The notes beneath the pieces were generated by a model. It worked only from the letters and a program-made list of their open reading frames with translations. It did not search any database and was not told the origin of the DNA. The translations under genes were made by a program, and so were the position numbers. Positions 1-64,000 of a DNA stretch of 64,000 nucleotides are shown here, one piece after another. The stretch comes from Microbacterium sp. AK009. GTDB lineage: Bacteria > Actinomycetota > Actinomycetes > Actinomycetales > Microbacteriaceae. Positions within the stretch are counted from its first letter, which is position 1, and every line of letters starts with the position of its first letter. The DNA lies in contig NZ_JACCCG010000001.1 of assembly GCF_013410955.1 (NCBI RefSeq), positions 541,605 to 605,604 on the forward strand. The letters run 5' to 3'.

Positions 1-458
1 TGAGTCCGGTGCCGCTGAAAGGCGAGTACAAGCCCAGCACCTCGCAGTGGGCGCGTGAGCAGGCCGAGCAGTACGAGGCCTCGGGCGGAACCGAGGCGAA
101 CCTCCTGCGCGGTGTGCCGATCATCGTGCTGACCACCGTCGGCGCGAAGAGCGGGGGACTGCGCAAGACGGCGCTCATGCGCGTCGAGCACGACGGCCGG
201 TACGCGGTCGTGGCGTCCAAGGGCGGCGCCCCCGACGAGCCGGCGTGGGCGGCCAACATGCGCGCGCATGCGCACGTCGAGCTGCAGGATGGCGCGGTCA
301 AGCGCGACTACCTCGCGCGCGAGCTCTCGGGCGACGAGTACACCGAGTGGTGGAACCGCTCGGCCGAGGTGTGGCCCGATTACAACGAGTACCAGAAGAA
401 GACCGACCGGAAGATCGCGGTCTTCGTGCTCGAGCCGTTCGACCCGCCCGCGGAGTGA
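1..458 (+). CDS. F420H2-dependent (Ddn-type) nitroreductase family protein, 5' end cut by one base
   Basis: Small protein of the deazaflavin-dependent nitroreductase (DUF385/Ddn) family, which uses reduced coenzyme F420 to reduce varied substrates in actinobacteria. Visible family motifs are [18 protein letters not shown] (about residues 45-60) and [17 protein letters not shown] (about 70-85), the usual F420-contacting stretches. The length of about 150 residues is normal. A GTG at 9 could start the gene, but the in-frame codon just before the window edge reads ?TG-AGT-CCG-GTG, so the true start is probably an ATG or GTG whose first base lies outside the window. It is followed by an unrelated leaderless gene at 539. 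Substrate unknown. Family call is firm, exact start is not. Confidence 0.8.
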
Positions 459-526
459 GCGCGCCGTAATCCCGAGAAAAATCCGAGGATGCCGCGCCGC
501 GGCGCGGTGGCGCGAGGGGGCCGGTC

Positions 527-532
527 TACGAT
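527..532 (+). promoter_or_regulatory. -10 hexamer of a leaderless promoter (gene at 539)
   Basis: TACGAT lies 6 nt before the GTG at 539 and there is no Shine-Dalgarno sequence, so transcription probably begins at the start codon. A perfect 16-bp GC palindrome sits just upstream at 492-507. Confidence 0.45.
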
Positions 533-538
533 CGGGCC

Positions 539-1075
539 GTGAAGTCGGAGACTGCTCTCGTGCTGGCGAGCGTGGGCGCTCTCGGCGCTGCAGCGGGGAT
601 CGGCCTCGCCGCGGCGGTCGCCATCCCGCCCAGCCTGGCGAACCTCAGTGCCACGGTGTACCAGACGCCGACCGAGGTGACGATCGCGGACGCCTCGGTC
701 ATGCTCACGGCGCCGGCGGGATGGGTGGTCCGGCGCCCGCCCTTCGACGGTGACGACCTGACACTCACCAGTCCCGACGGCCGACTCGAGATCGCGGTCA
801 CCGAACTGAGCGGGGGCTTCGACACCGCGTATGCGGAGCTCGTTCGCGCCAGTGGCGCGCAGGGCGCCGCGGCCGTCACCGAGACCCTGTCCTCGGGCTC
901 GCGCACCCGGCACACCGAGGTCTCGGACGACGACGGCGGCGCTGTCCTCGCCGCCGTCGGTGACGAGCGCGGTCCGGTCAGCGCAGGGATCGTCGCGCGG
1001 GTCACCGACGGCAGCATCGGCGACTACCGCTACGCGATCGCCGAGGTGCTCGACACCGTGCGGGTGCCGTCGTGA
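539..1075 (+). CDS. Hypothetical membrane-anchored secreted protein
   Basis: I do not recognise a family. The 178-residue product begins with one hydrophobic segment (about residues 7-30) that acts as signal anchor or signal peptide without a lipobox. A soluble, acidic, beta-rich looking domain of about 145 residues follows. No cysteines or catalytic motif stand out. The GTG start at 539 has no Shine-Dalgarno but is 6 nt from a good -10 hexamer (leaderless). Its stop overlaps the GTG start of the downstream deacetylase by 4 nt (GTGA), so the two are translationally coupled and probably act together at the cell surface. Confidence 0.7.
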   Translation: MKSETALVLASVGALGAAAGIGLAAAVAIPPSLANLSATVYQTPTEVTIADASVMLTAPAGWVVRRPPFDGDDLTLTSPDGRLEIAVTELSGGFDTAYAELVRASGAQGAAAVTETLSSGSRTRHTEVSDDDGGAVLAAVGDERGPVSAGIVARVTDGSIGDYRYAIAEVLDTVRVPS

Positions 1076-2667
1076 GTCGGCGCTCCATGCGGCGTCCGGG
1101 GTCGCGCCGATCTCGCGGCAGGCGCGCCGCGCTCCCTGTCGTCCTGATCGGCGCGTTCGCGCTTTCCGCCTGCGCACCGGCGACGGATGCCGCGTGGCGG
1201 CCCGCCGCCTTCCCCGCCGCCCGGGTGGCGGTGGCGGAGTTCCCCGCCGCCATCGACCCGGCGGAAGTGCCGGCGCTACGTCCGATGCGTATTCGCAACG
1301 ACGAGGTGGGGGTTCAGGCGCGGGTCGCTCTGCCTCCCGGACGGACGCCCCTGGGAGACCGCGTCATCGGCGCCGTGCGGGACGCGATCGGGGGCCGCGA
1401 AGCGGCCACAGGCCTCGCCTACACGCCGCAGGCGCACCCGCGCGGGGCGGGACTGGGCGACCGCGGGTGCATCGCCGGATCCACGCGGCTCGCGGCCGCC
1501 GAGCTGCTTGCCGACCCGCGACTGGGGCCGGCTAACGGATCGGGCACCGCGGTGGCCTGCGACATCGTCGCCGCCGCCGGACCCTACCTGGGCGTGCGGC
1601 TGCGTACGGTCTCGGGCGATGCGACGGCGATCAGCGGTGACACCTCGACCACCCTCTACACCGACCTCCGCACCGGCGAGACCGTTGCGGCCGACGCGCT
1701 CTGGACCCCCGAGGCCGGCCCCGCGCTGTGGGGCGACATCGTCGAAGCCCTCCGGCGCGACGCGGGCGCCCTGAGCCTTGCCCCCGTCCAAGCCCCCGAT
1801 GAGGCAGGGCTCGCGGTCATCGGCGCGGCGCTCGCCCGCTCGGTGCCTGTCGGCGGCGCCGTCGTCATCGAGGTGCCGGCCGGGTTCAGCCCGCCTGAGC
1901 TGCAGGCGCTCGGGATCGCCGCGACGACCGAGCCGATGGCGGTCGCCGTGCCCCGGGAGGTCGCGACGCCGTATCTGACGCCGTTCGGAGCGGGTCTGGC
2001 CGGCGCCGTGGCATCCGCCCTGCCCTACGAGGCACCGACGACCGTCCCCGCCGGTGCCCAGGCGATCGACTGCGAGCTCGTGCCGTGCGTGGCGCTGACC
2101 TACGACGACGGTCCGTCGGAGTACACCGCCGGCATCCTGGACGAGCTGAGGGCACGCGACGCCGCCGCGACGTTCTACGTGCTCGGTCAGCTCTCCCGGC
2201 CGTACGCCGACACCCTCCGCCGCATGCGCGACGAGGGGCACGAGATCGCCAACCACTCGTGGAACCACCCGAGTCTTCCCTCGCTCACCGATGAGCAGGT
2301 CGCCGCCCAGCTGCGCGACACCAGTGCGGCGATCCAGAGCGTCGTGGGGACGCGTCCGACGAGCTTCCGGCCGCCGTACGGCGAGTACAACCAGAACGTG
2401 CTGCGCATCGCGGGACTGCCGGCGATCCTGTGGGACGTCGACACGTTCGACTACCAGCGACCCGAGGTCGACACGCTCATCGCGCGGGCTGTCGACGGAC
2501 CCCGGCCCGGCTCGATCGTGCTCATGCACGACATCCACCCCGGCACCGCTGCCGCTGCCGCCGCCACCTACGACGGGTTGCTCGACCGCGGCTTCTCGCT
2601 GGTGACGGTGACGCAGATCTTCGAGGGCGCCATGCCCACGTCGGGAGCCTGGACCTCCGGGCGCTGA
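1072..2667 (+). CDS. Lipoprotein polysaccharide deacetylase (NodB domain)
   Basis: Predicted surface lipoprotein: Arg-rich N-terminus, hydrophobic stretch and lipobox LSAC with the lipidated Cys at residue 34. Residues about 35-330 form an uncharacterised N-terminal region resembling the DUF3298-like part of some peptidoglycan deacetylases. A complete NodB (carbohydrate esterase 4) domain follows from about residue 340: TYDDG with the catalytic and metal Asp pair, HSWNH (two metal His, about 395), RPPYGEYN, and a late LMHD with the catalytic His. It should remove acetyl groups from cell-wall or exogenous N-acetylated glycans. The 531-residue length fits a multidomain CE4 enzyme. GTG start coupled by GTGA overlap to the preceding anchored protein. 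Confidence 0.88.
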   Translation: MSRRSMRRPGSRRSRGRRAALPVVLIGAFALSACAPATDAAWRPAAFPAARVAVAEFPAAIDPAEVPALRPMRIRNDEVGVQARVALPPGRTPLGDRVIGAVRDAIGGREAATGLAYTPQAHPRGAGLGDRGCIAGSTRLAAAELLADPRLGPANGSGTAVACDIVAAAGPYLGVRLRTVSGDATAISGDTSTTLYTDLRTGETVAADALWTPEAGPALWGDIVEALRRDAGALSLAPVQAPDEAGLAVIGAALARSVPVGGAVVIEVPAGFSPPELQALGIAATTEPMAVAVPREVATPYLTPFGAGLAGAVASALPYEAPTTVPAGAQAIDCELVPCVALTYDDGPSEYTAGILDELRARDAAATFYVLGQLSRPYADTLRRMRDEGHEIANHSWNHPSLPSLTDEQVAAQLRDTSAAIQSVVGTRPTSFRPPYGEYNQNVLRIAGLPAILWDVDTFDYQRPEVDTLIARAVDGPRPGSIVLMHDIHPGTAAAAAATYDGLLDRGFSLVTVTQIFEGAMPTSGAWTSGR

Positions 2668-2703
2668 CCTGCGGCACGGACCGGGAGCAACCTCCGGGGG
2701 ATG

Positions 2704-4182
2704 TCAGGCGCCCAGGAAGGCCTCGATCGGTCCGCGGGCGAAGAAGACGACGAATCCGGCCGAGACGACCCACAGGAGGGGGCTGATCTCCCTCGCCTTC
2801 CCGGCGAAGACCCGCACGATCACCCAGGAGACGAAGCCCGCGCCGATGCCGTTGGCGATGGAATAGGTCAGGGGCATCACCGTCACGGCGAGGAAGACGG
2901 GCAGGAGCACCGAGAAGTCGCTGAAGTCGATCGCCCGGATCTGCGACATCATCAGGGCGCCGACGATCACCAGAGCGGCCGCCGCGACCTCGGTCGGGAC
3001 GATCGACACCAGCGGGGTGAAGAACATCGCGACGAGGAAGAGCCCACCGGTGACGAGGTTCGCCAGCCCCGTGCGGGCTCCCTCCCCGATGCCGGCGCCG
3101 GACTCGATGAAGACCGTGTTGGACGACCCGGACGTGTACCCGCCGGCGACCGCTCCCACCCCCTCGACGACCAGTGCAGAGCGCAGACGCGGGAAGTTCC
3201 CGTGGGCGTCGGACAGCCCCGCCTCTTTCGCCAGGCCCGTGAGGGTGCCCATGGCGTCGAAGAAGTTGGTGAAGACCAGGGTGAAGACGAGCATGAGGGC
3301 GGCGAGGACGCCGATGCGGGCGAATGCGCCGAACAGATCGACCTGACCGACCAGCGCGAGGTCGGGCAGGCTCACCCACTGCGCGGGGAGCTCGGGCACC
3401 GAAAGCCCCCAGCCGCCCGGAGCGTCCACGGCCGAGCCGAGATTCCACACCGCCTCGACGATGACCGCGACGACGGTGCCGCTGACCAGTCCGATGAGGA
3501 TGCCGCCCCTCACCCGGCGGGCCATCAGGATGCCGGTGAGCAGCAGCGTGAACACGAACACCAGCGCCGGCACCGTGGCGATCGACCCCTCCACGCCGAG
3601 TCCGACCGGGGGTGAGCCGACACCGGTCGCGGTGACGAACCCGGCGTTGACGAATCCGATGAAGGCGATGAACAGGCCGATGCCGACCGTGATCGCGAGC
3701 TTCAGCTGCAGGGGCACGGCGTCGAAGATCATGCGGCGCAGACCCGTTGCGGCCAGGAGCACGATGATGAGGCCGTTGATGATCACCAGGCCCATCGCCT
3801 CGGGCCACGTCACCTCGCCGACCACCGACACGGCGAGGAAGGAGTTGATGCCGAGGCCCGCGGCGAACCCGAAGGGGAGCCGGGCGACGAGGCCGAACAG
3901 GATCGTCATCACGCCCGCCGTCAGCCCCGTCACCGCGGACAGTTGAGCGAAGTCGAGGCTGTTGCCGTCGACGTCGACGCCGCTGGAGAGGATGATCGGG
4001 TTCAGGATGACGATGTAGGCCATCGTCACGAACGTGACCACCCCGCCGCGCACCTCCGCGGCGACCGACGAGCCCCGCTTGCTGATCTCGAAGAACCGGT
4101 CGAGCCGGTTCTTCGCGGTGCCGTCGTCGTGCCGGTTCGATGTTGCGGCGCCGATCGTCGGCGCGTCGGATCTGTTGCTCAC
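2704..4182 (-). CDS. NCS2 family purine/xanthine permease (AzgA-like)
   Basis: Integral membrane transporter of the NCS2 nucleobase family, AzgA-like branch (hypoxanthine, guanine or adenine uptake). Hallmarks are the N-terminal DRFFEISKRGSSVAAEVRGG lead-in, the first helix TFVTMAYIVILNP, GLGINSF and the long run of hydrophobic helices to the C-terminus. I place the start at the GTG at 4182 (VSNRSDAPT), because GGAGGT sits 4 nt upstream and a TAACGT -10 precedes it. An upstream ATG at 4245 would run into the divergent gene. The 492-residue length is typical. It sits 37 nt tail to tail with the deacetylase. Purine uptake fits the nearby purN and purH. Confidence 0.9.
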   Translation of the reverse strand: MSNRSDAPTIGAATSNRHDDGTAKNRLDRFFEISKRGSSVAAEVRGGVVTFVTMAYIVILNPIILSSGVDVDGNSLDFAQLSAVTGLTAGVMTILFGLVARLPFGFAAGLGINSFLAVSVVGEVTWPEAMGLVIINGLIIVLLAATGLRRMIFDAVPLQLKLAITVGIGLFIAFIGFVNAGFVTATGVGSPPVGLGVEGSIATVPALVFVFTLLLTGILMARRVRGGILIGLVSGTVVAVIVEAVWNLGSAVDAPGGWGLSVPELPAQWVSLPDLALVGQVDLFGAFARIGVLAALMLVFTLVFTNFFDAMGTLTGLAKEAGLSDAHGNFPRLRSALVVEGVGAVAGGYTSGSSNTVFIESGAGIGEGARTGLANLVTGGLFLVAMFFTPLVSIVPTEVAAAALVIVGALMMSQIRAIDFSDFSVLLPVFLAVTVMPLTYSIANGIGAGFVSWVIVRVFAGKAREISPLLWVVSAGFVVFFARGPIEAFLGA

Positions 4183-4243
4183 TGAGACCTCCCCCTCGAC
4201 GTTAGCGGGTTCCGCCGACGCCGATCGGTAGGGTCGTTGAGGC

Positions 4244-5701
4244 ATGCAACGCTTCGTGGTCGCTCTTCTCGCCGCCGTCGACGCCGCAATCGCGGCGGCG
4301 GTCGGCCTTGCGCTGATCCTTGCGCCGGCGACGCTGCTGTGGGTGTTCGGCTTCGGCGCCCAGGCCGACTGGTCGGCGCTGTGGGCTGCGACGACCTCGG
4401 TGTGGCAGCTCGGTCACCTCGTGCCGCTGGATGTCACGCTGCCCCCGATCTACCTCACCGCCAGCGGCATCGACGAAGCCGCGGCATCCTTCTCGCTCTC
4501 GCTCGCACCGCTCGCCCTGGCCGCCCTCACCGCGGGCCTGGCGGCGCGCATGGGCGTGCGGGCCTCGCGATCGGAGGCGTGGGGGAGCGGGCTCATCGGC
4601 GGGATCGTCGTCTTCACGGCGCTCGCCGCCGGCATCGCGCTCACCGGAGCGAATCCGCTCGCGGCCGCGCCGACGTGGCTCGCGATCGCCCTCCCGGCCC
4701 TCGTCTTCGCGATTCCCGCGACTCTCGCCGCGGTCGTCACCGAGTGGCGGGAGGCTGATGTCGGGCTGATCGCCCGCGGTCGCGATGGGCTGGAGGGCCG
4801 CATCGGCGAGTCGGGCCTCGCGGCGGTGTCGGAGACGACTCGCGGGGTGGGAATCGTCGTCACCGGATTCGTCGGGGCGGGCGCGGCGCTGCTCACCGTG
4901 GCGCTGGTCGCCCGCGGGCCGCAGGTGGTCGCGCTGTCTCAGGCCGGCAATGCCGACGTGCTCGGCGCGAGCGTGATCGCGCTCGGCCAGCTCGCGTACC
5001 TGCCGACCTTGGTCGTCTGGGCGGCGTCGTTCATCGCCGGCCCCGGCTTCGCCGTCGGCGCGGCGACGACGGTCGCCCCGGCCGGCACGCAGGTGGGGGT
5101 GCTCCCTCCGGTGCCGCTGCTGGGCGTCATCCCCGAATCGACGACCTCGTGGCTCCTTCTCCTCGCCCTTGTACCGGTCGCGCTCGGCGCGCTCGCCGGA
5201 TGGATGGTGCGCTCGCGCCTGGTCGCCGACCATCCGCGTGCGATCGCCGACGGCTGGGGCCTGCGCGCCGTCATCGCCGGATCCATCGCGGTGCTCTCCG
5301 GGGGTGCCGCGGCGCTTCTCGCTCAGCTCGCCGGTGGGTCGATCGGGCCGGGCGCACTCGCGCAGGTCGGACCGGTTCCCGGCGCGGTCGGTCTCGCCGT
5401 CGGCGTCGAGGTGCTCATCGGGGCGGCGATCCTGCTGGCGCTGCCGTCCGGGCGGGAGCGCGGTGACGACGCGGATGCCGACGAGTGGGGGGTGTGGGAA
5501 CCGGAGCCGTCGGGCGAGTCCGAGACCCCGACGACGGATGCCGCGGCGGATACGGCTCCCGTCGATGACGCCCCGCGCGTCGAGCCGCCCGAGCCGCCCG
5601 AGCCGCCCGAGAGTCCCGAGCCGCCCGAGAGCCCCGACCAGACCGACACTCAGCCGCTGTTCCCGCACCCCCGGCGCGGCGGGGGGTCGCCGCTAGACTG
5701 A
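4244..5701 (+). CDS. DUF6350 family polytopic membrane protein
   Basis: Member of the actinobacterial DUF6350 family, found next to purN in many Actinobacteria; function not established. It has about ten hydrophobic helices, with conserved-looking [15 protein letters not shown] near residue 55. Its cytoplasmic C-terminal tail of about 75 residues is acidic and ends in a degenerate Pro-Glu repeat (9-bp units at 5581-5637, reading [18 protein letters not shown]), typical of a low-complexity linker prone to length change. A TAGGGT -10 at 4229-4234 leaves almost no 5' UTR. The stop is 4 nt from purN, so co-transcription is likely, although purN has its own -10 inside the end of this gene. Confidence 0.78.
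5694..5699 (+). promoter_or_regulatory. -10 hexamer of a leaderless purN promoter
   Basis: TAGACT, overlapping the stop codon region of the upstream gene, ends 6 nt before the purN GTG and no Shine-Dalgarno is present. This suggests a second, leaderless promoter for purN. Confidence 0.45.
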
Positions 5702-5705
5702 GCCG

Positions 5706-6332
5706 GTGCTCACCGTCGCGGTCCTCATCTCGGGCGCGGGGTCCAATCTCCGGGCGCTGCTGGAGGCAGCGGGCGAGTCCGACTACCCGGCGCGAATAAT
5801 CGCCGTCGGCGCCGACCGCGAAGCAGACGGGTTCGCCCACGCCGAGACCTTCGCTGTGCCGACCCTCCTCGTGCCCTGGCGCGGCGCCGCCGAGCGGGAG
5901 GCGTGGGGAGCCGAACTCGACGCCCAGCTGCGCGTCTGGAACCCCGATCTCATCGTGCTGAGCGGGCTCATGCGCCTGCTTCCCGCCGCGTTCGTCGAGG
6001 CGTGGAGCCCCCGCATCATCAACACCCACCCCGCGTATCTCCCGGAGTTCCCGGGGGCGCACGCGGTGCGCGACGCACTCGCCGCCGGGGCGACCGAGAC
6101 CGGCGCCAGCGTCATCCTCGTCGACGCCGGCGTCGACACCGGGCCGATCCTCGCCCAGGAGCGCGTGCCGATCCTCCCGGGTGACGACGAGCGCCGCCTC
6201 CACGAGCGCATCAAGCCCGTCGAGCGACGCCTGATGATCGACGTGGTGCGCCGAATCGCCACCGGCGAGCTCGACCTCGCTCGCGCTGCGGCGACCGCGA
6301 CGCCGGCGTCACCGACATCCGCTCCTGCCTGA
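5706..6332 (+). CDS. purN: Phosphoribosylglycinamide formyltransferase (GART)
   Basis: Third step of de novo purine synthesis: transfers formyl from 10-formyl-THF to GAR. Motifs seen: [12 protein letters not shown] near the N-terminus (phosphate loop), [18 protein letters not shown] with the catalytic Asn and His, and the Asp-bearing loop [12 protein letters not shown]. The 208-residue length is as expected, with a short Ala/Thr/Pro tail. GTG start at 5706, apparently leaderless. It is followed 40 nt later by purH, the next formyl-THF-using purine enzyme, so they probably form one unit. Confidence 0.96.
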
Positions 6333-6372
6333 ACCCCCGCACCCCATCCCGCACGCCTCGAGAAGGAGACCC

Positions 6373-7977
6373 ATGGCCGGCCCGAGTCACGACCCGTCCC
6401 TGTACCGCGACCGCGACGTCGTGCCGATCCGCCGCGCGCTGGTGTCGGTGAGCGACAAGACCGATCTGCTGCCGCTGGCCGAGGCGCTCGCCGCGTCCGG
6501 TATCGAGATCGTCTCGACCGGGTCGACGGCGGCGACGATCCGCGACGCCGGGTTCCCCGTGACGGACGTCTCGGCGGTCACCGGCTTCCCCGAGTCGCTC
6601 GACGGGCGCGTGAAGACGCTGCACCCCGCCGTGCACGCGGGTCTTCTCGCCGACCTGCGGCTGGAGGACCACGAGCGTCAGCTCGGCGAACTCGGCATCG
6701 CCGCGTTCGAGCTCGTCGTGGTGAACCTCTATCCCTTCGTCCAGACCGTCGCGTCGGGCGCTGAGGGCGACACGGTCGTCGAGCAGATCGACATCGGCGG
6801 CCCGGCGATGGTGCGCGCGTCGGCGAAGAACCATGCCAACGTCGCCATCGTCGTCTCGCCGGAGTCGTACCCCGCGATCATCGAGGCCGTCCGCGGCGGC
6901 GGCACCACACTGACCCAGCGGCGCGAACTCGCCGCCCGCGCTTTTGCGCACACCGCGTCGTACGACACCGCTGTGGCGGCCTGGTTCGCCGAGGGGACCC
7001 TCGCCGAGGAGGACCTCCCGGCCCACCTGACGATCAAGGCAGAGCGCCTGGCCACCCTCCGCTACGGCGAGAACGCGCATCAGCGCGCGGCGATCTACAC
7101 CCGCGTCGGCGGGCACGGTATCGCCCAGGCCACGCAGCTGCAGGGCAAGGAGATGTCGTACAACAACTACGTCGACGCCGACGCGGCGCTGCGTGCGGCG
7201 TTCGACATGGTCAAGCCCGCGGTGGCGATCATCAAGCACGCCAACCCCTGCGGCATCGCCGTCACGGCGCCCAACGCGCTCGACCCGATCGCCTCCGCGC
7301 ACCTGCGCGCACACGAATGCGACCCGGTGTCCGCGTTCGGCGGCGTCATCGCCGCCAACCGCACCGTCACGCTGAAGATGGCCGAGAACCTGCGCGACAT
7401 CTTCACCGAGGTCATCGTCGCGCCCGACTTCGAGCCGGCGGCGCTGGAGGTGTTCCGGCTGAAGAAGAACCTGCGCATCCTGCAGCTGCCCGCCGACTGG
7501 CGGCAGGAGCGGATGGACGTGCGCCTGGTCTCCGGCGGTCTGCTGCTGCAGGACGCCGACCGGTTCCCCGACGACATCGAGTCGGTCGCGAAGGACTGGC
7601 AGCTGGTGTCGGGGGAGCGCCCCGCAGAGGAGGAGATGACGAACCTCATCTTCGCCTGGAAGGCCTGCCGCGCGGTGAAGTCCAACGCCATCGTGCTGGC
7701 GAAGAACTCCGCCACCGTCGGCATCGGCATGGGACAGGTCAACCGGGTCGACTCCTGCCGTCTCGCCGTCGAGCGGGCGGGCGACCGCGTGACCGGGTCG
7801 GTCGCGGCATCCGATGCCTTCTTCCCCTTCGCCGACGGACCGCGCGTGCTCATCGACGCCGGCGTCTCGGCGATCGTGCAGCCCGGCGGGTCGGTGCGCG
7901 ACGACGAGGTCATCGCCGCTGCCCGCGATGCCGGCGCGACGATGTTCTTCACCGGCGAGCGGCACTTCTTCCACTGA
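6373..7977 (+). CDS. purH: Bifunctional AICAR formyltransferase / IMP cyclohydrolase
   Basis: Last two steps of IMP synthesis. The N-terminal MGS-like IMP cyclohydrolase domain (about residues 15-160) has [15 protein letters not shown] and [17 protein letters not shown]. The C-terminal AICAR transformylase domain carries the catalytic KHANPCGIA motif and ends in [11 protein letters not shown] and [10 protein letters not shown]. The 534-residue length is normal. A clear GAAGGAGA precedes the ATG at 6373. Its substrate AICAR (ZMP) is the precursor of ZTP, the ligand of the riboswitch before glyA at 47.7 kb in this same window. Confidence 0.97.
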
Positions 7978-8016
7978 GCCGCGGGCGGGCCAGCCGAGCT
8001 TGTGCTCACCGGCCGT

Positions 8017-8517
8017 CTACGCGGGATGGAGTTCCAGGGCCCACACTCGAGTGCGGAGAACGGTGCCGCGGAACGGGAAATCACGCTCACCGTGATCAGC
8101 GAAACCCGCGGAGCGGCACAGAGCGTTCGAAGGGGCGTTGTCGACGGACGGGTAGGCGTACGCGCGCGGGAGAGGCGGCACGTCCGAGCGGAGAATGTCG
8201 ACCACGATGCTGAGTGCTTCGCGTGCGATCCCGCGACCCTGCCATGCGGGGAGAACGTTCCACCCGACTTCGTATGCCGCTTCGCCGTCGTGCTCCGTCG
8301 TCCAGAAGCCGATGCCGCCGGCCCCCTCGCCGTCGGCCTCGATGGCGAACATCCACTCCTGCCCGCCGTCGCGCGACCGGAGGTAGTTCTGGTGTCGACG
8401 CAGGACGGCGTCCTCACCCTCAGACCCGCCGAGGAATCGCGTCATGTCCGCGGTGTCGGCAGCCAGGAGCAGCGGAAGGTGCTCGGGGGCCCAGGGCCGG
8501 AGGATCACGGTCGCCAT
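8017..8517 (-). CDS. GNAT family N-acetyltransferase (RimJ/RimL-like)
   Basis: Acetyl-CoA-dependent N-acyltransferase fold of the RimJ/RimL subgroup. It opens with ATVILRPWAPEHLPLLL; the acetyl-CoA loop VGWNVLPAWQGRGIAREAL (Q/R-x-x-G-x-A) lies near residue 95, and a C-terminal NAPSNALCRSAGF is typical of the fold. I chose the ATG at 8517 because the family begins directly with the first beta strand; an in-frame upstream extension to 8610 reads as non-coding sequence. Length 166 residues. Substrate cannot be told from sequence. It lies convergent with purH, 39 nt away. Confidence 0.82.
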   Translation of the reverse strand: MATVILRPWAPEHLPLLLAADTADMTRFLGGSEGEDAVLRRHQNYLRSRDGGQEWMFAIEADGEGAGGIGFWTTEHDGEAAYEVGWNVLPAWQGRGIAREALSIVVDILRSDVPPLPRAYAYPSVDNAPSNALCRSAGFADHGERDFPFRGTVLRTRVWALELHPA

Positions 8518-8826
8518 CGGGGCAGTCAACCACACCGCGCCGACCTCGATCACTCCGGTCAGCGACCTTTCGTCGACGGTCCTGCTCGTGGCATCCGCCC
8601 CGCCCTTCACCGAGAGACCACGCTTCCGCGGAGACCCGGCTCAGCGCGGGAGGTCTCGACGGAGATGCGGCTTCTCGGCGGGCCCGGGACGGGTCGCACG
8701 CCTCGAGCCGCCGCGATCGTGACGACCCACCCCGCCAGGTCGGGTGGCTCGACGCGATGAGGGTGGCTCGGCGAGGGTGAGGTGCCGTGTGCGGATGCTG
8801 CCGGGGAATCGCGCCCCGACGCCCCT
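8518..8826. other. 309-bp gap with no supported gene
   Basis: Lies between two minus-strand genes. Open frames here lack a Shine-Dalgarno or any recognisable domain. A weak CCACCC...GGGTGG stem near 8730-8752 is the only structure I see, possibly a terminator for the oxidoreductase transcript from upstream. Confidence 0.4.
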
Positions 8827-10260
8827 TCAGCCCGCCGTCGGGCGGCCGTACTCCTCGAGGAAGCGCAGCCACACCTCGCTCACCGTCGGATACGACGGCA
8901 CGGCGTGCCAGAGGCGCGACAGCGGCACCTCCCCGACGACGGCGATGGTGGCGGAGTGGAGGAGCTCGGCGACATCGGGCCCCACGAAGGTCGCGCCCAC
9001 GAGAACCTCGCGCTCGGTGTCGATGACCGCCCGCGCGCGGCCGACGTAGTCGTCCGACACGGTCGACGCACCCGCGACCCACGACAGGTCGTAGTCGATG
9101 ACGCGCACCGGCAGACCCGCCCTCTCCGCCGCCGCGGCGGTGAGGCCGATGGAGGCGACCTCGGGGTCGGTGAAGGTCACCTGCGGCACCGCCGCGTGAT
9201 CGGCCGTCGCGACGTGCACGCCCCAGGGCGCGTCGTCGACCGGCGCGCCCTGCGCGCGCGCGGCCATCACGTCGCCGGCGGCGCGCGCCTGGTACTTGCC
9301 CTGGTGGGTGAGGAGGGCGCGATGATTGACGTCGCCGACCGCGTAGAGCCAGTCGGTGCCGCGCACGAGCATCGTGTCGTCGACGTCGAGCCACGTCCCG
9401 GGCTCGAGGCCGACGCTCTCCAGCCCGAGGTCGGTGGTGCGCGGCACCCGCCCCGTCGCGACGAGCACGCGCTCCGCAGCGACCTCGGACCCGTCCGACA
9501 GCTCGAGCACGGCCAGGCCGTCGTCGGCGGCGCGGGCCCCGACGACGTCGACGCCCGTCCGCACGTCGACCCCGAGCCCGCGGAGCGCCTCCTCCACCAT
9601 CTCACCGGCGAAGGGTTCGGTGCCTCCGAGGAGCCCCGACCGGGCCACCAGCGTCACCTCCGTGCCGAAGCCGGCGTAGGCGGTCGCCATCTCGGCGCCC
9701 ACGACTCCGCCGCCGAGGACCGTCAGGGACGCGGGCGGATGCTGCACCGCGGTCGCATCGCGACTGGTCCACGGTTCGACCTCGCGAAGCCCCGGGATGT
9801 CGGGGAGGAGCGCCGCGGATCCCGTGCAGACGGCCACGGCGTGCCGCGCGATGAGGATCGTGTCGATGCCCTCGTCGTCCGTCACCACGACGCGCTTCTC
9901 TCCGTCGAGGCGTGCGTGACCTCGCACGAGGTCGATCTTCGCTTTGTGGAGCCAGGCGACCTGTGAATCGTCGTTCCACTCGTGGGTGATGCCGTCGCGA
10001 CGACGGAGTACCCCGGAGACGTCGAGGTCTCCGGTCACGGCCTGCTTCGCGCCATCCACCGCCTGCGCCGCCCGCAGCGCCGCTGCGCTTCGCAGCAGCG
10101 CCTTGGACGGCATGCACGCCCAGTACGAGCACTCGCCGCCGACGAGCTCCTTCTCGACGATGGCGGCCGACAGGCCCCCCTGCACTGCGCGGTCGGCGAC
10201 GTTCTCGCCGACCGCCCCGGCGCCGATGACCACGACGTCGTACTCGCGGGTGATCTCCAT
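8827..10260 (-). CDS. FAD/NAD(P)-dependent pyridine nucleotide-disulfide oxidoreductase
   Basis: Class I flavoprotein disulfide reductase relative (dihydrolipoamide dehydrogenase, mycothione reductase, MerA superfamily). FAD motif VVVIGAGAVGENVADRA near residue 10; redox pair GGECSYWACMPSK with Cys44 and Cys49; NAD(P) motif VLGGGVVGAEMA; second FAD motif YAVGDV; C-terminal dimerisation domain. The usual C-terminal HxHPTxSE reads HAVPSYPTVSE, so the residue normally acting as catalytic His is Tyr while the Glu is kept. This argues for a non-classical reductase rather than lipoamide dehydrogenase. ATG start at 10260, 477 residues; a TAGGGT hexamer 7 nt upstream suggests a leaderless message. 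Confidence 0.85.
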   Translation of the reverse strand: MEITREYDVVVIGAGAVGENVADRAVQGGLSAAIVEKELVGGECSYWACMPSKALLRSAAALRAAQAVDGAKQAVTGDLDVSGVLRRRDGITHEWNDDSQVAWLHKAKIDLVRGHARLDGEKRVVVTDDEGIDTILIARHAVAVCTGSAALLPDIPGLREVEPWTSRDATAVQHPPASLTVLGGGVVGAEMATAYAGFGTEVTLVARSGLLGGTEPFAGEMVEEALRGLGVDVRTGVDVVGARAADDGLAVLELSDGSEVAAERVLVATGRVPRTTDLGLESVGLEPGTWLDVDDTMLVRGTDWLYAVGDVNHRALLTHQGKYQARAAGDVMAARAQGAPVDDAPWGVHVATADHAAVPQVTFTDPEVASIGLTAAAAERAGLPVRVIDYDLSWVAGASTVSDDYVGRARAVIDTEREVLVGATFVGPDVAELLHSATIAVVGEVPLSRLWHAVPSYPTVSEVWLRFLEEYGRPTAG

Positions 10261-10267
10261 GGTCCCG

Positions 10268-10273
10268 ACCCTA
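10268..10273 (-). promoter_or_regulatory. -10 hexamer of a leaderless promoter (oxidoreductase at 10260)
   Basis: On the minus strand TAGGGT ends 7 nt before the ATG at 10260, with no convincing Shine-Dalgarno in between. Confidence 0.45.
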
Positions 10274-10321
10274 ACGCCGTGCGCCCGCCCGCGGGTGGCT
10301 GTGACGGGACAGGTCCGTCCC

Positions 10322-10386
10322 TCACAGAATCGCGCGAACGTCACAGCGATCGCGCGCGAGAGTGTGGCGAAGCGGTGATTCTGTGA
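10322..10386. repeat. 65-bp four-motif palindrome, TCACAGAATC type (copy 1)
   Basis: TCACAG at 10322 and 10341 (19 nt apart) faces GTGTGG at 10362 and CTGTGA at 10381 (19 nt apart). Both inverted pairs share the centre 10354, and the outer 11-bp arms CTCACAGAATC/GATTCTGTGAG are perfect. Lies between divergent genes. Same motif and geometry as the element at 24225-24289. Confidence 0.75.
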
Positions 10387-10430
10387 GGATGACGCGCCCT
10401 GTCCACACGGCGAGAGGGTTGACCGCGCGC

Positions 10431-10466
10431 CTAAACCGATTTAGGATTCAGTTTGAACCGGTTTAG
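10431..10466. promoter_or_regulatory. Tandem LacI-type operators upstream of the mannoside-type operon
   Basis: Two near-palindromes, CTAAACCGATTTAG (10431-10444) and the site centred on the perfect AACCGGTT at 10456-10463, have centres 22 bp apart, about two helical turns. The AAACCGGTTT-like core is the classic LacI/GalR-family operator. They precede the LacI-family gene at 10516 and are probably its autoregulatory sites. Confidence 0.7.
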
Positions 10467-10515
10467 ACGCGGTGGGTGCCGCGCAGCGCCGCACGACGAC
10501 ACGAAGAGGTGACGG

Positions 10516-11538
10516 ATGACGCAGCAGGGCCGCCCCACCATCGCCGACGTCGCGCGCCGCGCGGGCGTCAGCAAGGGCCTTGTGTCGTTCGCGCTGAACG
10601 GCCGGGCCGGGGTCGCCCCGGACACCCGCGAGCGCATCCTCTCCGCCGCCGCCGAGCTCGGCTGGAGCCCGAACCTCCGCGCCCGGTCGCTCAGCGTCGG
10701 CCGCGCCTTCGCCTGCGGCCTGGTGATCGGCCGCAGCCCCGACGTCATCGCCGCCGACCCGTTCTTCCCGTCCTTCATCGCGGGCGTCGAAGACGAGTTC
10801 TCGGTGTCGGGCCAGGTGCTCGTCCTCGCCGCGGCCACCCCCGGTCGACAGGAAGCCGAGACCTACCGGGGTCTCGCCGCCGACAGGCGCGTGGACGGGG
10901 TCATCCTCTCCGACCTCCGCGCTGACGACGAGCGCATCGCGCTCATCACCGAACTGGGCCTCGCCGCGGTGACCCTCGGCGTCCCCGACGTCGACAGCCC
11001 GTTCACCTCGATCTCCGTCGACGACGGCGCCGGCATCCGTCTCGCCGTCGACCACCTCGCCGACCTCGGTCACACCGATATCGCTCACGCGGCCGGCCCC
11101 TTCTCGATGCTTCACGGTCGGCACCGCGCCGCGGCGTTCGAAGACGCGGCGGCGGCCCGCGGCATCCGCTCCCGCATCATCGAGACCGACTTCAGCGCCG
11201 CCGACGGCGCCCGCGCGACCGAAGAGCTGCTGGATGCCGCGACGCCGCCGACCGCGATCGTGTACTCCAACGACAACATGGCCATCGCCGGCCTCGGGGT
11301 CGCCCAGCGACGCGGGCTCGACGTGCCGCGCGACCTGTCGATCACCGGATTCGACGACACCGAGATCGGCCGTCACCTCCACCCCGCCATCACGACCGTC
11401 TCGACCGACGCGCGCGGCTGGGGTGCGGCGGCGGCGCGGGCGCTCCTCGACGCCATCGCCGGCGCCGAGGCCCGCGCGATCGACCTCCCCGACCCCCGGC
11501 TCGTCGTGCGTGCCTCCACCGGCACGCCGCGCGCCTGA
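10516..11538 (+). CDS. LacI-family transcriptional regulator
   Basis: N-terminal LacI helix-turn-helix (TIADVARRAGVSKGLVSFALNGRAGVAPDTRERIL, residues 8-45), hinge RARSLSVGR, then a periplasmic-binding-protein-like effector domain ending in GFDDTEIGRHLHPAITTVSTD. 340 residues, normal length. A Shine-Dalgarno GAGGT precedes the ATG. It heads the operon for a sugar ABC importer, a GH130 enzyme and a secreted protein, with tandem operators just upstream, so it most likely represses this operon until a beta-mannoside-like sugar binds. The sugar itself is inferred only from GH130. Confidence 0.92.
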   Translation: MTQQGRPTIADVARRAGVSKGLVSFALNGRAGVAPDTRERILSAAAELGWSPNLRARSLSVGRAFACGLVIGRSPDVIAADPFFPSFIAGVEDEFSVSGQVLVLAAATPGRQEAETYRGLAADRRVDGVILSDLRADDERIALITELGLAAVTLGVPDVDSPFTSISVDDGAGIRLAVDHLADLGHTDIAHAAGPFSMLHGRHRAAAFEDAAAARGIRSRIIETDFSAADGARATEELLDAATPPTAIVYSNDNMAIAGLGVAQRRGLDVPRDLSITGFDDTEIGRHLHPAITTVSTDARGWGAAAARALLDAIAGAEARAIDLPDPRLVVRASTGTPRA

Positions 11539-11579
11539 CACCACCCGCGGGCATCGCCCGCACGCACAAGGAGATGAAC

Positions 11580-12869
11580 ATGCGACGACGCATCATTCCC
11601 GTGGCGGGAGCCGCCGCGGCCATCCTCGCTCTGAGCGCCTGCAGCGGCGGTGGCGGCGGTGGCGGCGCCGGCGGCATGGACAGCCGCGGCGACATCACCA
11701 TCTGGTACTCCAACAACGAGGCCGAGATCGCCTGGGCCGAGCAGATGGTCGAATCGTGGAACGCCGAGAACCCCGATGAGCAGATCACCGCGCAGGAGAT
11801 CCCTGCGGGGTCCTCCAGCGAGGAAGTGATCAGCGCAGCCATCACCGCCGGCAACGCCCCGTGCCTGATCTTCAACACCTCGCCCGCGGCGGTGCCGGAG
11901 TTCCAGCGCCAGGGGGGACTGGTCGACCTCACCGACTTCGAGGACGGCGAGGACTACATCACCGAGCGCTCGGGTGACCTCGCCGAGCAGTACCGCTCGG
12001 AGGACGGCGGCTTCTACCAGATGCCCTGGAAGAGCAACCCGGTGATGATCTTCTACAACAAGGCGCTCTTCGCCGAGGCGGGCCTCGATCCCGAGAACCC
12101 GTCGCTGTCGACCTACGACGAGTTCCTCGAGACCGCCCGCACCCTCAGCGAGGCGGGCGTGGCCGAGTACGCCATCAACCCCGCCCCGACGAGCGAGTTC
12201 TTCCAGTCGTGGTTCGACTTCTACCCGCTCTACGCCGCCGAGACCGGCGGCACGCAGCTGGTCGAAGACGGCGCCGCGACCTTCGACAGCCCTGAAGGCG
12301 AAGCGGTGTCCGACTTCTGGCGCACCCTCTACGCCGAGGGCCTGGCCGGTCAGGAGCAGTACCAGGGCGACGCGTTCGCCGACGGCTACGCTGCTATGGC
12401 GATCGTCGGCCCGTGGGCGATCTCGGTCTACGGCGACACGGTGGACTGGGGTTCGGTCCCCGTTCCGACCTCCGGTGGCACCGCGCCCGAGGAGACCTGG
12501 ACCTTCAGCGACGCCAAGAACGTCGGCCTCTTCACCGCCTGCGAGAACAAGGGCACCGCGTGGGACGTGCTGAAGTTCGCCACCAGCGAGGAGCAGGACG
12601 GGCTGTGGCTCGAGGCCACCGGGCAGATGCCGCTCCGACAGGACCTCACCGGCACCTACCCCGACTACTTCGCGGCCAACCCCGCCTACGAGCAGTTCGG
12701 CGACCAGGCCTCGCGCACCGTCGAGGTGCCCAACGTCCCGAACTCGGTCGAGATCTGGCAGGCGTTCCGTGACGGCTACTCGGAGGCGGTGATCTTCGGC
12801 GAGGGCGAGATCCCCACGTTCCTCTCCGACACCGCGACCGAGGTCGACGGCCTGGCGGCGGGAGACTGA
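11580..12869 (+). CDS. CUT1 sugar ABC transporter substrate-binding lipoprotein
   Basis: Extracellular solute-binding protein family 1 (MalE-like). Signal peptide and lipobox LSAC with lipidated Cys21, then a Gly-rich linker and a two-lobe binding domain beginning DITIWYSNNEAEIAWAEQM. I use the ATG at 11580 because AAGGAG sits 6 nt upstream; the ATG at 11574 directly abuts that site and is unlikely. 429 residues. It delivers an oligosaccharide, probably a manno-oligosaccharide judging from the GH130 gene, to the two permeases that follow 1 nt and 984 nt later. Confidence 0.93.
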   Translation: MRRRIIPVAGAAAAILALSACSGGGGGGGAGGMDSRGDITIWYSNNEAEIAWAEQMVESWNAENPDEQITAQEIPAGSSSEEVISAAITAGNAPCLIFNTSPAAVPEFQRQGGLVDLTDFEDGEDYITERSGDLAEQYRSEDGGFYQMPWKSNPVMIFYNKALFAEAGLDPENPSLSTYDEFLETARTLSEAGVAEYAINPAPTSEFFQSWFDFYPLYAAETGGTQLVEDGAATFDSPEGEAVSDFWRTLYAEGLAGQEQYQGDAFADGYAAMAIVGPWAISVYGDTVDWGSVPVPTSGGTAPEETWTFSDAKNVGLFTACENKGTAWDVLKFATSEEQDGLWLEATGQMPLRQDLTGTYPDYFAANPAYEQFGDQASRTVEVPNVPNSVEIWQAFRDGYSEAVIFGEGEIPTFLSDTATEVDGLAAGD

Positions 12870-12870
12870 C

Positions 12871-13857
12871 GTGACCTCCTTCACCGGCACTCCCGGTCGG
12901 GGCGCCGCAGCGCGCCCCGACCCGGGGGTGCCCGGGCGCGGCGGTGCGGAGAGGTCTGACCAACCGAAGGGGATGCTGCGCCGCATCCTGGGCTCGCAAC
13001 CCCTCGGCCTCGTCTTCGCTGCGCCCTACCTGATCTTCATCGGGGTCGTCTTCGCCTACCCGATCGTGTTCGCGGTGTGGATGTCGTTCCACGACTACTT
13101 CTTCGCCGCGCCCGGGGCGGTCGTCGACCGCCCGTTCGTCGGGTTCGACAACTACGTCGCGGTGCTGAGCGACCCCGACGTCTGGCGGTCGTTCGGCAAC
13201 GTCGGGATCTTCCTGATCATCAATGTGCCGCTGACCGTGGCGCTGTCGATGCTGCTTGCGACAGCGCTCGATCGCGTCGCGCGAGCGAAGACCTTCTTCC
13301 GGGTCGCCTACTACGTCCCCTATGTCACCGCCTCGGTGGCCGTGGTCGCGGTGTGGCTGTTCCTCTTCTCGGGCAACGGCCTGGTGAACAACCTCCTTGG
13401 ACCCCTGGCTCCCGAGCCGTCGTGGCTGATCAACTCCGCCCTGGCGATGCCGACCATCGCGCTGTTCGTGACGTGGAAGGGGCTGGGGTTCTACATCCTG
13501 CTCTACCTCGCGGCGCTGCAGAATGTGCCGCGCGAGCTCTACGAGTCGGTGTCGATGGACGGCGGTGGCCGCATCCGGCAGTTCTTCTCCGTCACGGTGC
13601 CGAGCGTGCGCCCCGCGACCCTGCTCGTGGTGCTTCTCGCGACCATCACCGGCGCGAACCTCTTCACCGAGCCCTACCTGCTCACCGGTGGGGGCGGACC
13701 CAACGGTGCGTCCACCTCACCGGTGCTTCTGATCTACCAGCGCGGCATCGAGCAGGGGAACCCCGACATCGCCGCGGCGATCGGGGTCATCCTCATCGTC
13801 TTCGTGCTGATCATCGCGGCGCTCCAGCGCCGCTTCGTGGGAGGGGAGGACCGATGA
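12871..13857 (+). CDS. Sugar ABC transporter permease, MalF type
   Basis: Inner-membrane permease with six or so helices after a 40-residue Arg/Pro-rich cytosolic N-terminus. The ATPase-docking EAA loop reads YESVSMDGGGRIRQFFSVTVPSVRP. GTG start at 12871, a single nucleotide after the binding-protein stop. 328 residues. It pairs with the MalG-type permease whose ATG overlaps its stop (ATGA). No ATPase gene accompanies them. Confidence 0.93.
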   Translation: MTSFTGTPGRGAAARPDPGVPGRGGAERSDQPKGMLRRILGSQPLGLVFAAPYLIFIGVVFAYPIVFAVWMSFHDYFFAAPGAVVDRPFVGFDNYVAVLSDPDVWRSFGNVGIFLIINVPLTVALSMLLATALDRVARAKTFFRVAYYVPYVTASVAVVAVWLFLFSGNGLVNNLLGPLAPEPSWLINSALAMPTIALFVTWKGLGFYILLYLAALQNVPRELYESVSMDGGGRIRQFFSVTVPSVRPATLLVVLLATITGANLFTEPYLLTGGGGPNGASTSPVLLIYQRGIEQGNPDIAAAIGVILIVFVLIIAALQRRFVGGEDR

Positions 13858-14693
13858 GACGCGCCCTCGGCAGTTCCGCCGCGATGTACGTCGTGCTGAG
13901 CCTGGGTGCTCTGGCGTTCCTCTTCCCCTTCTACTACATGGTGATCGGGTCGCTGCAGACGACGGTGGACCCGTCGCCGTCGGGGGCCTTCCCCGCGCCG
14001 GGGAATCTGACCCTCGACAACTACGGCGCCATCAACGCGCGGATCGACCTGCTGCAGGGACTGGCGAACTCCGGGATCTTCACCGGCGGGGTGATCCTCG
14101 GCACCGTGGTGTTCGGCGTACTCGCCGGCTACGCGCTGGCGGTGCTGCACTGGCGGGGGAGGAGTGCCACCTTCTCGCTCGTGCTCCTGGTTCAGGTCAT
14201 CCCGTTCCAGCTGCTGATGATCCCGCTGTACGTGATGATCGCGCGCGACTACGGACTCGCCGATTCCTACGCCGGCATGATCCTGCCGTTCTTCATCAAC
14301 TCCACCGCGGTCATCATCTTCCGTCAGTACTTCCTGCAGCTGCCCAAGGAGCTCTTCGACGCCGCCCGCATCGACGGTGCGGGGGAGCTGCGTCTGCTGT
14401 GGAACGTCGCTCTGCCGCTCGTGCGGCCGGCGCTGCTGACGGTGGTGCTGCTGACTTTCATCGGCCCGTGGAACGAGTTCCTCTGGCCCTTCCTCATCAC
14501 GAAGGACGCCTCGATGCAGCCCCTCGCTGTGTCGCTGGCGAACTTCCTGTCGAATGTCGCCGCGTCCACCGCCAACCCGTTCGGCGCGACCCTTGCGGGT
14601 GCCGTCGTGCTCGCCGCCCCCGCCGTCGCGCTGTTCCTGATCTTCCAGCGCTACTTCACCAGCAACGACCTCGGATCCGGAGTGAAAGGATGA
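13854..14693 (+). CDS. Sugar ABC transporter permease, MalG type
   Basis: Second permease of the importer. The real start is the ATG at 13854, overlapping the previous stop by 4 nt with GGGAGGGGAGG upstream; the open frame continues further upstream but that part is non-coding. 279 residues with the MalG signature FPFYYMVIGSLQT near the N-terminus and the EAA loop DAARIDGAGELRLLWNVALPLVRP. The stop overlaps the next ATG (ATGA), so the operon is translationally coupled throughout. Confidence 0.93.
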   Translation: MRRALGSSAAMYVVLSLGALAFLFPFYYMVIGSLQTTVDPSPSGAFPAPGNLTLDNYGAINARIDLLQGLANSGIFTGGVILGTVVFGVLAGYALAVLHWRGRSATFSLVLLVQVIPFQLLMIPLYVMIARDYGLADSYAGMILPFFINSTAVIIFRQYFLQLPKELFDAARIDGAGELRLLWNVALPLVRPALLTVVLLTFIGPWNEFLWPFLITKDASMQPLAVSLANFLSNVAASTANPFGATLAGAVVLAAPAVALFLIFQRYFTSNDLGSGVKG

Positions 14694-15778
14694 CCATGAC
14701 ATCGCCCCTGACCACCGTTCCCTATCGGATGACCCGTGTCGGCGTCGTGATGACGCCGACCCCCGGCGACACGCAGGAGGCCGAGGGGGTGTTGAACCCC
14801 GGCTCGGGTCGGGGACCCGACGGCACCCTGTACCTCCTGCCCCGACTCGTCGCCGAGGGCAACGTCTCGCGGGTCGGCCTCGCGCGTGTCGTGATCGACG
14901 GCGGCGTACCGGTGGGGGTCGAGCGCGAAGGCGTCGTCCTCGAGCCCGACCGCGGGTGGGAGCGGGGCGCCGACAACGCCGGAGTCGAAGACCCCCGGGT
15001 CACCTGGATCGAGACCCTCGGGCTGCACGTCATGACCTACGTCGCCTACGGCCCACTCGGACCGCGGACGGCGCTCGCGGTCTCGCCCGACCTCCGCCGG
15101 TGGCGGCGCCTGGGCCCCGCGCTCTTCCGCTACGACGAGGCGCTGGACATGGACCTCAACCTCTTCCACAATAAGGACACGGTGTTCTTCCCCGAGCCGG
15201 TGACCGCGCCCGACGGCACGCTCGCCCTCGCGGTGCTGCACCGCCCCATGTGGGACCTCGGCGAGACCAAGCCCGGCCAGGGCGTGCGGGTACCCGCCGG
15301 TGTCACCGACGAGCGCCAGTCGATCTGGATCAGCTACGTGCCCCTCGACGCCGTGCGCGAGGACATCGCGAACCTCGTGCTGTGGGAGCAGCACCGCTTC
15401 GTCGCGGGGCCGGAGTTCCCCTTCGAGGAGGTCAAGATCGGCGGCGGCCCGCCGCCGCTCCGCGTGCCGGAGGGGTGGCTCGTGCTCCACCACGGGGTCA
15501 CCGGCGTCATCGACAACGCCTTCTCGCAGCAGCAGAAGGTCAACTACGCCGCCGGGGCGCTGCTCCTCGACGCCGACGACCCGAGCCGGGTCGTCGCGCG
15601 GACCCCCGAGCCGCTCTTGAAGCCCGAGACCGACGACGAGCGCAGCGGCATCGTGCCGAACGTGGTGTTCCCCACCGCGATCGAGGAGATCGACGGGCGC
15701 CACTTCGTCTTCTACGGCATGGCCGACTCGAAGATCGGCGTCGCGCTGCTGGAGCGCACCGACGTCTCGACCGACTGA
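14690..15778 (+). CDS. GH130 family glycoside phosphorylase/hydrolase
   Basis: Intracellular five-bladed beta-propeller enzyme of glycoside hydrolase family 130, which mostly phosphorolyses beta-1,4- or beta-1,2-mannosides. Family features: NPGSGRGPDGTLYLLPR (about residue 35), GVEDPRVTWIE (about 98, with the catalytic Asp region), the N-K-D-T-V-F-F-P-E-P stretch and C-terminal FYGMADSKIGVALLE. No signal peptide, so it acts on imported oligosaccharide. I take ATG 14690 (GGAG 7 nt upstream, ATGA overlap); ATG 14696 is also possible. 362 residues. Exact linkage cannot be read from sequence. Confidence 0.85.
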   Translation: MTMTSPLTTVPYRMTRVGVVMTPTPGDTQEAEGVLNPGSGRGPDGTLYLLPRLVAEGNVSRVGLARVVIDGGVPVGVEREGVVLEPDRGWERGADNAGVEDPRVTWIETLGLHVMTYVAYGPLGPRTALAVSPDLRRWRRLGPALFRYDEALDMDLNLFHNKDTVFFPEPVTAPDGTLALAVLHRPMWDLGETKPGQGVRVPAGVTDERQSIWISYVPLDAVREDIANLVLWEQHRFVAGPEFPFEEVKIGGGPPPLRVPEGWLVLHHGVTGVIDNAFSQQQKVNYAAGALLLDADDPSRVVARTPEPLLKPETDDERSGIVPNVVFPTAIEEIDGRHFVFYGMADSKIGVALLERTDVSTD

Positions 15779-15806
15779 CCGCCGAAGGATCGAGAAGGAG
15801 AAGCAC

Positions 15807-17846
15807 ATGAACACGCACGCACGACGGGGTGCGCGCTGGGCCGTCGCCGGCGCCGCCGTGATCGCCCTGACCGTGGGGCTCGTGAGCCCGGCGGCGGCGA
15901 CCGCGCCGGCACCGGCGGAGGCCGCGGCCGCGGCATCCGTCCCCTCCGCCCCGCTGACGAACCTCTCGCACCTCGACTTCCTGCTCGACCAGGCGACCCC
16001 GCCCGCGGGTGTCGAGGGGCACACCACGTATCGCCTCGCGGAGGAGCCGACCCTGACCTTCCCGTGGACGTACGCCGACGCCCGGGGCGGCGGCACGTTC
16101 GAGCGGGTCGGGGGCGGCCCCCTCGACCCCGAGACCGGATACTGGGGCCAGGGCGCGTACAACGCCGACGACATCTCCCGCGCCGCGGTGGTGTACCTCC
16201 GTCACTTCGCGCAGACCGGCGACGAGGCGAGCGCCGACACGGCGTACGAGCTCCTGCGGGGCCTCACCTACATGCAGACCGTGACCGGCGAGAACGCCGG
16301 CAACGTGGTGCTGTGGATGCAGCCCGACGGCACCCTCAACCCCTCGGCCGAGCCGATCGAACTGCCCGACCCGTCGGACTCGGGCGCCAGCTACTGGCTC
16401 GCCCGCACGATCTGGGCGCTCGGTGAGGGCTATGCGGCCTTCGTCGACGTCGACCCGGCGTTCGCGGAATTCCTCGACGAGCGGCTCGACCTCGCGATCG
16501 AGGCGCTCGACCGTCAGGTGCTCTCGCGCTACGGCGAATGGACCGAATCCGATGGACTGCGCGTTCCGGCGTGGCTGATCGTGGACGGAGCGGATGCCTC
16601 GGCCGAGGCCGTGCTCGGACTGGCGGCGCGGGTGGCCGTCGGCCCCGACGCGCCGAAGGCGCGCGACGCGCTGGCGAAGCTCGCCGAGGGGATCGCGGCG
16701 ATGTCGGTCGGAGACGAGGGGGAGTGGCCGTACGGCGCCGTGCTGCCGTGGGCGCAGTCGCGCAGCATGTGGCACGCGTGGGCGTCGCAGATGCCGGCGG
16801 CGCTCGCCGTGGCATCCGAGGTCCTGGACGACCCGTCGCTGCTCGAGCCGGCCGTCGCGGACACCGCCGTCTCCACCCCGACGCTGCTGACCGCCGGCGG
16901 GGCCGACAACGGGTGGTTCCCGAGCCCCACCGACCGGGTGCAGATCGCCTACGGGGTCGACTCGCGGGTGCAGTCGCTGCTGGCGGTCGCGGATGCCACG
17001 GGCTCGGCCGGTCTCGAGACGCTCGCGGGCGTGCAGGCGGCCTGGTACTTCGGTGCGAACCGGGCGGGGGAGCCGATGTACGACCCCGCGACCGGTGTCA
17101 CCTACGACGGGCTCCAGCCCGACGGCACGATCAACCGCAACAGCGGTGCCGAGAGCGCGATCCACGGACTGCTGACGATGCTCGCGCTGGACGCGCATCC
17201 GCAGGTCGCGGCAAGGGCGACGGCGCTGACCTCCGTCACCGCGCAGGACGGTCTGCGTGTCGTCGAAGCCGAAGACGCCGTGGCCACCGACGGCACCGTC
17301 ACCACGCCGGAGTCGTGGACGGGGGAGTCGAGCTGGTCAGGCGACGCGCTGACGCTCGCTCCGGGCCAGGAGGCGACGTGGGATGTCGGCACCGCCGACA
17401 CGCGGCGCTGGCTGGAGCCGGTGGTCTGGACGGAGCCCGGTGAAGCCTCGAGGTCGACCTGGCGGCCGGGTGGGCAGCTGAAGGTCGCCGGGCCTGCGCA
17501 GGGCATCTCGCCGGCGCCGGGCGTGCTTCTGCCGTGGGCGCTGACCGCGCCGCTGTCGGCGAATCGCGATGAGGTCAGCGTGAAGGCGCTGAGCGGCGAG
17601 CTGATGCTCGACGCGATCCTCGTTCGGCCGTGGCTCTCGCGACTCGTCCTCGAGGGCGACGGCGCGCGCACCGAGCTCGTGCAGTCGACCGCGACCGGCA
17701 CGCAGCGCGCGACGCTCGGCGCCGACGGGGTCGCCTCGACGATCCGCGTGTACGACGAGGACGGCGAGCTCGTGCGCACGACGTCTGTCACCGGCGAGGC
17801 GGACGTGGTCGTCCCGCGCGGCGGGTTCGCGCTCGCCGAGGGCTGA
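15807..17846 (+). CDS. Large secreted protein of unrecognised family, putative alpha/alpha-barrel glycan enzyme
   Basis: I do not recognise a named family. The 679-residue product has an Ala-rich signal peptide (about residues 1-40, hydrophobic AVAGAAVIALTVGLV then PAAA) and no lipobox. Residues about 50-480 are helix-rich with Trp/Tyr/Asp clusters (PWTYADARGGG, YWGQGAYNADDISRAAV, YWLARTIWALGEGYAAF, EWPYGAVLPWAQSRSMWHAW, NRNSGAESAIHGLL). They look like an (alpha/alpha)6 barrel as in many glycan lyases and hydrolases. A beta-sandwich-like region follows from VVEAEDA at about 485, resembling carbohydrate-binding modules. Last gene of the LacI/GH130 operon, 28 nt after it with GAGAAGGAGA upstream, so an extracellular mannan- or glycoprotein-directed role is inferred. 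Confidence 0.75.
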   Translation: MNTHARRGARWAVAGAAVIALTVGLVSPAAATAPAPAEAAAAASVPSAPLTNLSHLDFLLDQATPPAGVEGHTTYRLAEEPTLTFPWTYADARGGGTFERVGGGPLDPETGYWGQGAYNADDISRAAVVYLRHFAQTGDEASADTAYELLRGLTYMQTVTGENAGNVVLWMQPDGTLNPSAEPIELPDPSDSGASYWLARTIWALGEGYAAFVDVDPAFAEFLDERLDLAIEALDRQVLSRYGEWTESDGLRVPAWLIVDGADASAEAVLGLAARVAVGPDAPKARDALAKLAEGIAAMSVGDEGEWPYGAVLPWAQSRSMWHAWASQMPAALAVASEVLDDPSLLEPAVADTAVSTPTLLTAGGADNGWFPSPTDRVQIAYGVDSRVQSLLAVADATGSAGLETLAGVQAAWYFGANRAGEPMYDPATGVTYDGLQPDGTINRNSGAESAIHGLLTMLALDAHPQVAARATALTSVTAQDGLRVVEAEDAVATDGTVTTPESWTGESSWSGDALTLAPGQEATWDVGTADTRRWLEPVVWTEPGEASRSTWRPGGQLKVAGPAQGISPAPGVLLPWALTAPLSANRDEVSVKALSGELMLDAILVRPWLSRLVLEGDGARTELVQSTATGTQRATLGADGVASTIRVYDEDGELVRTTSVTGEADVVVPRGGFALAEG

Positions 17847-17880
17847 GCTCGGCGCGGTCCGCTCCGCTCGGCGGCACACA

Positions 17881-17981
17881 GGAGGACATCGGCACGTGGG
17901 AGGCGGCGACGGGGGGTCGTCGCCCTCCCGTGTGTCGATCTCCTCCCATCGCCGCGCGCCCCGCGCCGCGGGGCGCGCGGC
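17881..17981 (+). terminator. Two consecutive strong hairpins ending the GH130 operon
   Basis: 17881-17946 forms a long imperfect hairpin: GGAGGacATCG pairs with CGATcTCCTCC and CACGTGGGAGG with CCTCCCGTGTG around centre 17913.5. It is followed at 17951-17981 by a perfect 15-bp palindrome (GCCGCGCGCCCCGCG, one-base centre). There is no T-tract, as is common in actinobacterial terminators. In the first hairpin GGAGG/CCTCC recur at 18-nt spacing, similar to the 65-bp elements elsewhere in the window. Confidence 0.6.
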
Positions 17982-18044
17982 GGCCACTACGCCCGTGTCC
18001 GATTTCCGCCGGAACCCCCGGGCGTCTCGTGACAGGCTGGGTTC

Positions 18045-19736
18045 ATGACCACGTCCGCGACCACGCACGCGACGCCCCGTGACATGGGCTTCACCGAGCG
18101 CTACCGGGTCATCCAGTCGCGCGACCGGCGCTTCGACGGCCAGTTCGTCACAGCGGTGCGGTCGACCGGCATCTACTGCCGGCCGAGCTGCCCCGCCCGC
18201 ACACCCAAAGAGCAGAACGTCACCTTCTTCGCGACCTCGGCCGCCGCGCACGAAGCGGGCTACCGCGCATGCAAACGCTGCCTGCCCGAAGCGGCACCCG
18301 GATCGCCCGCTTGGGACGTCCGCGGCGACCTCGCCGCCCGCGCGATGCGCCTCATCATCGACGGCGTCGTCGACCGTGAGGGAGTCCCGGGCCTCGCGCG
18401 GCGCCTCGGCTACTCCCCGCGCCATCTCACCCGACTGCTCACCGCCGAGCTCGGCGCGGGCCCTCTGGCCCTCGCCCGCGCGCAGCGCGCGCACACCGCC
18501 CGTACCCTGCTCGTCGGCACCGACCTGTCAACGGCGGATGTCGCGTTCGCCGCGGGATTCACCAGCGTCCGTCAGTTCACCGACACCATCGGCGAGGTGT
18601 TCGGGATGCCGCCGCGCGACCTCCGCGCCCGGCGGCACCGCTCCGCGGGGCCGGCCCCCGCCCCGGGGGCGATCGATCTGGCCCTCTCGCTGCGCGGACC
18701 GATCGACACCGCGGGACTGTTCGGCTGGATGCGCGCGCACGCCGTTCCCGGTGTGGAGCGCGGCGACGCGACATCCTTCGCCCGGGTCGTGCGGCTGCCC
18801 GCCGGACCCGCGTGGTTCGAGGTGCGCGAGGATGCCGGCCGACTGCGTCTGCGCGCGAGACCGTCGTCGCTGCACGACCTCAGTACCCTCATCGCCCGGG
18901 TGCGGCGGCTGTTCGACCTCGACGCCGACCCGCTGGCGGTGGATGAGGCGCTGTCGGTTCACCCCGAGCTCCGCGGGGCGGTCGCAGACATCCCCGGGGT
19001 GCGCGTTCCAGGGGCGATCGACGCCGACGAGATGCTGCTGCGGGCCATGATCGGCCAGCAGATCAGCGTCGCCGCCGCGCGCACGATGCAGGGGCGGCTC
19101 GCCGCGGCGCTCGGCACCACGGTCGACACCCCGGACGGGCCGATGACGCTGTTCCCCGACCCGGCGGTCATCGCCGAGCGTGGACACGAGGTGCTGCGGG
19201 GCCCGGCAGCGCGCGTGCGGGCCGTCATCGCCGCCGCCGCGGCGCTCGCCGACGGCACCCTGGCGCTCGGCCCAGGCGACGACAGGGCCGAGCAGCGCCT
19301 CCGGCTGCTCGCCCTCCCGGGCATCGGGCCGTGGACGGCCGACTACGTGCGCATGCGGGTGCTGGGCGACCCCGACGTGCTGCTTCCCGGCGACGTCGCC
19401 GCCCGCACCGGGGCCGCGGCCCTCGGCCTTCCCGGCGACACCCGGGGCTTTACGGCGTGGGCCGAGCGCACCGCGCCCTGGCGCAGCTACGCGATGGCCC
19501 ACTTCTGGTATGCGGCGCCCGTGACACGGGCGTGGCGCGCCGACGCCCGCCCCGGGGAGATCCCCGACAGCCCCGACGCCCGCATGGCCGACGCCCGCCC
19601 GGGGGAGATCTCCGACAGCACGGACGCCCGCATGGCCGACCCCGCGCCCGGTGCCTCACCCGCCCCACCCGTCGCCCTGCGCCCCACCGATCCTGCATCC
19701 GTCACCGCACCGACCCGCCGGAGGACCGCCTCATGA
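18045..19736 (+). CDS. alkA: Ada-AlkA fusion: methyl-sensing activator and 3-methyladenine DNA glycosylase II
   Basis: Adaptive-response protein combining an Ada N-terminal domain with AlkA. Residues 15-85: Zn/methyl-phosphotriester domain with Cys45, Cys49, Cys76 and Cys79 (YCRPSCPA...YRACKRC). About 90-190: AraC-type helix-turn-helix. About 205-300: AlkA N-terminal domain. About 310-480: HhH-GPD glycosylase with [15 protein letters not shown] and the catalytic Asp in LLPGDVA. The C-terminus is odd: two perfect-length 16-residue repeats ([14 protein letters not shown], 19539-19634) and a Pro/Ala tail. Weak -10 CAGGCT 6 nt before the ATG. Stop overlaps ogt by 4 nt. 563 residues. Confidence 0.93.
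19539..19634 (+). repeat. 48-bp tandem repeat x2 in the AlkA C-terminus
   Basis: Two adjacent 48-bp units (19539-19586, 19587-19634) encode the near-identical 16-mers [16 protein letters not shown] and [16 protein letters not shown]. They lie after the glycosylase domain, so the tail can probably vary in length without loss of activity. Confidence 0.85.
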
Positions 19737-20248
19737 GCACCGCGATCATCCAGACCCTCGACACCGCCGACGGCCCCTTCACGATCCTCGAGCGCGAGGG
19801 TTTCGTCGAGGCCTCGGGGTGGACCGCCGACCATGCCGCCCTCCTCGCCCGCCTCAGTCCTGCCCACCGTCCCGACGCGGTCCGCGAGGGCGACACCGAG
19901 GCGGCGGCCGCGGTCACCGCCTATTACGACGGCGACTCCGCGGCCATCGACGCCGTCCCCGTCCGCCAGCACGGCACGGCCCTGCAGCACGCCGGTTGGG
20001 AGGCGCTTCGCGGGATCGCACCGGGGCAGCCGCTCACCTATGCCGCGTTCGCCGCCCGGCTCGGCAGCCCCCGCGCGGTCCGCGTCGCGGCCTCGATCTG
20101 TGCGCGCAACGCGCCGGCGCTCTTCGTCCCCTGCCACCGCGTGCTCCGCTCCGACGGCACCCTCGGAGGCTTCGCCTGGGGGCTCGACGTCAAGCGCTCG
20201 CTCCTTGATCGCGAGACCCGATTCGCCCTGGCGCGAACTGGGTCTTGA
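19733..20248 (+). CDS. ogt: Methylated-DNA--[protein]-cysteine S-methyltransferase
   Basis: Suicide repair enzyme that moves the methyl group from O6-methylguanine to its own cysteine. The active-site motif [18 protein letters not shown] holds the acceptor Cys at about residue 134, preceded by the recognition helix region [25 protein letters not shown]. 171 residues. The ATG at 19733 overlaps the AlkA stop (ATGA) with GGAGG upstream; in-frame sequence before it is not part of the gene. Together with Ada-AlkA it forms a two-gene alkylation-damage operon. Confidence 0.95.
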
Positions 20249-20274
20249 TCTCAGCCTCCTCCCAGGTTTAGTCT
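20245..20274 (+). promoter_or_regulatory. Predicted promoter of the leader-peptide/ABC exporter unit
   Basis: TTGATC (20245-20250), 18-nt spacer, TAGTCT (20269-20274). The -35 overlaps the end of ogt. A start near 20281 would give a leader RNA of about 225 nt before the ABC exporter genes, with a short ORF inside it. Confidence 0.5.
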
Positions 20275-20328
20275 GGAGGGCTGTCGCGATCGCGGCGGCT
20301 TCGGACCACCCCACACCTGGAGGATGCC

Positions 20329-20385
20329 ATGTATCAGGTCGACCACGTCGCGAAGATCGCCGCCATCCTCCCCGCGGCGCGGTAG
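20329..20385 (+). CDS. 18-codon putative leader peptide upstream of the ABC exporter
   Basis: ATG at 20329 with a near-ideal GGAGG at 20319-20323 (5-nt spacing) encodes MYQVDHVAKIAAILPAAR and stops at 20383-20385. The ORF's own Shine-Dalgarno GGAGGAT (20319-20325) is exactly complementary to ATCCTCC inside the ORF (20365-20371). A GGTAG-CTTGCA-CTACC stem straddles the stop codon. These features, the length and the position between promoter and exporter genes fit a regulatory leader peptide that senses ribosome stalling. Coding is inferred from the start site only; the sequence matches no leader I know. Confidence 0.5.
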   Translation: MYQVDHVAKIAAILPAAR

Positions 20386-20505
20386 CTTGCACTACCCGGG
20401 TTCTCTTCCGGCATAACCGCCGCGCTTCGAGCGTTTCGTTCGAGCAGCGCTTCTTCCCGCGCCTCGCCACGAGTGAGCGCCTTCCGCCACGTCCCATCAA
20501 GGATC

Positions 20506-22398
20506 ATGACTTCCTCCGCTCCGCCCGCGTCCTCCGCGAAAGCCCATCTGTCCACCCCTCGCGCGCTCGCGCGGCTGATGCCGTTCGTCCGCCCCGTGCT
20601 CCCGCGTCTCTCGCTCGGCGCCGGCAGCGCGCTCATCGCCAGCCTTCTCGCCCTCGGCATCCCCCTGGTGCTGGAGGCGATCATCCAGGGGCCGATCAGC
20701 TCCGGCGACCTCGGCCTCATCGGCTGGGGAGCCGCCGCGATCCTCGGGCTCGGCCTCGCCGAAGCGGCGATGGTGTACCTGCGTCGCTGGTTCGTGCTCG
20801 CCCCCGCCACGATGGTGGAGTACGAGCTGCGACAGACGTTCTACTCGCGCCTGCAACGCCTCCCGGTCGCCTTTCACGATCGCTGGCAGTCGGGGCAGCT
20901 TCTGAGCCGGATGATGCAGGACATCAGCACGCTCCGCCGCTGGTTGGCCTTCGGCCTGGTGCTGCTCGTCGTGAACGTGCTGACCATCGTGGTCGGCACC
21001 GCGCTGCTCTTCCGCTGGCACTGGCTCCTCGGCACCGTGTTCCTCGTGGTGTCGGCGCCGCTGTGGTACGCCGGCTACCGGTTCGAGAAGGCCTACGGCA
21101 CCCTCGCCCGGCAGAGTCAGGACCAGGCGGGCGACCTCGCCACGTCCGTGGAGGAGAGCGTCCACGGCATCCGGGTTCTGAAGGCCTTCGGTCGCGGCAA
21201 GCACGCCCTCCAGAAATTCGCCCGCCAGGCCGAGACCCTGCGCCAGACCGAGCTGCGGAAAGCCGGCGCGGTGGGGTGGATCTGGTTCTGGCTGGTCATC
21301 CTCCCCGACATCGCCTTCGCGCTGTGCCTCGGGACCGGCATCTACCTCGCCGCGACGGGGCAGCTCGAGGTCGACGCCCTCATCGCGTTCTTCGCCATGA
21401 CGACGGTGCTCCGCTGGCCAATGGAGTCGATCGGGTTCCTCTTCTCGTTCACCCTCGACGCGCGGACGGCGACCGACCGCATCTTCGAGGTCTTCGACGA
21501 GGAGAACACGATCACCGATCCCGCCCGACCGGTGCAGCTGACGAACGTACGCGGTCAGCTTGCCTTCGAGGACGCCCACTTCCGCTACCAGGACGCCGGC
21601 TCCCACGAGGCGGACCTCCTGAACGGCATCGACCTCGTGCTCGAGCCGGGGGAGACGATGGCTCTCGTGGGGCTGACAGGGAGCGGCAAGACCACGCTCA
21701 CCACCCTGCCGACGCGTCTCTACGACGTCACCGGCGGGCGGGTGACCCTGGATGGGACGGATGTCCGCGACCTCACGCTGAAGGATCTGCGGCGCCACAT
21801 CGGCATGGCGTTCGAAGACGCGACGCTGTTCTCGCAGACCGTCCGGGAGAACATCCTGCTCGGGCGCGAAGACCTCGAGCCGGGCTCGGACGAGGCCGAG
21901 CGGATCCTCCACGAGGCGCTCGGGGTCGCGCAGGCGAGCTTCGTGTACGACCTTCCCGACGGCGTCGACACCGTCATCGGCGAGGAGGGACTGAGTCTCT
22001 CGGGCGGTCAGCGCCAGCGTCTCGCGCTCGCGCGCGCCGTGGCGGCGCGCCCCCGCGTCCTGGTTCTGGATGACCCGTTGTCGGCGCTCGACGTCGACAC
22101 CGAGGCGCTCGTCGAGGATGCGCTCCGCGTCGTGCTCAAAGACACCACCGCCCTCGTGGTGGCGCACCGCCCCTCGACCGTCATGCTCGCCGACCGCGTC
22201 GCGCTGCTGGAAGCAGGACGCGTCACGGCGGTCGGCCGCCACTCCGACCTGCTGCGGGAGAGTGAGCACTACCGGCACGTCATCTCCAGCCTCGAGCTCG
22301 CGGAGCGCGAGGCGCGTGACCCGTCGGACGTGCTCGGCACCCCGGCCGCCGGCCGCGAGGAACCCGTGGATGCCCTCGAGAAGGAGGTGACCCGATGA
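20506..22398 (+). CDS. ABC exporter half-transporter with degenerate catalytic site (subunit A)
   Basis: Membrane domain of six helices (about residues 30-330) plus a C-terminal ATPase domain. Walker [10 protein letters not shown] near residue 388, signature [14 protein letters not shown], Walker [13 protein letters not shown]-loop VVAHRPSTV. The Walker B is followed by Asp, not the catalytic Glu, as in the non-consensus half of heterodimeric exporters such as BmrCD or TM287/288. Start taken at ATG 20506 (AAGGAT just upstream, tight spacing); GTG 20473 is the alternative. 630 residues. Stop overlaps the partner gene by 4 nt. Likely drug or lipid export; substrate unknown. Confidence 0.88.
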
Positions 22399-24212
22399 GC
22401 ACCACCACCGTCACCGGAACCAGCGGCGAAGACCGCTCCGACTACACCCGGGAGGAGAGCCGCGCCATCCGGCGTCGTTCGCTCCGTCTTCTCGGGTCGC
22501 TGATCGCGCCCGTGCGCTGGCAGCTGGTGCTCGCTGCGGCGGTGCTCGTCGTGTCCACGGCGCTGCGCGTCGCCGGTCCTGCGCTCATCGGATTCGGCAT
22601 CAACAACGCCCTGCCCGCTGTCATCGATCAGAACGACTGGATGCCCACCATCGTCGTGGTCGGTCTCTACCTCGTCAGCGGCATCGGCGGGGCCGCCCTC
22701 ATCGGCTGGTACGTGGTGGTCGCCGCGCGCCTCACCCAGGCGGTCATGCTCGATCTCCGCAAGCGCATCTTCCTGCACACCCAGAAGCTGAGTCTGGAGT
22801 TCCACGAGTCGTACACCTCGGGCCGCATCATCTCGCGGCAGACCAGCGACCTCGACACGATCCGCGAGCTCCTGGACGGCGGGCTCAACGAGCTCGTCTC
22901 GGGGATCCTCTTCGGACTGTTCACCCTCATCGCTCTGCTGCTCGTGGACTGGCAGTCCGGCGTCATCCTCATCATCATGGGGATTCCGCTGTTCCTCCTC
23001 ATGCGCTGGTTCTACAAGCGCTCGCAGATGGTCTACCGCCAGTCGCGGGTCGTCAGCGCGTCGGTGATCGTGAAGTTCGTCGAGTCGATGACCGGCATCC
23101 GCGCGGTGAAGGCCTTCCGGCGCGAGGAGCGCAACGACAAGGACTTCGGCGACCTGGCCCTCAGCTACCGCGACGTCAACATCCGCTCGATCCGCCTGTT
23201 CGGCACCTTCGAGCCGGGTCTCATGGCAGTCGCCTCGATCGCAATCGCGATGGTCGTGCTGTGGGGCGGTATCCGGGTGTCGACCGGGGCGCTCGGGCTC
23301 GGGTTCCTGCTGTCGGCGGTGCTCTACGTACGGAACTTCTTCTCGCCTCTGCAGGAGGTGGCGTTCTTCCTGAACTCCTACCAATCCGCCGTCGCGGCGC
23401 TGGAGAAGGTGTCCGGCGTGCTCGAGGAGCGGCCGACGGTGCCGGACCCGAAGCGGCCGGTCGACCTGTGGCAGGCGCGTGGGCACGTGAGATTCGACGG
23501 CGTCACCTTCGGATACGGGGATGACCGCGTCATCCTGCCCGACTTCTCCCTCGACATTCCCGCGGGTCAGACCATCGCGCTCGTCGGGACGACCGGGGCG
23601 GGGAAGTCGACGCTGGCGAAGCTCGTCTCGCGGTTCTACGACCCGACGATCGGGTCGGTGTCGCTCGACGGCGTCGATCTGCGCAATCTGCACCCGAAGG
23701 ATCTGCGTCGCGCGATCGTGATGGTCACGCAGGAGGCGTACCTGTTCAGCGGGACCGTCGCGGACAACATCGCCCTCGGCAAGCCCGACGCGACGCTGGA
23801 CGAGATCCGCGCCGCAGCGCGGGCGGTCGGCGCCGATGCGTTCATCGAGAAGCTTCCCGACGGCTACGACACCGACGTGAACAAGCGCGGCGGCCGGGTC
23901 TCGGCGGGGCAGCGTCAGCTGATCTCGTTCGCCCGCGCCTTCCTCGCCGATCCCGCGGTGCTGATCCTCGACGAGGCGACGGCGTCGCTCGACATTCCCA
24001 GCGAACGCGCGATCCAGGAGGCGCTGCAGACCCTGCTCGCCGATCGGACGGCGATCATCATCGCGCACCGCCTCTCGACGGTCGCGATCGCCGACCGGGT
24101 GCTGGTGATGGAGCACGGACGCATCATCGAGGACGACACCCCCGATGCGCTGATCAGCGGCGACGGCAAGTTCGCGCAGCTGCACAGGGCGTGGCGGGAG
24201 TCCCTGGTCTGA
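22395..24212 (+). CDS. ABC exporter half-transporter, consensus catalytic site (subunit B)
   Basis: Six transmembrane helices (about residues 35-320) and an ATPase domain with Walker [10 protein letters not shown] near residue 398, signature [14 protein letters not shown], Walker [12 protein letters not shown] with the catalytic Glu, and H-loop IIAHRLSTV. It supplies the hydrolytic site complementary to the degenerate subunit encoded just upstream. The signature starts VSAGQ rather than LSGGQ, which is tolerated in many exporters. ATG overlaps the previous stop (ATGA) after GAGAAGGAGGTG. 605 residues. Confidence 0.9.
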
Positions 24213-24224
24213 CGCGCGCGTCGG

Positions 24225-24289
24225 TCACAGAATCACGTCGATATCACAGACATCCGCCGAGATTCTGTGACGTCGGCGTGATTCTGTGG
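24225..24289. repeat. 65-bp four-motif palindrome, TCACAGAATC type (copy 2)
   Basis: TCACAG at 24225 and 24244 (19 nt apart) faces CTGTGA at 24265 and CTGTGG at 24284 (19 nt apart). Both inverted pairs have centre 24257. Outer arms CACAGAATCACG/CGTGATTCTGTG are perfect over 12 bp, and several further differences would still allow G-U pairs in RNA. Lies between convergent genes. Same motif, spacing and span as 10322-10386. Confidence 0.8.
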
Positions 24290-24348
24290 CTGTCGCGGAC
24301 TCGGGCGCGCGGCGCGGCACCGCGCGCGCGCCGCGGCGACCCCGCGAC

Positions 24349-24411
24349 CCCGCCCGCGGCGCGGCATGGCCAGCCCGCGGCGCGGCGTGGCCAGCCCGCG
24401 ACGCGGCGTGG
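24349..24411. repeat. 21-bp tandem repeat x3 abutting a stop codon
   Basis: Three 21-bp units at 24349, 24370 and 24391 (consensus CCAGCCCGCGGCGCGGCGTGG) end exactly at the stop codon of the minus-strand acetyltransferase at 24412. Just upstream is a GC-only run rich in CGCG. Confidence 0.8.
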
Positions 24412-24864
24412 CTAGAGGGACACCTCGGCGATGACCTCGCCGTACTCGGTCTCGCCGACGGGGGAGAAGCCCATGCGCCGGAAGAAGGCCTCCGGTCCGC
24501 CCTCGCCGGCCTCGTAGATCACGTTGACCGACGACATGCCGCGCGACCGAGCCTCGGCGAGCAGCTGCTCCACCGCGAACCGGCCGACACCGCGGCCCTG
24601 ATCGTCGGCGTCGACGTTGATCCGCCACAGCACCGAGCGGAAGTGCTCCTGCGGGAAGTCGGGGTCGAAGTTGGCGCTGACGAACCCGACCACCTCGTCG
24701 CCGTCGAGCACGACGCGCTGCCACGACGTCTGCGGGTTGACCACGGTCGCGGCGATGCCGTAGCTCACCGGGGAGAGGTACTCCTCCTGACCGGGCTTCA
24801 GCGACATGTTGTTGACCGCGACGATCGTGGATGCGGACAGTTCCTCGAGGCGAAGTTCGGCCAT
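24412..24864 (-). CDS. GNAT family N-acetyltransferase
   Basis: 150-residue acetyltransferase with the acetyl-CoA binding loop VDADDQGRGVGRFAVEQLL (Q-G-R-G-V-G) at about residue 90 and the later EAGEGGPEAFFRRMGFSPVGE, the usual end of the fold. The ATG at 24864 fits the family; a TAGCCT hexamer 7 nt upstream and no Shine-Dalgarno point to a leaderless message. The open frame continues far upstream through the antisense strand of icd, but that part is spurious. Substrate unknown. Confidence 0.85.
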   Translation of the reverse strand: MAELRLEELSASTIVAVNNMSLKPGQEEYLSPVSYGIAATVVNPQTSWQRVVLDGDEVVGFVSANFDPDFPQEHFRSVLWRINVDADDQGRGVGRFAVEQLLAEARSRGMSSVNVIYEAGEGGPEAFFRRMGFSPVGETEYGEVIAEVSL

Positions 24865-24871
24865 ACCCGAC

Positions 24872-24877
24872 AGGCTA
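24872..24877 (-). promoter_or_regulatory. -10 hexamer of a leaderless promoter (acetyltransferase at 24864)
   Basis: TAGCCT on the minus strand ends 7 nt before the ATG at 24864; no Shine-Dalgarno is visible. Confidence 0.45.
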
Positions 24878-24918
24878 GCGAGAAAGGTCACCCCCCGCGC
24901 GCCGAGGTCGCTCGATGA

Positions 24919-27261
<2,343 letters not shown>

Positions 27262-27297
27262 CGCCGCAGAGATCCCGCTGCGACGAGGGCGGGCAGC

Positions 27298-28266
27298 CTA
27301 CATTCGCTCGCGCAGGAACGCCGCCTGCACGAGCCACTGGTAGGACTGCCCGCCCTCGTGCTCGTTGAACGGGTACACCTCGATGGCCTTGTCGGCGACC
27401 GGGACGCGGTTGTAGGCGGCGAAAACCGTCGACGGCGGACAGATCATGTCGTGCAGGGCCGCCGAGAACAGCGCCGGCGCCGAGATCCGCGCCGCGAAGT
27501 TCACGCCGTCGATGTACGACAGCGTACGGAAGACCCGTTCCTCGGCCCCGCGATGGACCCGCAGGTAGCGCACGATCTCCTGGTAGGGGTCGGCGTCGGT
27601 GAGTCCGACGGCGCGCTCGAAGTGGCAGAGGAACGGGACGTCGGGCATCACGGCGCGAAGTCCCTCCACGAGTCCGCCGACAGCGATCGCAATCCCTCCG
27701 CCCTGGCTGCCGCCGGTGACGGCGACGCGGGCGGGGTCGACCTGGGGGAGTCCGCGCACCGCGTCGACGGCGCGGACGCCGTCGGTGAACAGGCGCCGGT
27801 AGTAGGACGTCGCGGGGTCGTCGATGCCGCGGGTCATGAATCCGGATGCCGCGGGGCCCGACCCGTGCGGGTCGGGTGTCGCGCCGCCCGATCCCCAGCC
27901 GCTTCCCTGCCCGCGGGTGTCCATGAAGAGGTGCGCGTAGCCCGCGTTCGCCCAGGACAGGCGCTCGTGGGGGAGGCCGCGACCGCCGCCGTAGCCGTTG
28001 AACTCCACGACGGCCGGAAGGGGGCCGTCGGCGCCACGCGGCACCCACAGCCACGCCTTGACGGGGTCGCCCGCGAAGCCCGGGAAGGTCACGTCGTAGG
28101 TGTCGATGAGGGTCAGCGGCGTCGCGACTGGGGTGATGACGACCTCACCGCCTGCGGCGCGGGCTGCACCGATCGTGCCGGTCCAGAACTCGTCGAAGTC
28201 GGCCGGCTCGGCCACGGTCGGGTGGTACGTCGACAGCTCGACGGGGCTCAGATCGAAGCGGGGCAC
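27298..28266 (-). CDS. Acetylxylan esterase / cephalosporin-C deacetylase (CE7)
   Basis: Cytosolic alpha/beta-hydrolase of carbohydrate esterase family 7, removing acetyl groups from xylo-oligosaccharides and related compounds. Motifs: oxyanion RGQG (DTRGQGSGW), nucleophile VTGGSQGGG, Asp in LHDMICPP and His in FNEHEGG. 322 residues, the family norm. The GTG at 28266 ([12 protein letters not shown]) is the expected CE7 start and has a TACGCT -10 six nt upstream, so it is probably leaderless. Convergent with icd. Confidence 0.93.
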
Positions 28267-28272
28267 CGGGTC

Positions 28273-28278
28273 AGCGTA
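28273..28278 (-). promoter_or_regulatory. -10 hexamer of a leaderless promoter (CE7 esterase)
   Basis: TACGCT on the minus strand ends 6 nt before the GTG at 28266, with no Shine-Dalgarno. Confidence 0.45.
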
Positions 28279-28306
28279 GCGCCCTCCCGGTGTCGATCGC
28301 CGAGAC

Positions 28307-29818
28307 TCAGGAGTAGACGCTGACCTCGGTGCCGGTGGCGGTCCACTCGTAGATGAAGCGTGCGGCGTCATCCCACATGTTCACGCAGCCGTGGCTCTGC
28401 GGGTAGCCGAGCGAGGAGCGGAAGTTCGAGGCGCCGTGGAACGCGATGTCGGGAGCGAACCAGGTGATGTAGGGCACGTCCTCGGTGCAGTAGCTGTTCA
28501 CCGCGTTCGGGTTGTAGCACAGCGCGCCCATGTCCTGAACGCGGGTGTAGGCGAAGACGGTGAAGTTGCCGGTCGGCGTGGGCGTGGCGGCCGTTCCCGA
28601 GGAGATCGTGAACGACTCCACCATGTTGCCGTTCTCGAACAGGTAGGCCCGCTGCGCGCTGAGATCGACCTCGACCGATCGGGCGAGTGCGACCGTGGTG
28701 AACGGGGTCTCGGTCACGCCGAGCTCGATGACGCCGTCGCCGGCGGCCAGCTGCGACGCGGCGTCGGCTGCGAGCCCGTCGGTCGACTCCAGCGCCCGGC
28801 CGTTGACACCGGCGACGTCTTCGCGCAGGACGGTGCCTGCTCTGTTGGTGATGACCGTGGCGTTCACGGCCTCCCTGTCGACCAGTCCTGGCAGCGTGTC
28901 GACGACCGACTGGATGCCGGCCTGGTCGACCTCCACCGAGATGGTGCCGCGGTCACCGTCGCCGAGGGTGATCCACGACGCGACGACGGCGCGGTCGAGC
29001 GGCACGGTCCGCTCCTCGCCGATGTAGAAGCCCGCGGTGTCGAGCATGGCATTCAGCCGCGACGCGGTCGCCTCCGCGATCGTCGTGGTGGTCTCCGCCT
29101 CCACGGCGGCCAGGGAGGGCGCGACCTCGACACGCTGCTGGCCTGCGAGGAACGCCTCCTGCAGGCTCTGGCGCACCGCGTCGGCGTCGACGCCCTCGCC
29201 CGGGACGGCGGGTGTGACCTGGTAGCTCGCGGAGGCTGCGTCGAAGGCGACCACAGCATCGACGGCCGCGACGGAGAGGTCGGGGGCGGCGGCGAGCAGC
29301 GCCTCGGCGGCCAGCACCGGGTCGATCTGCACCTCCGCGTCGATCGGAGAGGGGAACCAGCCGGTCGGGTTCCACATCGGGTGCTCGGCGAACGCGGTCT
29401 CGGCGAGGGTCTGCGCGTCGACAGTGGCGCCGAGGTCGGCGCCGGTCAGCTCGGCGTCACCCCCCGGCCCGGTGAGGACGACCGTCGTCTCGGCGAGTCG
29501 GGACTCGATGGCGGCGGCGGCGGCGCCCGGCGTCATGAAGCCCACAGGGACGCCGGCGACCGCCGTTCCCGGGGCGATGAGGAAGACGGATGTCACGGCC
29601 ATGCCGATTGCGGCGGCCGCCGCGGTCACGCCGATCCACAGGCCCCAGCGACGCTTCTTCGGAGCGGGTTCGGCGGGAGCCCACGCGTAGGTCGGCGCGT
29701 CCCCGCCCGGGACGTCGGACGTCGGCGCGACGCCATCGGCAGCTGGAGCGTCGTCGGTGGTCGGCGGCTGCGGCTCAGCGGCCCCGTCGGCGTCCGGCCG
29801 GGTCACAAGGTCAGTCAC
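28307..29818 (-). CDS. L,D-transpeptidase (YkuD) with N-terminal PG-binding-4 repeats
   Basis: Cell-wall crosslinking enzyme anchored by one N-terminal transmembrane helix (about residues 57-80) after an acidic, Pro-rich cytosolic tail. Extracellular residues about 90-370 match the tandem peptidoglycan-binding-4 domains common in actinobacterial Ldts. The catalytic YkuD domain (about 380-503) holds IAFHGASNF and the active site SHGCVNM, Cys near residue 475. It forms 3-3 links in peptidoglycan. GTG start at 29818 with a G-rich ribosome site. 503 residues. Confidence 0.93.
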   Translation of the reverse strand: MTDLVTRPDADGAAEPQPPTTDDAPAADGVAPTSDVPGGDAPTYAWAPAEPAPKKRRWGLWIGVTAAAAAIGMAVTSVFLIAPGTAVAGVPVGFMTPGAAAAAIESRLAETTVVLTGPGGDAELTGADLGATVDAQTLAETAFAEHPMWNPTGWFPSPIDAEVQIDPVLAAEALLAAAPDLSVAAVDAVVAFDAASASYQVTPAVPGEGVDADAVRQSLQEAFLAGQQRVEVAPSLAAVEAETTTTIAEATASRLNAMLDTAGFYIGEERTVPLDRAVVASWITLGDGDRGTISVEVDQAGIQSVVDTLPGLVDREAVNATVITNRAGTVLREDVAGVNGRALESTDGLAADAASQLAAGDGVIELGVTETPFTTVALARSVEVDLSAQRAYLFENGNMVESFTISSGTAATPTPTGNFTVFAYTRVQDMGALCYNPNAVNSYCTEDVPYITWFAPDIAFHGASNFRSSLGYPQSHGCVNMWDDAARFIYEWTATGTEVSVYS

Positions 29819-29915
29819 GCGGTCCCCCCGACTGCGTCGATGTCGTCGTTACATGCTAAGGGACGCCACCGCGGGTGAGGGCAACGGTCTTATCACGACC
29901 CGGGAGCGGGCACGC

Positions 29916-30413
29916 TCAGGGCGCGCAGAGCTCTTGGAATTTCGTCACGGTCACCTGGAACGACTCGCCGATCTCGGCGGCGTCCCCGACCTGCGAGAGG
30001 TCACCGCTGGCGACGGAGTCCATCACCTCTGCGGTCTGGGTGAACATGTCCTCGAGCTCCGGCAGGAGCGCGGCGATCTCATCGTTCGTGATCTGGGATG
30101 CCGCGGAGGCCAGGCTGTCGGCGGCGGCGCGGGCCGCGTCGGCGACAGCGCCGGGGTCTTCGGCGGAGGCCTCCTGGAACTCGGTGGTCGCCTCGGTGAT
30201 GCTGTCGGAGATGAGCAGGCACGCGTCCTGGGTGGACTGACCGTCGTCGCCCGAGGTGTCGGAGTCGCCCGAGGTGTCCGAGGATCCTCCGTCGGCGGTG
30301 CCCTGCGAGGCCGCCGAGTCCTCCGCGGGGGAGGTGGCGGGCGCACCGGTGCACCCGGCGAGAACCAGCACGGCGAGCAGGCTCAGGGTGCCGATGGCGG
30401 CTGTGGATCGCAT
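29916..30413 (-). CDS. Hypothetical secreted lipoprotein
   Basis: Unrecognised family. Lipobox LAGC with lipidated Cys21, then a 40-residue Ser/Asp/Gly-rich linker and a helical domain (about residues 60-165) with two Cys that could form a disulfide (DACLLIS and FQELCAP). Start at ATG 30413 because GGAGGT lies 5 nt upstream; longer in-frame starts exist but would bury the signal peptide. It resembles many small actinobacterial cell-envelope lipoproteins. Divergent from the ROK regulator across an AT-rich 121-bp region. Confidence 0.8.
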   Translation of the reverse strand: MRSTAAIGTLSLLAVLVLAGCTGAPATSPAEDSAASQGTADGGSSDTSGDSDTSGDDGQSTQDACLLISDSITEATTEFQEASAEDPGAVADAARAAADSLASAASQITNDEIAALLPELEDMFTQTAEVMDSVASGDLSQVGDAAEIGESFQVTVTKFQELCAP

Positions 30414-30458
30414 GGCGACCTCCTTCGTCGACATCCACCCTAGGTCAGTCCTCAGATC

Positions 30459-30468
30459 ACGAATTCGT
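30459..30468. promoter_or_regulatory. ACGAATTCGT palindrome in the divergent spacer
   Basis: Perfect 10-bp palindrome in an AT-rich spacer; the half TTCGTAA recurs at 30513 inside the ROK operator region. Possibly a second regulator site. Confidence 0.3.
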
Positions 30469-30497
30469 AAAGACTCCGAGCAAATGCGCACTAATCC

Positions 30498-30529
30498 TTG
30501 CGGAGGACTTAGTTCGTAAGGTGTACTAA
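30498..30529 (+). promoter_or_regulatory. Promoter with overlapping operator for the ROK regulator
   Basis: TTGCGG (30498-30503), 18-nt spacer, TGTACT (30522-30527), 7 nt before the ATG, no Shine-Dalgarno: leaderless. TTAGT (30509) and ACTAA (30525) form an inverted repeat across the -10, typical of ROK-type operators; an extra ACTAA lies at 30490. Autorepression is inferred. Confidence 0.5.
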
Positions 30530-30534
30530 CAAAC

Positions 30535-31716
30535 ATGACCCCGGTCGACACCTCCCCTCCGTCCGTCGACGGCGCTCCCGCCCCGGCTCAGACTCTGCCG
30601 CCGCGGGGGCGTCGCCAGACAGCGAAGGTGCTGCCCGAGCAAGCGCGCCGGCACAACCGCTCCCTGGTGCTGCAGACGCTCTTCCACGGCGGAGCGATGA
30701 GTCGCGCCGACCTCGCTCGTGAGACCCGGCTCACCCGGGTGACCATCTCCGACCTCGTCGCCGAGCTGATCGCTGACGGCTTCCTGGCCGAGTTCGGCAC
30801 TCGCGAGGCTGCCGGACCCGGGAAGCCCGCGATCCTCGTCGACCTCGATCGCGCGGGTCACCGGATCGTCGGCCTCGACCTCTCCGGGAGCGAGACCTTC
30901 ATCGGCGCGGTCCTCACGCTGGACGGCGAGATCGTCGCTCGACACGAGGTGCCCGCTCCGGCCGCGGCCGCCGACGTCGTCGACACGGCGGTCGCCCTCG
31001 CCCGGGCGCTCGTCGCCGATGCGCACGCCCCCGTCCTGGGTGTCGGGGTCGGCACTCCCGGTGTCGTCGACGAGCACGGGGTGATCCTGGCCGCGCCCAA
31101 TTTCGGATGGGTGGGGTTCGACCTGGAACGCGCCCTCACCGAGGCCCTGCAGCTGCCGGTGCTGGTGGCCAACGACGCCAATGCGGCCGTCCTCGCCGAG
31201 TACACCCTGGGTGGAGCTGCCGACGACGTGATGCTCATCAAGGTCGGCCGCGGTGTCGGGGCCGGGCTTCTCACCGGCGGGACGCCCCTCCGCGGATCGC
31301 GCTTCGCCGCCGGGGAGATCGGCCACGTCACCGTCGGTACGGACGGCGGACCGCAGTGCGCGTGCGGGAAGATCGGATGCCTCGAGGCGTGGCTGTCGGT
31401 GCCGTCCCTTCTGGAACGCCTCGCCGCGGCATCCGATGAGGACGCCCGCCGGGGTGTCCTCCACGACGCGGGGGAGCGGCTCGGCATCGCGCTCGCACCG
31501 ATCGTGGCCACCCTGGATCTGTCCGAGATCGTCCTCTCCGGCCCCCCGGAACTCCTCGACGGCACCCTCGCTGCCGCCACCCTCGAGACGCTGCGCGCCC
31601 GCACCCTCGCTCCCTTCCACGAGGGGGTGCGCATCCGCATGACCGCGCACGGTCAGGACATCGTGCTGCGCGGCGCCGCCGTCATGGTGCTCTCCGGCCA
31701 ACTCGGGGTGTCCTGA
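30535..31716 (+). CDS. ROK-family transcriptional regulator (NagC/XylR type)
   Basis: N-terminal winged helix-turn-helix (RADLARETRLTRVTISDLVAELIADG, about residues 56-85) followed by a ROK fold. It keeps the ROK zinc motif CACGKIGC and AGEIGH, but the phosphate-binding loop reads DLSGSET instead of DxGGTK, so it should sense a sugar rather than phosphorylate it. 393 residues. It heads the importer, ROK kinase and nagB genes, so N-acetylglucosamine, its phosphate or chitobiose is the likely ligand. Apparently leaderless, with an operator over its promoter. Confidence 0.92.
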   Translation: MTPVDTSPPSVDGAPAPAQTLPPRGRRQTAKVLPEQARRHNRSLVLQTLFHGGAMSRADLARETRLTRVTISDLVAELIADGFLAEFGTREAAGPGKPAILVDLDRAGHRIVGLDLSGSETFIGAVLTLDGEIVARHEVPAPAAAADVVDTAVALARALVADAHAPVLGVGVGTPGVVDEHGVILAAPNFGWVGFDLERALTEALQLPVLVANDANAAVLAEYTLGGAADDVMLIKVGRGVGAGLLTGGTPLRGSRFAAGEIGHVTVGTDGGPQCACGKIGCLEAWLSVPSLLERLAAASDEDARRGVLHDAGERLGIALAPIVATLDLSEIVLSGPPELLDGTLAAATLETLRARTLAPFHEGVRIRMTAHGQDIVLRGAAVMVLSGQLGVS

Positions 31717-31749
31717 TGACCTCCTCACTCTTCCTGTCCCCGCACACCC

Positions 31750-31766
31750 GGTCGGGTTTTCCGACC
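31750..31766 (+). other. Small hairpin between ROK regulator and binding-protein gene
   Basis: GGTCGG-GTTTT-CCGACC, a 6-bp stem 22 nt before the binding-protein ATG. It may limit read-through or protect the 5' end of the importer message. Confidence 0.35.
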
Positions 31767-31787
31767 CCATCCAGAAGAAGGAACGCT

Positions 31788-33026
31788 ATGAAGAAGACGC
31801 TCGTGAGCGCCGCCCTGCTCGGGGTCGGCGCCGTGGTGCTGGCCGGCTGCGCCGGCGGCACGGGCTCGGCAGGCTCGGCCGATGGCGCGGAGATCCGCGT
31901 GTGGCTGGTCGGTGCCGACACGCCGCAGGAGGCCCGCGACTACCTCGTCGAGACGTTCGAGGAGGACAATCCCGGCTCCACCCTGGTGATCGAGGAGCAG
32001 AGCTGGGAGGGGCTGGTCGACAAGCTCACCACGAGCCTGTCCAGCTCCGACAGCCCCGACATCGTCGAGTTCGGAAACACCCAGGCTCCCGCATTCACCT
32101 CGGTCGGCGCCCTCCTCGACCTCAGCGACGAGTACGAGGCACTCGGCGGCGACGATCTGCTCCCCGGCTTCGTGGAGGCCGGATCGTATGACGGGGCGTT
32201 CTACGCGCCGCCGCTGTACTCCGGCGCCCGCGTGGTGTTCGCCGATCCGGCGCTCGTCATCGAGGCACCCGCGACCCTCGACGACTACATCACCTCGGCC
32301 ACCGCCCTCGCCGAGGCGAACCCCGGGAAGTCGGGCATCTACTTCGCCGGGCAGGACTGGTACAACGCCCTCCCCTTCATTTGGGAGAACGGCGGCGAGA
32401 TCGCCGTCGAGTCCGACGGCGAGTGGGATGCGCAGCTGAGCTCCGACGAGTCGGTCGCGGGCCTGCTGCAGGTGCAGGAGCTGATGACGACCGCGTCCGT
32501 TGCGCCCAAGGACGGCGACAACGCCGAGCCCTGGACCCCGTACTGCGAGGGCTCGGCGATCCAGTTCTCCGCGCCGAACTGGGCCCTGGGTCTGGCAAGC
32601 GCCTGCGAGACCGAGAACCCGCCGGCCGCGCCGCTCGTCTACGCCCTTCCCGGCATGGACGGCGGACCCGCACAGGTGTTCGCCGGCGGCTCGAACATCG
32701 GCATCTCGGCAAGGTCGGCGAACCCCGACCTCGCCAAGGAGGCGCTGGCGATCATCCTCAGCGACGAGTTCCAGACGATCTACGGCGAGAACGGTCTGAT
32801 CCCCGCCAAGAAGTCGCTGGCCTCCACGCTCGGCGACACCCCCGAGGCCGCCGCCTTCGCCGAGGCCGCGAGCAACGCCAAGCTGACGCCCGCGTCGCCC
32901 AACTGGGCCGAGGTCGAAGCATCTCGCGTGCTGGAGGACTTCTTCGTGAAGATCGCCCAGGGCGGCGACGTCGCGGCCCTGGCAGCCGAGGTCGACACCC
33001 AGATCGAAGAGATCCTCAACGGCTGA
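31788..33026 (+). CDS. Amino-sugar ABC transporter substrate-binding lipoprotein
   Basis: CUT1 solute-binding protein: signal peptide with lipobox LAGC (Cys21) and mature start EIRVWLVGADTPQEARDYLVETFEEDNPG. Contains the family's central NALPFIWENGGEIAVE and the FAGGSNIGIS motif. ATG 31788 has AAGGAA upstream; a longer frame from 31716 lacks a signal peptide and is unlikely. 412 residues. Probable GlcNAc/chito-oligosaccharide ligand, inferred from the ROK regulator, ROK kinase and nagB in the same operon. Confidence 0.92.
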   Translation: MKKTLVSAALLGVGAVVLAGCAGGTGSAGSADGAEIRVWLVGADTPQEARDYLVETFEEDNPGSTLVIEEQSWEGLVDKLTTSLSSSDSPDIVEFGNTQAPAFTSVGALLDLSDEYEALGGDDLLPGFVEAGSYDGAFYAPPLYSGARVVFADPALVIEAPATLDDYITSATALAEANPGKSGIYFAGQDWYNALPFIWENGGEIAVESDGEWDAQLSSDESVAGLLQVQELMTTASVAPKDGDNAEPWTPYCEGSAIQFSAPNWALGLASACETENPPAAPLVYALPGMDGGPAQVFAGGSNIGISARSANPDLAKEALAIILSDEFQTIYGENGLIPAKKSLASTLGDTPEAAAFAEAASNAKLTPASPNWAEVEASRVLEDFFVKIAQGGDVAALAAEVDTQIEEILNG

Positions 33027-33046
33027 TCCGGCTGCGCCGCCTCTCC

Positions 33047-33074
33047 GGGCCGGCGGTCCTCGCACCGCCGGCCC
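33047..33074 (+). terminator. Perfect 11-bp hairpin after the binding-protein gene
   Basis: GGGCCGGCGGT-CCTCGC-ACCGCCGGCCC, in the 77-nt gap between binding protein and first permease. Such hairpins commonly attenuate read-through and stabilise the upstream message, giving more binding protein than permease. No T-tract, so partial termination or RNase stop is more likely than full termination. Confidence 0.6.
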
Positions 33075-33103
33075 GGCCCACGACCACACTTGGGAGACCC
33101 GCC

Positions 33104-34099
33104 ATGTCGACGCTGCACAGCGACGTCAGCCCCGCCGTGAGCGCGGTCGACGGTGAACGCCTCGTCGCCCCCGCACCGCCGCCGAGCTCCGGAAGGCGCC
33201 GGGCGCTGCGCCCCGGCACCTTCACCCCCTACGCGCTCCTCACGCCGGCGCTGATCGTCCTCGCCGCCATCACCGGGTGGCCGCTCGTTCAGCTGGTCGT
33301 CATGTCGTTCCAGGAGTTCGGCCGGGCGCAGGTCTTCGGCGCCCCGCCGGAATTCATCGGCCTGGGGAACTACATCGGCATCCTCACCGATCCGCAGTTC
33401 TGGCAGGTGCTCACCCGCTCGCTGCTGTTCGCAGCGGTGTGCGTGGTCGTGACGATGGTGCTCGGCATCCTCATCGCCCTCCTCATGCGGCGCCTGGGCG
33501 CCGTCATCCGCACCCTCGTCTCGATCGGACTGCTGCTGGCGTGGGCCATGCCGCCGCTGTCGGCGACCATCGTCTGGGGGTGGATCTTCGACACCCAGTA
33601 CGGCGTGCTGAATCAGGTGCTCTCCCAGGTGTTCGGCCTCGAGCAGTTCGCGGGGCACTCCTGGCTCATCGAGCCGCTGAGCTTCTTCTTCGTCGCGACG
33701 ATCATCATCGTCTGGGGTGCGATCCCGTTCGTCGCCTTCACCGTCTACGCCGGCCTCACCCAGGTCCCCGACGAGGTGCTGGAGGCGGCCCAGCTCGACG
33801 GGGCGGGTGCGACGAAGCGCTTCTTCCTCGTCATCGTGCCCTTCATCCGCCCGATCCTCGTGGTCGTCACGATCCTGCAGGTGATCTGGGATCTGCGGGT
33901 GTTCACGCAGATCTACGCGCTGCAGTCGATCGGCGGGCTGGCGGAGCAGACCAACACCCTCGGGGTGTACATCTACCGGGTCTCGCTCGGTGCCGGCGAC
34001 TTCGGTGTGGGCGGGGCCATCTCGGTCATCGTGGTGCTGCTGCTCGTGGCGCTGTCGATCTTCTACGTCCGCCGCAATCTCCGGGAGGAGTCGCTGTGA
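33104..34099 (+). CDS. Sugar ABC transporter permease, MalF type (amino-sugar operon)
   Basis: Six-helix permease, 331 residues, starting at ATG 33104 (GGGAG upstream). Cytosolic Pro-rich N-terminus, first helix TPYALLTPALIVLAAITGWPL, EAA loop LEAAQLDGAGATKRFFLVIVPFIRP for ATPase docking. The stop overlaps the GTG of the MalG-type partner (GTGA). No ATPase gene in the operon. Confidence 0.93.
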   Translation: MSTLHSDVSPAVSAVDGERLVAPAPPPSSGRRRALRPGTFTPYALLTPALIVLAAITGWPLVQLVVMSFQEFGRAQVFGAPPEFIGLGNYIGILTDPQFWQVLTRSLLFAAVCVVVTMVLGILIALLMRRLGAVIRTLVSIGLLLAWAMPPLSATIVWGWIFDTQYGVLNQVLSQVFGLEQFAGHSWLIEPLSFFFVATIIIVWGAIPFVAFTVYAGLTQVPDEVLEAAQLDGAGATKRFFLVIVPFIRPILVVVTILQVIWDLRVFTQIYALQSIGGLAEQTNTLGVYIYRVSLGAGDFGVGGAISVIVVLLLVALSIFYVRRNLREESL

Positions 34100-34977
34100 C
34101 CACGCTCGCTCCCTCGCGGACCGTGACCTCCCCGCGCACCCGCCGTCGCGTCGCATCCGTCCTCGCCGCCATCGCGGGCCTGATCGTCTTCGCGTGCTCG
34201 GTGTTCCCGGTGTACTGGATGGTCAACACCTCGCTGCAGCCCAATGGCCAGGTGCGCGGGAGCACCCTGCGCCTGTGGCCCGAGAACGCCACTCTGGAGA
34301 ACTATCTCGGCGTGATCTTCGACCACGACCGCGCGCCGTTCCTCCCGGCGCTCGGCAACTCCCTCGCCGTGACCCTGCTCACGGTCGCGGTCTCGCTCGT
34401 CTTCGCCTTCCTCGCGGCGCTCGCGGTGACCCGCTTCCGGTTCCGCAGCCGCGCGGCGTTCATCGTGACGATCCTCATCATCCAGATGATCCCCGCCGAG
34501 GCGCTCATCATCTCGGTGTTCCGCCTCATCGACGGATGGCAGCTGCTGAACACCGTCATCGGGCTCACCGCCGTCTACCTCGCCACCGTCCTGCCCTTTA
34601 CCATCTGGACCCTCCGCGGTTTCGTCAACGGTGTGCCGATCGAACTGGAGGAGGCGGCGATGATCGACGGTCTGAGCCGGTCGCAGGCCTTCTGGCGGGT
34701 GACCTTCCCGCTGCTTGCCCCCGGCCTCGTCGCCACCGGCGTCTTCGGGTTCATCCAGGCCTGGAACGAGTTCGTCTTCGCGCTCGTGCTGAACCCCCGC
34801 CCCGAGGCGATGACCCTGCCCGTGTGGCTGCGCACCTTCCTCGACCCCAACGGCGGCATCAACTGGGCCGAGCTCATGGCAGGATCGACGCTCGTGTCCA
34901 TCCCGGTCGTGGTGTTCTTCCTCATCGTCCAGAGCCGGATGACCTCGGGTCTGGTGTCCGGGGCGGTGAAGGGCTGA
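34096..34977 (+). CDS. Sugar ABC transporter permease, MalG type (amino-sugar operon)
   Basis: Second permease, 293 residues. GTG start at 34096, GGGAGGAG upstream and GTGA overlap with the MalF-type gene. Signature FPVYWMVNTSLQP in helix 1 region and EAA loop LEEAAMIDGLSRSQAFWRVTFPLLAP. Its stop shares one base with the ATG of the ROK kinase, so kinase translation is coupled to transporter translation. Confidence 0.93.
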   Translation: MTTLAPSRTVTSPRTRRRVASVLAAIAGLIVFACSVFPVYWMVNTSLQPNGQVRGSTLRLWPENATLENYLGVIFDHDRAPFLPALGNSLAVTLLTVAVSLVFAFLAALAVTRFRFRSRAAFIVTILIIQMIPAEALIISVFRLIDGWQLLNTVIGLTAVYLATVLPFTIWTLRGFVNGVPIELEEAAMIDGLSRSQAFWRVTFPLLAPGLVATGVFGFIQAWNEFVFALVLNPRPEAMTLPVWLRTFLDPNGGINWAELMAGSTLVSIPVVVFFLIVQSRMTSGLVSGAVKG

Positions 34978-35948
34978 TGCGGGTCGGACTCGACGTCGGC
35001 GGCACCAAGACCGAGGCGGTCGCCCTGGATGGCGCGGGCACGGTCATCGCTCGGGTGCGCCGCCCCACCGCGCTCGGCCCCGATGGTGTCATCGCCTCGA
35101 TCCACGCGGCGGTCGACGAGGTGAGTGCACGGACCGGTGGGCGCGCGACATCGGTCGGGATCGGGATGCCGGGGCAGATCGTCCCCGGATCGGGGATCAT
35201 CTCCCACGCGGTCAACCTCGGCGTGCGCTCCCTCGACGTCGCCGCGGTGGTCGGCACCGCCCTCGGTGTCCCTGTCGACGTCGAGAACGACGTCAAGGCC
35301 GCCGCCCTCGGCGCCGCCGTGCTCCGTAGCGCCGTGGTGCCAGCCACCACCGCCACCGCCACGGCCACCGTCACGCCGGGCCTGGCCTACCTGAACCTCG
35401 GCACCGGGGTCGCTGCCGGGCTCGTCACGGGCGGCGCGCTGTGGCGGGGGTCCCGCGGCGCGGCCGGCGAGATCGGGCACCTGAGCGTCGACCCGGCCGG
35501 CCCCCGGTGCCGCTGCGGTCAGCGCGGATGCATCGAGGCGCTCGCCGGCGGCCGCGCCGTCGCCGAGCGGTGGGGGAGACCCGCAGTGCTCCCCGTCGCC
35601 GACGTCTTCGACTGCGCCGATGGGACAGACCTCGACGGCCCTGTCCGCGCGCGAGCGCGCGAGCTCCGTGAAGACGTGGTGCGCGGAGTGGCGGCGGCCG
35701 TGCGCGTGCTCGTCCTCACCGCCGACGTGGACGTCGTCGTGCTCGGCGGCGGTCTCACCGCCCTCGGCGACCGGCTCGTCGCGCCGGTGCGCGCGGCACT
35801 GCGGCGAAGCGGCGAGACCTCGCCCTTCCTGCGGTCGCTGCATCTGGACGAGCGGATCGAGCTCCTCCCGGCCGGATCCCCGGCCGCGGCGCTCGGTGCG
35901 GCCCTCCTCGGCGCCGAACGGGGCGAGGAGGTGCTGACCGTTGGCTGA
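34977..35948 (+). CDS. ROK-family sugar kinase, probably N-acetylglucosamine kinase
   Basis: Complete ROK kinase: ATP loop GLDVGGTKTEAV at the N-terminus, catalytic Asp in VENDVKAAALG, AAGEIGHLSV and zinc motif CRCGQRGC. An unusual Ala/Thr-rich insert (PATTATATATVTPG, about residues 122-135) sits after the catalytic Asp, where other ROK kinases have a short loop. 323 residues. Position between the importer and nagB argues that it phosphorylates imported GlcNAc or glucosamine, but ROK specificity cannot be read reliably and glucokinase activity is possible. Confidence 0.85.
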   Translation: MRVGLDVGGTKTEAVALDGAGTVIARVRRPTALGPDGVIASIHAAVDEVSARTGGRATSVGIGMPGQIVPGSGIISHAVNLGVRSLDVAAVVGTALGVPVDVENDVKAAALGAAVLRSAVVPATTATATATVTPGLAYLNLGTGVAAGLVTGGALWRGSRGAAGEIGHLSVDPAGPRCRCGQRGCIEALAGGRAVAERWGRPAVLPVADVFDCADGTDLDGPVRARARELREDVVRGVAAAVRVLVLTADVDVVVLGGGLTALGDRLVAPVRAALRRSGETSPFLRSLHLDERIELLPAGSPAAALGAALLGAERGEEVLTVG

Positions 35949-36720
35949 GATCGTCATCGTCGACAGCGCCGACGCCGCCGGCGCCCTCGTCGCCGGGGAG
36001 ATCGTCCGTCTCATCGGTGAAAATCCGCGAGCGGTGCTGGGGCTGGCCACCGGGTCGACCCCGCTCCCGGTCTACCGGGCCCTCCGGGAGCAGTCGGCGG
36101 GGATCGACCTCTCCGGCGTCCGCGGATTCGCCCTCGACGAGTACGTGGGGATCGCACCCGACCATCCCGAGAGCTACGCCTCGGTCATCCATCGCGAGGT
36201 CGTCGATCCGCTCGGTCTCGACCCGGCTCTGGTCCACGTGCCCGACGGCGACCCGGCGCGGATCGCCGTCTCGGGAGAGCAGTACGAGCGGGCGATCGAT
36301 GCCGCCGGCGGGGTCGACCTCCAGATCCTCGGGATCGGCACCGACGGCCACCTCGGCTTCAACGAACCGGGCTCGTCCTTCGCGTCGCGCACGCGCGTGA
36401 AGACCCTCACCGCCCAGACCCGACAAGACAACGCCCGATTCTTCCCAAGCCTCGACGACGTGCCCCGGCACTGCATCACCCAGGGCCTCGGGACGATCCT
36501 CCGCGCCCGCCACCTCGTGCTCCTCGCGTTCGGCGAGGGCAAGGCCGCCGCCGTCGCCGGGGCCGTGGAGGGCCCGCTCACCGCATCGCTTCCGGCGTCG
36601 GCGATCCAGCTGCATCCGCATGCCACGGTCGTCGTCGACGAGGAGGCGGCGTCGCAGCTGCGAATGGCGGACTACTACCGGTACGCCTGGGAGAACAAAC
36701 CCGACGGTCAGGGCCTGTAG
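35941..36720 (+). CDS. nagB: Glucosamine-6-phosphate deaminase
   Basis: Converts glucosamine-6-phosphate to fructose-6-phosphate plus ammonia, feeding amino sugars into glycolysis. Motifs: GLATGSTPLPVYRAL, FALDEYVG with the active-site Asp, and the GIGTDGHLGFNEPGS signature with catalytic Asp, His and Glu. 259 residues. I accept the rare TTG start at 35941 because GAGGAGGT lies 8 nt upstream and the protein then begins exactly where NagB proteins do; it overlaps the kinase gene by 8 nt. No nagA deacetylase is present in the window. Confidence 0.95.
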   Translation: MAEIVIVDSADAAGALVAGEIVRLIGENPRAVLGLATGSTPLPVYRALREQSAGIDLSGVRGFALDEYVGIAPDHPESYASVIHREVVDPLGLDPALVHVPDGDPARIAVSGEQYERAIDAAGGVDLQILGIGTDGHLGFNEPGSSFASRTRVKTLTAQTRQDNARFFPSLDDVPRHCITQGLGTILRARHLVLLAFGEGKAAAVAGAVEGPLTASLPASAIQLHPHATVVVDEEAASQLRMADYYRYAWENKPDGQGL

Positions 36721-37121
36721 ACCGCCCCCCACACCAGCGGCAGCAGCACGACGCAGAGCGGAGCGAGGGGAGTCTGTGCGGCATCCTCCGCCGTGATCCA
36801 CCGCGCCTCGGCGATCTCGGCCCGGGGGGCCGCGTCGGCCGGATCGATCTCGAGTCGGAACGCGTCGGCGATCACGTCGTGGCCCGGTTCGTTGGCCGCG
36901 GCGGTGCGGAAGACCCCGAGCGGATGCAGCGACGCGGCCGTGACCGACAGGCCGAGTTCCTCGTGGAGCTCGCGGACGAGAGTCTCTGCGGGATTCTCAC
37001 CCGGTTCGGGCTTGCCCCCGGGGTTCATGAACAGCCGTGTGCCCGACTTGCGCACCAGGAGCGCGCGGCCCGCGGCATCCGTCACCACCCCCGCGCTCAC
37101 CCGGATCTCGCGCGGATTCAC
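36708..37121 (-). CDS. NUDIX hydrolase (MutT-like)
   Basis: Nucleoside-diphosphate-X hydrolase with a complete Nudix box GGKPEPGENPAETLVRELHEELGL at about residues 37-60. 137 residues from GTG 37121 (VNPREIRVSAGVV). The start overlaps the FAD-oxidase stop in GTGA fashion, so it is the last gene of a three-gene coupled operon. Its 3' end overlaps convergent nagB by 13 bp. Substrate unknown; MutT-like cleaning of oxidised nucleotides is one option. Confidence 0.88.
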   Translation of the reverse strand: MNPREIRVSAGVVTDAAGRALLVRKSGTRLFMNPGGKPEPGENPAETLVRELHEELGLSVTAASLHPLGVFRTAAANEPGHDVIADAFRLEIDPADAAPRAEIAEARWITAEDAAQTPLAPLCVVLLPLVWGAVYRP

Positions 37122-38491
37122 GCGAACACTTTGCCGGGGTTGAGGATGCCCTGCGGGTCGAAGACGCGGGTGATCTCGCGCTGGAGCCGCCACTGGTCGT
37201 CGCCGAGCTCATCGGCGAGCCAGCGGCGCTTGAGGACCCCGACACCGTGTTCGCCGGTGAGCGTGCCCCCGAGCCGGAGGGCGGCGCGGAACAGCTCGTC
37301 GGCGGCCGCCCACACCTCGGCGGGCACCTCACCCGGACCGGGGTAGATGAAGTTCGGGTGGAGGTTCCCGTCGCCCGCGTGGGCGACGGTGGGGATGGTC
37401 ATGCCGTACTCGCGCTCGATGCGCGCGATCTCGTCGAACATCGCCGGAAGGGCGCTGCGGGGCACCGAGACATCCTCGATCAGGGTGGTGCCGAGGCTCT
37501 CCATCGCCGGATGCATCGACCGGCGGATCGTCAGCAGCCTCTCGCCCTCCTCGGGATCGTGTGAGAGCGCGACGGTTCCGCCTGCGGCGGTGAGGACCGC
37601 GGCGATCTGCTCGGCCTCGGCGCGCGCGGCTGCCCCGTCGGTCTGGATGGTCAGCTGCGCGGCGCCGGGCGTCGGATGGGGAAGGTCGAGGAGGGCGTGG
37701 ACGGCCGCCAGGGACGCGGCATCCATCAGCTCCATGATCGCGGGCTGGATGCCCGCCGCCGTCACCGCCGCGGAACCGCCGGCGGCCGCGCGCACGGTGG
37801 GGAAGGTCGCCGCGATCGTGCAGATCTCCCCGACGGCGAGGCGGCGGAGCTTCAGCGTGGCCCCCACGATCACGCCGAGGGTGCCCTCCGAGCCGATGAA
37901 GAGCGAGGTGAGGTCGAGGCCCGTGACCCCCTTGACGGTACGGTGCCCGAGGGAGAGCAGGCGGCCGTCGGCGAGGACGACCTCGAGGCCGAGCACCGCG
38001 TCACGGACGACGCCGTACTTCGCGCAGAGGAGGCCGCCGGCACCGGTGGCGATGTTGCCGCCGACGGTCGAGATGGCCCGGCTCGCCGGGTCGGGAGCCC
38101 ACCACAGGCCGTACGGGGCGAGGGCGGCGTTCAGATCGGCGTTGAGGATGCCGGGCTCGACGACCGCCGTCAGGTCGTCGGCGCGCACCTCCAGGAGGCG
38201 GTCCATCCCGCGGACCGAGAGAGCGATCTCACCTGGCCCGGCGTTCGCGCCGCCGGCGAGGCCGGTGCGCGCCCCCTGGGTGACGACGGGGGTTGCGGTC
38301 TGGCTTGCGATGCGGAGGGTGGTCTGCACATCGGCGACATCGCGCGCGTGGACGACGGCCAGGGGCGGTCCGGCGGCGGCGTGGCCGGACTTGTCGGCGC
38401 GTGCAGCCTCGCGAGCGGCGTCGGAGACGTCGACGCGATCGCCGAGCGCGGCGCGGAGCGCGTCGAGCGCTGCGCCGGCGTCCGCGGTCAC
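37118..38491 (-). CDS. FAD-binding oxidase, GlcD / D-lactate dehydrogenase family
   Basis: Vanillyl-alcohol-oxidase-type flavoenzyme related to glycolate oxidase GlcD and D-lactate/D-2-hydroxyglutarate dehydrogenases. PP-loop FAD domain (about residues 45-220) with VVTQGARTGLAGGAN and the DPASRAISTVGGNIATGAGG stretch, then a C-terminal FAD-linked oxidase domain with VAHAGDGNLHPNF and TGEHGVGVLKRRWL (metal/substrate residues). 457 residues. GTG 38491 overlaps the stop of the upstream membrane-protein gene (GTGA). The 2-hydroxyacid substrate is not determinable here. Confidence 0.9.
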   Translation of the reverse strand: MTADAGAALDALRAALGDRVDVSDAAREAARADKSGHAAAGPPLAVVHARDVADVQTTLRIASQTATPVVTQGARTGLAGGANAGPGEIALSVRGMDRLLEVRADDLTAVVEPGILNADLNAALAPYGLWWAPDPASRAISTVGGNIATGAGGLLCAKYGVVRDAVLGLEVVLADGRLLSLGHRTVKGVTGLDLTSLFIGSEGTLGVIVGATLKLRRLAVGEICTIAATFPTVRAAAGGSAAVTAAGIQPAIMELMDAASLAAVHALLDLPHPTPGAAQLTIQTDGAAARAEAEQIAAVLTAAGGTVALSHDPEEGERLLTIRRSMHPAMESLGTTLIEDVSVPRSALPAMFDEIARIEREYGMTIPTVAHAGDGNLHPNFIYPGPGEVPAEVWAAADELFRAALRLGGTLTGEHGVGVLKRRWLADELGDDQWRLQREITRVFDPQGILNPGKVFA

Positions 38492-38895
38492 GACGACAGC
38501 TGCCGCCGGCCGGCGAACACCCCGGCGGTGACGGCGATGATGCCGAAGCCGATGCCGACCCAGACCGCGCCGAGGTCCCACCAGGCGAGGACGGCCGCGG
38601 CGTAGACGAGCAGCTCGACGAACGCCCGGACGAACGGATGCACCGCGAAGACCGCGCGGGGGGAGACGAACAGCGCCCAGATGAGGATCGCGATCACCGG
38701 GGCGCCGATGCCGGCCACGATGTTCCAGGGGAGGGGCCAGGCGACGAAGCCCCAGAAGGCCAGCGAGACGAAGGCGAACAGCTCGCACACGAAGGCGAGG
38801 ATGTCGATTCCCGACAGCGGCGCCCGGGTGCCGGCGGGACGCCCCTCTTCCGGAGCCTGCGGCTGCTGCGGTACGACGTTCGGTGTCTCGGACAC
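38488..38895 (-). CDS. YrdB-like (DUF2568) four-helix membrane protein
   Basis: 135-residue protein: 30-residue Pro/Gln-rich cytosolic head, then four hydrophobic helices (LAFVCELFAFVSLAFWGFVAW, IVAGIGAPVIAILIWALFV, FVELLVYAAAVLAWW, WVGIGFGIIAVTAGVFAG). Matches the YrdB/DUF2568 pattern; function unknown. First gene of the coupled YrdB-oxidase-NUDIX operon. GTG start at 38895 with TAAACT 7 nt upstream and no Shine-Dalgarno: leaderless. Confidence 0.8.
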   Translation of the reverse strand: MSETPNVVPQQPQAPEEGRPAGTRAPLSGIDILAFVCELFAFVSLAFWGFVAWPLPWNIVAGIGAPVIAILIWALFVSPRAVFAVHPFVRAFVELLVYAAAVLAWWDLGAVWVGIGFGIIAVTAGVFAGRRQLSS

Positions 38896-38902
38896 GCGGG
38901 CA

Positions 38903-38908
38903 AGTTTA
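38903..38908 (-). promoter_or_regulatory. -10 hexamer of a leaderless promoter (YrdB-oxidase-NUDIX operon)
   Basis: TAAACT on the minus strand ends 7 nt before GTG 38895; no ribosome binding site is seen. Confidence 0.5.
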
Positions 38909-38958
38909 CCCGCCGCCCGCCGGCGCAGCGCGCGGGCCGAGGAGCGCGGACGGCGCGG

Positions 38959-40782
38959 TCAGGACTCACCCCGGACGATCGCACGGATCATCTCGGTCGG
39001 CAGCTTGGGCACGCGGTTCTCGTCGACGAGCCCGTTGGCCTCTTGGAGCGTGTCCGTCAGCTGCGTGTAGCAGTACCCCCCGAGCACCTTGCTGGCCTGC
39101 AACGCTCCGAAGACGCCGCGCAGGCGGCGTTCGAAGTCGTCCGACGATTCGGCGACGGCGTATCCCCAGGTGTCGATCTCCGCGTCCGGCGCATAGGTGA
39201 CGCCGCCGAACTCGCTGACGACGACAGGCGCCGAGGAAAGGAGCGGCGCTTCGCCCTCGGCGAGGAGGGTCATCCGACGTCCGGCCGGCCCGATGCCGGT
39301 GATCGTCGCGGTGACGGCGTCCGCATCGCGGTAGGAGGCGGACAGGATCTCGGGGTCGTTCTCGTAGTCGTGAACGGTCAGGAGCGAGGAGTCGGTGTGC
39401 TCCCAGCCGTCGTTGGAGATGACCGGGCGTGTGCTGTCGAGCGCTCTGGTCAGGTGGAACAGAGCGCGGACGAAGTCGCGCTGGCGGGGATCGTGTGCCA
39501 CCTGCTGCACACCCCAGCTCTCGTTCACCGGGACCCAGGCGACGACGGAAGGGTGAGAGCGGTCCCTGGCGATCGCCTCGGTCCATTCCCTGCTCAGTCG
39601 CGACACCGACGTCGTCGAGAAGCGATAGGCGCTCGGCAGCTCCTCCCAGACCATCAGCCCGAGTCGATCCGCCCAGTACAGGAACCGCGGGTCCTCGATC
39701 TTCTGATGCACGCGAGCGGTGGTGAAGCCGAGGTCTTTGATGAGCTGGACCTCCTCGCGGAGGGCCGCGGCGTGGGGGGCAGCCAGGTGGGACTGCGGCC
39801 AGTATCCCTGTTCGAGCACGGCCACGATGGGGGTCGGTCGATCGTTCAGGAGGAAGCGCGCGCCATCGACCGCGACGCTGCGCATCCCGAAATAGGAGGC
39901 CACCGTGTCGCCCGCACCGGCTGGCGTGCGGACCGTGAGGTGCGCGTCGACCAGGCGCGGATGCTCGGGCGTCCACAACAGGGTTTCGTATCCCTGCCCG
40001 TTCGTCAGCGACGGCAGCGGGATGACGACGCGGGAGCGGGGTTCGCTCACCGACGTGCTGATGCGCGCGAGCGCCGCGCTCTCGAAGGACAGGACGATGT
40101 CGATCTCGACGCCGACGGGAGGTCGGCGATTCACTTCGATGTCGGCGCTCACGGTGCCGGCCGCCAGGTTGGTCTCCCAGGCCAGATGTGTCACGTGGAG
40201 GGTGGGAACGGTCTCGAGCCAGACGGTCTGCCAGATGCCGGTCGTGCGGTGGTACCAGATGACGTGCGGGTCGGCGAGCCAATCCTGCTTGCCGCGCGGT
40301 TGCTCGAGGTCGCCGGGATCGTCTTCGGCGCGCACCACGATCTCGAAGGGGCCGTGCTTTGCTGCTGCGGTGGCGTCGAGGGTGAAGGGCGTGTGACCGC
40401 CCTCATGCGTTCCGAGCAGGTGTCCGTCGGCCCAGACCGAGGCGCGGTAGTCGACGGCGCCGAAGTGGATGAGCAGGCGCTCACCCTCTTTCCATGCGGC
40501 GGCGGCGAGGTCCTCCTCGGTGATGTCGCGGCGGTACCACACCACCGGATGGTGGCCGGTGTCGCCGATTCCCGACAGAGCGGATTCGGGCGGGTAGGGA
40601 ACGGTGATGGTCTGGGACGTCGACCGGCCGGGCGCGCTCCAGCACTCGGTCAGACCGGTGTCGGCGTCGTCGTACTCGAATCCCCACGCACCGTCGAGAC
40701 TGTGCCACGCCGGGCGGGTCAGCTGCGGTCGCGGGTAGGTGCCGTCCTGGCGGCTCGGTCGGGAGAAGACGTCTTCGGCCAT
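38959..40782 (-). CDS. Glycoside hydrolase family 2 enzyme (beta-galactosidase/mannosidase-like)
   Basis: Cytosolic GH2 with the usual order: sugar-binding jelly roll (about residues 10-190; PYPPESALSGIG, VWYRRDI, FGAVDYRASVWADGHLLGTHEGGHTPF), immunoglobulin-like domain, and TIM barrel (from about 300). Acid/base Glu in WVPVNES and nucleophile Glu in VVSEFGG. 607 residues, a compact GH2 length. No signal peptide. A LacI-type operator (40802-40817) lies 20 nt before the ATG and matches the one in front of the divergent importer. Specificity is open: beta-galactoside, beta-glucuronide, arabinopyranoside or galactofuranoside hydrolysis are all possible for this subgroup. Confidence 0.9.
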   Translation of the reverse strand: MAEDVFSRPSRQDGTYPRPQLTRPAWHSLDGAWGFEYDDADTGLTECWSAPGRSTSQTITVPYPPESALSGIGDTGHHPVVWYRRDITEEDLAAAAWKEGERLLIHFGAVDYRASVWADGHLLGTHEGGHTPFTLDATAAAKHGPFEIVVRAEDDPGDLEQPRGKQDWLADPHVIWYHRTTGIWQTVWLETVPTLHVTHLAWETNLAAGTVSADIEVNRRPPVGVEIDIVLSFESAALARISTSVSEPRSRVVIPLPSLTNGQGYETLLWTPEHPRLVDAHLTVRTPAGAGDTVASYFGMRSVAVDGARFLLNDRPTPIVAVLEQGYWPQSHLAAPHAAALREEVQLIKDLGFTTARVHQKIEDPRFLYWADRLGLMVWEELPSAYRFSTTSVSRLSREWTEAIARDRSHPSVVAWVPVNESWGVQQVAHDPRQRDFVRALFHLTRALDSTRPVISNDGWEHTDSSLLTVHDYENDPEILSASYRDADAVTATITGIGPAGRRMTLLAEGEAPLLSSAPVVVSEFGGVTYAPDAEIDTWGYAVAESSDDFERRLRGVFGALQASKVLGGYCYTQLTDTLQEANGLVDENRVPKLPTEMIRAIVRGES

Positions 40783-40801
40783 GACGACATCATGACGTAG
40801 G

Positions 40802-40817
40802 TTTTCAGCGCTGTAAA
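40802..40817. promoter_or_regulatory. LacI-type operator before the GH2 gene
   Basis: TTTTCAGCGCTGTAAA, a near-palindrome sharing the CAGCGCTGTA core with 41891-41906. It lies between the LacI gene's 3' end and the GH2 start. Confidence 0.7.
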
Positions 40818-40824
40818 GCGCGCC

Positions 40825-41832
40825 TCAGGCCGGCGTCGACTCGCGTACGGAGAGGGAGTGGGGAACGATGCGATGGCGACCGACGCCCTTGTGCCCCTCG
40901 ATCCGTTCGGACAGCAGCGCGAGCGCCGTCTGCGCCAGGGCGCGCTTGTCCGGCGCGATCGAGGTCAGGGCGGGGGAGCTGTAGCTCGCCAGGTGGGTGT
41001 CGTCCCACCCGACGACGGCGACGTCAGCAGGAACGGCGCGCCCGGCCGTCGCGAGGGCCTTGAGAGCGCCGATCGCGAACTTGTCGTCTCGGCAGAGCAC
41101 GGCGTCGAAGTCCACACCGCGGTCGATGGCGCGAAGGAGCGCATCCCGGCTGTCCTCGATGGAGAACCCGTCGACCGGGAGGATGAGATCCGGGCGGGGA
41201 GTGAGCCCCGCGGCGATGAGCCGATCCTGGTAGCCGAGCAGTCTCTGGCCGGTGGACCCGGTGATGTCGTCCCGGACCGTACCCAGGAACGCGATCCGCT
41301 TCCGACCGGCGCTGAGGAGCAGGTCCACCCCGTCGGCGGCGGCGGCGACGTTGTCGATCATGACGTGGTCGGTCGTGACAGGCATCGCGGCCTCTCCCAG
41401 CAGAACGAGCGGCACGTCCGGCGCCAGCCGCGCGATCTCCAACGTCCCCATCTGGACGGGATGGAAGATCACCCCGTCGACCAGACCCGCCTCGCGATCG
41501 TGCAGAACGGCGCGCTCTGCCGATGCGTCGCTGAGGGTCTGCTCGAAGATGACCCGATAGCCGAGCCCCGTGGCCTCCTCGGCGATCCGGCGCGAGAGCT
41601 CCGAGAAGTAAGGATGGTCGATCTCGGGTATGGCGAGGGCGATCATCCCGGTGCGCCCGGTCGCGAGACGCCGCGCGGTCAGATTCGGCCGATACCCGAG
41701 CTCGTCGATGGCTGCCTGCACGCGGGCGCGCAGTGCCGGCGCGACGTGCGGGTAGTCGTGGATGACGTTGGAGACGGTCTTCATGGACACGCCGGCGCGC
41801 TCGGCCACATCGATCAGACGAACTCGCCGCAT
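40825..41832 (-). CDS. LacI-family transcriptional regulator (GH2/GH43 regulon)
   Basis: Classic LacI protein: helix-turn-helix VRLIDVAERAGVSMKTVSNVIHDYPHVAPALRARVQAAI (residues 4-42), hinge NLTARRLATGRTG, and a sugar-binding domain with VDGVIFHP, GRKRIAFLGT and VVGWDDTHLASYSSPALTSI. 335 residues; ATG 41832 has GGAGG upstream. Flanked by matching operators on both sides, so it most likely represses itself, GH2 and the divergent importer/GH43 operon. Confidence 0.93.
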   Translation of the reverse strand: MRRVRLIDVAERAGVSMKTVSNVIHDYPHVAPALRARVQAAIDELGYRPNLTARRLATGRTGMIALAIPEIDHPYFSELSRRIAEEATGLGYRVIFEQTLSDASAERAVLHDREAGLVDGVIFHPVQMGTLEIARLAPDVPLVLLGEAAMPVTTDHVMIDNVAAAADGVDLLLSAGRKRIAFLGTVRDDITGSTGQRLLGYQDRLIAAGLTPRPDLILPVDGFSIEDSRDALLRAIDRGVDFDAVLCRDDKFAIGALKALATAGRAVPADVAVVGWDDTHLASYSSPALTSIAPDKRALAQTALALLSERIEGHKGVGRHRIVPHSLSVRESTPA

Positions 41833-41890
41833 GGGGCCTCCTTCGTCGCCATCCTAGGGTCCGACCTTCGTCGTCGCTCTAGCGGAATGG

Positions 41891-41906
41891 TTTACAGCGC
41901 TGTACA
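41891..41906. promoter_or_regulatory. LacI-type operator between the regulator and the importer operon
   Basis: TTTACAGCGCTGTACA with the perfect 12-bp palindrome TACAGCGCTGTA at 41893-41904, in the 136-bp divergent promoter region. Same core as the site at 40802-40817. Confidence 0.8.
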
Positions 41907-41968
41907 GTAGCTCGTAACGTGGCGATCACAGCTGAGCCGCGCAATGCGTTTTCAACGAGGAGGACTCC

Positions 41969-43276
41969 ATGACTAGGCCACATCGACGGGCACGGGGCCG
42001 GGCGCTGCTCGCCGCCTCGGCGACCCTCGCGACCGCGCTGGTGTTGAGCGCCTGCGGCGGCGGCGGCGCGCCGTCCACGGGCGGGGAATTCACCGGCGAG
42101 TACGACGGGCCGGAGGTGACCCTCTCGTTCTGGAACGGCTTCACCGGCGGTGACGGACCGTTCATGCAGCAGATGGTCGACCAGTTCAACGAGGAGCACG
42201 ACAACATCACCGTCGAGTCCAACACGATGCAGTGGGCCGACTTCTACCAGCGCCTTCCTGCGGCGGTGACGGCCGGCGAAGGCCCCGACGTCGGCGTGAT
42301 GCACTTCGACCAGCTCGGGTCGAACGCCGCGCGACAGGTCATCCTCCCCCTGGACGACATGGTCGACGAGCTCGGGCTCAGCGGCGACGACTTCACCGAG
42401 ACGGTGTGGGAGGCCGGCGAGTACGACGGCCAGCGTTACGGGATCCCCCTGGATGTGCACTCGCTGGCGATGTACTACAACACCGAGCACTTCGCTGCGG
42501 CGGGCATCACCGAGGCGCCCACCGATGAGGCGTCGTTCATGGCTGCACTCGATGCGCTCAAGGCTGCCGGGTACGACACCCCGTTCTGGATGCCCGCACG
42601 GTGGCCCGGACACCTCATGTTCATGACCCTCGACTGGCAGTTCGGTGGCGAGCCCTATGCGCAGGACGGGTCGGAGGCGACCTTCGCCGACGAGTCGGGC
42701 GTGCAGGCGCTGGAGTGGATGCGCGGCATCGTGGACGAGGGGTACAGCCCCGAGGATGTCGCGATCGATGCGCAGTATGTGGCCTTCAAGAACGGCGAGA
42801 CGTCCATCACGTGGGATGGCATCTGGCAGTTCAACGACCTCGAAGAGTCGGGCCTGCCGTACGCCGGCGCTCCCGTCCCGAACATCGGCGGCCAGGAGTC
42901 CACGTGGGCATCCTCGCACCAGTTCTTCCTTCCCCGTCAGGATGACGAGAACCGCATGAACGCGGCCAAGGTCTTCATCGCGTGGATGAGCGAGCACTCC
43001 GAGGATTGGGCGGGAGCGGCGATGATCCCCGCCCGTCAGTCGGTCCTCGACGACGGCGCGCTGGAGGGAATGCCGCAGGCGCCGATCGCCGACGCGCTGG
43101 ACAGCATGCGCTTCACGCCCACGGCGCCCGGAATCGGAACGGTGACGACCGAGACGCTGGAGGTCGCCGTCGCCGACGGCGTCTTGGGCGCCGGCGAGCC
43201 GGCCGCGGTGCTCGAAGAGGCACAGGGCCGCGCCACGCAGCTCATGGAAGAGAACCTGGCCACCTTCGGGCAATGA
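41969..43276 (+). CDS. Sugar ABC transporter substrate-binding lipoprotein (GH43 operon)
   Basis: CUT1 binding protein with an Arg-rich signal peptide, lipobox LSAC (Cys29) and mature region VTLSFWNGFTGGDGPFMQQMVDQFNEEH. Later GIPLDVHSLAMYYN and WDGIWQFND are typical of family 1 binding proteins. 435 residues. GAGGAGG lies upstream of ATG 41969. First gene of a LacI-controlled unit of binding protein, two permeases and a GH43 lipoprotein, each overlapping the next by 4 nt. Confidence 0.93.
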   Translation: MTRPHRRARGRALLAASATLATALVLSACGGGGAPSTGGEFTGEYDGPEVTLSFWNGFTGGDGPFMQQMVDQFNEEHDNITVESNTMQWADFYQRLPAAVTAGEGPDVGVMHFDQLGSNAARQVILPLDDMVDELGLSGDDFTETVWEAGEYDGQRYGIPLDVHSLAMYYNTEHFAAAGITEAPTDEASFMAALDALKAAGYDTPFWMPARWPGHLMFMTLDWQFGGEPYAQDGSEATFADESGVQALEWMRGIVDEGYSPEDVAIDAQYVAFKNGETSITWDGIWQFNDLEESGLPYAGAPVPNIGGQESTWASSHQFFLPRQDDENRMNAAKVFIAWMSEHSEDWAGAAMIPARQSVLDDGALEGMPQAPIADALDSMRFTPTAPGIGTVTTETLEVAVADGVLGAGEPAAVLEEAQGRATQLMEENLATFGQ

Positions 43277-44232
43277 GCCAGACGACCCTTCCCACCAGCG
43301 CGGGTGCGCTCGCTTCGGCGAGCGCGCCCGCGCGGCGGCTGCGCGATCACGGTCCGGCAACGCCGTGGCTGTTCCTCGCCCCCTACCTCCTGCTGTTCAC
43401 GGGGTTCGTCATCATCCCGGTGGTGCTCGGCCTCTGGATGAGCCTGCACCAGTGGGATTACACGCTCCCGTTGAAGCCCTTCGTGGGTCTGGACAACTAC
43501 GTCGACCTGTTCACACCGGGCTCGACCACGTCGGGCATCTTCTGGCAGGCGATGCAGGCCACCGCGATCTTCACCGTCGCGAGCGTGCCCTTCCTGCTGG
43601 TCATTCCGCTGCTGGTCGCCCTGCTGATGAACGCGAAGTTCCCGGGACGCAACTTCTTCCGCGCGGTGTACTTCGCGCCCTACGTCCTGGGCGTCGCCGT
43701 GGTGGCGGTGCTGTGGCGGTACCTGCTCGACAACAACATCGGGCTGGTCAACTACTACCTCGGGGTGCTCGGGCTCCCCGATGACACCGCCTGGCTGACC
43801 TCCACGCCTGCGGCCTGGGTCGCCCTCGTCGGCGTCACGGTGTGGTGGACGCTGGGATTCAACGCCATCATCTACCTCGCGGCCCTCCAGGACATCCCCG
43901 CCGAGCTCTACGAAGCAGCGCGGATGGACGGCGCGGGCCGCTGGCAGCAGTTCCGTAACGTGACCCTGCCGGGGCTGCGACCCATCCTGACCTTCGTGAC
44001 CATCAACACCCTCATCGCCTCGGCGAACATGTTCGGCCAATCCTATCTGATGACCCAGGGCGGGCCGGGGCGCGAGACGCGGACGGCGATCTATCAGATC
44101 GCCGAAACCGGTCTTCGCAACTTCCAGATGGGGGATGCCGCAGCGATGAGCTACATCCTGACGCTCTTCCTCATCGGATTGAGCGTCGTGGTGTTCTGGC
44201 TGTTCCGCGAGCGCAAGGGAGCGCGCACATGA
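43273..44232 (+). CDS. Sugar ABC transporter permease, MalF type (GH43 operon)
   Basis: 319-residue permease from ATG 43273, overlapping the binding-protein stop (ATGA). Helix 1 WLFLAPYLLLFTGFVIIPVVLGLWMSLHQWDY; EAA loop YEAARMDGAGRWQQFRNVTLPGLRP. In-frame sequence upstream of 43273 is the shadow of the binding protein. No accompanying ATPase. Confidence 0.93.
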   Translation: MSQTTLPTSAGALASASAPARRLRDHGPATPWLFLAPYLLLFTGFVIIPVVLGLWMSLHQWDYTLPLKPFVGLDNYVDLFTPGSTTSGIFWQAMQATAIFTVASVPFLLVIPLLVALLMNAKFPGRNFFRAVYFAPYVLGVAVVAVLWRYLLDNNIGLVNYYLGVLGLPDDTAWLTSTPAAWVALVGVTVWWTLGFNAIIYLAALQDIPAELYEAARMDGAGRWQQFRNVTLPGLRPILTFVTINTLIASANMFGQSYLMTQGGPGRETRTAIYQIAETGLRNFQMGDAAAMSYILTLFLIGLSVVVFWLFRERKGART

Positions 44233-45143
44233 CCACCGTCCGATCCGCGCCCGCGGGCGCGGCAGCCGTTCCCTCGAAACCCGGGGAGGCCATCCCGAAG
44301 CGGCGCAAAGCGAGCGCAGGACAGCGAGTCCGCGGCATCCTCCGACTGATCGCGCTCGTCGCGATCGCGCTGGTGTTCATCAGCCCTCTCGTGTTCATGC
44401 TGGTGACCTCGTTCAAGACGCGTGCGGATGCCACCAGCGTGCCGCCCAGCTGGATCCCCGAGGAGTGGACCCTCCAGGCGTACCAGACGATCCTCGGCTC
44501 GGCGTCGACGCCGGTGTTCACGTGGTTCGTGAACAGCGTCACCGCGGCGGTGGCGAATTCCGTCCTCGTCGTCATCACCGCCTCGCTGGCCGCTTACCCC
44601 TTGGCGCGCATGCAGTTCCGCGGCAAGAACCTGGTCTTCGGCGCGATCATCGCGACGCTCCTTGTACCGCCCGTCATCCTCGTCATCCCGAACTACCTCA
44701 TCGTCAGTGAGCTGGGCTGGCTGAACTCCCTGGTCGCGGTGATCGTACCGACGGCCGCCGGGGCGTTCGGGGTGTTCCTGATGAGGCAGTTCTTCCTCTC
44801 CATTCCGGTGGAGCTCGAAGAGGCGGCGCGCCTGGACGGCGCGAACCGGTTCCGCACCTTCGTCAGTGTGATCCTGCCTCTGGCCAAGCCGGCGCTCGCC
44901 ACTCTCGGGCTCCTGGCGCTCCTGACGAACTGGAACGACTTCCTCTGGCCGGTCTACGTCCTCTTCAGCCCCGAGGTGCAGACGCTGCCCGCCGGTCTAT
45001 CGACCCTGCAGTCGGCCAACGCGGTGCGATACGACCTGCTCATGGCGGGCGCGGTCATCGCCAGCGCCCCGGTCGTGCTGCTCTTCGTGGCGTTGCAGCG
45101 CTTCATCGTCGAGGGCGTGTCTCAGTCGGGGATCAAGGGATGA
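44229..45143 (+). CDS. Sugar ABC transporter permease, MalG type (GH43 operon)
   Basis: 304-residue permease with a 40-residue basic cytosolic N-terminus, helix FISPLVFMLVTSFKTRADA and EAA loop LEEAARLDGANRFRTFVSVILPLAKP. ATG 44229 overlaps the MalF-type stop, and its own stop overlaps the GH43 gene. Completes an importer that must borrow an ATPase encoded elsewhere. Confidence 0.93.
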   Translation: MTTVRSAPAGAAAVPSKPGEAIPKRRKASAGQRVRGILRLIALVAIALVFISPLVFMLVTSFKTRADATSVPPSWIPEEWTLQAYQTILGSASTPVFTWFVNSVTAAVANSVLVVITASLAAYPLARMQFRGKNLVFGAIIATLLVPPVILVIPNYLIVSELGWLNSLVAVIVPTAAGAFGVFLMRQFFLSIPVELEEAARLDGANRFRTFVSVILPLAKPALATLGLLALLTNWNDFLWPVYVLFSPEVQTLPAGLSTLQSANAVRYDLLMAGAVIASAPVVLLFVALQRFIVEGVSQSGIKG

Positions 45144-46084
45144 CACGGCGCCGCGTCGTGGCTTCGGCCCTCTGTCTCGCTCTCGCCCTCACCGCGAGCG
45201 GGTGTGCCGGGGGGCCGGATCTCACGCCGGTCCTGCGGCAGAACTTCGCCGATCCCGATGTGCTCCAGGTGGATGGCGCGTACATCGCGTACTCGTCGGA
45301 TGGGAACAGGCGGAATGTGCCGGTCGCGACGTCCGACGACCTCCGTTCATGGGAGATGCAGGACGACGCGCTTCCCGACCTGCCGTCGTGGATCATTCCG
45401 GGCAAGACCTGGGCGCCGGAGGTCACCGAGATCTCTCCGGGCAGATTCGTCATGTACTTCACCGCGACGAACTTCCAGCCCACCTTCCAGTGCATCGGGG
45501 TCGCCGTCGCCGACGATCCTCTCGGGCCCTTCACGGTGCAGGGCGATGAGATGCTCGTCTGCCCGCCCGAGGAGGGCGGTGCGATCGACGCGACGACCGT
45601 CGAGGTCGACGGGGAGTGGCACCTGGTGTGGAAGAACGACGGGAACGCGGTCGGTGTCGACACCTGGATACAGACCGCCCCGCTCACGTCCGACGGCCTC
45701 GCCCTTGCCGGTGAACCGGTGAAGATGCTCAAGCAGGATCAGGCCTGGGAGGGCGACCTCATCGAGGCGCCGACCGTCGTCGCCCACGAGGAGGGCGGCT
45801 TCACGCTGCTCTACTCCGCCAACTCCTACGGGGGCGACGAGTACGCGATGGGGTACGCCGTCGCCGACGAGCTCGCCGGGCCCTGGGAGAAGGCGGACGG
45901 GCCCTGGGTCTCGACCGAGTCGCTCGACGAACAGGTCCGCGGCCCGGGCGGGCAGGACGTCGTCACGGGACCCGACGGAGAGTCGTGGCTGGTGTTCCAT
46001 GGCTGGGACGCGTCGTACACCTACCGGATGCTCCACGCCGCGCCGCTGACCTGGGAGGAGCGCGCGCCCCGTCTGGGCGGATGA
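45140..46084 (+). CDS. GH43 family glycoside hydrolase, surface lipoprotein
   Basis: Five-bladed propeller glycosidase of the arabinanase/xylosidase superfamily, anchored outside the cell by lipobox ASGC (Cys22). Catalytic triad visible: general base Asp in FADPDVLQ, pKa-modulating Asp in GAIDATTVE, acid Glu in LIEAPTVV. WAPEVTEISPGRFVMYFTA is characteristic. 314 residues. As the only extracellular enzyme of this operon, it probably trims arabinose- or galactofuranose-type side chains whose products the importer takes up and GH2 processes further. Substrate is inferred. Ends 10 bp from the convergent GH20 gene. Confidence 0.88.
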   Translation: MTRRRVVASALCLALALTASGCAGGPDLTPVLRQNFADPDVLQVDGAYIAYSSDGNRRNVPVATSDDLRSWEMQDDALPDLPSWIIPGKTWAPEVTEISPGRFVMYFTATNFQPTFQCIGVAVADDPLGPFTVQGDEMLVCPPEEGGAIDATTVEVDGEWHLVWKNDGNAVGVDTWIQTAPLTSDGLALAGEPVKMLKQDQAWEGDLIEAPTVVAHEEGGFTLLYSANSYGGDEYAMGYAVADELAGPWEKADGPWVSTESLDEQVRGPGGQDVVTGPDGESWLVFHGWDASYTYRMLHAAPLTWEERAPRLGG

Positions 46085-46094
46085 CCGGCGGGGG

Positions 46095-47624
46095 CTACTC
46101 CTGATCCCAGGAGATCTGGCCGTCGGGGTGGAACGCGATCCCCTGTCGCCGCCAGAGCGGGCCGAGCCCGCCGACGCGGCGACGGAACGACTCCCACGAG
46201 CGTTCCGGAGTGGAGCCGAGGGGCGCCGACCAGGCTGCCTCGGCGGCGGCCGCCAGACGCGGGAACATCATGGCGTCGAGCCCCGCGAGGTCGTCGATGG
46301 TCTCGGTCCACACGGCCGCTTCGACGCCGAGGATGTCGTCGTCGGCGATCTCGTCGATGACCGACGACGGCTCCCACTCGTACGCCCGCCGCACGCTCGT
46401 GGGCCCGTTCGCCCAGGTGAGGCCGCGAGGAGTGTCGTCGTCGTACTTCATGTCGAGATAGACCGCGTCGGCGGGGGACAGGATGACGCCGCTCGCGCGG
46501 CGGACGAAGGCGAGAGCGGCATCCGCGCCCTCGGTGTCGGGGGTCGTGAGGCCCCAGTACTGTCCGATAGTCTCGGGGGCGACTTTCGCGCGGCCGGCGT
46601 CGTGCCAGGCCACCGGAACCTTGCCGAGGTCGGCGACGAGCTGCGTGACGCGCGCGAGGAAGGCGTCGTACTCGTCCGGAGCGGTGCCGAACGCCTCGTC
46701 GCCGCCCACGTGCAGGTAGGGGCCCGGAGTGAGGTGCGCGAGCTCGCCGAGCACATCGGCGACGAAGTCGAACGTCGCCTCGTCGTCGAGGCGGAGCGAG
46801 GAGAACCCCACCCCGAGCCCGGTGTAGGGCGTCCCCGCCGCAGGGAGGGCCTCCCCGCGTGCGGCCGCTTCGGCCGTGAGTGCGGGGGTCACGACGGGGT
46901 CGGCTGCGAGATGCGGGTAGGCCAGGCCGACGGCGTGCGTATGCCCCGGCAGGTCGATCTCGGGGACGACGGTGATATGCCGGGTGGCGGCGTAGGCGAC
47001 GATCTCTCGATAGTCCTCGCGCGTGTAGAACCCACCCGGTGCGCCGCTGATCGCCGAACCCGAGGCGGCGTCGGTAAGGGCGGGGTGCGCGCGCAGCTGC
47101 AGACGCCACCCCTGGTCGTCGGTGAGGTGGAGGTGCAGGTGCGTGAGCTTCAGGCTCGCCGCCCGATCGATCACCGCGCAGACATCGCTCACCGCGAAGA
47201 AGTGGCGCGCGACGTCGAGCATGACCCCGCGGTAGGCGAAGCGGGGTGCATCGTCGATGCGGATGGCGGGGACGAGCCATCCCTCGGACGTGGGGGTGAC
47301 CAGCTGCGCCAGCGTGTGCAGGCCCGCGGCGAGGCCGGCGGAGTCGGAGGCCGAGATCTCCACGCCGGTGTCGGCGGCGGTGAGCCGGTAGCCGCCCGGC
47401 AGCGCGATGTCGGAGGTGCGCGCGAGGGTGATCGCGGAAGAGGAGGGGAGGGGGTTCGTCGGGAGATCGAGTGCATGCGCCGTTGCGGCGGAGAGGATGC
47501 GGCGGGCCTCCGCCGCAGCATCCGGATCCCCACGCAGCGGGGTCTGCGTGGACAGCTGGAACGGGGCGGTCTCGATGGTCGCCACGGAGCGGGGAAGGGG
47601 AACGAGGGCGGGGATCGCCGACAT
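46095..47624 (-). CDS. Beta-N-acetylhexosaminidase (GH20)
   Basis: Releases terminal GlcNAc/GalNAc. N-terminal GH20b domain (about residues 10-130) and TIM barrel with YRGVMLDVARHFF, HLHLTDDQGWRLQ, VVPEIDLPGHTHA and the catalytic Asp-Glu pair in HVGGDEAFG (substrate-assisted mechanism). 509 residues, no signal peptide, so it acts on imported chito-oligosaccharide. Start at ATG 47624 with AAAGGA 7 nt upstream; an upstream in-frame extension is unlikely. It fits the ROK/NagB operon 10 kb away functionally. A palindrome overlaps its ribosome site. Confidence 0.93.
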   Translation of the reverse strand: MSAIPALVPLPRSVATIETAPFQLSTQTPLRGDPDAAAEARRILSAATAHALDLPTNPLPSSSAITLARTSDIALPGGYRLTAADTGVEISASDSAGLAAGLHTLAQLVTPTSEGWLVPAIRIDDAPRFAYRGVMLDVARHFFAVSDVCAVIDRAASLKLTHLHLHLTDDQGWRLQLRAHPALTDAASGSAISGAPGGFYTREDYREIVAYAATRHITVVPEIDLPGHTHAVGLAYPHLAADPVVTPALTAEAAARGEALPAAGTPYTGLGVGFSSLRLDDEATFDFVADVLGELAHLTPGPYLHVGGDEAFGTAPDEYDAFLARVTQLVADLGKVPVAWHDAGRAKVAPETIGQYWGLTTPDTEGADAALAFVRRASGVILSPADAVYLDMKYDDDTPRGLTWANGPTSVRRAYEWEPSSVIDEIADDDILGVEAAVWTETIDDLAGLDAMMFPRLAAAAEAAWSAPLGSTPERSWESFRRRVGGLGPLWRRQGIAFHPDGQISWDQE

Positions 47625-47640
47625 GTAAGGATCCTTTACA
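47624..47640. promoter_or_regulatory. Palindrome over the GH20 ribosome binding site
   Basis: TGTAAGGATCCTTTACA with a perfect 10-bp AAGGATCCTT core directly abuts the start codon and contains the Shine-Dalgarno. A repressor here would block initiation; the regulator is unknown. Confidence 0.45.
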
Positions 47641-47689
47641 AATAGCGGTGCGACCAGCCTAGCGCTCGTCATCCACTATGCTCGGGGTG

Positions 47690-47777
47690 TCGCGACTGGC
47701 GTTGAGGTGGGACACCACCGGGGAGCGACCGGGAGTCATCCGTCCGACCGCAGAGCATCCGACCGCACGCCTGGGCC
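47690..47777 (+). ncRNA. ZTP (pfl) riboswitch
   Basis: Upstream of glyA-folD. Recognisable aptamer parts: CGACTGGCG (47693-47701), hairpin GGTGG-GACA-CCACC (47706-47719), CCGGGGAGCG (47718-47727), a variable linker, and the second conserved block CCGCACGCCTGGGC (47763-47776). This matches the pfl motif that binds ZTP/ZMP and controls folate one-carbon genes in many actinobacteria. A TATGCT -10 (47677-47682) gives a start just before the aptamer. ZTP accumulates when 10-formyl-THF limits PurH, so binding should switch glyA and folD on. Confidence 0.85.
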
Positions 47778-47811
47778 GATGTCCGATCCGCCGCTGTGGA
47801 AGGAGACCGTC

Positions 47812-49086
47812 GTGTCCGATCCGTTCTTCAACGCCCCTCTCGCCGAGGTCGACCCCGAGATCGCCGACGTCCTCGAACGCGAGCTCGAGCGCCAGCGCGG
47901 ATTCCTCGAGATGATCGCGTCCGAGAACTTCGTTCCGGTCTCGGTGCTGCAGTCCCAGGGCTCGGTCCTCACCAACAAGTACGCCGAGGGATACCCCGGC
48001 CGCCGGTACTACGGCGGCTGCGAGGTCGTCGATGTCGCGGAAGAGCTCGCGATCGAGCGTGCCAAGGCGCTGTTCGGTGCCGGATTCGCCAACGTCCAGC
48101 CGCACTCCGGCGCGACCGCGAACGCGGCGGTGCTCCACGCCATCGCCCGCCCCGGTGACACGCTCCTCGGTCTCGCGCTCGACCAGGGGGGGCACCTCAC
48201 GCACGGGATGAAGATCAACTTCTCCGGTCGGCTGTTCGACATCGTCGCCTACGGCGTCGACCCCGAGACCTCTCTCATCGACATGGACGAGGTGCGGCGC
48301 CTCGCCGTCGAGCACAAGCCGAAGGTCATCATCGCCGGCTGGTCGGCCTACCCTCGTCAGCTGGATTTCGCCCGGTTCCGAGAGATCGCCGACGAGGTCG
48401 GCGCCTACCTGTGGGTCGACATGGCGCACTTCGCCGGTCTCGTGGCCGCGGGCGTTCATCCTTCGCCCTTCCCGCACGCGCACGTGGTGTCATCCACCGT
48501 TCACAAGACCATCGGCGGACCGCGCTCGGGCATCATCCTCACCGACGACCCCGACCTCGCGAAGAAGATCAACACCGCCGTCTTCCCCGGTCAGCAGGGC
48601 GGGCCGCTCATGCACGTCATCGCCGCCAAGGCGACCGCGTTCAAGCTGGCGGCGACGCCCGAGTTCCGCGAGCGTCAGGAGCGGGCGGTGCGCGGAGCGA
48701 AGATCCTCGCCGAGCGCCTCATGCAGCCCGATGTCGCCGCCGCCGGCGTCTCGGTGCGCTCGGGCGGCACCGACGTGCACCTCGTGCTCGTCGATCTGCG
48801 CGAGGCGGAGATCGACGGCAAGCAGGCCGAAGACCTCCTCCACGACATCCGAATCACCGTCAACCGCAATGCCGTGCCGAACGACCCGCGTCCCCCGATG
48901 GTGACCTCGGGTCTGCGGATCGGCACCCCCGCGCTCGCGACCCGCGGGTTCGGCGACGCCGAATTCACCGAGGTGGCCGACATCATCGCCCTCGCGCTGC
49001 AGCCGGGCGCGGATGTCGAGGCGCTCCGCGGGCGCGTCGCGGCGCTGGCTGACGCGTTCCCGCTGTACCCCGGCCTGACCCAGTAA
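47812..49086 (+). CDS. glyA: Serine hydroxymethyltransferase
   Basis: PLP enzyme making glycine and 5,10-methylene-THF from serine. Motifs: [50 protein letters not shown] and the PLP-lysine region [19 protein letters not shown] 47812 is chosen because AAGGAGA lies 6 nt upstream and the protein then has the usual 424 residues; the ATG at 47779 lies immediately after the riboswitch aptamer and lacks a ribosome site. Controlled by the ZTP riboswitch upstream; folD follows after a 162-nt spacer with a long hairpin. Confidence 0.96.
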
Positions 49087-49153
49087 CCCCGCACCGCCCG
49101 GTCGCAGAATCCCACTCACCGGGCACGCGCCCCCTGCCACCCCGCGCCTCCCC

Positions 49154-49222
49154 GCGAGAATGCATCTGGACGCCGAGGATGCGGGGTCACCCCACACCCT
49201 CGGCGCGCAGATGCACTCTCGC
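49154..49222. repeat. Long hairpin / 65-bp four-motif palindrome between glyA and folD
   Basis: 33-nt arms (49154-49186 and 49190-49222) with a 3-nt loop and only five differences, three of them transitions that keep G-U pairing in RNA. Within each arm an 8-mer recurs 19 nt apart: GAGAATGC (49156), GAGGATGC (49175), then ACACCCTC (49194) and GCACTCTC (49213). Both inverted pairs share centre 49188. Geometry equals that of the TCACAGAATC elements at 10.35 and 24.26 kb. It ends 27 nt before the folD start. Confidence 0.8.
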
Positions 49223-49248
49223 CGCAGGGACGCAGAAGGAGAGACGAC

Positions 49249-50133
49249 ATGACGGCTCAGAAGCTCGACGGCAAGGCCGCCGCCGCGGCGATCCGCGCGG
49301 AGTTGACCGGAAGGGTCGCGGCGCTCAAGGAGCGCGGCGTCACCCCGGGTATCGCGACGGTGCTGGTCGGCGCCGACCCCGCCTCACAGCTCTACGTGGG
49401 CATGAAGCACAAGCAATCGGTGGGCATCGGGATGAACTCGATCCAGCGCGAACTGCCGGCGGATGCCACGCAGGAGGACGTCGAGGCCCTCATCGACGAG
49501 CTGAACGCCGATCCCGAATGCCACGGCTACATCGTTCAGCTGCCGTTGCCCACGCACATCGACACCGACCGTATCCTCGAGCGGATCGATCCGGCGAAGG
49601 ACGCCGACGGCCTCCACCCGACGAATCTCGGCCGCCTGGTGCTGAACGTCAACGCGCCGATCACGACGCCCCTGCCCTGCACGCCGCGCGGCGTCATCGA
49701 GCTGCTGCTGCGCAACGGCTACGACCTGAAGGGCAAGCACGTCGTGGTCGTCGGCCGCGGCGTGACGATCGGGCGGTCGATCGGGCTCCTCCTCACCCGC
49801 CGCGAGATCAACGCCACGGTGACTCTCACCCACACCGGAACCCCCGACATCCCGTCCTTCCTCCGCCAGGCCGACGTCATCGTCGCCGCCGCAGGGGTGA
49901 AGCACCTGGTCCGTGCCGAGGACGTCAAGCCCGGTGCCGCCGTCCTCGACGTCGGCGTGACCCGCGAGGACGACCCCGAGAGCGGCGCGCAGCGCGTCTA
50001 CGGTGACGTGCACCCGGATGTCGCCGAAGTCGCCGGCTGGCTTTCGCCGAACCCCGGCGGGGTCGGGCCGATGACCGTCGCGCTCCTCATGACCAACGTC
50101 GTGGAGGCGGCGGAGCGCTCGCTGGAGGCCTGA
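49249..50133 (+). CDS. folD: Methylene-THF dehydrogenase / methenyl-THF cyclohydrolase
   Basis: Bifunctional folate enzyme converting 5,10-methylene-THF to 10-formyl-THF, the donor for purN and purH. Motifs: [18 protein letters not shown] with the catalytic Lys, [38 protein letters not shown] (NADP site) and [13 protein letters not shown]. 294 residues. GAAGGAGA precedes ATG 49249. Same orientation as glyA and likely read from the riboswitch promoter, subject to the hairpin in between. Confidence 0.96.
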
Positions 50134-50145
50134 GCCGCGAGATCC

Positions 50146-50218
50146 GTCCCGCCGCACTGTCCCTCCGCAGCGTCCCGACCCCACTGTCCCCTCCGCACCG
50201 TCCCCACCCCACCGTCAC
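50146..50218. repeat. 13-14-bp periodic GTCCC repeat, six copies
   Basis: GTCCC starts at 50146, 50159, 50172, 50186 and 50200, with GTCAC at 50214: steps of 13, 13, 14, 14 and 14. The surrounding bases are C-rich and partly conserved (CCGCACTGTCCCT-like). Occupies the spacer after folD; no open frame spans it convincingly. Confidence 0.6.
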
Positions 50219-50253
50219 CACACCGCGCCGAGCCCGCCCCCCGCGCGCCGGAT

Positions 50254-50259
50254 TAGCGT
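50254..50259 (+). promoter_or_regulatory. -10 hexamer of a leaderless promoter (gene at 50266)
   Basis: TAGCGT ends 6 nt before ATG 50266; no ribosome site is present. Confidence 0.5.
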
Positions 50260-50265
50260 AGGACC

Positions 50266-50568
50266 ATGGACGACACCGCGCGGCGCGCGATCGACCGGGC
50301 GCTCATGCCCCTCGTCGTGTCGACGGGGGCGTGGGGTGTCGTCGACGCGCACTGGCTTCCCGGTCCGGACGGCACGCCGGTGGTGTGGCTGCGCACGCGC
50401 ACCGAGATCGAGCGGGTCGCCCTCGAAGCACAGCCCTGGGTGGAGGCGCAGGTGCGGGTCATCCTCACGAGGCTGAGCGTGGACTACCCGATCGTCGCCC
50501 GCACCCGCTTCGAGGTCACCTCCCTCGAGCGGCAGGGCACGCTCTTCGGCGACGGGCTCCCGGCGTGA
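50266..50568 (+). CDS. Hypothetical 100-residue protein
   Basis: No family recognised. A soluble 100-residue protein with a plausible alpha/beta pattern (RALMPLVVSTGAWGVVDAHWLPG, VVWLRTRTEIERVALEAQPWVEAQVRVILTRL) and no Cys or membrane segment. It reads like a small conserved actinobacterial protein with normal codon use. ATG 50266 is leaderless by its -10 position. The stop overlaps the GTG start of a 43-codon zinc-ribbon gene, so the two are translated together. Confidence 0.7.
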   Translation: MDDTARRAIDRALMPLVVSTGAWGVVDAHWLPGPDGTPVVWLRTRTEIERVALEAQPWVEAQVRVILTRLSVDYPIVARTRFEVTSLERQGTLFGDGLPA

Positions 50569-50696
50569 CACCCGACCCGCGCCGGTGCCCGACCTGCGGC
50601 GACCCGCTGCGGTACGAAATCCTCGATGACGAGCGCTTTCTCGTGGCGTGGTCGTGTCTGCTGTGCGGGATCATCCGCACGACCGAACCCGCGTGA
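50565..50696 (+). CDS. 43-residue zinc-ribbon mini-protein
   Basis: GTG start at 50565 overlaps the previous stop by 4 nt (GTGA). The product has CPTCGDPLRYEI, 19 intervening residues, then CLLCG: two CxxC knuckles that should bind one zinc. No further domain. The coupling to the upstream 100-residue gene suggests a shared role, but I cannot name it; nucleic-acid or protein binding is typical of such ribbons. Confidence 0.65.
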   Translation: MTPDPRRCPTCGDPLRYEILDDERFLVAWSCLLCGIIRTTEPA

Positions 50697-50711
50697 GGCG
50701 CGGCCGGCGGG

Positions 50712-51446
50712 TCAGGTGGTGAACCGCGAGAGGAACCGGCGCGTCCGCTCTTCGCGCGGCGACACGAGCACCTCGCTCGGCGGCCCCTCCTCGACCACGC
50801 GTCCCTCGTCGAGGAACAGCACGCGGTGCGCGACGTCGCGCGCGAACGCCATCTCGTGCGTGGCCATGAGGATCGTCGCCCCCTCCTCGGCGAGCGACGT
50901 GACCAGCTCGAGCACCTCGCCGACGAGCTCGGGGTCGAGGGCGGAGGTGATCTCGTCGAGGAAGAGCACTTCGGGGTCGGTCACGACCGCGCGCACGATC
51001 GCGGTGCGCTGCTGCTGGCCTCCCGAGAGGCGGTCCGGATGCTCGCGCGCCTTGTCGGCGAGCCCGATGCGCTCGAGGAGCGCCATCGCCTTCGCTTCGG
51101 CGTCGCGTCGCGGCATCCGATGCACTTTCCGCGCCGCGAGCGTGACGTTGTCGATGACCGACAGGTGCGGGAAGAGGTTGTAGTTCTGGAAGACGGCACC
51201 GAATCGCGCTCGCACCCGATTGCCGTCGACGCGCGGGTCGGAGATGTCGTCGCCGCCGAGGAGGATGAGACCATCGTCGATCGTCTCGAGGAGGTTCAGA
51301 CATCGCAGCAGCGTCGATTTGCCCGAGCCGCTCGCCCCGATCACCGCCACCACCTCGTGGGCGGACAGGTCGAGCGAGACGCCGCGGAGCACCGCGCGGT
51401 CGCCGAACGACTTCCAGATGTCCTCGGCGTGCAGGAGCGCGGTCAC
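50712..51446 (-). CDS. Polar amino acid ABC transporter ATP-binding protein
   Basis: GlnQ/HisP-type ATPase, 244 residues: Walker A GASGSGKST, Q-loop FQNYNLFPHLS, signature LSGGQQQRTAIVRA, Walker B VLFLDEITSALD and H-loop ATHEMAFARD. GTG 51446 overlaps the permease stop (GTGA). Last gene of a binding protein-permease-ATPase operon read right to left. Unlike the three sugar importers in this window, this one brings its own ATPase. Confidence 0.93.
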   Translation of the reverse strand: MTALLHAEDIWKSFGDRAVLRGVSLDLSAHEVVAVIGASGSGKSTLLRCLNLLETIDDGLILLGGDDISDPRVDGNRVRARFGAVFQNYNLFPHLSVIDNVTLAARKVHRMPRRDAEAKAMALLERIGLADKAREHPDRLSGGQQQRTAIVRAVVTDPEVLFLDEITSALDPELVGEVLELVTSLAEEGATILMATHEMAFARDVAHRVLFLDEGRVVEEGPPSEVLVSPREERTRRFLSRFTT

Positions 51447-52294
51447 AGGATCGATCCCATCTGCTCGCGCCGGTGCAGACGCGCGGTCCACCAGTCGGCC
51501 AGTCGGATGGTGGGGATCGCGAGCAGCACGAACAGCACCGCCGCGACGATGTACGGGGTGAAGTTGTACGCCAGCGAGGTTTCGATCTGCGCGGCGCGGA
51601 CCGCGTCGACGGCGCCGATCACCGACACGAGTCCGACGTCCTTCTGCATCGCGACGAAGTCGTTCATCAGCGGGGGTGTCATCTTGCGAAGCGCCTGCGG
51701 CATCACGACGAGACGGAGCGACTGGGCGTAGCCGAGACCCATCGCCCGCGCGGCCAGCCGCTGCGAGGGGTGGACGGCCTCGATTCCCGCTCGGATCACC
51801 TCGCTGACGTACGCCGAGTAGGTGATCGTGATGGCCGCCGTGCCGAGGACGACCGGCGGGATGCGTTCGTTCACGAGCCCCGGGATGCCGAAGCCGACGA
51901 GGTAGAGCACGATGATCAGCGGGATGCCGCGGAAGACGTCGGTGTAGCCGGCCGCGAGCGCCCGGAGGGGGAAGAACACCGCGCCCCGCAGGGTGCGAAG
52001 GAGCGCGAGGACGGTCGCTCCGATCGCGACGGTGATCACCGAGAGCCCCAGCACCTGCAGGTTCAGCAGGAATCCCTCCCACACGCGCGGGAGGGAGGCG
52101 AGAGCCGTCTCGGGGTCGAAGAACGATCGCCGGACCGACTCCCACCCGGGGGTGTTCACCACGGTGAGCCACACCACCACCGCGAAGACGACGGTGGAGA
52201 TGACGGCGATCAGCACCGACCGGATCGACTGGCGCGCGCGGTATGCGCGACGCTCCCGCTCGAGCGCGCTCGGCTGATGGATGTCGACGCTCAC
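51443..52294 (-). CDS. Polar amino acid ABC transporter permease
   Basis: HisM/GlnP-type permease, 283 residues. Basic N-terminus, first helix VLIAVISTVVFAVVVWLTVV, then the amino-acid permease signature YTDVFRGIPLIIVLYLVGFGIPG and EAA-like loop AARAMGLGYAQSLRLVVMPQALRKMTPPL. GTG 52294 sits 7 nt after a TAGCGT hexamer, so a leaderless internal promoter may add to read-through from the binding-protein gene 35 nt upstream. A single permease is present, so it probably works as a homodimer. Confidence 0.9.
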   Translation of the reverse strand: MSVDIHQPSALERERRAYRARQSIRSVLIAVISTVVFAVVVWLTVVNTPGWESVRRSFFDPETALASLPRVWEGFLLNLQVLGLSVITVAIGATVLALLRTLRGAVFFPLRALAAGYTDVFRGIPLIIVLYLVGFGIPGLVNERIPPVVLGTAAITITYSAYVSEVIRAGIEAVHPSQRLAARAMGLGYAQSLRLVVMPQALRKMTPPLMNDFVAMQKDVGLVSVIGAVDAVRAAQIETSLAYNFTPYIVAAVLFVLLAIPTIRLADWWTARLHRREQMGSIL

Positions 52295-52301
52295 CCTTTC
52301 G

Positions 52302-52307
52302 ACGCTA
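52302..52307 (-). promoter_or_regulatory. -10 hexamer of a possible leaderless permease promoter
   Basis: TAGCGT on the minus strand ends 7 nt before GTG 52294, inside the binding protein-permease operon. Confidence 0.35.
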
Positions 52308-52329
52308 GCCGACCGCCCAGGGCCGGGCC

Positions 52330-53202
52330 TCACTCCAGCAGCGTGACGCCGGCACCTTCGCCCAGCCACTCCTGGGTGATGGCCTCGAGCGTGCCGTTCT
52401 CGCGCAGTGCGTCGACGGCGGCGGTGACCCGTTCGGTCAGCGGCGAGTCCTTCGCCAGCACGAGACCCCACTCGTCGGGAATGCCGGCGGTGGGGAGCTC
52501 GCCCACGATGAACGAGTCGTCGATGTACACGCCGGTGGCGTAGTACGCCGTCGGCAGGTCGAGCACGAGACCGTCGATCTGGCCGGCCTCGAGCGCGGCC
52601 TTGGCGTCTTCGTTGGTGTTGTACAGCTGCGCGGGGGTGTCGGGCTGGACGACCTCTTCGATCGTCTGCGCGCTCGTCGACCCGACCATGGCGCCGAGCA
52701 GCAGACCCTTGGTGTCGGCGAGCGAGGAGACCCCTTCGGCGGCTGCGTTCCCCTCGATGGCGACGATCGCCTGACTTGCGGCGTAGTACGGCGAGGAGAA
52801 ATCGACGTTCTGGGCTCGCTCCGGCGTGATCGAGTACTGCTGGATGTTGACGTCGAAGTCCTTCGGCCCCGGCGCGATGGCTGCTTCGAAGGTGGTCCGC
52901 ACCCACTCGACATCCTCGGGGGCGAAGCCGAGCTCTTCGGCGACGGCGTACGCGATCGCCGCCTCGAAGCCCTCGCCCGAGGCGGGGTCGTCGTCGATCA
53001 CGTACGGGAAGTACGCCGGCTCGCCCGTGGCGAAGGTGAGCTTGCCGGGCGTGATGTATCCCTCGTCGGCGGGAGCCGAGGATGCGTCGGAGCCGGCGTC
53101 GGCGTCGGAATCGCCGGAGCCGGTGGCGCATCCGGTGAGGGCGAGCGCGGCGACGGCGACGCCGGCCAGGGCCAGGCGCAGGCGGGAACGGGTGCGGGAC
53201 AT
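52330..53202 (-). CDS. Polar amino acid ABC transporter substrate-binding lipoprotein
   Basis: Bacterial extracellular solute-binding family 3 protein. Lipobox LTGC (Cys25), Asp/Ser-rich linker, then LTFATGEPAYFPYVIDD, VNIQQYSITPERAQNVDFSSPYY and the hinge GAMVGSTSAQTIEEVV. 290 residues, normal for the family. GGAGGCAGCC precedes ATG 53202. Ligand unknown among polar amino acids or opines. First gene of the importer operon. Confidence 0.93.
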   Translation of the reverse strand: MSRTRSRLRLALAGVAVAALALTGCATGSGDSDADAGSDASSAPADEGYITPGKLTFATGEPAYFPYVIDDDPASGEGFEAAIAYAVAEELGFAPEDVEWVRTTFEAAIAPGPKDFDVNIQQYSITPERAQNVDFSSPYYAASQAIVAIEGNAAAEGVSSLADTKGLLLGAMVGSTSAQTIEEVVQPDTPAQLYNTNEDAKAALEAGQIDGLVLDLPTAYYATGVYIDDSFIVGELPTAGIPDEWGLVLAKDSPLTERVTAAVDALRENGTLEAITQEWLGEGAGVTLLE

Positions 53203-53378
53203 GGCTGCCTCCAGGTGCGGGATGACGCGCCGCGTGCTGCCGCGGACGTGCGCCTCTCCATCATCCTGCGAGACAGCGGATGCTGCGCCCTCCCGCGTCG
53301 CTTTGTTACACGCTCTTCATGCGCGGCCTTGGGCGGCGCGAGGATACGCGCGCGGAGGTTGGCGGGTCGCGCGGAACC

Positions 53379-53920
53379 CGCGTTCGCGAGGAGATCCACC
53401 TTCACGCGGATGCTGCGGGGTGATTCGGTCCTCAGGAGCGCGGATCTCCGCGCAAGCGCGAGAATCCAGCGGCCGGGGAGGGCGAACGGAGGGTGCGGAG
53501 CGGGACGCGCGGAGCGGGGGCTCGCGAAATCCGCGTTCGCGAGGAGATTCTCCTTCACGCGGATGCGGCGGGGTGATCTGGTCCTCAGGAGCGCGAATCT
53601 CCGCGCGAGCGCGAGCGCGAGAGTGCAGCGGGCCGGGGAGGGGCAGGGAAGGGCGAGGAGCGGGCGCGGAGCGGGAGGGAGCGGAGCGGAAGAACATCCC
53701 GAAACCCGCGTTCGCGAGGAGATTCTCCTTCACGCGGATGCTGCGGGGTGATCCGGTCCTCATGAGCGCGGATTTCCGCGCGAGCGCGAAATTGCAGCGG
53801 AGCGGGAGGGCCGCGCCGGATCCGCGTTCGCGAGGAGATTCTCCTTCACGCGGATGCGGCGGGGCGATCTGGTCCTCAGGAGCGCGGATCTCCGCGCGAG
53901 CGTGAAAGTGCAGCGGCCGG
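53379..53920. repeat. Four-copy array of about 100-bp non-coding repeats
   Basis: This 764-bp stretch (53203-53966) has no supported gene. Repeat cores run about 53379-53476, 53532-53640, 53707-53800 and 53823-53920, anchored by CGTTCGCGAGGAG at 53381, 53534, 53709 and 53825 (steps 153, 175, 116, so reading frame is not kept). Each core is highly alike and holds three short palindromes: CGCGTTCGCG, GGAGATTCTCC and GCGCGGATCTCCGCGC. Linkers are purine-rich GGGAGCGG runs that vary in length. The array follows the stop of the minus-strand gene at 53967 directly. Confidence 0.85.
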
Positions 53921-53966
53921 GGAGCGGCCACGACGCGGAGAGGGGGGCGCGGCGCGGGAGGGCGCG

Positions 53967-54518
53967 TCAGAGCTCGTCGAGCATGCGGCGCTGCTCTTCG
54001 GTCAGGCCGTCACGCAGTTCCTTCCGGCCCTGCGCGGTGGCGCGGGAATCGCCGACCGCGGGGCGCGGGGCCGTGGCATCCGCTCCTGTCGTCTTCGTGC
54101 GCGTGGCGCGGTCGTACAGGGCGCCGGCGTGCGCCTCGACCCGGTCGTCGATGACGTCGTAGATCGCCCAGCCGATCATGAGCACCACGGGCGGCAGGAT
54201 CCACCCCCAGAACCACCCGCCGATCGACACACCCGAGAACAGCACCGTGGCGATCCAGACGAGGAAGGCGACGGCGAAGGCGACGAAGAACTCCGCCACC
54301 TTCTCGCCCACCCGCGTGCGTCGGTCGGCGGAGCGTGCCGCCATCCCGCCGAACCACCGGGACAGCAGCGGCTTGATCCAGATCACGATCGCGGTGAGCA
54401 CGATGCCTGCCCACAGGGCCGCCCACCCGACGCGTGCGGGGGTGAGGAATCCGATCACCAGCAGCACCGCGATGTTGAACACCAGCAGCGAGACGAACCG
54501 CACGACCCACTTCTTCAT
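53967..54518 (-). CDS. Hypothetical four-helix membrane protein
   Basis: 183 residues, no named family recognised. Four predicted helices: FVSLLVFNIAVLLVIGFLTP, GWAALWAGIVLTAIVIWIKPLL, FVAFAVAFLVWIATVLFSG and GWFWGWILPPVVLMIGWAIYDVI. A charged cytosolic C-terminus ends in LTEEQRRMLDEL. The first two helices resemble small holin-like or DUF-type actinobacterial membrane proteins. ATG 54518 has GGAG very close upstream. The 53.4-53.9 kb repeat array lies in its 3' flank and would be in its transcript. Confidence 0.75.
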   Translation of the reverse strand: MKKWVVRFVSLLVFNIAVLLVIGFLTPARVGWAALWAGIVLTAIVIWIKPLLSRWFGGMAARSADRRTRVGEKVAEFFVAFAVAFLVWIATVLFSGVSIGGWFWGWILPPVVLMIGWAIYDVIDDRVEAHAGALYDRATRTKTTGADATAPRPAVGDSRATAQGRKELRDGLTEEQRRMLDEL

Positions 54519-54558
54519 GGCTCCAGCGTGCCACGCCCGGTGGGCGGGGGCTACCGGG

Positions 54559-55356
54559 TCACCCCAGGGGCACGAGCTCGGTCACGTCGTCGTCGGGCAA
54601 CGCGTCGGCGATGGCGGTCACCGTCATGCGGCCGAGCGTGACGGCCCCCGAGATGGTGGTGAGGAAGGCGGTGTCGGCGGCGTCCCGGCCCGTCGCGATG
54701 CGCACGAGCGTGCGGCGAGGAGCGAGGGTCGTCGCATCGACGACGTACCAGGCGTCGTCGATGTGAGCCTCGGCGACCGCGTGGAAGTCCATCGGATCAA
54801 GCCCCGGGGCATACACCGACACGAGGCGGGCCGGCACGTTCCGGGCCCGCAGCAGCGCGACGGTGAGGTGGGCGAAGTCGCGGCAGACCCCCTGCCGGGC
54901 AAGGAGTGTGCGCATCGCGCCGTCGGTCGGAAGGCTCGATCCGCTGACGTAGGCCAGGTGTGTGCCGACCCACGACGAGACGGATGCGAGCAACTCGGCC
55001 GGGTCGGTGATACCGGCGAACTCGGCGGCCGCGGTGGGGACGAGGGCGTCCGACTCCGCGTACCGGCTCGGGCGGCGGTAGCGCACGAGCTCCGCTGCGC
55101 TCGCGGGGGCAGGCTCGGCCCGGCCGACGACCGTCGCGGAGTAGTCGAGCACGAGGGTGCCGGGGCGCGCGACGACACGGTGCAGGCGCGTGCCGTGCTC
55201 ATCCTCCAGCTCCTCCGTCTCCACGGGTTCCTCGTCCAGGGTGACGCTGAGATGCTCGCGCTCGCGCGGCACCCCGGCGGCGATGGCGACGGAGAACACC
55301 AGCTCCGACGCCTCGGTGACTTCGAGCTCCAGGTTCGCGCCCACATCCCGCTGCAT
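54559..55356 (-). CDS. Transglutaminase-like protein
   Basis: Transglutaminase/papain-like fold with the catalytic triad in order: Cys in ARQGVCRDFAH, His in DFHAVAEAHI and Asp in WYVVDATTLAP. The N-terminal 100 residues form the beta domain usual in this bacterial subgroup (MQRDVGANLELEV...). I favour ATG 55356, where the family normally begins, over GTG 55383. 265 residues. Such proteins are probably proteases or amidases; the substrate is unknown. Divergent from the enoyl-CoA hydratase gene. Confidence 0.85.
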   Translation of the reverse strand: MQRDVGANLELEVTEASELVFSVAIAAGVPREREHLSVTLDEEPVETEELEDEHGTRLHRVVARPGTLVLDYSATVVGRAEPAPASAAELVRYRRPSRYAESDALVPTAAAEFAGITDPAELLASVSSWVGTHLAYVSGSSLPTDGAMRTLLARQGVCRDFAHLTVALLRARNVPARLVSVYAPGLDPMDFHAVAEAHIDDAWYVVDATTLAPRRTLVRIATGRDAADTAFLTTISGAVTLGRMTVTAIADALPDDDVTELVPLG

Positions 55357-55421
55357 GCGCTCCACTCTCGCGTGCGCGGGCACCGCTCACAACCGCGGAG
55401 GCGGTGTGGTACGGATGAAGG

Positions 55422-56183
55422 GTGATCACCCTCACCCTCGACGACGGCGTCGCGGAGATCGTCCTCGACGCTCCCGAACGACGAAACGCCCTCACTCTCG
55501 ACGATCTGGCCGAGCTGGATGCGGCATACCGACGCGCCGCGGAGACCGACACCCGTGCGCTCGTCCTCCGCGGCGAAGGCCGCGTCTTCTGCGCGGGCCG
55601 CGACATCTCCGGCGTCGACCCCGAGACCGACGACGTCGCGGGGTATCTCGGAGCCGTCGAACGGCTGATGCGCCGGATGGCGGAGCATCCCGTTCCCACC
55701 TTCGCCGCCGTGCAGGGCGCTGCGCTTGGTGTCGGGCTCGGCCTGGCGATCGCCACCGACGTCGTCTACGTCGGCGAGGCGGCGAAGGTCGGCTCCCCGT
55801 TCGCGCAGCTCGGGGCTCTGCTCGACTCCGGCGGTCATGCGCTGCTGTTCGATCGGCTCGGCGCGCATCGCGCGCTCGACCTCATCTACACCGGCGACCT
55901 GCTGAGCGGGGCAGAGGCCGTGGCGGCGGGACTGTTCAGCCGCGCGGTGCCGGATGACGGGCTGCTGGCGTTCACGCGCGAGAAGGCGCGGCTCGCGGCA
56001 TCCGGTCCGACTCAGGCGTTCCTGGCATCCAAACGCCTCATCGCCTCGCTCCGCGACGAGCGCCTCTGGCCGGTGATCGCCGCCGAGACGGCCGGGCAGG
56101 AGGCGCTGCGCGCCACCGCCGACTACCGCGAGGGCTTCGCGGCGTTCCAGCAGAAGCGGCGGCCCACCTTCCGCGGCGACTGA
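55422..56183 (+). CDS. Enoyl-CoA hydratase/isomerase family protein
   Basis: Crotonase-fold protein, 253 residues: oxyanion-hole strands RVFCAGRDISG (about residue 55) and AVQGAALGVGLGLAIATDVVYVGE (about 95), then KVGSPFAQLGALLDSGGHALL. The first catalytic Glu of classical hydratases (GGGCEL..E) is not present; the region reads GVGLGLAIATD, and the later position reads LLDSGG. It may therefore be an isomerase, hydrolase or decarboxylase rather than a true hydratase. GTG start at 55422 without a clear ribosome site. Confidence 0.85.
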   Translation: MITLTLDDGVAEIVLDAPERRNALTLDDLAELDAAYRRAAETDTRALVLRGEGRVFCAGRDISGVDPETDDVAGYLGAVERLMRRMAEHPVPTFAAVQGAALGVGLGLAIATDVVYVGEAAKVGSPFAQLGALLDSGGHALLFDRLGAHRALDLIYTGDLLSGAEAVAAGLFSRAVPDDGLLAFTREKARLAASGPTQAFLASKRLIASLRDERLWPVIAAETAGQEALRATADYREGFAAFQQKRRPTFRGD

Positions 56184-56252
56184 CCCGCGCCCGGCCCGCG
56201 CCACCCCCGTCCGGCCGCACCGCGCGGACTCGTGCCACCCCCCGGCCGCCGG

Positions 56253-56319
56253 GTTCGGGGCGGGATCGTTCGTCTGGGGCGCGAACGGCCCGCCCCGAAC
56301 GGAAGAAGCCGCCCCGAAC
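56253..56319. repeat. Four-motif palindrome, TTCGGGGCGG type
   Basis: GTTCGGGGCGG at 56253 and GTCTGGGGCG at 56272 (19 nt) face CCGCCCCGAAC at 56290 and 56309 (19 nt), all about centre 56286; outer 11-bp arms are perfect. An additional exact 12-bp pairing joins 56253-56264 with 56289-56300. Same geometry as the elements at 10.35, 24.26 and 49.19 kb, with a third motif. Between convergent genes. Confidence 0.7.
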
Positions 56320-56353
56320 GCTCGACGGGCGGGAGAGCGGCCCCCCCGCGGCC

Positions 56354-57064
56354 TCACCCGCCGAGCGCGTCGCGGATCGCCTCGGCGGAGCGGGCCAGCC
56401 GCGCCGCGATGATCGAGGGCTCCGTTCCGCCCGCGACGTGGACCACGGCGATCGTCGCGGGCGGTCGGGACCGCAGCGTCAGCGGCACGGCGACGGCATG
56501 GACGCTCGGCAGCACCTCGTCGTGGCTCGTCGCGAAGCCGCGGGCGGCCGCCTCCGATATGTCGGCGACGACCGGGGCGGGCAGCGACCGCGGCCAGGCC
56601 CGCTCGGGCAGCTGCGCGAGGATCGCCTTGCCCGGCGCCCCGACGGTGACCGGATGCCGCGTGCCGGGGCGCTGCGCGACGGCGGCGACGGAGTGACGCG
56701 GCTCGACGCTGACGAGCGTGACGCACTCCTCGTGATCGAGGACGGCGAGGAAGCACGTCATCCCGAGGTCGTTCGCCACGGCGGTGAGCTCGGGCAGGGC
56801 CTCGGCCTGCAGATCGTGGGCGACTCCGGCCGCGAGCGCGGCCATCCGCGCGCCCAGGGTCAGCCGCCCGCTGCGCTCGCGGACGATGAGTCCGTGCTGC
56901 TCGAGCGTGCGCACGAGACGATAGGCGACCGAGCGGTGCACCTCCAGTCGCTCCGCGACCTCGTCGATCGTGAGGGGCTCCCGGGCATCGGCGAGCGTCT
57001 CCAGGACCCGGATGCCGCGGCTGAGCGTCTGCGAAGCGGGGACACCCGGCGCCGCATCCGTCAT
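56354..57064 (-). CDS. IclR-family transcriptional regulator
   Basis: Winged helix-turn-helix (GIRVLETLADAREPLTIDEVAERLEVHRSVAYRLVRTLEQHGLI, residues 18-61) and IclR effector domain with VTVGAPGKAILAQL and the C-terminal AVAVPL-type segment. 236 residues. Ribosome site GGGGGAGGA before ATG 57064. Divergent from a MobA-like monooxygenase gene, with paired GTTC-N7-GAAC palindromes in between, so it probably controls aromatic-acid degradation in response to the substrate. Confidence 0.92.
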   Translation of the reverse strand: MTDAAPGVPASQTLSRGIRVLETLADAREPLTIDEVAERLEVHRSVAYRLVRTLEQHGLIVRERSGRLTLGARMAALAAGVAHDLQAEALPELTAVANDLGMTCFLAVLDHEECVTLVSVEPRHSVAAVAQRPGTRHPVTVGAPGKAILAQLPERAWPRSLPAPVVADISEAAARGFATSHDEVLPSVHAVAVPLTLRSRPPATIAVVHVAGGTEPSIIAARLARSAEAIRDALGG

Positions 57065-57134
57065 GAGTCCTCCCCCACGGGCGCTTTGTCTCTCACGCGC
57101 CCTTGCCCCATCATCGCGCAGTCGTATACGATCC

Positions 57135-57169
57135 GTTCAATAGTAGAACGACGTGTTCGAATATAGAAC
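57135..57169. promoter_or_regulatory. Paired IclR-type operators
   Basis: GTTC-AATAGTA-GAAC (57135-57149) and GTTC-GAATATA-GAAC (57155-57169), start to start 20 bp apart, on one face of the helix. AT-rich centres include a TATAGA that may be the -10 of the monooxygenase promoter. Confidence 0.7.
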
Positions 57170-57232
57170 ACCCACCTACTTCTCGCCAGCGCACCGCCGC
57201 GCCACCCCGGACATCGGCGTCAAGGAGAATCC

Positions 57233-59164
57233 ATGCAGTTCCACCACCACGGCTACGTCTCGGGTGACCCCCGCGTTCAGCCCGCCGCCGGCACCGGGAT
57301 CGATCGACCTGATGATCTGCCCGACGTCGTCGACGTGCTCATCGTCGGCTCCGGCCCTGCCGGCATGCTCCTGGCCGCGCAGATGTCGCAGTTTCCCGCC
57401 GTCACCACCCGGCTCATCGAGCGCCGCAACGGGCGCCTGCCGCTCGGGCAGGCCGACGGCATCCAGCCGCGAAGCGTCGAGACCTTCCAGGCCTTCGGGT
57501 TCGCCGAGCGCATCATCGCCGAGGCCTACAACATCGGCTGGATGAACTTCTGGGGCCCCGATCCCGCCGACCCGTCGCGGATCACGCGCACCGCGCGCAC
57601 CGAAGACTACGGCTACAAGATCAGCGAGTTCCCGCACCTCATCGTCAACCAGGCGCGGGTGCTCGACTACTTCGCCGAGGCGGCGGCGCAGGGTCCCGCC
57701 CGGATCGCACCCGACTACGGTGTGGAGTTCGTCGGCCTCACCGTCGAGGAGTCCGCGGGCGACGCCGACCACCCCGTCGAGGTGCGCGTGCGCCACGTGG
57801 CGGGGACCCGTGCGGGGGAGGAGCGCACGATCCGGGCGCGCTACGTCGTCGGATGCGACGGTGCGCGCAGCCGCGTGCGCGAGGCGATCGGACGCACCCA
57901 CGTCGGAAGCACCGCCCAGCACGCCTGGGGCGTCATGGACGTGCTCGTCGACACCGACTTCCCCGACTGGCGCATCAAGTGCGCGATCTCGGCGGAGGCG
58001 GGCAACATCCTCCACATCCCCCGCGAGGGCGGCTACCTCAGTCGGATGTACATCGACCTCGGAGAGGTCGCCGCCGACGACAACCACCGCGTCCGCGAGA
58101 CCCCGATCGAGGAGATCATCCGTCGCGCCAACGCCATCCTCCACCCCTACACGATCGACGTGAAGCAGGTCGCCTGGCACAGCGTCTACGAGGTCGGCCA
58201 CCGGGTCACCGACGGGTTCGACGACGTCGCGGCGGGAGAGACCCGCGACCCGCGCGTCTTCCTCACCGGCGACGCCTGCCACACGCACAGCGCGAAGGCG
58301 GGGCAGGGGATGAACGTGTCCATGCAGGACGGGTTCAACCTGGGCTGGAAGCTCGGTCACGTGCTCACCGGGCTCGCCCCGGCATCGCTCCTGCGCACCT
58401 ACGACGCCGAACGCAAGCCCGTCGCCCAGCAGCTCATCGACTTCGATCGCGAGTGGTCCTCGCTCATGGCGCGGAAGCCCGCCGAGATCTCCGACCCCCA
58501 GGACCTTGCGACCTACTACCTGGGCACCGCCGAGTTCCCGTCGGGTTTCATGACGCACTACGCGCCGTCGCAGATCGTGGCGGATGCCACCCACCAGCAT
58601 CTCGCGGAGGGTCTCCCCGTGGGCATGCGGTTCAAGAGCTCCGAAGTCGTAAGGGTAGTCGACGGCAACGCCGTCCACCTCGGCCACCACGCCAAGGCCG
58701 ACGGGCGCTGGCGCATCTACGCCTTCGCCGATCGACCCGCCGCCGGCGAGCCGTCGGCGCTCGCCGCATGGGCGGAGCAGGTGGCCGCCCCCGACGGGCC
58801 GGTGCGCCGACTCACGCCCGTGGGCGCCGATGTCGACGCCGTCTTCGATGTGAAGGTGATCTACCAGCAGTCGTTCGAGGACGTCGAACTCGCCGCGGTG
58901 CCCGAGATCTTCCGGCCCCGCTCGGGCCCCCTCGGCCTCGTCGACGGCGAGAAGGTGTTCGCCGCGGCGCCGAGCGCCTGGACGCGCACCGACATCTTCG
59001 ACGAGCGCGGTCTCTCGCGCGACGGTGTCGTCGTGGTGGTGCGTCCCGACCAGTATGTCGCCGCGGTCCTGCCGCTTCAGGCCCTTGCCGAGCTCGACGC
59101 CTTCCTCTCCGGCGCCTTCCTGCCACAGCGCGAGGTCGCGGGCGCGGGTGCGACGGCGCGCTGA
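57233..59164 (+). CDS. mobA: FAD-dependent aromatic monooxygenase, 3-hydroxybenzoate 4-monooxygenase-like
   Basis: Three-domain class A flavoprotein hydroxylase like MobA and phenol hydroxylase. FAD domain with VLIVGSGPAGMLLAAQM (about residue 35), DG motif CDGARSRVREAIG, and FLTGDACHTHSAKAGQGMNVSMQDGFNLGWKL. C-terminal thioredoxin-like domain (about 470-640). 643 residues, matching MobA. It would hydroxylate 3-hydroxybenzoate to protocatechuate with NADPH and O2; a phenol or other hydroxybenzoate substrate remains possible. AAGGAG precedes ATG 57233. Controlled by the divergent IclR regulator. Confidence 0.82.
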   Translation: MQFHHHGYVSGDPRVQPAAGTGIDRPDDLPDVVDVLIVGSGPAGMLLAAQMSQFPAVTTRLIERRNGRLPLGQADGIQPRSVETFQAFGFAERIIAEAYNIGWMNFWGPDPADPSRITRTARTEDYGYKISEFPHLIVNQARVLDYFAEAAAQGPARIAPDYGVEFVGLTVEESAGDADHPVEVRVRHVAGTRAGEERTIRARYVVGCDGARSRVREAIGRTHVGSTAQHAWGVMDVLVDTDFPDWRIKCAISAEAGNILHIPREGGYLSRMYIDLGEVAADDNHRVRETPIEEIIRRANAILHPYTIDVKQVAWHSVYEVGHRVTDGFDDVAAGETRDPRVFLTGDACHTHSAKAGQGMNVSMQDGFNLGWKLGHVLTGLAPASLLRTYDAERKPVAQQLIDFDREWSSLMARKPAEISDPQDLATYYLGTAEFPSGFMTHYAPSQIVADATHQHLAEGLPVGMRFKSSEVVRVVDGNAVHLGHHAKADGRWRIYAFADRPAAGEPSALAAWAEQVAAPDGPVRRLTPVGADVDAVFDVKVIYQQSFEDVELAAVPEIFRPRSGPLGLVDGEKVFAAAPSAWTRTDIFDERGLSRDGVVVVVRPDQYVAAVLPLQALAELDAFLSGAFLPQREVAGAGATAR

Positions 59165-59281
59165 CGCATCCATCCACCCCTGAGCACACCACCGGTGCAC
59201 CGACTGTACGTCGTGTATATCGGAGCCTCTGCCGCCACCCGGGCACAATGACCACGACCGCCCCCGATCCCGAGGAGTCCG

Positions 59282-60754
59282 ATGACCGCCGATCGTGAAA
59301 CCGCCCTGCTCGCCGAGGTGCCCGACGGGCTATTCATCGGAGGCGCTTGGCGTCCCGCCGCGGAGGGGCGCACGCTCCGCGTCTTCGACCCCGCCACCGG
59401 GGAAGCGGTGAAGACGATCGCCGACGCCTCGGTCGACGACGGCAAGGCAGCCCTGGATGCCGCCGTGGCGGCGTTCCCGGAATGGTCGCGCACCCCGGCA
59501 CGCGAGCGCGCCGAACTGCTGCGGCGCACCTTCGACCTCGTGCAGGAGCGCAAGGAGGACCTGGCGCTCCTCATGACGATCGAGATGGGTAAGCCCCTCG
59601 CCGAGGCGCGCGGCGAGGTGATGTACGGCGGGGAGTTCATCCGCTGGTTCAGCGAAGAGGCCTCGCGTGTGCAGGGGCGCTACGGAGCGAACCCCGAGGG
59701 CACCGGGCGGATGATCGTCTCGCAGCACCCGGTGGGGCCGTGCTACCTCATCACCCCCTGGAACTTCCCCCTCGCGATGGCCACCCGCAAGATCGCGCCG
59801 GCGCTCGCCGCGGGCTGCACCGTGGTCATCAAGCCCGCCGAGCTCACACCGCTGACGACGCTGTTCTTCGTCAAGCTGCTCGAGGAGGCGGGGCTCCCGG
59901 CGGGTGTCGTCAACGTCCTCACCACCTCCAGCTCGGGCAAGGTCTCCGAGCCGATCATCCGCGACCCGCGCCTGCGCAAGCTCTCCTTCACCGGCTCGAC
60001 GCCGGTCGGGCAGAGGCTGCTCGAGCAGGCCGCGGAGGGGGTGCTCCGCACCTCGATGGAACTCGGCGGCAACGCCCCGTTCGTCGTCTTCGACGACGCC
60101 GACCTCGACAAGGCGGTCGACGGCGCGATGGCCGCGAAGTTCCGCAACATCGGGCAGGCGTGCACCGCCGCGAACCGCTTCATCGTGCACCGCTCGGTCG
60201 CCGACGAGTTCGCGCGCCGCGTCACCGCGCGCGTGCAGGGCTTCCGCATCGGCCGCGGCACCGAGGAGGGCGTCACCATCGGCCCGCTCATCGATGACCG
60301 CGCAGTTGCCAAGGCCGCGGCGCTGGTCGACGATGCCGTGAGCCGCGGCGCGGAGCTGCGTACCGGCGGCAAGGCCCTTGAAGGCCCCGGCACCTTCTAC
60401 GAGCCGACGGTGGTCTCGGATGTGCGGCCGGGCAGCGACATCCTCCGCGAAGAGATCTTCGGACCGGTGCTGGCGATCATCCCGTTCGACGACGAAGACG
60501 ATGCCGTCCGCATCGCCAACGACACCGAGTACGGCCTGGTCTCGTACGTCTACACCGAGAACCTCGCCCGCGGGCAGCGCATGATCGAGCGGCTCGAGAC
60601 CGGCATGATGGGCCTGAACATGGGGGTCGTCTCCAACGCCGCCGCCCCGTTCGGCGGCTGGAAGTTCTCGGGTCTCGGCCGTGAGGGCGGCGCCGAGGGC
60701 ATCCACGAGTACCTGCAGACGAAGTACACGCTCACCCCGAACCCGTTCGCCTGA
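59282..60754 (+). CDS. gabD: NAD(P)-dependent succinate-semialdehyde dehydrogenase (ALDH family)
   Basis: Aldehyde dehydrogenase with catalytic Glu in MELGGNAP and Cys in GQACTAANR (about residue 293). GabD-type features: FIRWFSEEASRVQGRYG near residue 120 and the C-terminal MMGLNMGVVSNAAAPFGGWKFSGLGREGG. 490 residues. GAGGAG precedes ATG 59282. It oxidises succinate semialdehyde to succinate; glutarate semialdehyde is an alternative. It follows the monooxygenase by 118 nt and may or may not share its transcript. Confidence 0.9.
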   Translation: MTADRETALLAEVPDGLFIGGAWRPAAEGRTLRVFDPATGEAVKTIADASVDDGKAALDAAVAAFPEWSRTPARERAELLRRTFDLVQERKEDLALLMTIEMGKPLAEARGEVMYGGEFIRWFSEEASRVQGRYGANPEGTGRMIVSQHPVGPCYLITPWNFPLAMATRKIAPALAAGCTVVIKPAELTPLTTLFFVKLLEEAGLPAGVVNVLTTSSSGKVSEPIIRDPRLRKLSFTGSTPVGQRLLEQAAEGVLRTSMELGGNAPFVVFDDADLDKAVDGAMAAKFRNIGQACTAANRFIVHRSVADEFARRVTARVQGFRIGRGTEEGVTIGPLIDDRAVAKAAALVDDAVSRGAELRTGGKALEGPGTFYEPTVVSDVRPGSDILREEIFGPVLAIIPFDDEDDAVRIANDTEYGLVSYVYTENLARGQRMIERLETGMMGLNMGVVSNAAAPFGGWKFSGLGREGGAEGIHEYLQTKYTLTPNPFA

Positions 60755-60810
60755 GCGCCGTGGGCGGCGGCGCCGCTCTCTCCCCGCGCCCCCCGATCCC
60801 GACGCTGTGC

Positions 60811-60921
60811 GTCCCACAAGGTGCGCGGACCGACGCCGTTGCACGCTTGTTCTGGGACACCCGTATTCGGGTGTCCCAGAAGGCGGTGGGTGAGCGCGTC
60901 GGAAGCCCCTCCTTGTGGGAC
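60811..60921. repeat. 111-bp nested imperfect palindrome
   Basis: Nested arms share one centre (about 60866): outer GTCCCACAAGG/CCTTGTGGGAC (60811, 60911), middle CCGACGC/GCGTCGG (60830, 60896), inner perfect 13-bp TCTGGGACACCCG/CGGGTGTCCCAGA with a TATT loop (60851-60880). GTCCCA/TGGGAC recurs four times in alternating orientation. It lies downstream of gabD and could act as a terminator, but its order differs from the 65-bp elements. Confidence 0.8.
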
Positions 60922-60994
60922 ATGGCCGCTGATGACGCGGGGCCGACGACGTCGCCGGGGCGCGGCTGTCGGGGGAGCGCGGGAGGATGACGGG

Positions 60995-62056
60995 GTGACG
61001 ACGTCACCGCTCCTCGCGCGCCGCCTGCGCTCGCACCGTCTGAGCGCCCCTGCGGCGACGCTGGAGAGCGCGGCGCGGTGGATGCTGGCTGTCCAGTCGC
61101 AGGACTTCGTCGGCGGCCGGTGGGCGCTGGCGACACGCACGCGTGCTGCGCCCTCGCTCTCCGACGTCGATGCGCTCTTCGACTCCGGGTGCCTGGTGCG
61201 CTCGTGGACGATGCGGGGGACGCTCCACATCGTCCCCGCCGCAGACCTCCGCTGGATCCTGCGGGCCACGCGGGTGCAGCAGGTGCGTCGAGCGGCTCCC
61301 GTGCTCCGGCGCGAGGGGGTCGACGGCGCCGTGCTGGTGCGTGCCGAGAGTGCCGCGCGCCGAGCGCTCGCGGAGGTGAAGCGGATGAGCCGCGCCGACC
61401 TCTTCGCCGCGTGGGATGCCGCGGGCATCCCGACCGCGGGGCAGCGCGGGTATCACCTGCTGTCCGCCCTCTCGGTGCAGGGGATCCTGTGCCTGGGAGC
61501 GGTGACGGAGCGCTCGCGCGGCGGTGCGCGCGAGCAGAACGTCGTCCTCGTGGATGACCTGAGGACGGATGCCACGGCACCGGCCGACCCTCTCATCGAG
61601 CTCATCGTCGGTTACGTCCGCGGCCATGGGCCGGCCTCGGCGCGCGATGCCGCGTGGTGGTCGGGGCTGCCGCTGACGACCGTCCGCGCGGCGCTCCAGG
61701 AGGCGGGCGACCGAATCGCGCTCTGGGCCGGATCACGCGCGGCCGAGGCGCTCTTCGTCGCTCCCGCCACCCCTCGTGCGACGGTGCACGGCGACGCGCT
61801 GGCCCTGCCGCCCTTCGACGAGTACTACCTCTCGTACGACGACCGCTCCGGCACCTGCGCGCCGGAGCATCTCGACGGGGTCGGACCGTCGAAGAACGGC
61901 ATGGTCCGCGCCATCCTCGTTTCCGACGGCCGGGTGGCAGGAACCTGGACGCCCGCTCGCGGGGCTGCCGGCATCGATCTGTTCGACGTCGCCGGCCTCA
62001 CCGAAGATCACGCCCGCGCCGCGGTCGCACGATTCACCGCATTCCGCTCCGGGTGA
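60995..62056 (+). CDS. Winged-helix DNA-binding protein, AlkZ/YcaQ-like (HTH_42)
   Basis: Member of the HTH_42 family, related to AlkZ DNA glycosylases that unhook interstrand crosslinks. The family's catalytic-loop region appears as MLAVQSQDF (about residues 30-38, Q-x-Q-D), followed by LVRSWTMRGTLHIVPAADLRWIL; C-terminal part has LPPFDEYYLSYDDR. 353 residues. GTG 60995 has GGGAGGA upstream; longer frames run into the palindrome. A DNA-repair role would parallel the Ada-AlkA/Ogt genes at 18-20 kb, but this subgroup is not experimentally defined. Confidence 0.82.
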   Translation: MTTSPLLARRLRSHRLSAPAATLESAARWMLAVQSQDFVGGRWALATRTRAAPSLSDVDALFDSGCLVRSWTMRGTLHIVPAADLRWILRATRVQQVRRAAPVLRREGVDGAVLVRAESAARRALAEVKRMSRADLFAAWDAAGIPTAGQRGYHLLSALSVQGILCLGAVTERSRGGAREQNVVLVDDLRTDATAPADPLIELIVGYVRGHGPASARDAAWWSGLPLTTVRAALQEAGDRIALWAGSRAAEALFVAPATPRATVHGDALALPPFDEYYLSYDDRSGTCAPEHLDGVGPSKNGMVRAILVSDGRVAGTWTPARGAAGIDLFDVAGLTEDHARAAVARFTAFRSG

Positions 62057-62068
62057 CCCGCCGGCGGA

Positions 62069-63532
62069 CTACTCAGCCGGCGAGTGCCGCTCCAGGAAGG
62101 CGTACACCTCGGTGTCGTCGACGCCCGGGAAGGCGCCGCGGGGGAGCGGGGAGAACATGTGCTGGTGCACGCGCGCGCTCGGCCAGGCCTTGCCGCTCCA
62201 GCGCGAGGCGACGTCGGCGGGGGGACGGCGGCAGCACGACTCGTCAGGACAGGTGGATGTCGCCCGGGTGGCCGTCTCACGGCCGCGGAACCACTTGGCG
62301 TCGTCGAAGGGCACGCCGACGGTGATCGAGAACTCCCCGTCCCCCGTCACGCCCGTCTGCGTCGAACACCAGAATGTGCCCGCGGGGGTGTCGGTGTACT
62401 GGTAATGCTCGGTGGTGCGGTTCTGCTCTTCGAATGCCGAGCGCGCCGACCATTGCCGACAGACGATCTGCCCCTCGACCGAGCCTGTGACATCCATCGG
62501 CACCGGGAGGTCGTCGTTCTCGTACACCCGGGAGATCCCGCCGTTGCCGTCCACGCGCAGGAAGTGCAGTCGGATGCCGAGGTGGTGGGTGAGCAGGTTC
62601 GTCAGTCGCATCGCGGCGGCCTCGTGGGTCACCCCGAACGCGTCGCGGAAGTCCTCGACAGCGAGATTCCGGTCCTTCTTCGCCTGCTGGAGGAAGGACA
62701 CCGCGGCGGTCTCGGGCATGAGGCAGCACGCCGCGTAGTAGTTGATCTCCAGACGCTGCTGCAGGAAGTCGGCGTAGTCGGTGGGCCGCTTGTGCCCCAG
62801 CAGTCGGTGGGCCATGGCCTGCAGTGCCATGGAGCGCAGGCCGTGTCCGCCGGGGATCGAGGCGGGCGGGAGGTAGATGCGGCCGTGCTCGAGGTCGGTG
62901 ACCGAGCGCGCCGAGTGCGGGAGATCGTTGACGTAGATGAGCTCGAAGCCGAGCTGCTCGGCCATGATGCTCACGGTGCGGTGGGTGAGCGCCCCGGAGA
63001 CGTGGCCGGCGGCTTTGAGCTGCTTCTCGGCGAGGCGTTCGATGTCGGGGAGGTAGTTGTCGACGTCGCGCATCCGCACTCGAAGCTCCGTGTTCGCCCG
63101 ACGCGCTTCCTCCGGTGTCGCGATCGCCTCGCGCTCGCGCCGCTGCAGCTCGCGATGCAGGGCCAGGATCGATTCGAGCGCCTCATCGGTCATGGACTTC
63201 GTGACCTTGATGGGCGCGACCCCGAGTTGGCGGAACACGGGACTGGCCTGCGCCTGCGCGAGCTCGATCTCCAGCGCCGCGCGCCGGTTGGGCGGCTCAG
63301 CGGAGAGGAGGTCGGTGACCTCGACGCCGGTGGCCCCGGCGATCGCCTGCAGCAGCGACAGCTTGGGCTCCCGCTTGCCGTTCTCGATCAGGCTCAGCTG
63401 GCTGCCGGCGACGCCGACCTGCTCTCCGAGCTCGTCGAGGGTGAAACCGCGAGCGAGCCGGTGGTGTCGGATCTGGTGGCCCAGCGTCGTGAGGTGCAGC
63501 GGTGCGGTCGAGCTCGCGGTGGGAAGCGCCAT
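62069..63532 (-). CDS. ramB: RamB/ScfR-family regulator of acetate and short-chain acyl metabolism
   Basis: 487-residue XRE-family regulator: helix-turn-helix LGHQIRHHRLARGFTLDELGEQVGVAGSQLSLIENGKREP (residues 17-56), central ImmA/IrrE-like M78 region (about 190-330) in which the metallopeptidase HExxH is replaced by QAMAH, and a C-terminal ScfR domain with Cys clusters (QIVCRQWSARSAF, TCPDESCCRRPP). RamB controls glyoxylate-shunt and related genes in Corynebacterium; here the divergent neighbour is pckG. TATCCT 6 nt before ATG 63532 indicates a leaderless message. Confidence 0.88.
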   Translation of the reverse strand: MALPTASSTAPLHLTTLGHQIRHHRLARGFTLDELGEQVGVAGSQLSLIENGKREPKLSLLQAIAGATGVEVTDLLSAEPPNRRAALEIELAQAQASPVFRQLGVAPIKVTKSMTDEALESILALHRELQRREREAIATPEEARRANTELRVRMRDVDNYLPDIERLAEKQLKAAGHVSGALTHRTVSIMAEQLGFELIYVNDLPHSARSVTDLEHGRIYLPPASIPGGHGLRSMALQAMAHRLLGHKRPTDYADFLQQRLEINYYAACCLMPETAAVSFLQQAKKDRNLAVEDFRDAFGVTHEAAAMRLTNLLTHHLGIRLHFLRVDGNGGISRVYENDDLPVPMDVTGSVEGQIVCRQWSARSAFEEQNRTTEHYQYTDTPAGTFWCSTQTGVTGDGEFSITVGVPFDDAKWFRGRETATRATSTCPDESCCRRPPADVASRWSGKAWPSARVHQHMFSPLPRGAFPGVDDTEVYAFLERHSPAE

Positions 63533-63538
63533 GATTTG

Positions 63539-63544
63539 AGGATA
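63539..63544 (-). promoter_or_regulatory. -10 hexamer of a leaderless ramB promoter
   Basis: TATCCT on the minus strand ends 6 nt before ATG 63532. Confidence 0.5.
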
Positions 63545-63568
63545 GCGAAAGAATTACGGTTCTTGCGC
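63545..63568. promoter_or_regulatory. Inverted repeat between ramB and pckG
   Basis: GCGAAAGAA-TTACGG-TTCTTGCGC, 9-bp arms with one mismatch, directly beside the ramB -10. A candidate site for RamB itself (autoregulation and pckG control). Confidence 0.5.
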
Positions 63569-63647
63569 GCTCGTTTCCCTTAAACGCGCCGCTCGAGGCC
63601 GCAATAGTGGAGGAATACCAGGTTCATGCTCAGCTGAGGGAGCTTCC

Positions 63648-64000
63648 ATGGCTATCGCCGACATCTTCTCGCGCACCACGTCTGCCCCGATCGACGCCGG
63701 AGACTCCCGTGCGTACGGCGCCCGCCCCACGATCGTCGGCGACGGGATGGCGGAGCTGGAGGCCTGGGTCGAGGAGATCGCCACGCTCACTCAGCCCGAC
63801 CGCATCCACTGGGTCGACGGGTCGCGCGGTGAGAACGATGCGCTGCTTCGCCAGATGGTCGACGAGGGGAAGCTGATCAAGCTCAACCCCGAGTGGCGTC
63901 CGGGTTCGTACCTTGCCCGCTCGCACCCGAGCGATGTCGCGCGCACCGAGGCGCGTACTTTCATCGCGTCCGAGCTCGAAGAAGACGCCGGCCCCACGAA
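63648..64000 (+). CDS. pckG: Phosphoenolpyruvate carboxykinase (GTP), 3' end outside window
   Basis: N-terminal 117 residues of GTP-dependent PEPCK (full length about 600): TLTQPDRIHWVDGSRGENDALLRQMVDEGKLIKLN and YLARSHPSDVARTEARTFIAS are highly characteristic. ATG 63648 with GAGGGAG upstream. The enzyme interconverts oxaloacetate and PEP for gluconeogenesis on acetate or organic acids, which fits the divergent ramB. The frame stays open to the window edge. Confidence 0.93.
   Translation, partial: MAIADIFSRTTSAPIDAGDSRAYGARPTIVGDGMAELEAWVEEIATLTQPDRIHWVDGSRGENDALLRQMVDEGKLIKLNPEWRPGSYLARSHPSDVARTEARTFIASELEEDAGPT

Follow-up and report, generated by a model that had tools for sequence, protein, structure and literature searches.

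A tandem array of four-box extragenic repeats behind a gene end in Microbacterium sp. AK009, tentatively read as DNA-level sites

Behind the stop codon of a membrane-protein gene of Microbacterium sp. AK009, we found four tandem copies of an element (named type A) that recurs, in divergent form, at other gene ends of the same genome. Of the explanations considered, the most likely one, although we favour it only tentatively, is that a dispersed extragenic repeat, specific to this lineage, was amplified in tandem to four copies, and that its four words would be read as DNA by a putative protein. Hairpins at gene ends rank second, neutral local copying third and a MITE origin fourth.

The window, by which we mean the whole 64,000-nt stretch analysed, lies in contig 1 of a 3.46-Mb genome in 14 contigs. 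The array consists of four units of ~92 bp (53376–53911). On one side of it is the stop codon of a gene for a 183-aa membrane protein (53967–54518, minus strand), on the other a gene for an amino-acid solute-binding protein (52330–53202, minus strand; PF00497, E 1.7e-23). The former has no Pfam family and has relatives in other Microbacterium records, the closest named one being that of Microbacterium kunmingense (92% identity). The latter is preceded by a leader with the block GTAACAAAGCGACGCG (53203–53330, minus strand), which is kept in M. kunmingense and upstream of which the array lies. This position, 3′ of one gene and 5′ of the other, had been correctly anticipated, and a repeat search recovered the four direct repeats at the spacings originally given (153, 175 and 116 bp). 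In pairwise comparison the unit cores are identical at 79–85 of 92 positions; the spacers (61 nt, G-rich, 53468–53528; 83 nt, G-rich, 53621–53703; 24 nt, 53796–53819) can be aligned with one another by introducing many gaps. Chance is countered by BLAST matches of the array elsewhere in its own genome, with E values down to 8.4e-17.

It had also been stated that the spacing breaks every reading frame. This is wrong, given that 153 and 175 + 116 are multiples of 3: units 1, 2 and 4 lie in phase with one another, and unit 3 alone is shifted. A coding repeat was nonetheless rejected, although three of the four units share a frame, as a codon-bias caller finds no gene in the array despite a 204-aa open frame that crosses it.

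The type A element measures 82 bp and comprises four boxes in >> << order, namely box 1, 4 nt, box 2, 18 nt, box 3 (reverse), 4 nt and box 4 (reverse). A 14-bp word, CGCGYTCNNGMGGA, is common to all four boxes, with 18 bp between direct boxes and 32 bp between the inner pair, whereas the sequence of the 18-nt centre is free. A four-box scan (d = 18, loop 18) located unit 1 at 53379–53460, with box 1 at 53379–53392, box 2 at 53397–53410, an 18-nt centre, and boxes 3 and 4 at 53429–53442 and 53447–53460. The same scan placed unit 2, with the layout of unit 1, at 53532–53613 (box starts 53532, 53550, 53582 and 53600), unit 3 at 53707–53788 (53707, 53725, 53757 and 53775) and unit 4 at 53823–53904 (53823, 53841, 53873 and 53891). 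With a covariance model whose 12 seeds include these four units, they score 95.0, 91.8, 99.5 and 97.7 bits, respectively. As to the three palindromes predicted for each unit, CGCGTTCGCG was present in four of four, while GGAGATTCTCC occurred in three and GCGCGGATCTCCGCGC, as an exact match, in two. When the window was searched for ungapped hairpins at stricter settings, no type A unit came up as a single dyad, since the arms are imperfect; one search setting picked up parts of two units.

The 12-unit model gave 52 matches in the own genome at E values up to 1. Restricting these to E ≤ 1e-3 and to one match per place (the copy numbers and genome counts given here are lower bounds), we obtained at least 19 type A units at 10 or more loci. 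All 19 matched on both strands, as expected of palindromes. Besides the four units in the window, there are four at C3:362457, with a period of exactly 116, three at C1:441753, two at C7:37239 and six single units; a related element, type B, occurs at C6:346631 and C1:396792. A genome-wide BLASTN search, proposed as a check, gave the same picture: divergent array copies are present on other contigs, and the unit is dispersed. The first window unit is identical to the four units of the C3 array at 52–54 of 92 positions, and that array is internally less uniform than the one in the window (60–82 of 92). Other repeats adjoin two of these sites. On C3, repeated GTCGTTGAGCGAGCGCAGCGAGTCGAAACG blocks and a further palindromic element share one intergenic region with type A (L092, 1560–1720), and on C7 short tandem repeats of ~24 nt, resembling GCGCGAACGCGAAGAAGGGGCC, directly follow the type A pair (L002, 1725–1870).

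Type A is narrowly distributed. Within the genus, at least 8 of 149 genomes match the model at E ≤ 1e-6, own genome included, and the matches are mainly in the own genome and in G051. Draws from the family and the class gave matches in at least 2 of 199 genomes, again with the own genome included, and in at least one of 60, namely the own genome.

For a closer comparison, 37 units were aligned, taking the better strand at each place; 25 of 26 sources gave units, L070, L069:509, L008:1619 (type B) and L068:1652 were left out, and the alignment is nearly gap-free. The linkers are 4 nt long in 73 of 74 cases, and the centres measure 18 nt in 30 units, 17 in five and 19 in two. Between 21 loci, identity amounts to 63–74% in the boxes, 56–64% in the linkers, 35% in the centres and 33–34% in the flanks.

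In both the own genome and G051, type A units sit behind stop codons. According to our in-house codon-bias gene calls, on which all gene contexts reported here rest, the 10 own loci comprise 6 in convergent, 4 in tandem and none in divergent regions, and the seven loci of G051 comprise 5, 2 and none. Orthology between the two genomes is suggested for five sites, for three of them by alignment of the whole intergenic region and for two by the units themselves; at one of the latter two, four units face two. Over the five pairs, 245 of 280 box positions and 75 of 90 centre positions are identical. Boxes are thus hardly better kept than centres, so that present selection on the boxes would be mild at most; among the arguments against a strongly selected binding site, this one weighs most.

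At the site of the array, the sister species M. kunmingense has 190 bp, with a half-element recognized by eye, where the window has 764 bp. The window copies match this half-element by BLAST over 23–34 nt (E 1.5e-4 to 2e-3), and the model scores it weakly (15.4 bits, E 0.18). In five further records with the same gene order, no model match was found in the gap at E ≤ 1. The array thus either grew in the lineage of the window or shrank in that of M. kunmingense. A second difference concerns an element of another kind, termed E-type, which carries the word CGTTCGGGGCG and lies between convergent genes (56251–56321): it is part of 136 nt that M. kunmingense lacks between two BLAST matches which are otherwise continuous. 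Each of these comparisons with M. kunmingense would speak for turnover.

Covariance modelling of the units, another of the proposed checks, revealed no pair maintenance beyond shuffles. Over the 37 type A units, 77.5% of the cells were paired, as compared to 77.2% after shuffling (177 of 500 shuffles were as high), and the covariation score was 0.169 versus 0.159, a value matched by 76 of 500 shuffles. The paired structure did beat its slid versions, as would any dyad of shared words. For crossed pairing (box 1 with 3, box 2 with 4), 78.7% versus 78.0% of cells were paired, and the covariation score was reached by 5 of 500 shuffles while the other measures were not raised. The RNAalifold consensus of type A paired box 1 with box 3, because all boxes share one word.

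The same test gave a very different outcome with a second group of elements, the F-type, which form a CGAGA hairpin: 90.2% versus 77.0% of cells were paired, the score was 0.359 versus 0.127 (reached by 0 of 500 shuffles), and the 30-pair hairpin had 148 versus 43.6 double-changed cells, on 41 units that came from a hairpin-model search, which favours pairing. The test is therefore able to detect a maintained hairpin, and type A shows none, so its dyad is attributed to one word recurring at set distances and not to a maintained fold. We also compared the likeness of partner boxes within and between elements, using 22 groups (20 after merging the orthologues L003/L102 and L087/L100, with kinship among the units of other genomes ignored). 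Partner boxes were not clearly closer within elements (1:4, p = 0.054; 2:3, p = 0.33; 1:3, p = 0.08; 2:4, p = 0.56), nor was the direct pair 1–2 (p = 0.09). Boxes 3 and 4, the other direct pair, were closer within elements than expected (0 of 2000 shuffles), a likeness that points to local copying.

The idea of a structured RNA array, one of the three options in the original prediction, found no support for type A. Pair counts, RNAalifold and Rfam all fail to favour it, and no Rfam family reaches its gathering score in the array, the one sub-threshold match having 15.3 bits where 38 are needed (E 3.2). Elsewhere in the window, a ZMP/ZTP riboswitch (RF01750, 44.1 bits) lies at 47682–47783 on the plus strand, in front of a gene that looks, from its translated start, like glyA.

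The F-type model, built from five elements, has at least 43 matches at 22 or more places of the own genome, and at least 63 of the 149 genus genomes, own included, match it. The 41 units tested (one strand per place; the truncated L246:3016 left out) are distributed over 18 tandem, 17 convergent and 1 divergent regions, with 4 in called genes and 1 at an edge; for the 35 with a measured distance, the nearest stop codon precedes the unit by a median of 24 nt. Like type A, they have the four-box >> << layout, a position at gene ends and a similar length (81 bp); they differ in box spacing (19), in their word and in their strongly covarying hairpin. Word kept and pairs not in type A, pairs kept in the F-type: the two offer a comparison of DNA-level and hairpin-level constraint. 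One F-type hairpin is in the window itself (49148–49228), in front of a gene that is, presumably, folD-like by its sequence.

Elements of this general layout are more widespread. Ungapped hairpins were sought in a 464-kb sample of the own genome, made up of the window and of 20 stretches of 20 kb at even distances. Of the 28 obtained, 26 were intergenic, 18 in tandem, 8 in convergent and none in divergent regions. We then relied on a scan for four similar boxes in >> << order in intergenic DNA, which was designed after the window hits, was used with thresholds of 50, 54 and 56 in turn, and also returns some GC-rich low-complexity stretches (e.g., L154 and L145). At threshold 56 and direct spacings of 10–40, the own-genome sample gave 27 hits, 16 of them at spacing 18 (6) or 19 (10); of the six at 18, three came from the window array and the other three were type B elements. 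Among 19 hits from six shuffled sets neither spacing occurred, and 62 kb of coding DNA gave 8, with 2 at 18 and none at 19. Samples from eight other Microbacteriaceae (threshold 54, spacings 12–26) had 28 of 49 hits at 18 or 19, as compared to 1 of 34 in their shuffles (three or four each). With the nine samples taken together at threshold 56, the proportion was 37 of 56, 21 of the 37 being outside the own genome. In one genome of the family, G176, none of 4 hits had either spacing.

The 37 hits were located in convergent (16 hits; 95 regions available) and tandem regions (21; 394), and never in divergent ones (0; 202), a deficit with a Fisher p of 2.6e-6 if hits are treated as independent and each as its own region, which is untrue for the window array and for L056. 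For 28 of them the nearest stop codon is no more than 70 nt away. The box words vary by family and include CGTTCGGGGCG, CGCGAGAGTGCA, CGAGAAACCACC and CGAGACCCCGTC, among others. When both inner boxes of a spacing-19 element contain CGA, anchor distances of 29 (seven loci, three of them from one family) and 40 (four loci) predominate, and L220:5162 alone has 24. We recognized only in hindsight that 29 and 40 differ by about one turn of DNA. There is some preference for hairpins among spacing-19 elements, by about one base in 14 (p = 0.006), and their linkers are 50% paired versus ~34% in the outer flanks. In nine spacing-18 elements the linkers are 50% paired too, and the boxes show no hairpin preference.

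The window holds further examples. At 24217–24297, following the stop codon of an ABC-transporter-like gene at a distance of 4 nt, there is an element whose 34-nt arms are 82% complementary and contain TCACAGA-like words spaced 19 bp apart. More four-box dyads, with words like CGAGCCACC and CACACGGGAGG, occur at 8608–8800, where two elements are side by side, and at 17872–17982.

Looking farther afield, we scanned three more families of the order; G149 and G159 yielded one hit at spacing 18 and no spacing-19 hit, and G150 yielded two spacing-19 hits. From other orders, four genomes (threshold 54) produced 15 hits: 5 had spacing 18, none had 19, and in G366 three had 20. The corresponding shuffles produced 7, of which one had spacing 19. 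Spacing 18 is therefore not special to Microbacteriaceae. In G366, which is of the same class and another order, two neighbouring four-box dyads with the word CTTCACTCGC and 20-bp spacing are found at L207, 17186–17350. Judging from such hits, the four-box layout may reach beyond Microbacteriaceae with another spacing.

The account that we tentatively prefer for the window array would run as follows. A sequence-specific DNA-binding protein, either a mobilizing enzyme or an architectural protein, would read the four boxes as double-stranded DNA; the element would persist, in a REPIN-like manner, at gene ends, where it is presumably least harmful; and arrays would grow through unequal recombination between adjacent units. 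The original prediction had named a nucleoid or segregation protein as a possible reader, and the fixed box geometry would be compatible with such a target.

A somewhat unlikely alternative is that the units act as RNA, being bidirectional 3′-end hairpins that terminate transcription or stabilize mRNA 3′ ends, in which case dispersal would reflect the copying of useful gene ends. Bidirectional terminators occur behind stop codons and between convergent genes, and type A shares that position. Moreover, single type A units are predicted to fold at −39.9 to −53.1 kcal/mol (12 units), the spacing-19 elements lean towards hairpins, and the F-type, so close to stop codons, covaries strongly. Against this, the type A pairs are not maintained, the two direct copies of the word in each arm, 18–19 bp apart, are not needed by a hairpin, and most unit sides lack a T tract. 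No intrinsic terminator (stem-loop plus T tract) was found in 53150–54050, and the four window units have no T tract behind the dyad apart from one flank of unit 3, where 5 of 8 bases are T. Finally, the type A site at C1:770756 already has a separate, perfect 13-bp hairpin alongside, kept in G051 as judged by eye from an alignment.

It is also conceivable, if improbable, that no trans-acting factor is involved and that the units were built up and made uniform by replication slippage and by template switching at quasi-palindromes, in DNA at gene ends that is under weak constraint. The greater likeness of the window units to one another than to the C3 array would fit such neutral local copying, as would the other tandem repeats adjoining the C7 and C3 arrays and the similar divergence of boxes and centres between the own genome and G051. 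It leaves unexplained, however, why 10 loci have a word and an 18/32/18 geometry in common, why spacings of 18 and 19 recur with other words in other species and why divergent regions are avoided.

Insertion-sequence ends with paired transposase sites have a similar >> << layout with two direct boxes per end, and MITE copies are usually alike throughout. That type A units are MITEs, i.e., non-autonomous remnants of a classical insertion sequence with two transposase-binding repeats per end, is very improbable: the analogy in layout, the dispersed and lineage-limited distribution and the absence of the E-type stretch from M. kunmingense would suit such an origin, whereas the type A centres are unrelated between loci and no target-site duplication is evident at the six single-unit loci, whose flanks share words of only 4–6 nt (exact element ends being undefined).

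Dispersed bacterial palindromes are usually classed as REPs with a RAYT partner, or as terminators. The Y1 transposase family PF01797 was absent from all 11 genomes searched, own included, while the same search was positive in 5 of 14 controls, E. coli among them; a RAYT-driven REP was rejected for these genomes on that ground. A plasmid or phage origin was rejected as well, for want of any match. The predicted "burst of a mobile palindromic repeat" is, nevertheless, the best supported of the three original options, with the dispersal, the few genomes involved and the copy-number difference from M. kunmingense in its favour; no PF01797 partner was found for it.

As described in one report (PMC3116915), REPINs form tandem clusters of near-identical units, flanks included, the largest with four, and compensatory changes in them are called common. 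Type A is likewise extragenic and dispersed, with two conserved blocks in inverted orientation on either side of a centre of set length, and it too is found in tandem clusters of up to four. It differs from the REPINs of that report in that each arm consists of two direct copies of one word (>> <<) and in having no compensatory changes, which the F-type does have. Other differences are the lack of a PF01797 gene, the number of type A units found (at least 19) and the lack of a GTAG or CGTC tag in the four window units; over the 37 units, GTAG occurs in 1 and CGTC, at any position, in 12. We infer, by analogy, that type A would work like a REPIN, and we do not file it as one because transposase partner, tag and compensatory changes were looked for and not found. 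Like type A, the CGTC REPs described in PMC3733652 are palindromic and have no dedicated transposase; a term search of that paper turned up neither actinobacteria nor Actinomycetales, Micrococcus, Arthrobacter or Streptomyces. The literature within our reach, most subscription journals being outside it, yielded no description of such elements in Microbacteriaceae.

The gene ends studied here thus carry elements of a different, strict anatomy, in genomes without a PF01797 gene. A broader reading, which we regard as rather unlikely, is that gene ends in Microbacteriaceae, and perhaps in Actinobacteria more widely, harbour an undescribed class of four-word >> << nucleoprotein sites, with direct spacings of 18–19 bp, inner distances of mostly 29 or 40 bp where a CGA anchor is present, and a word that differs between families. 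If so, the sites would be occupied by related DNA-binding proteins of one family, which would mark gene ends for the purposes of insulation, roadblock termination or chromosome folding, and the window array would be an amplified example of them. Were one protein family to read these elements, Microbacteriaceae would possess a system for gene-end marking or mobility.
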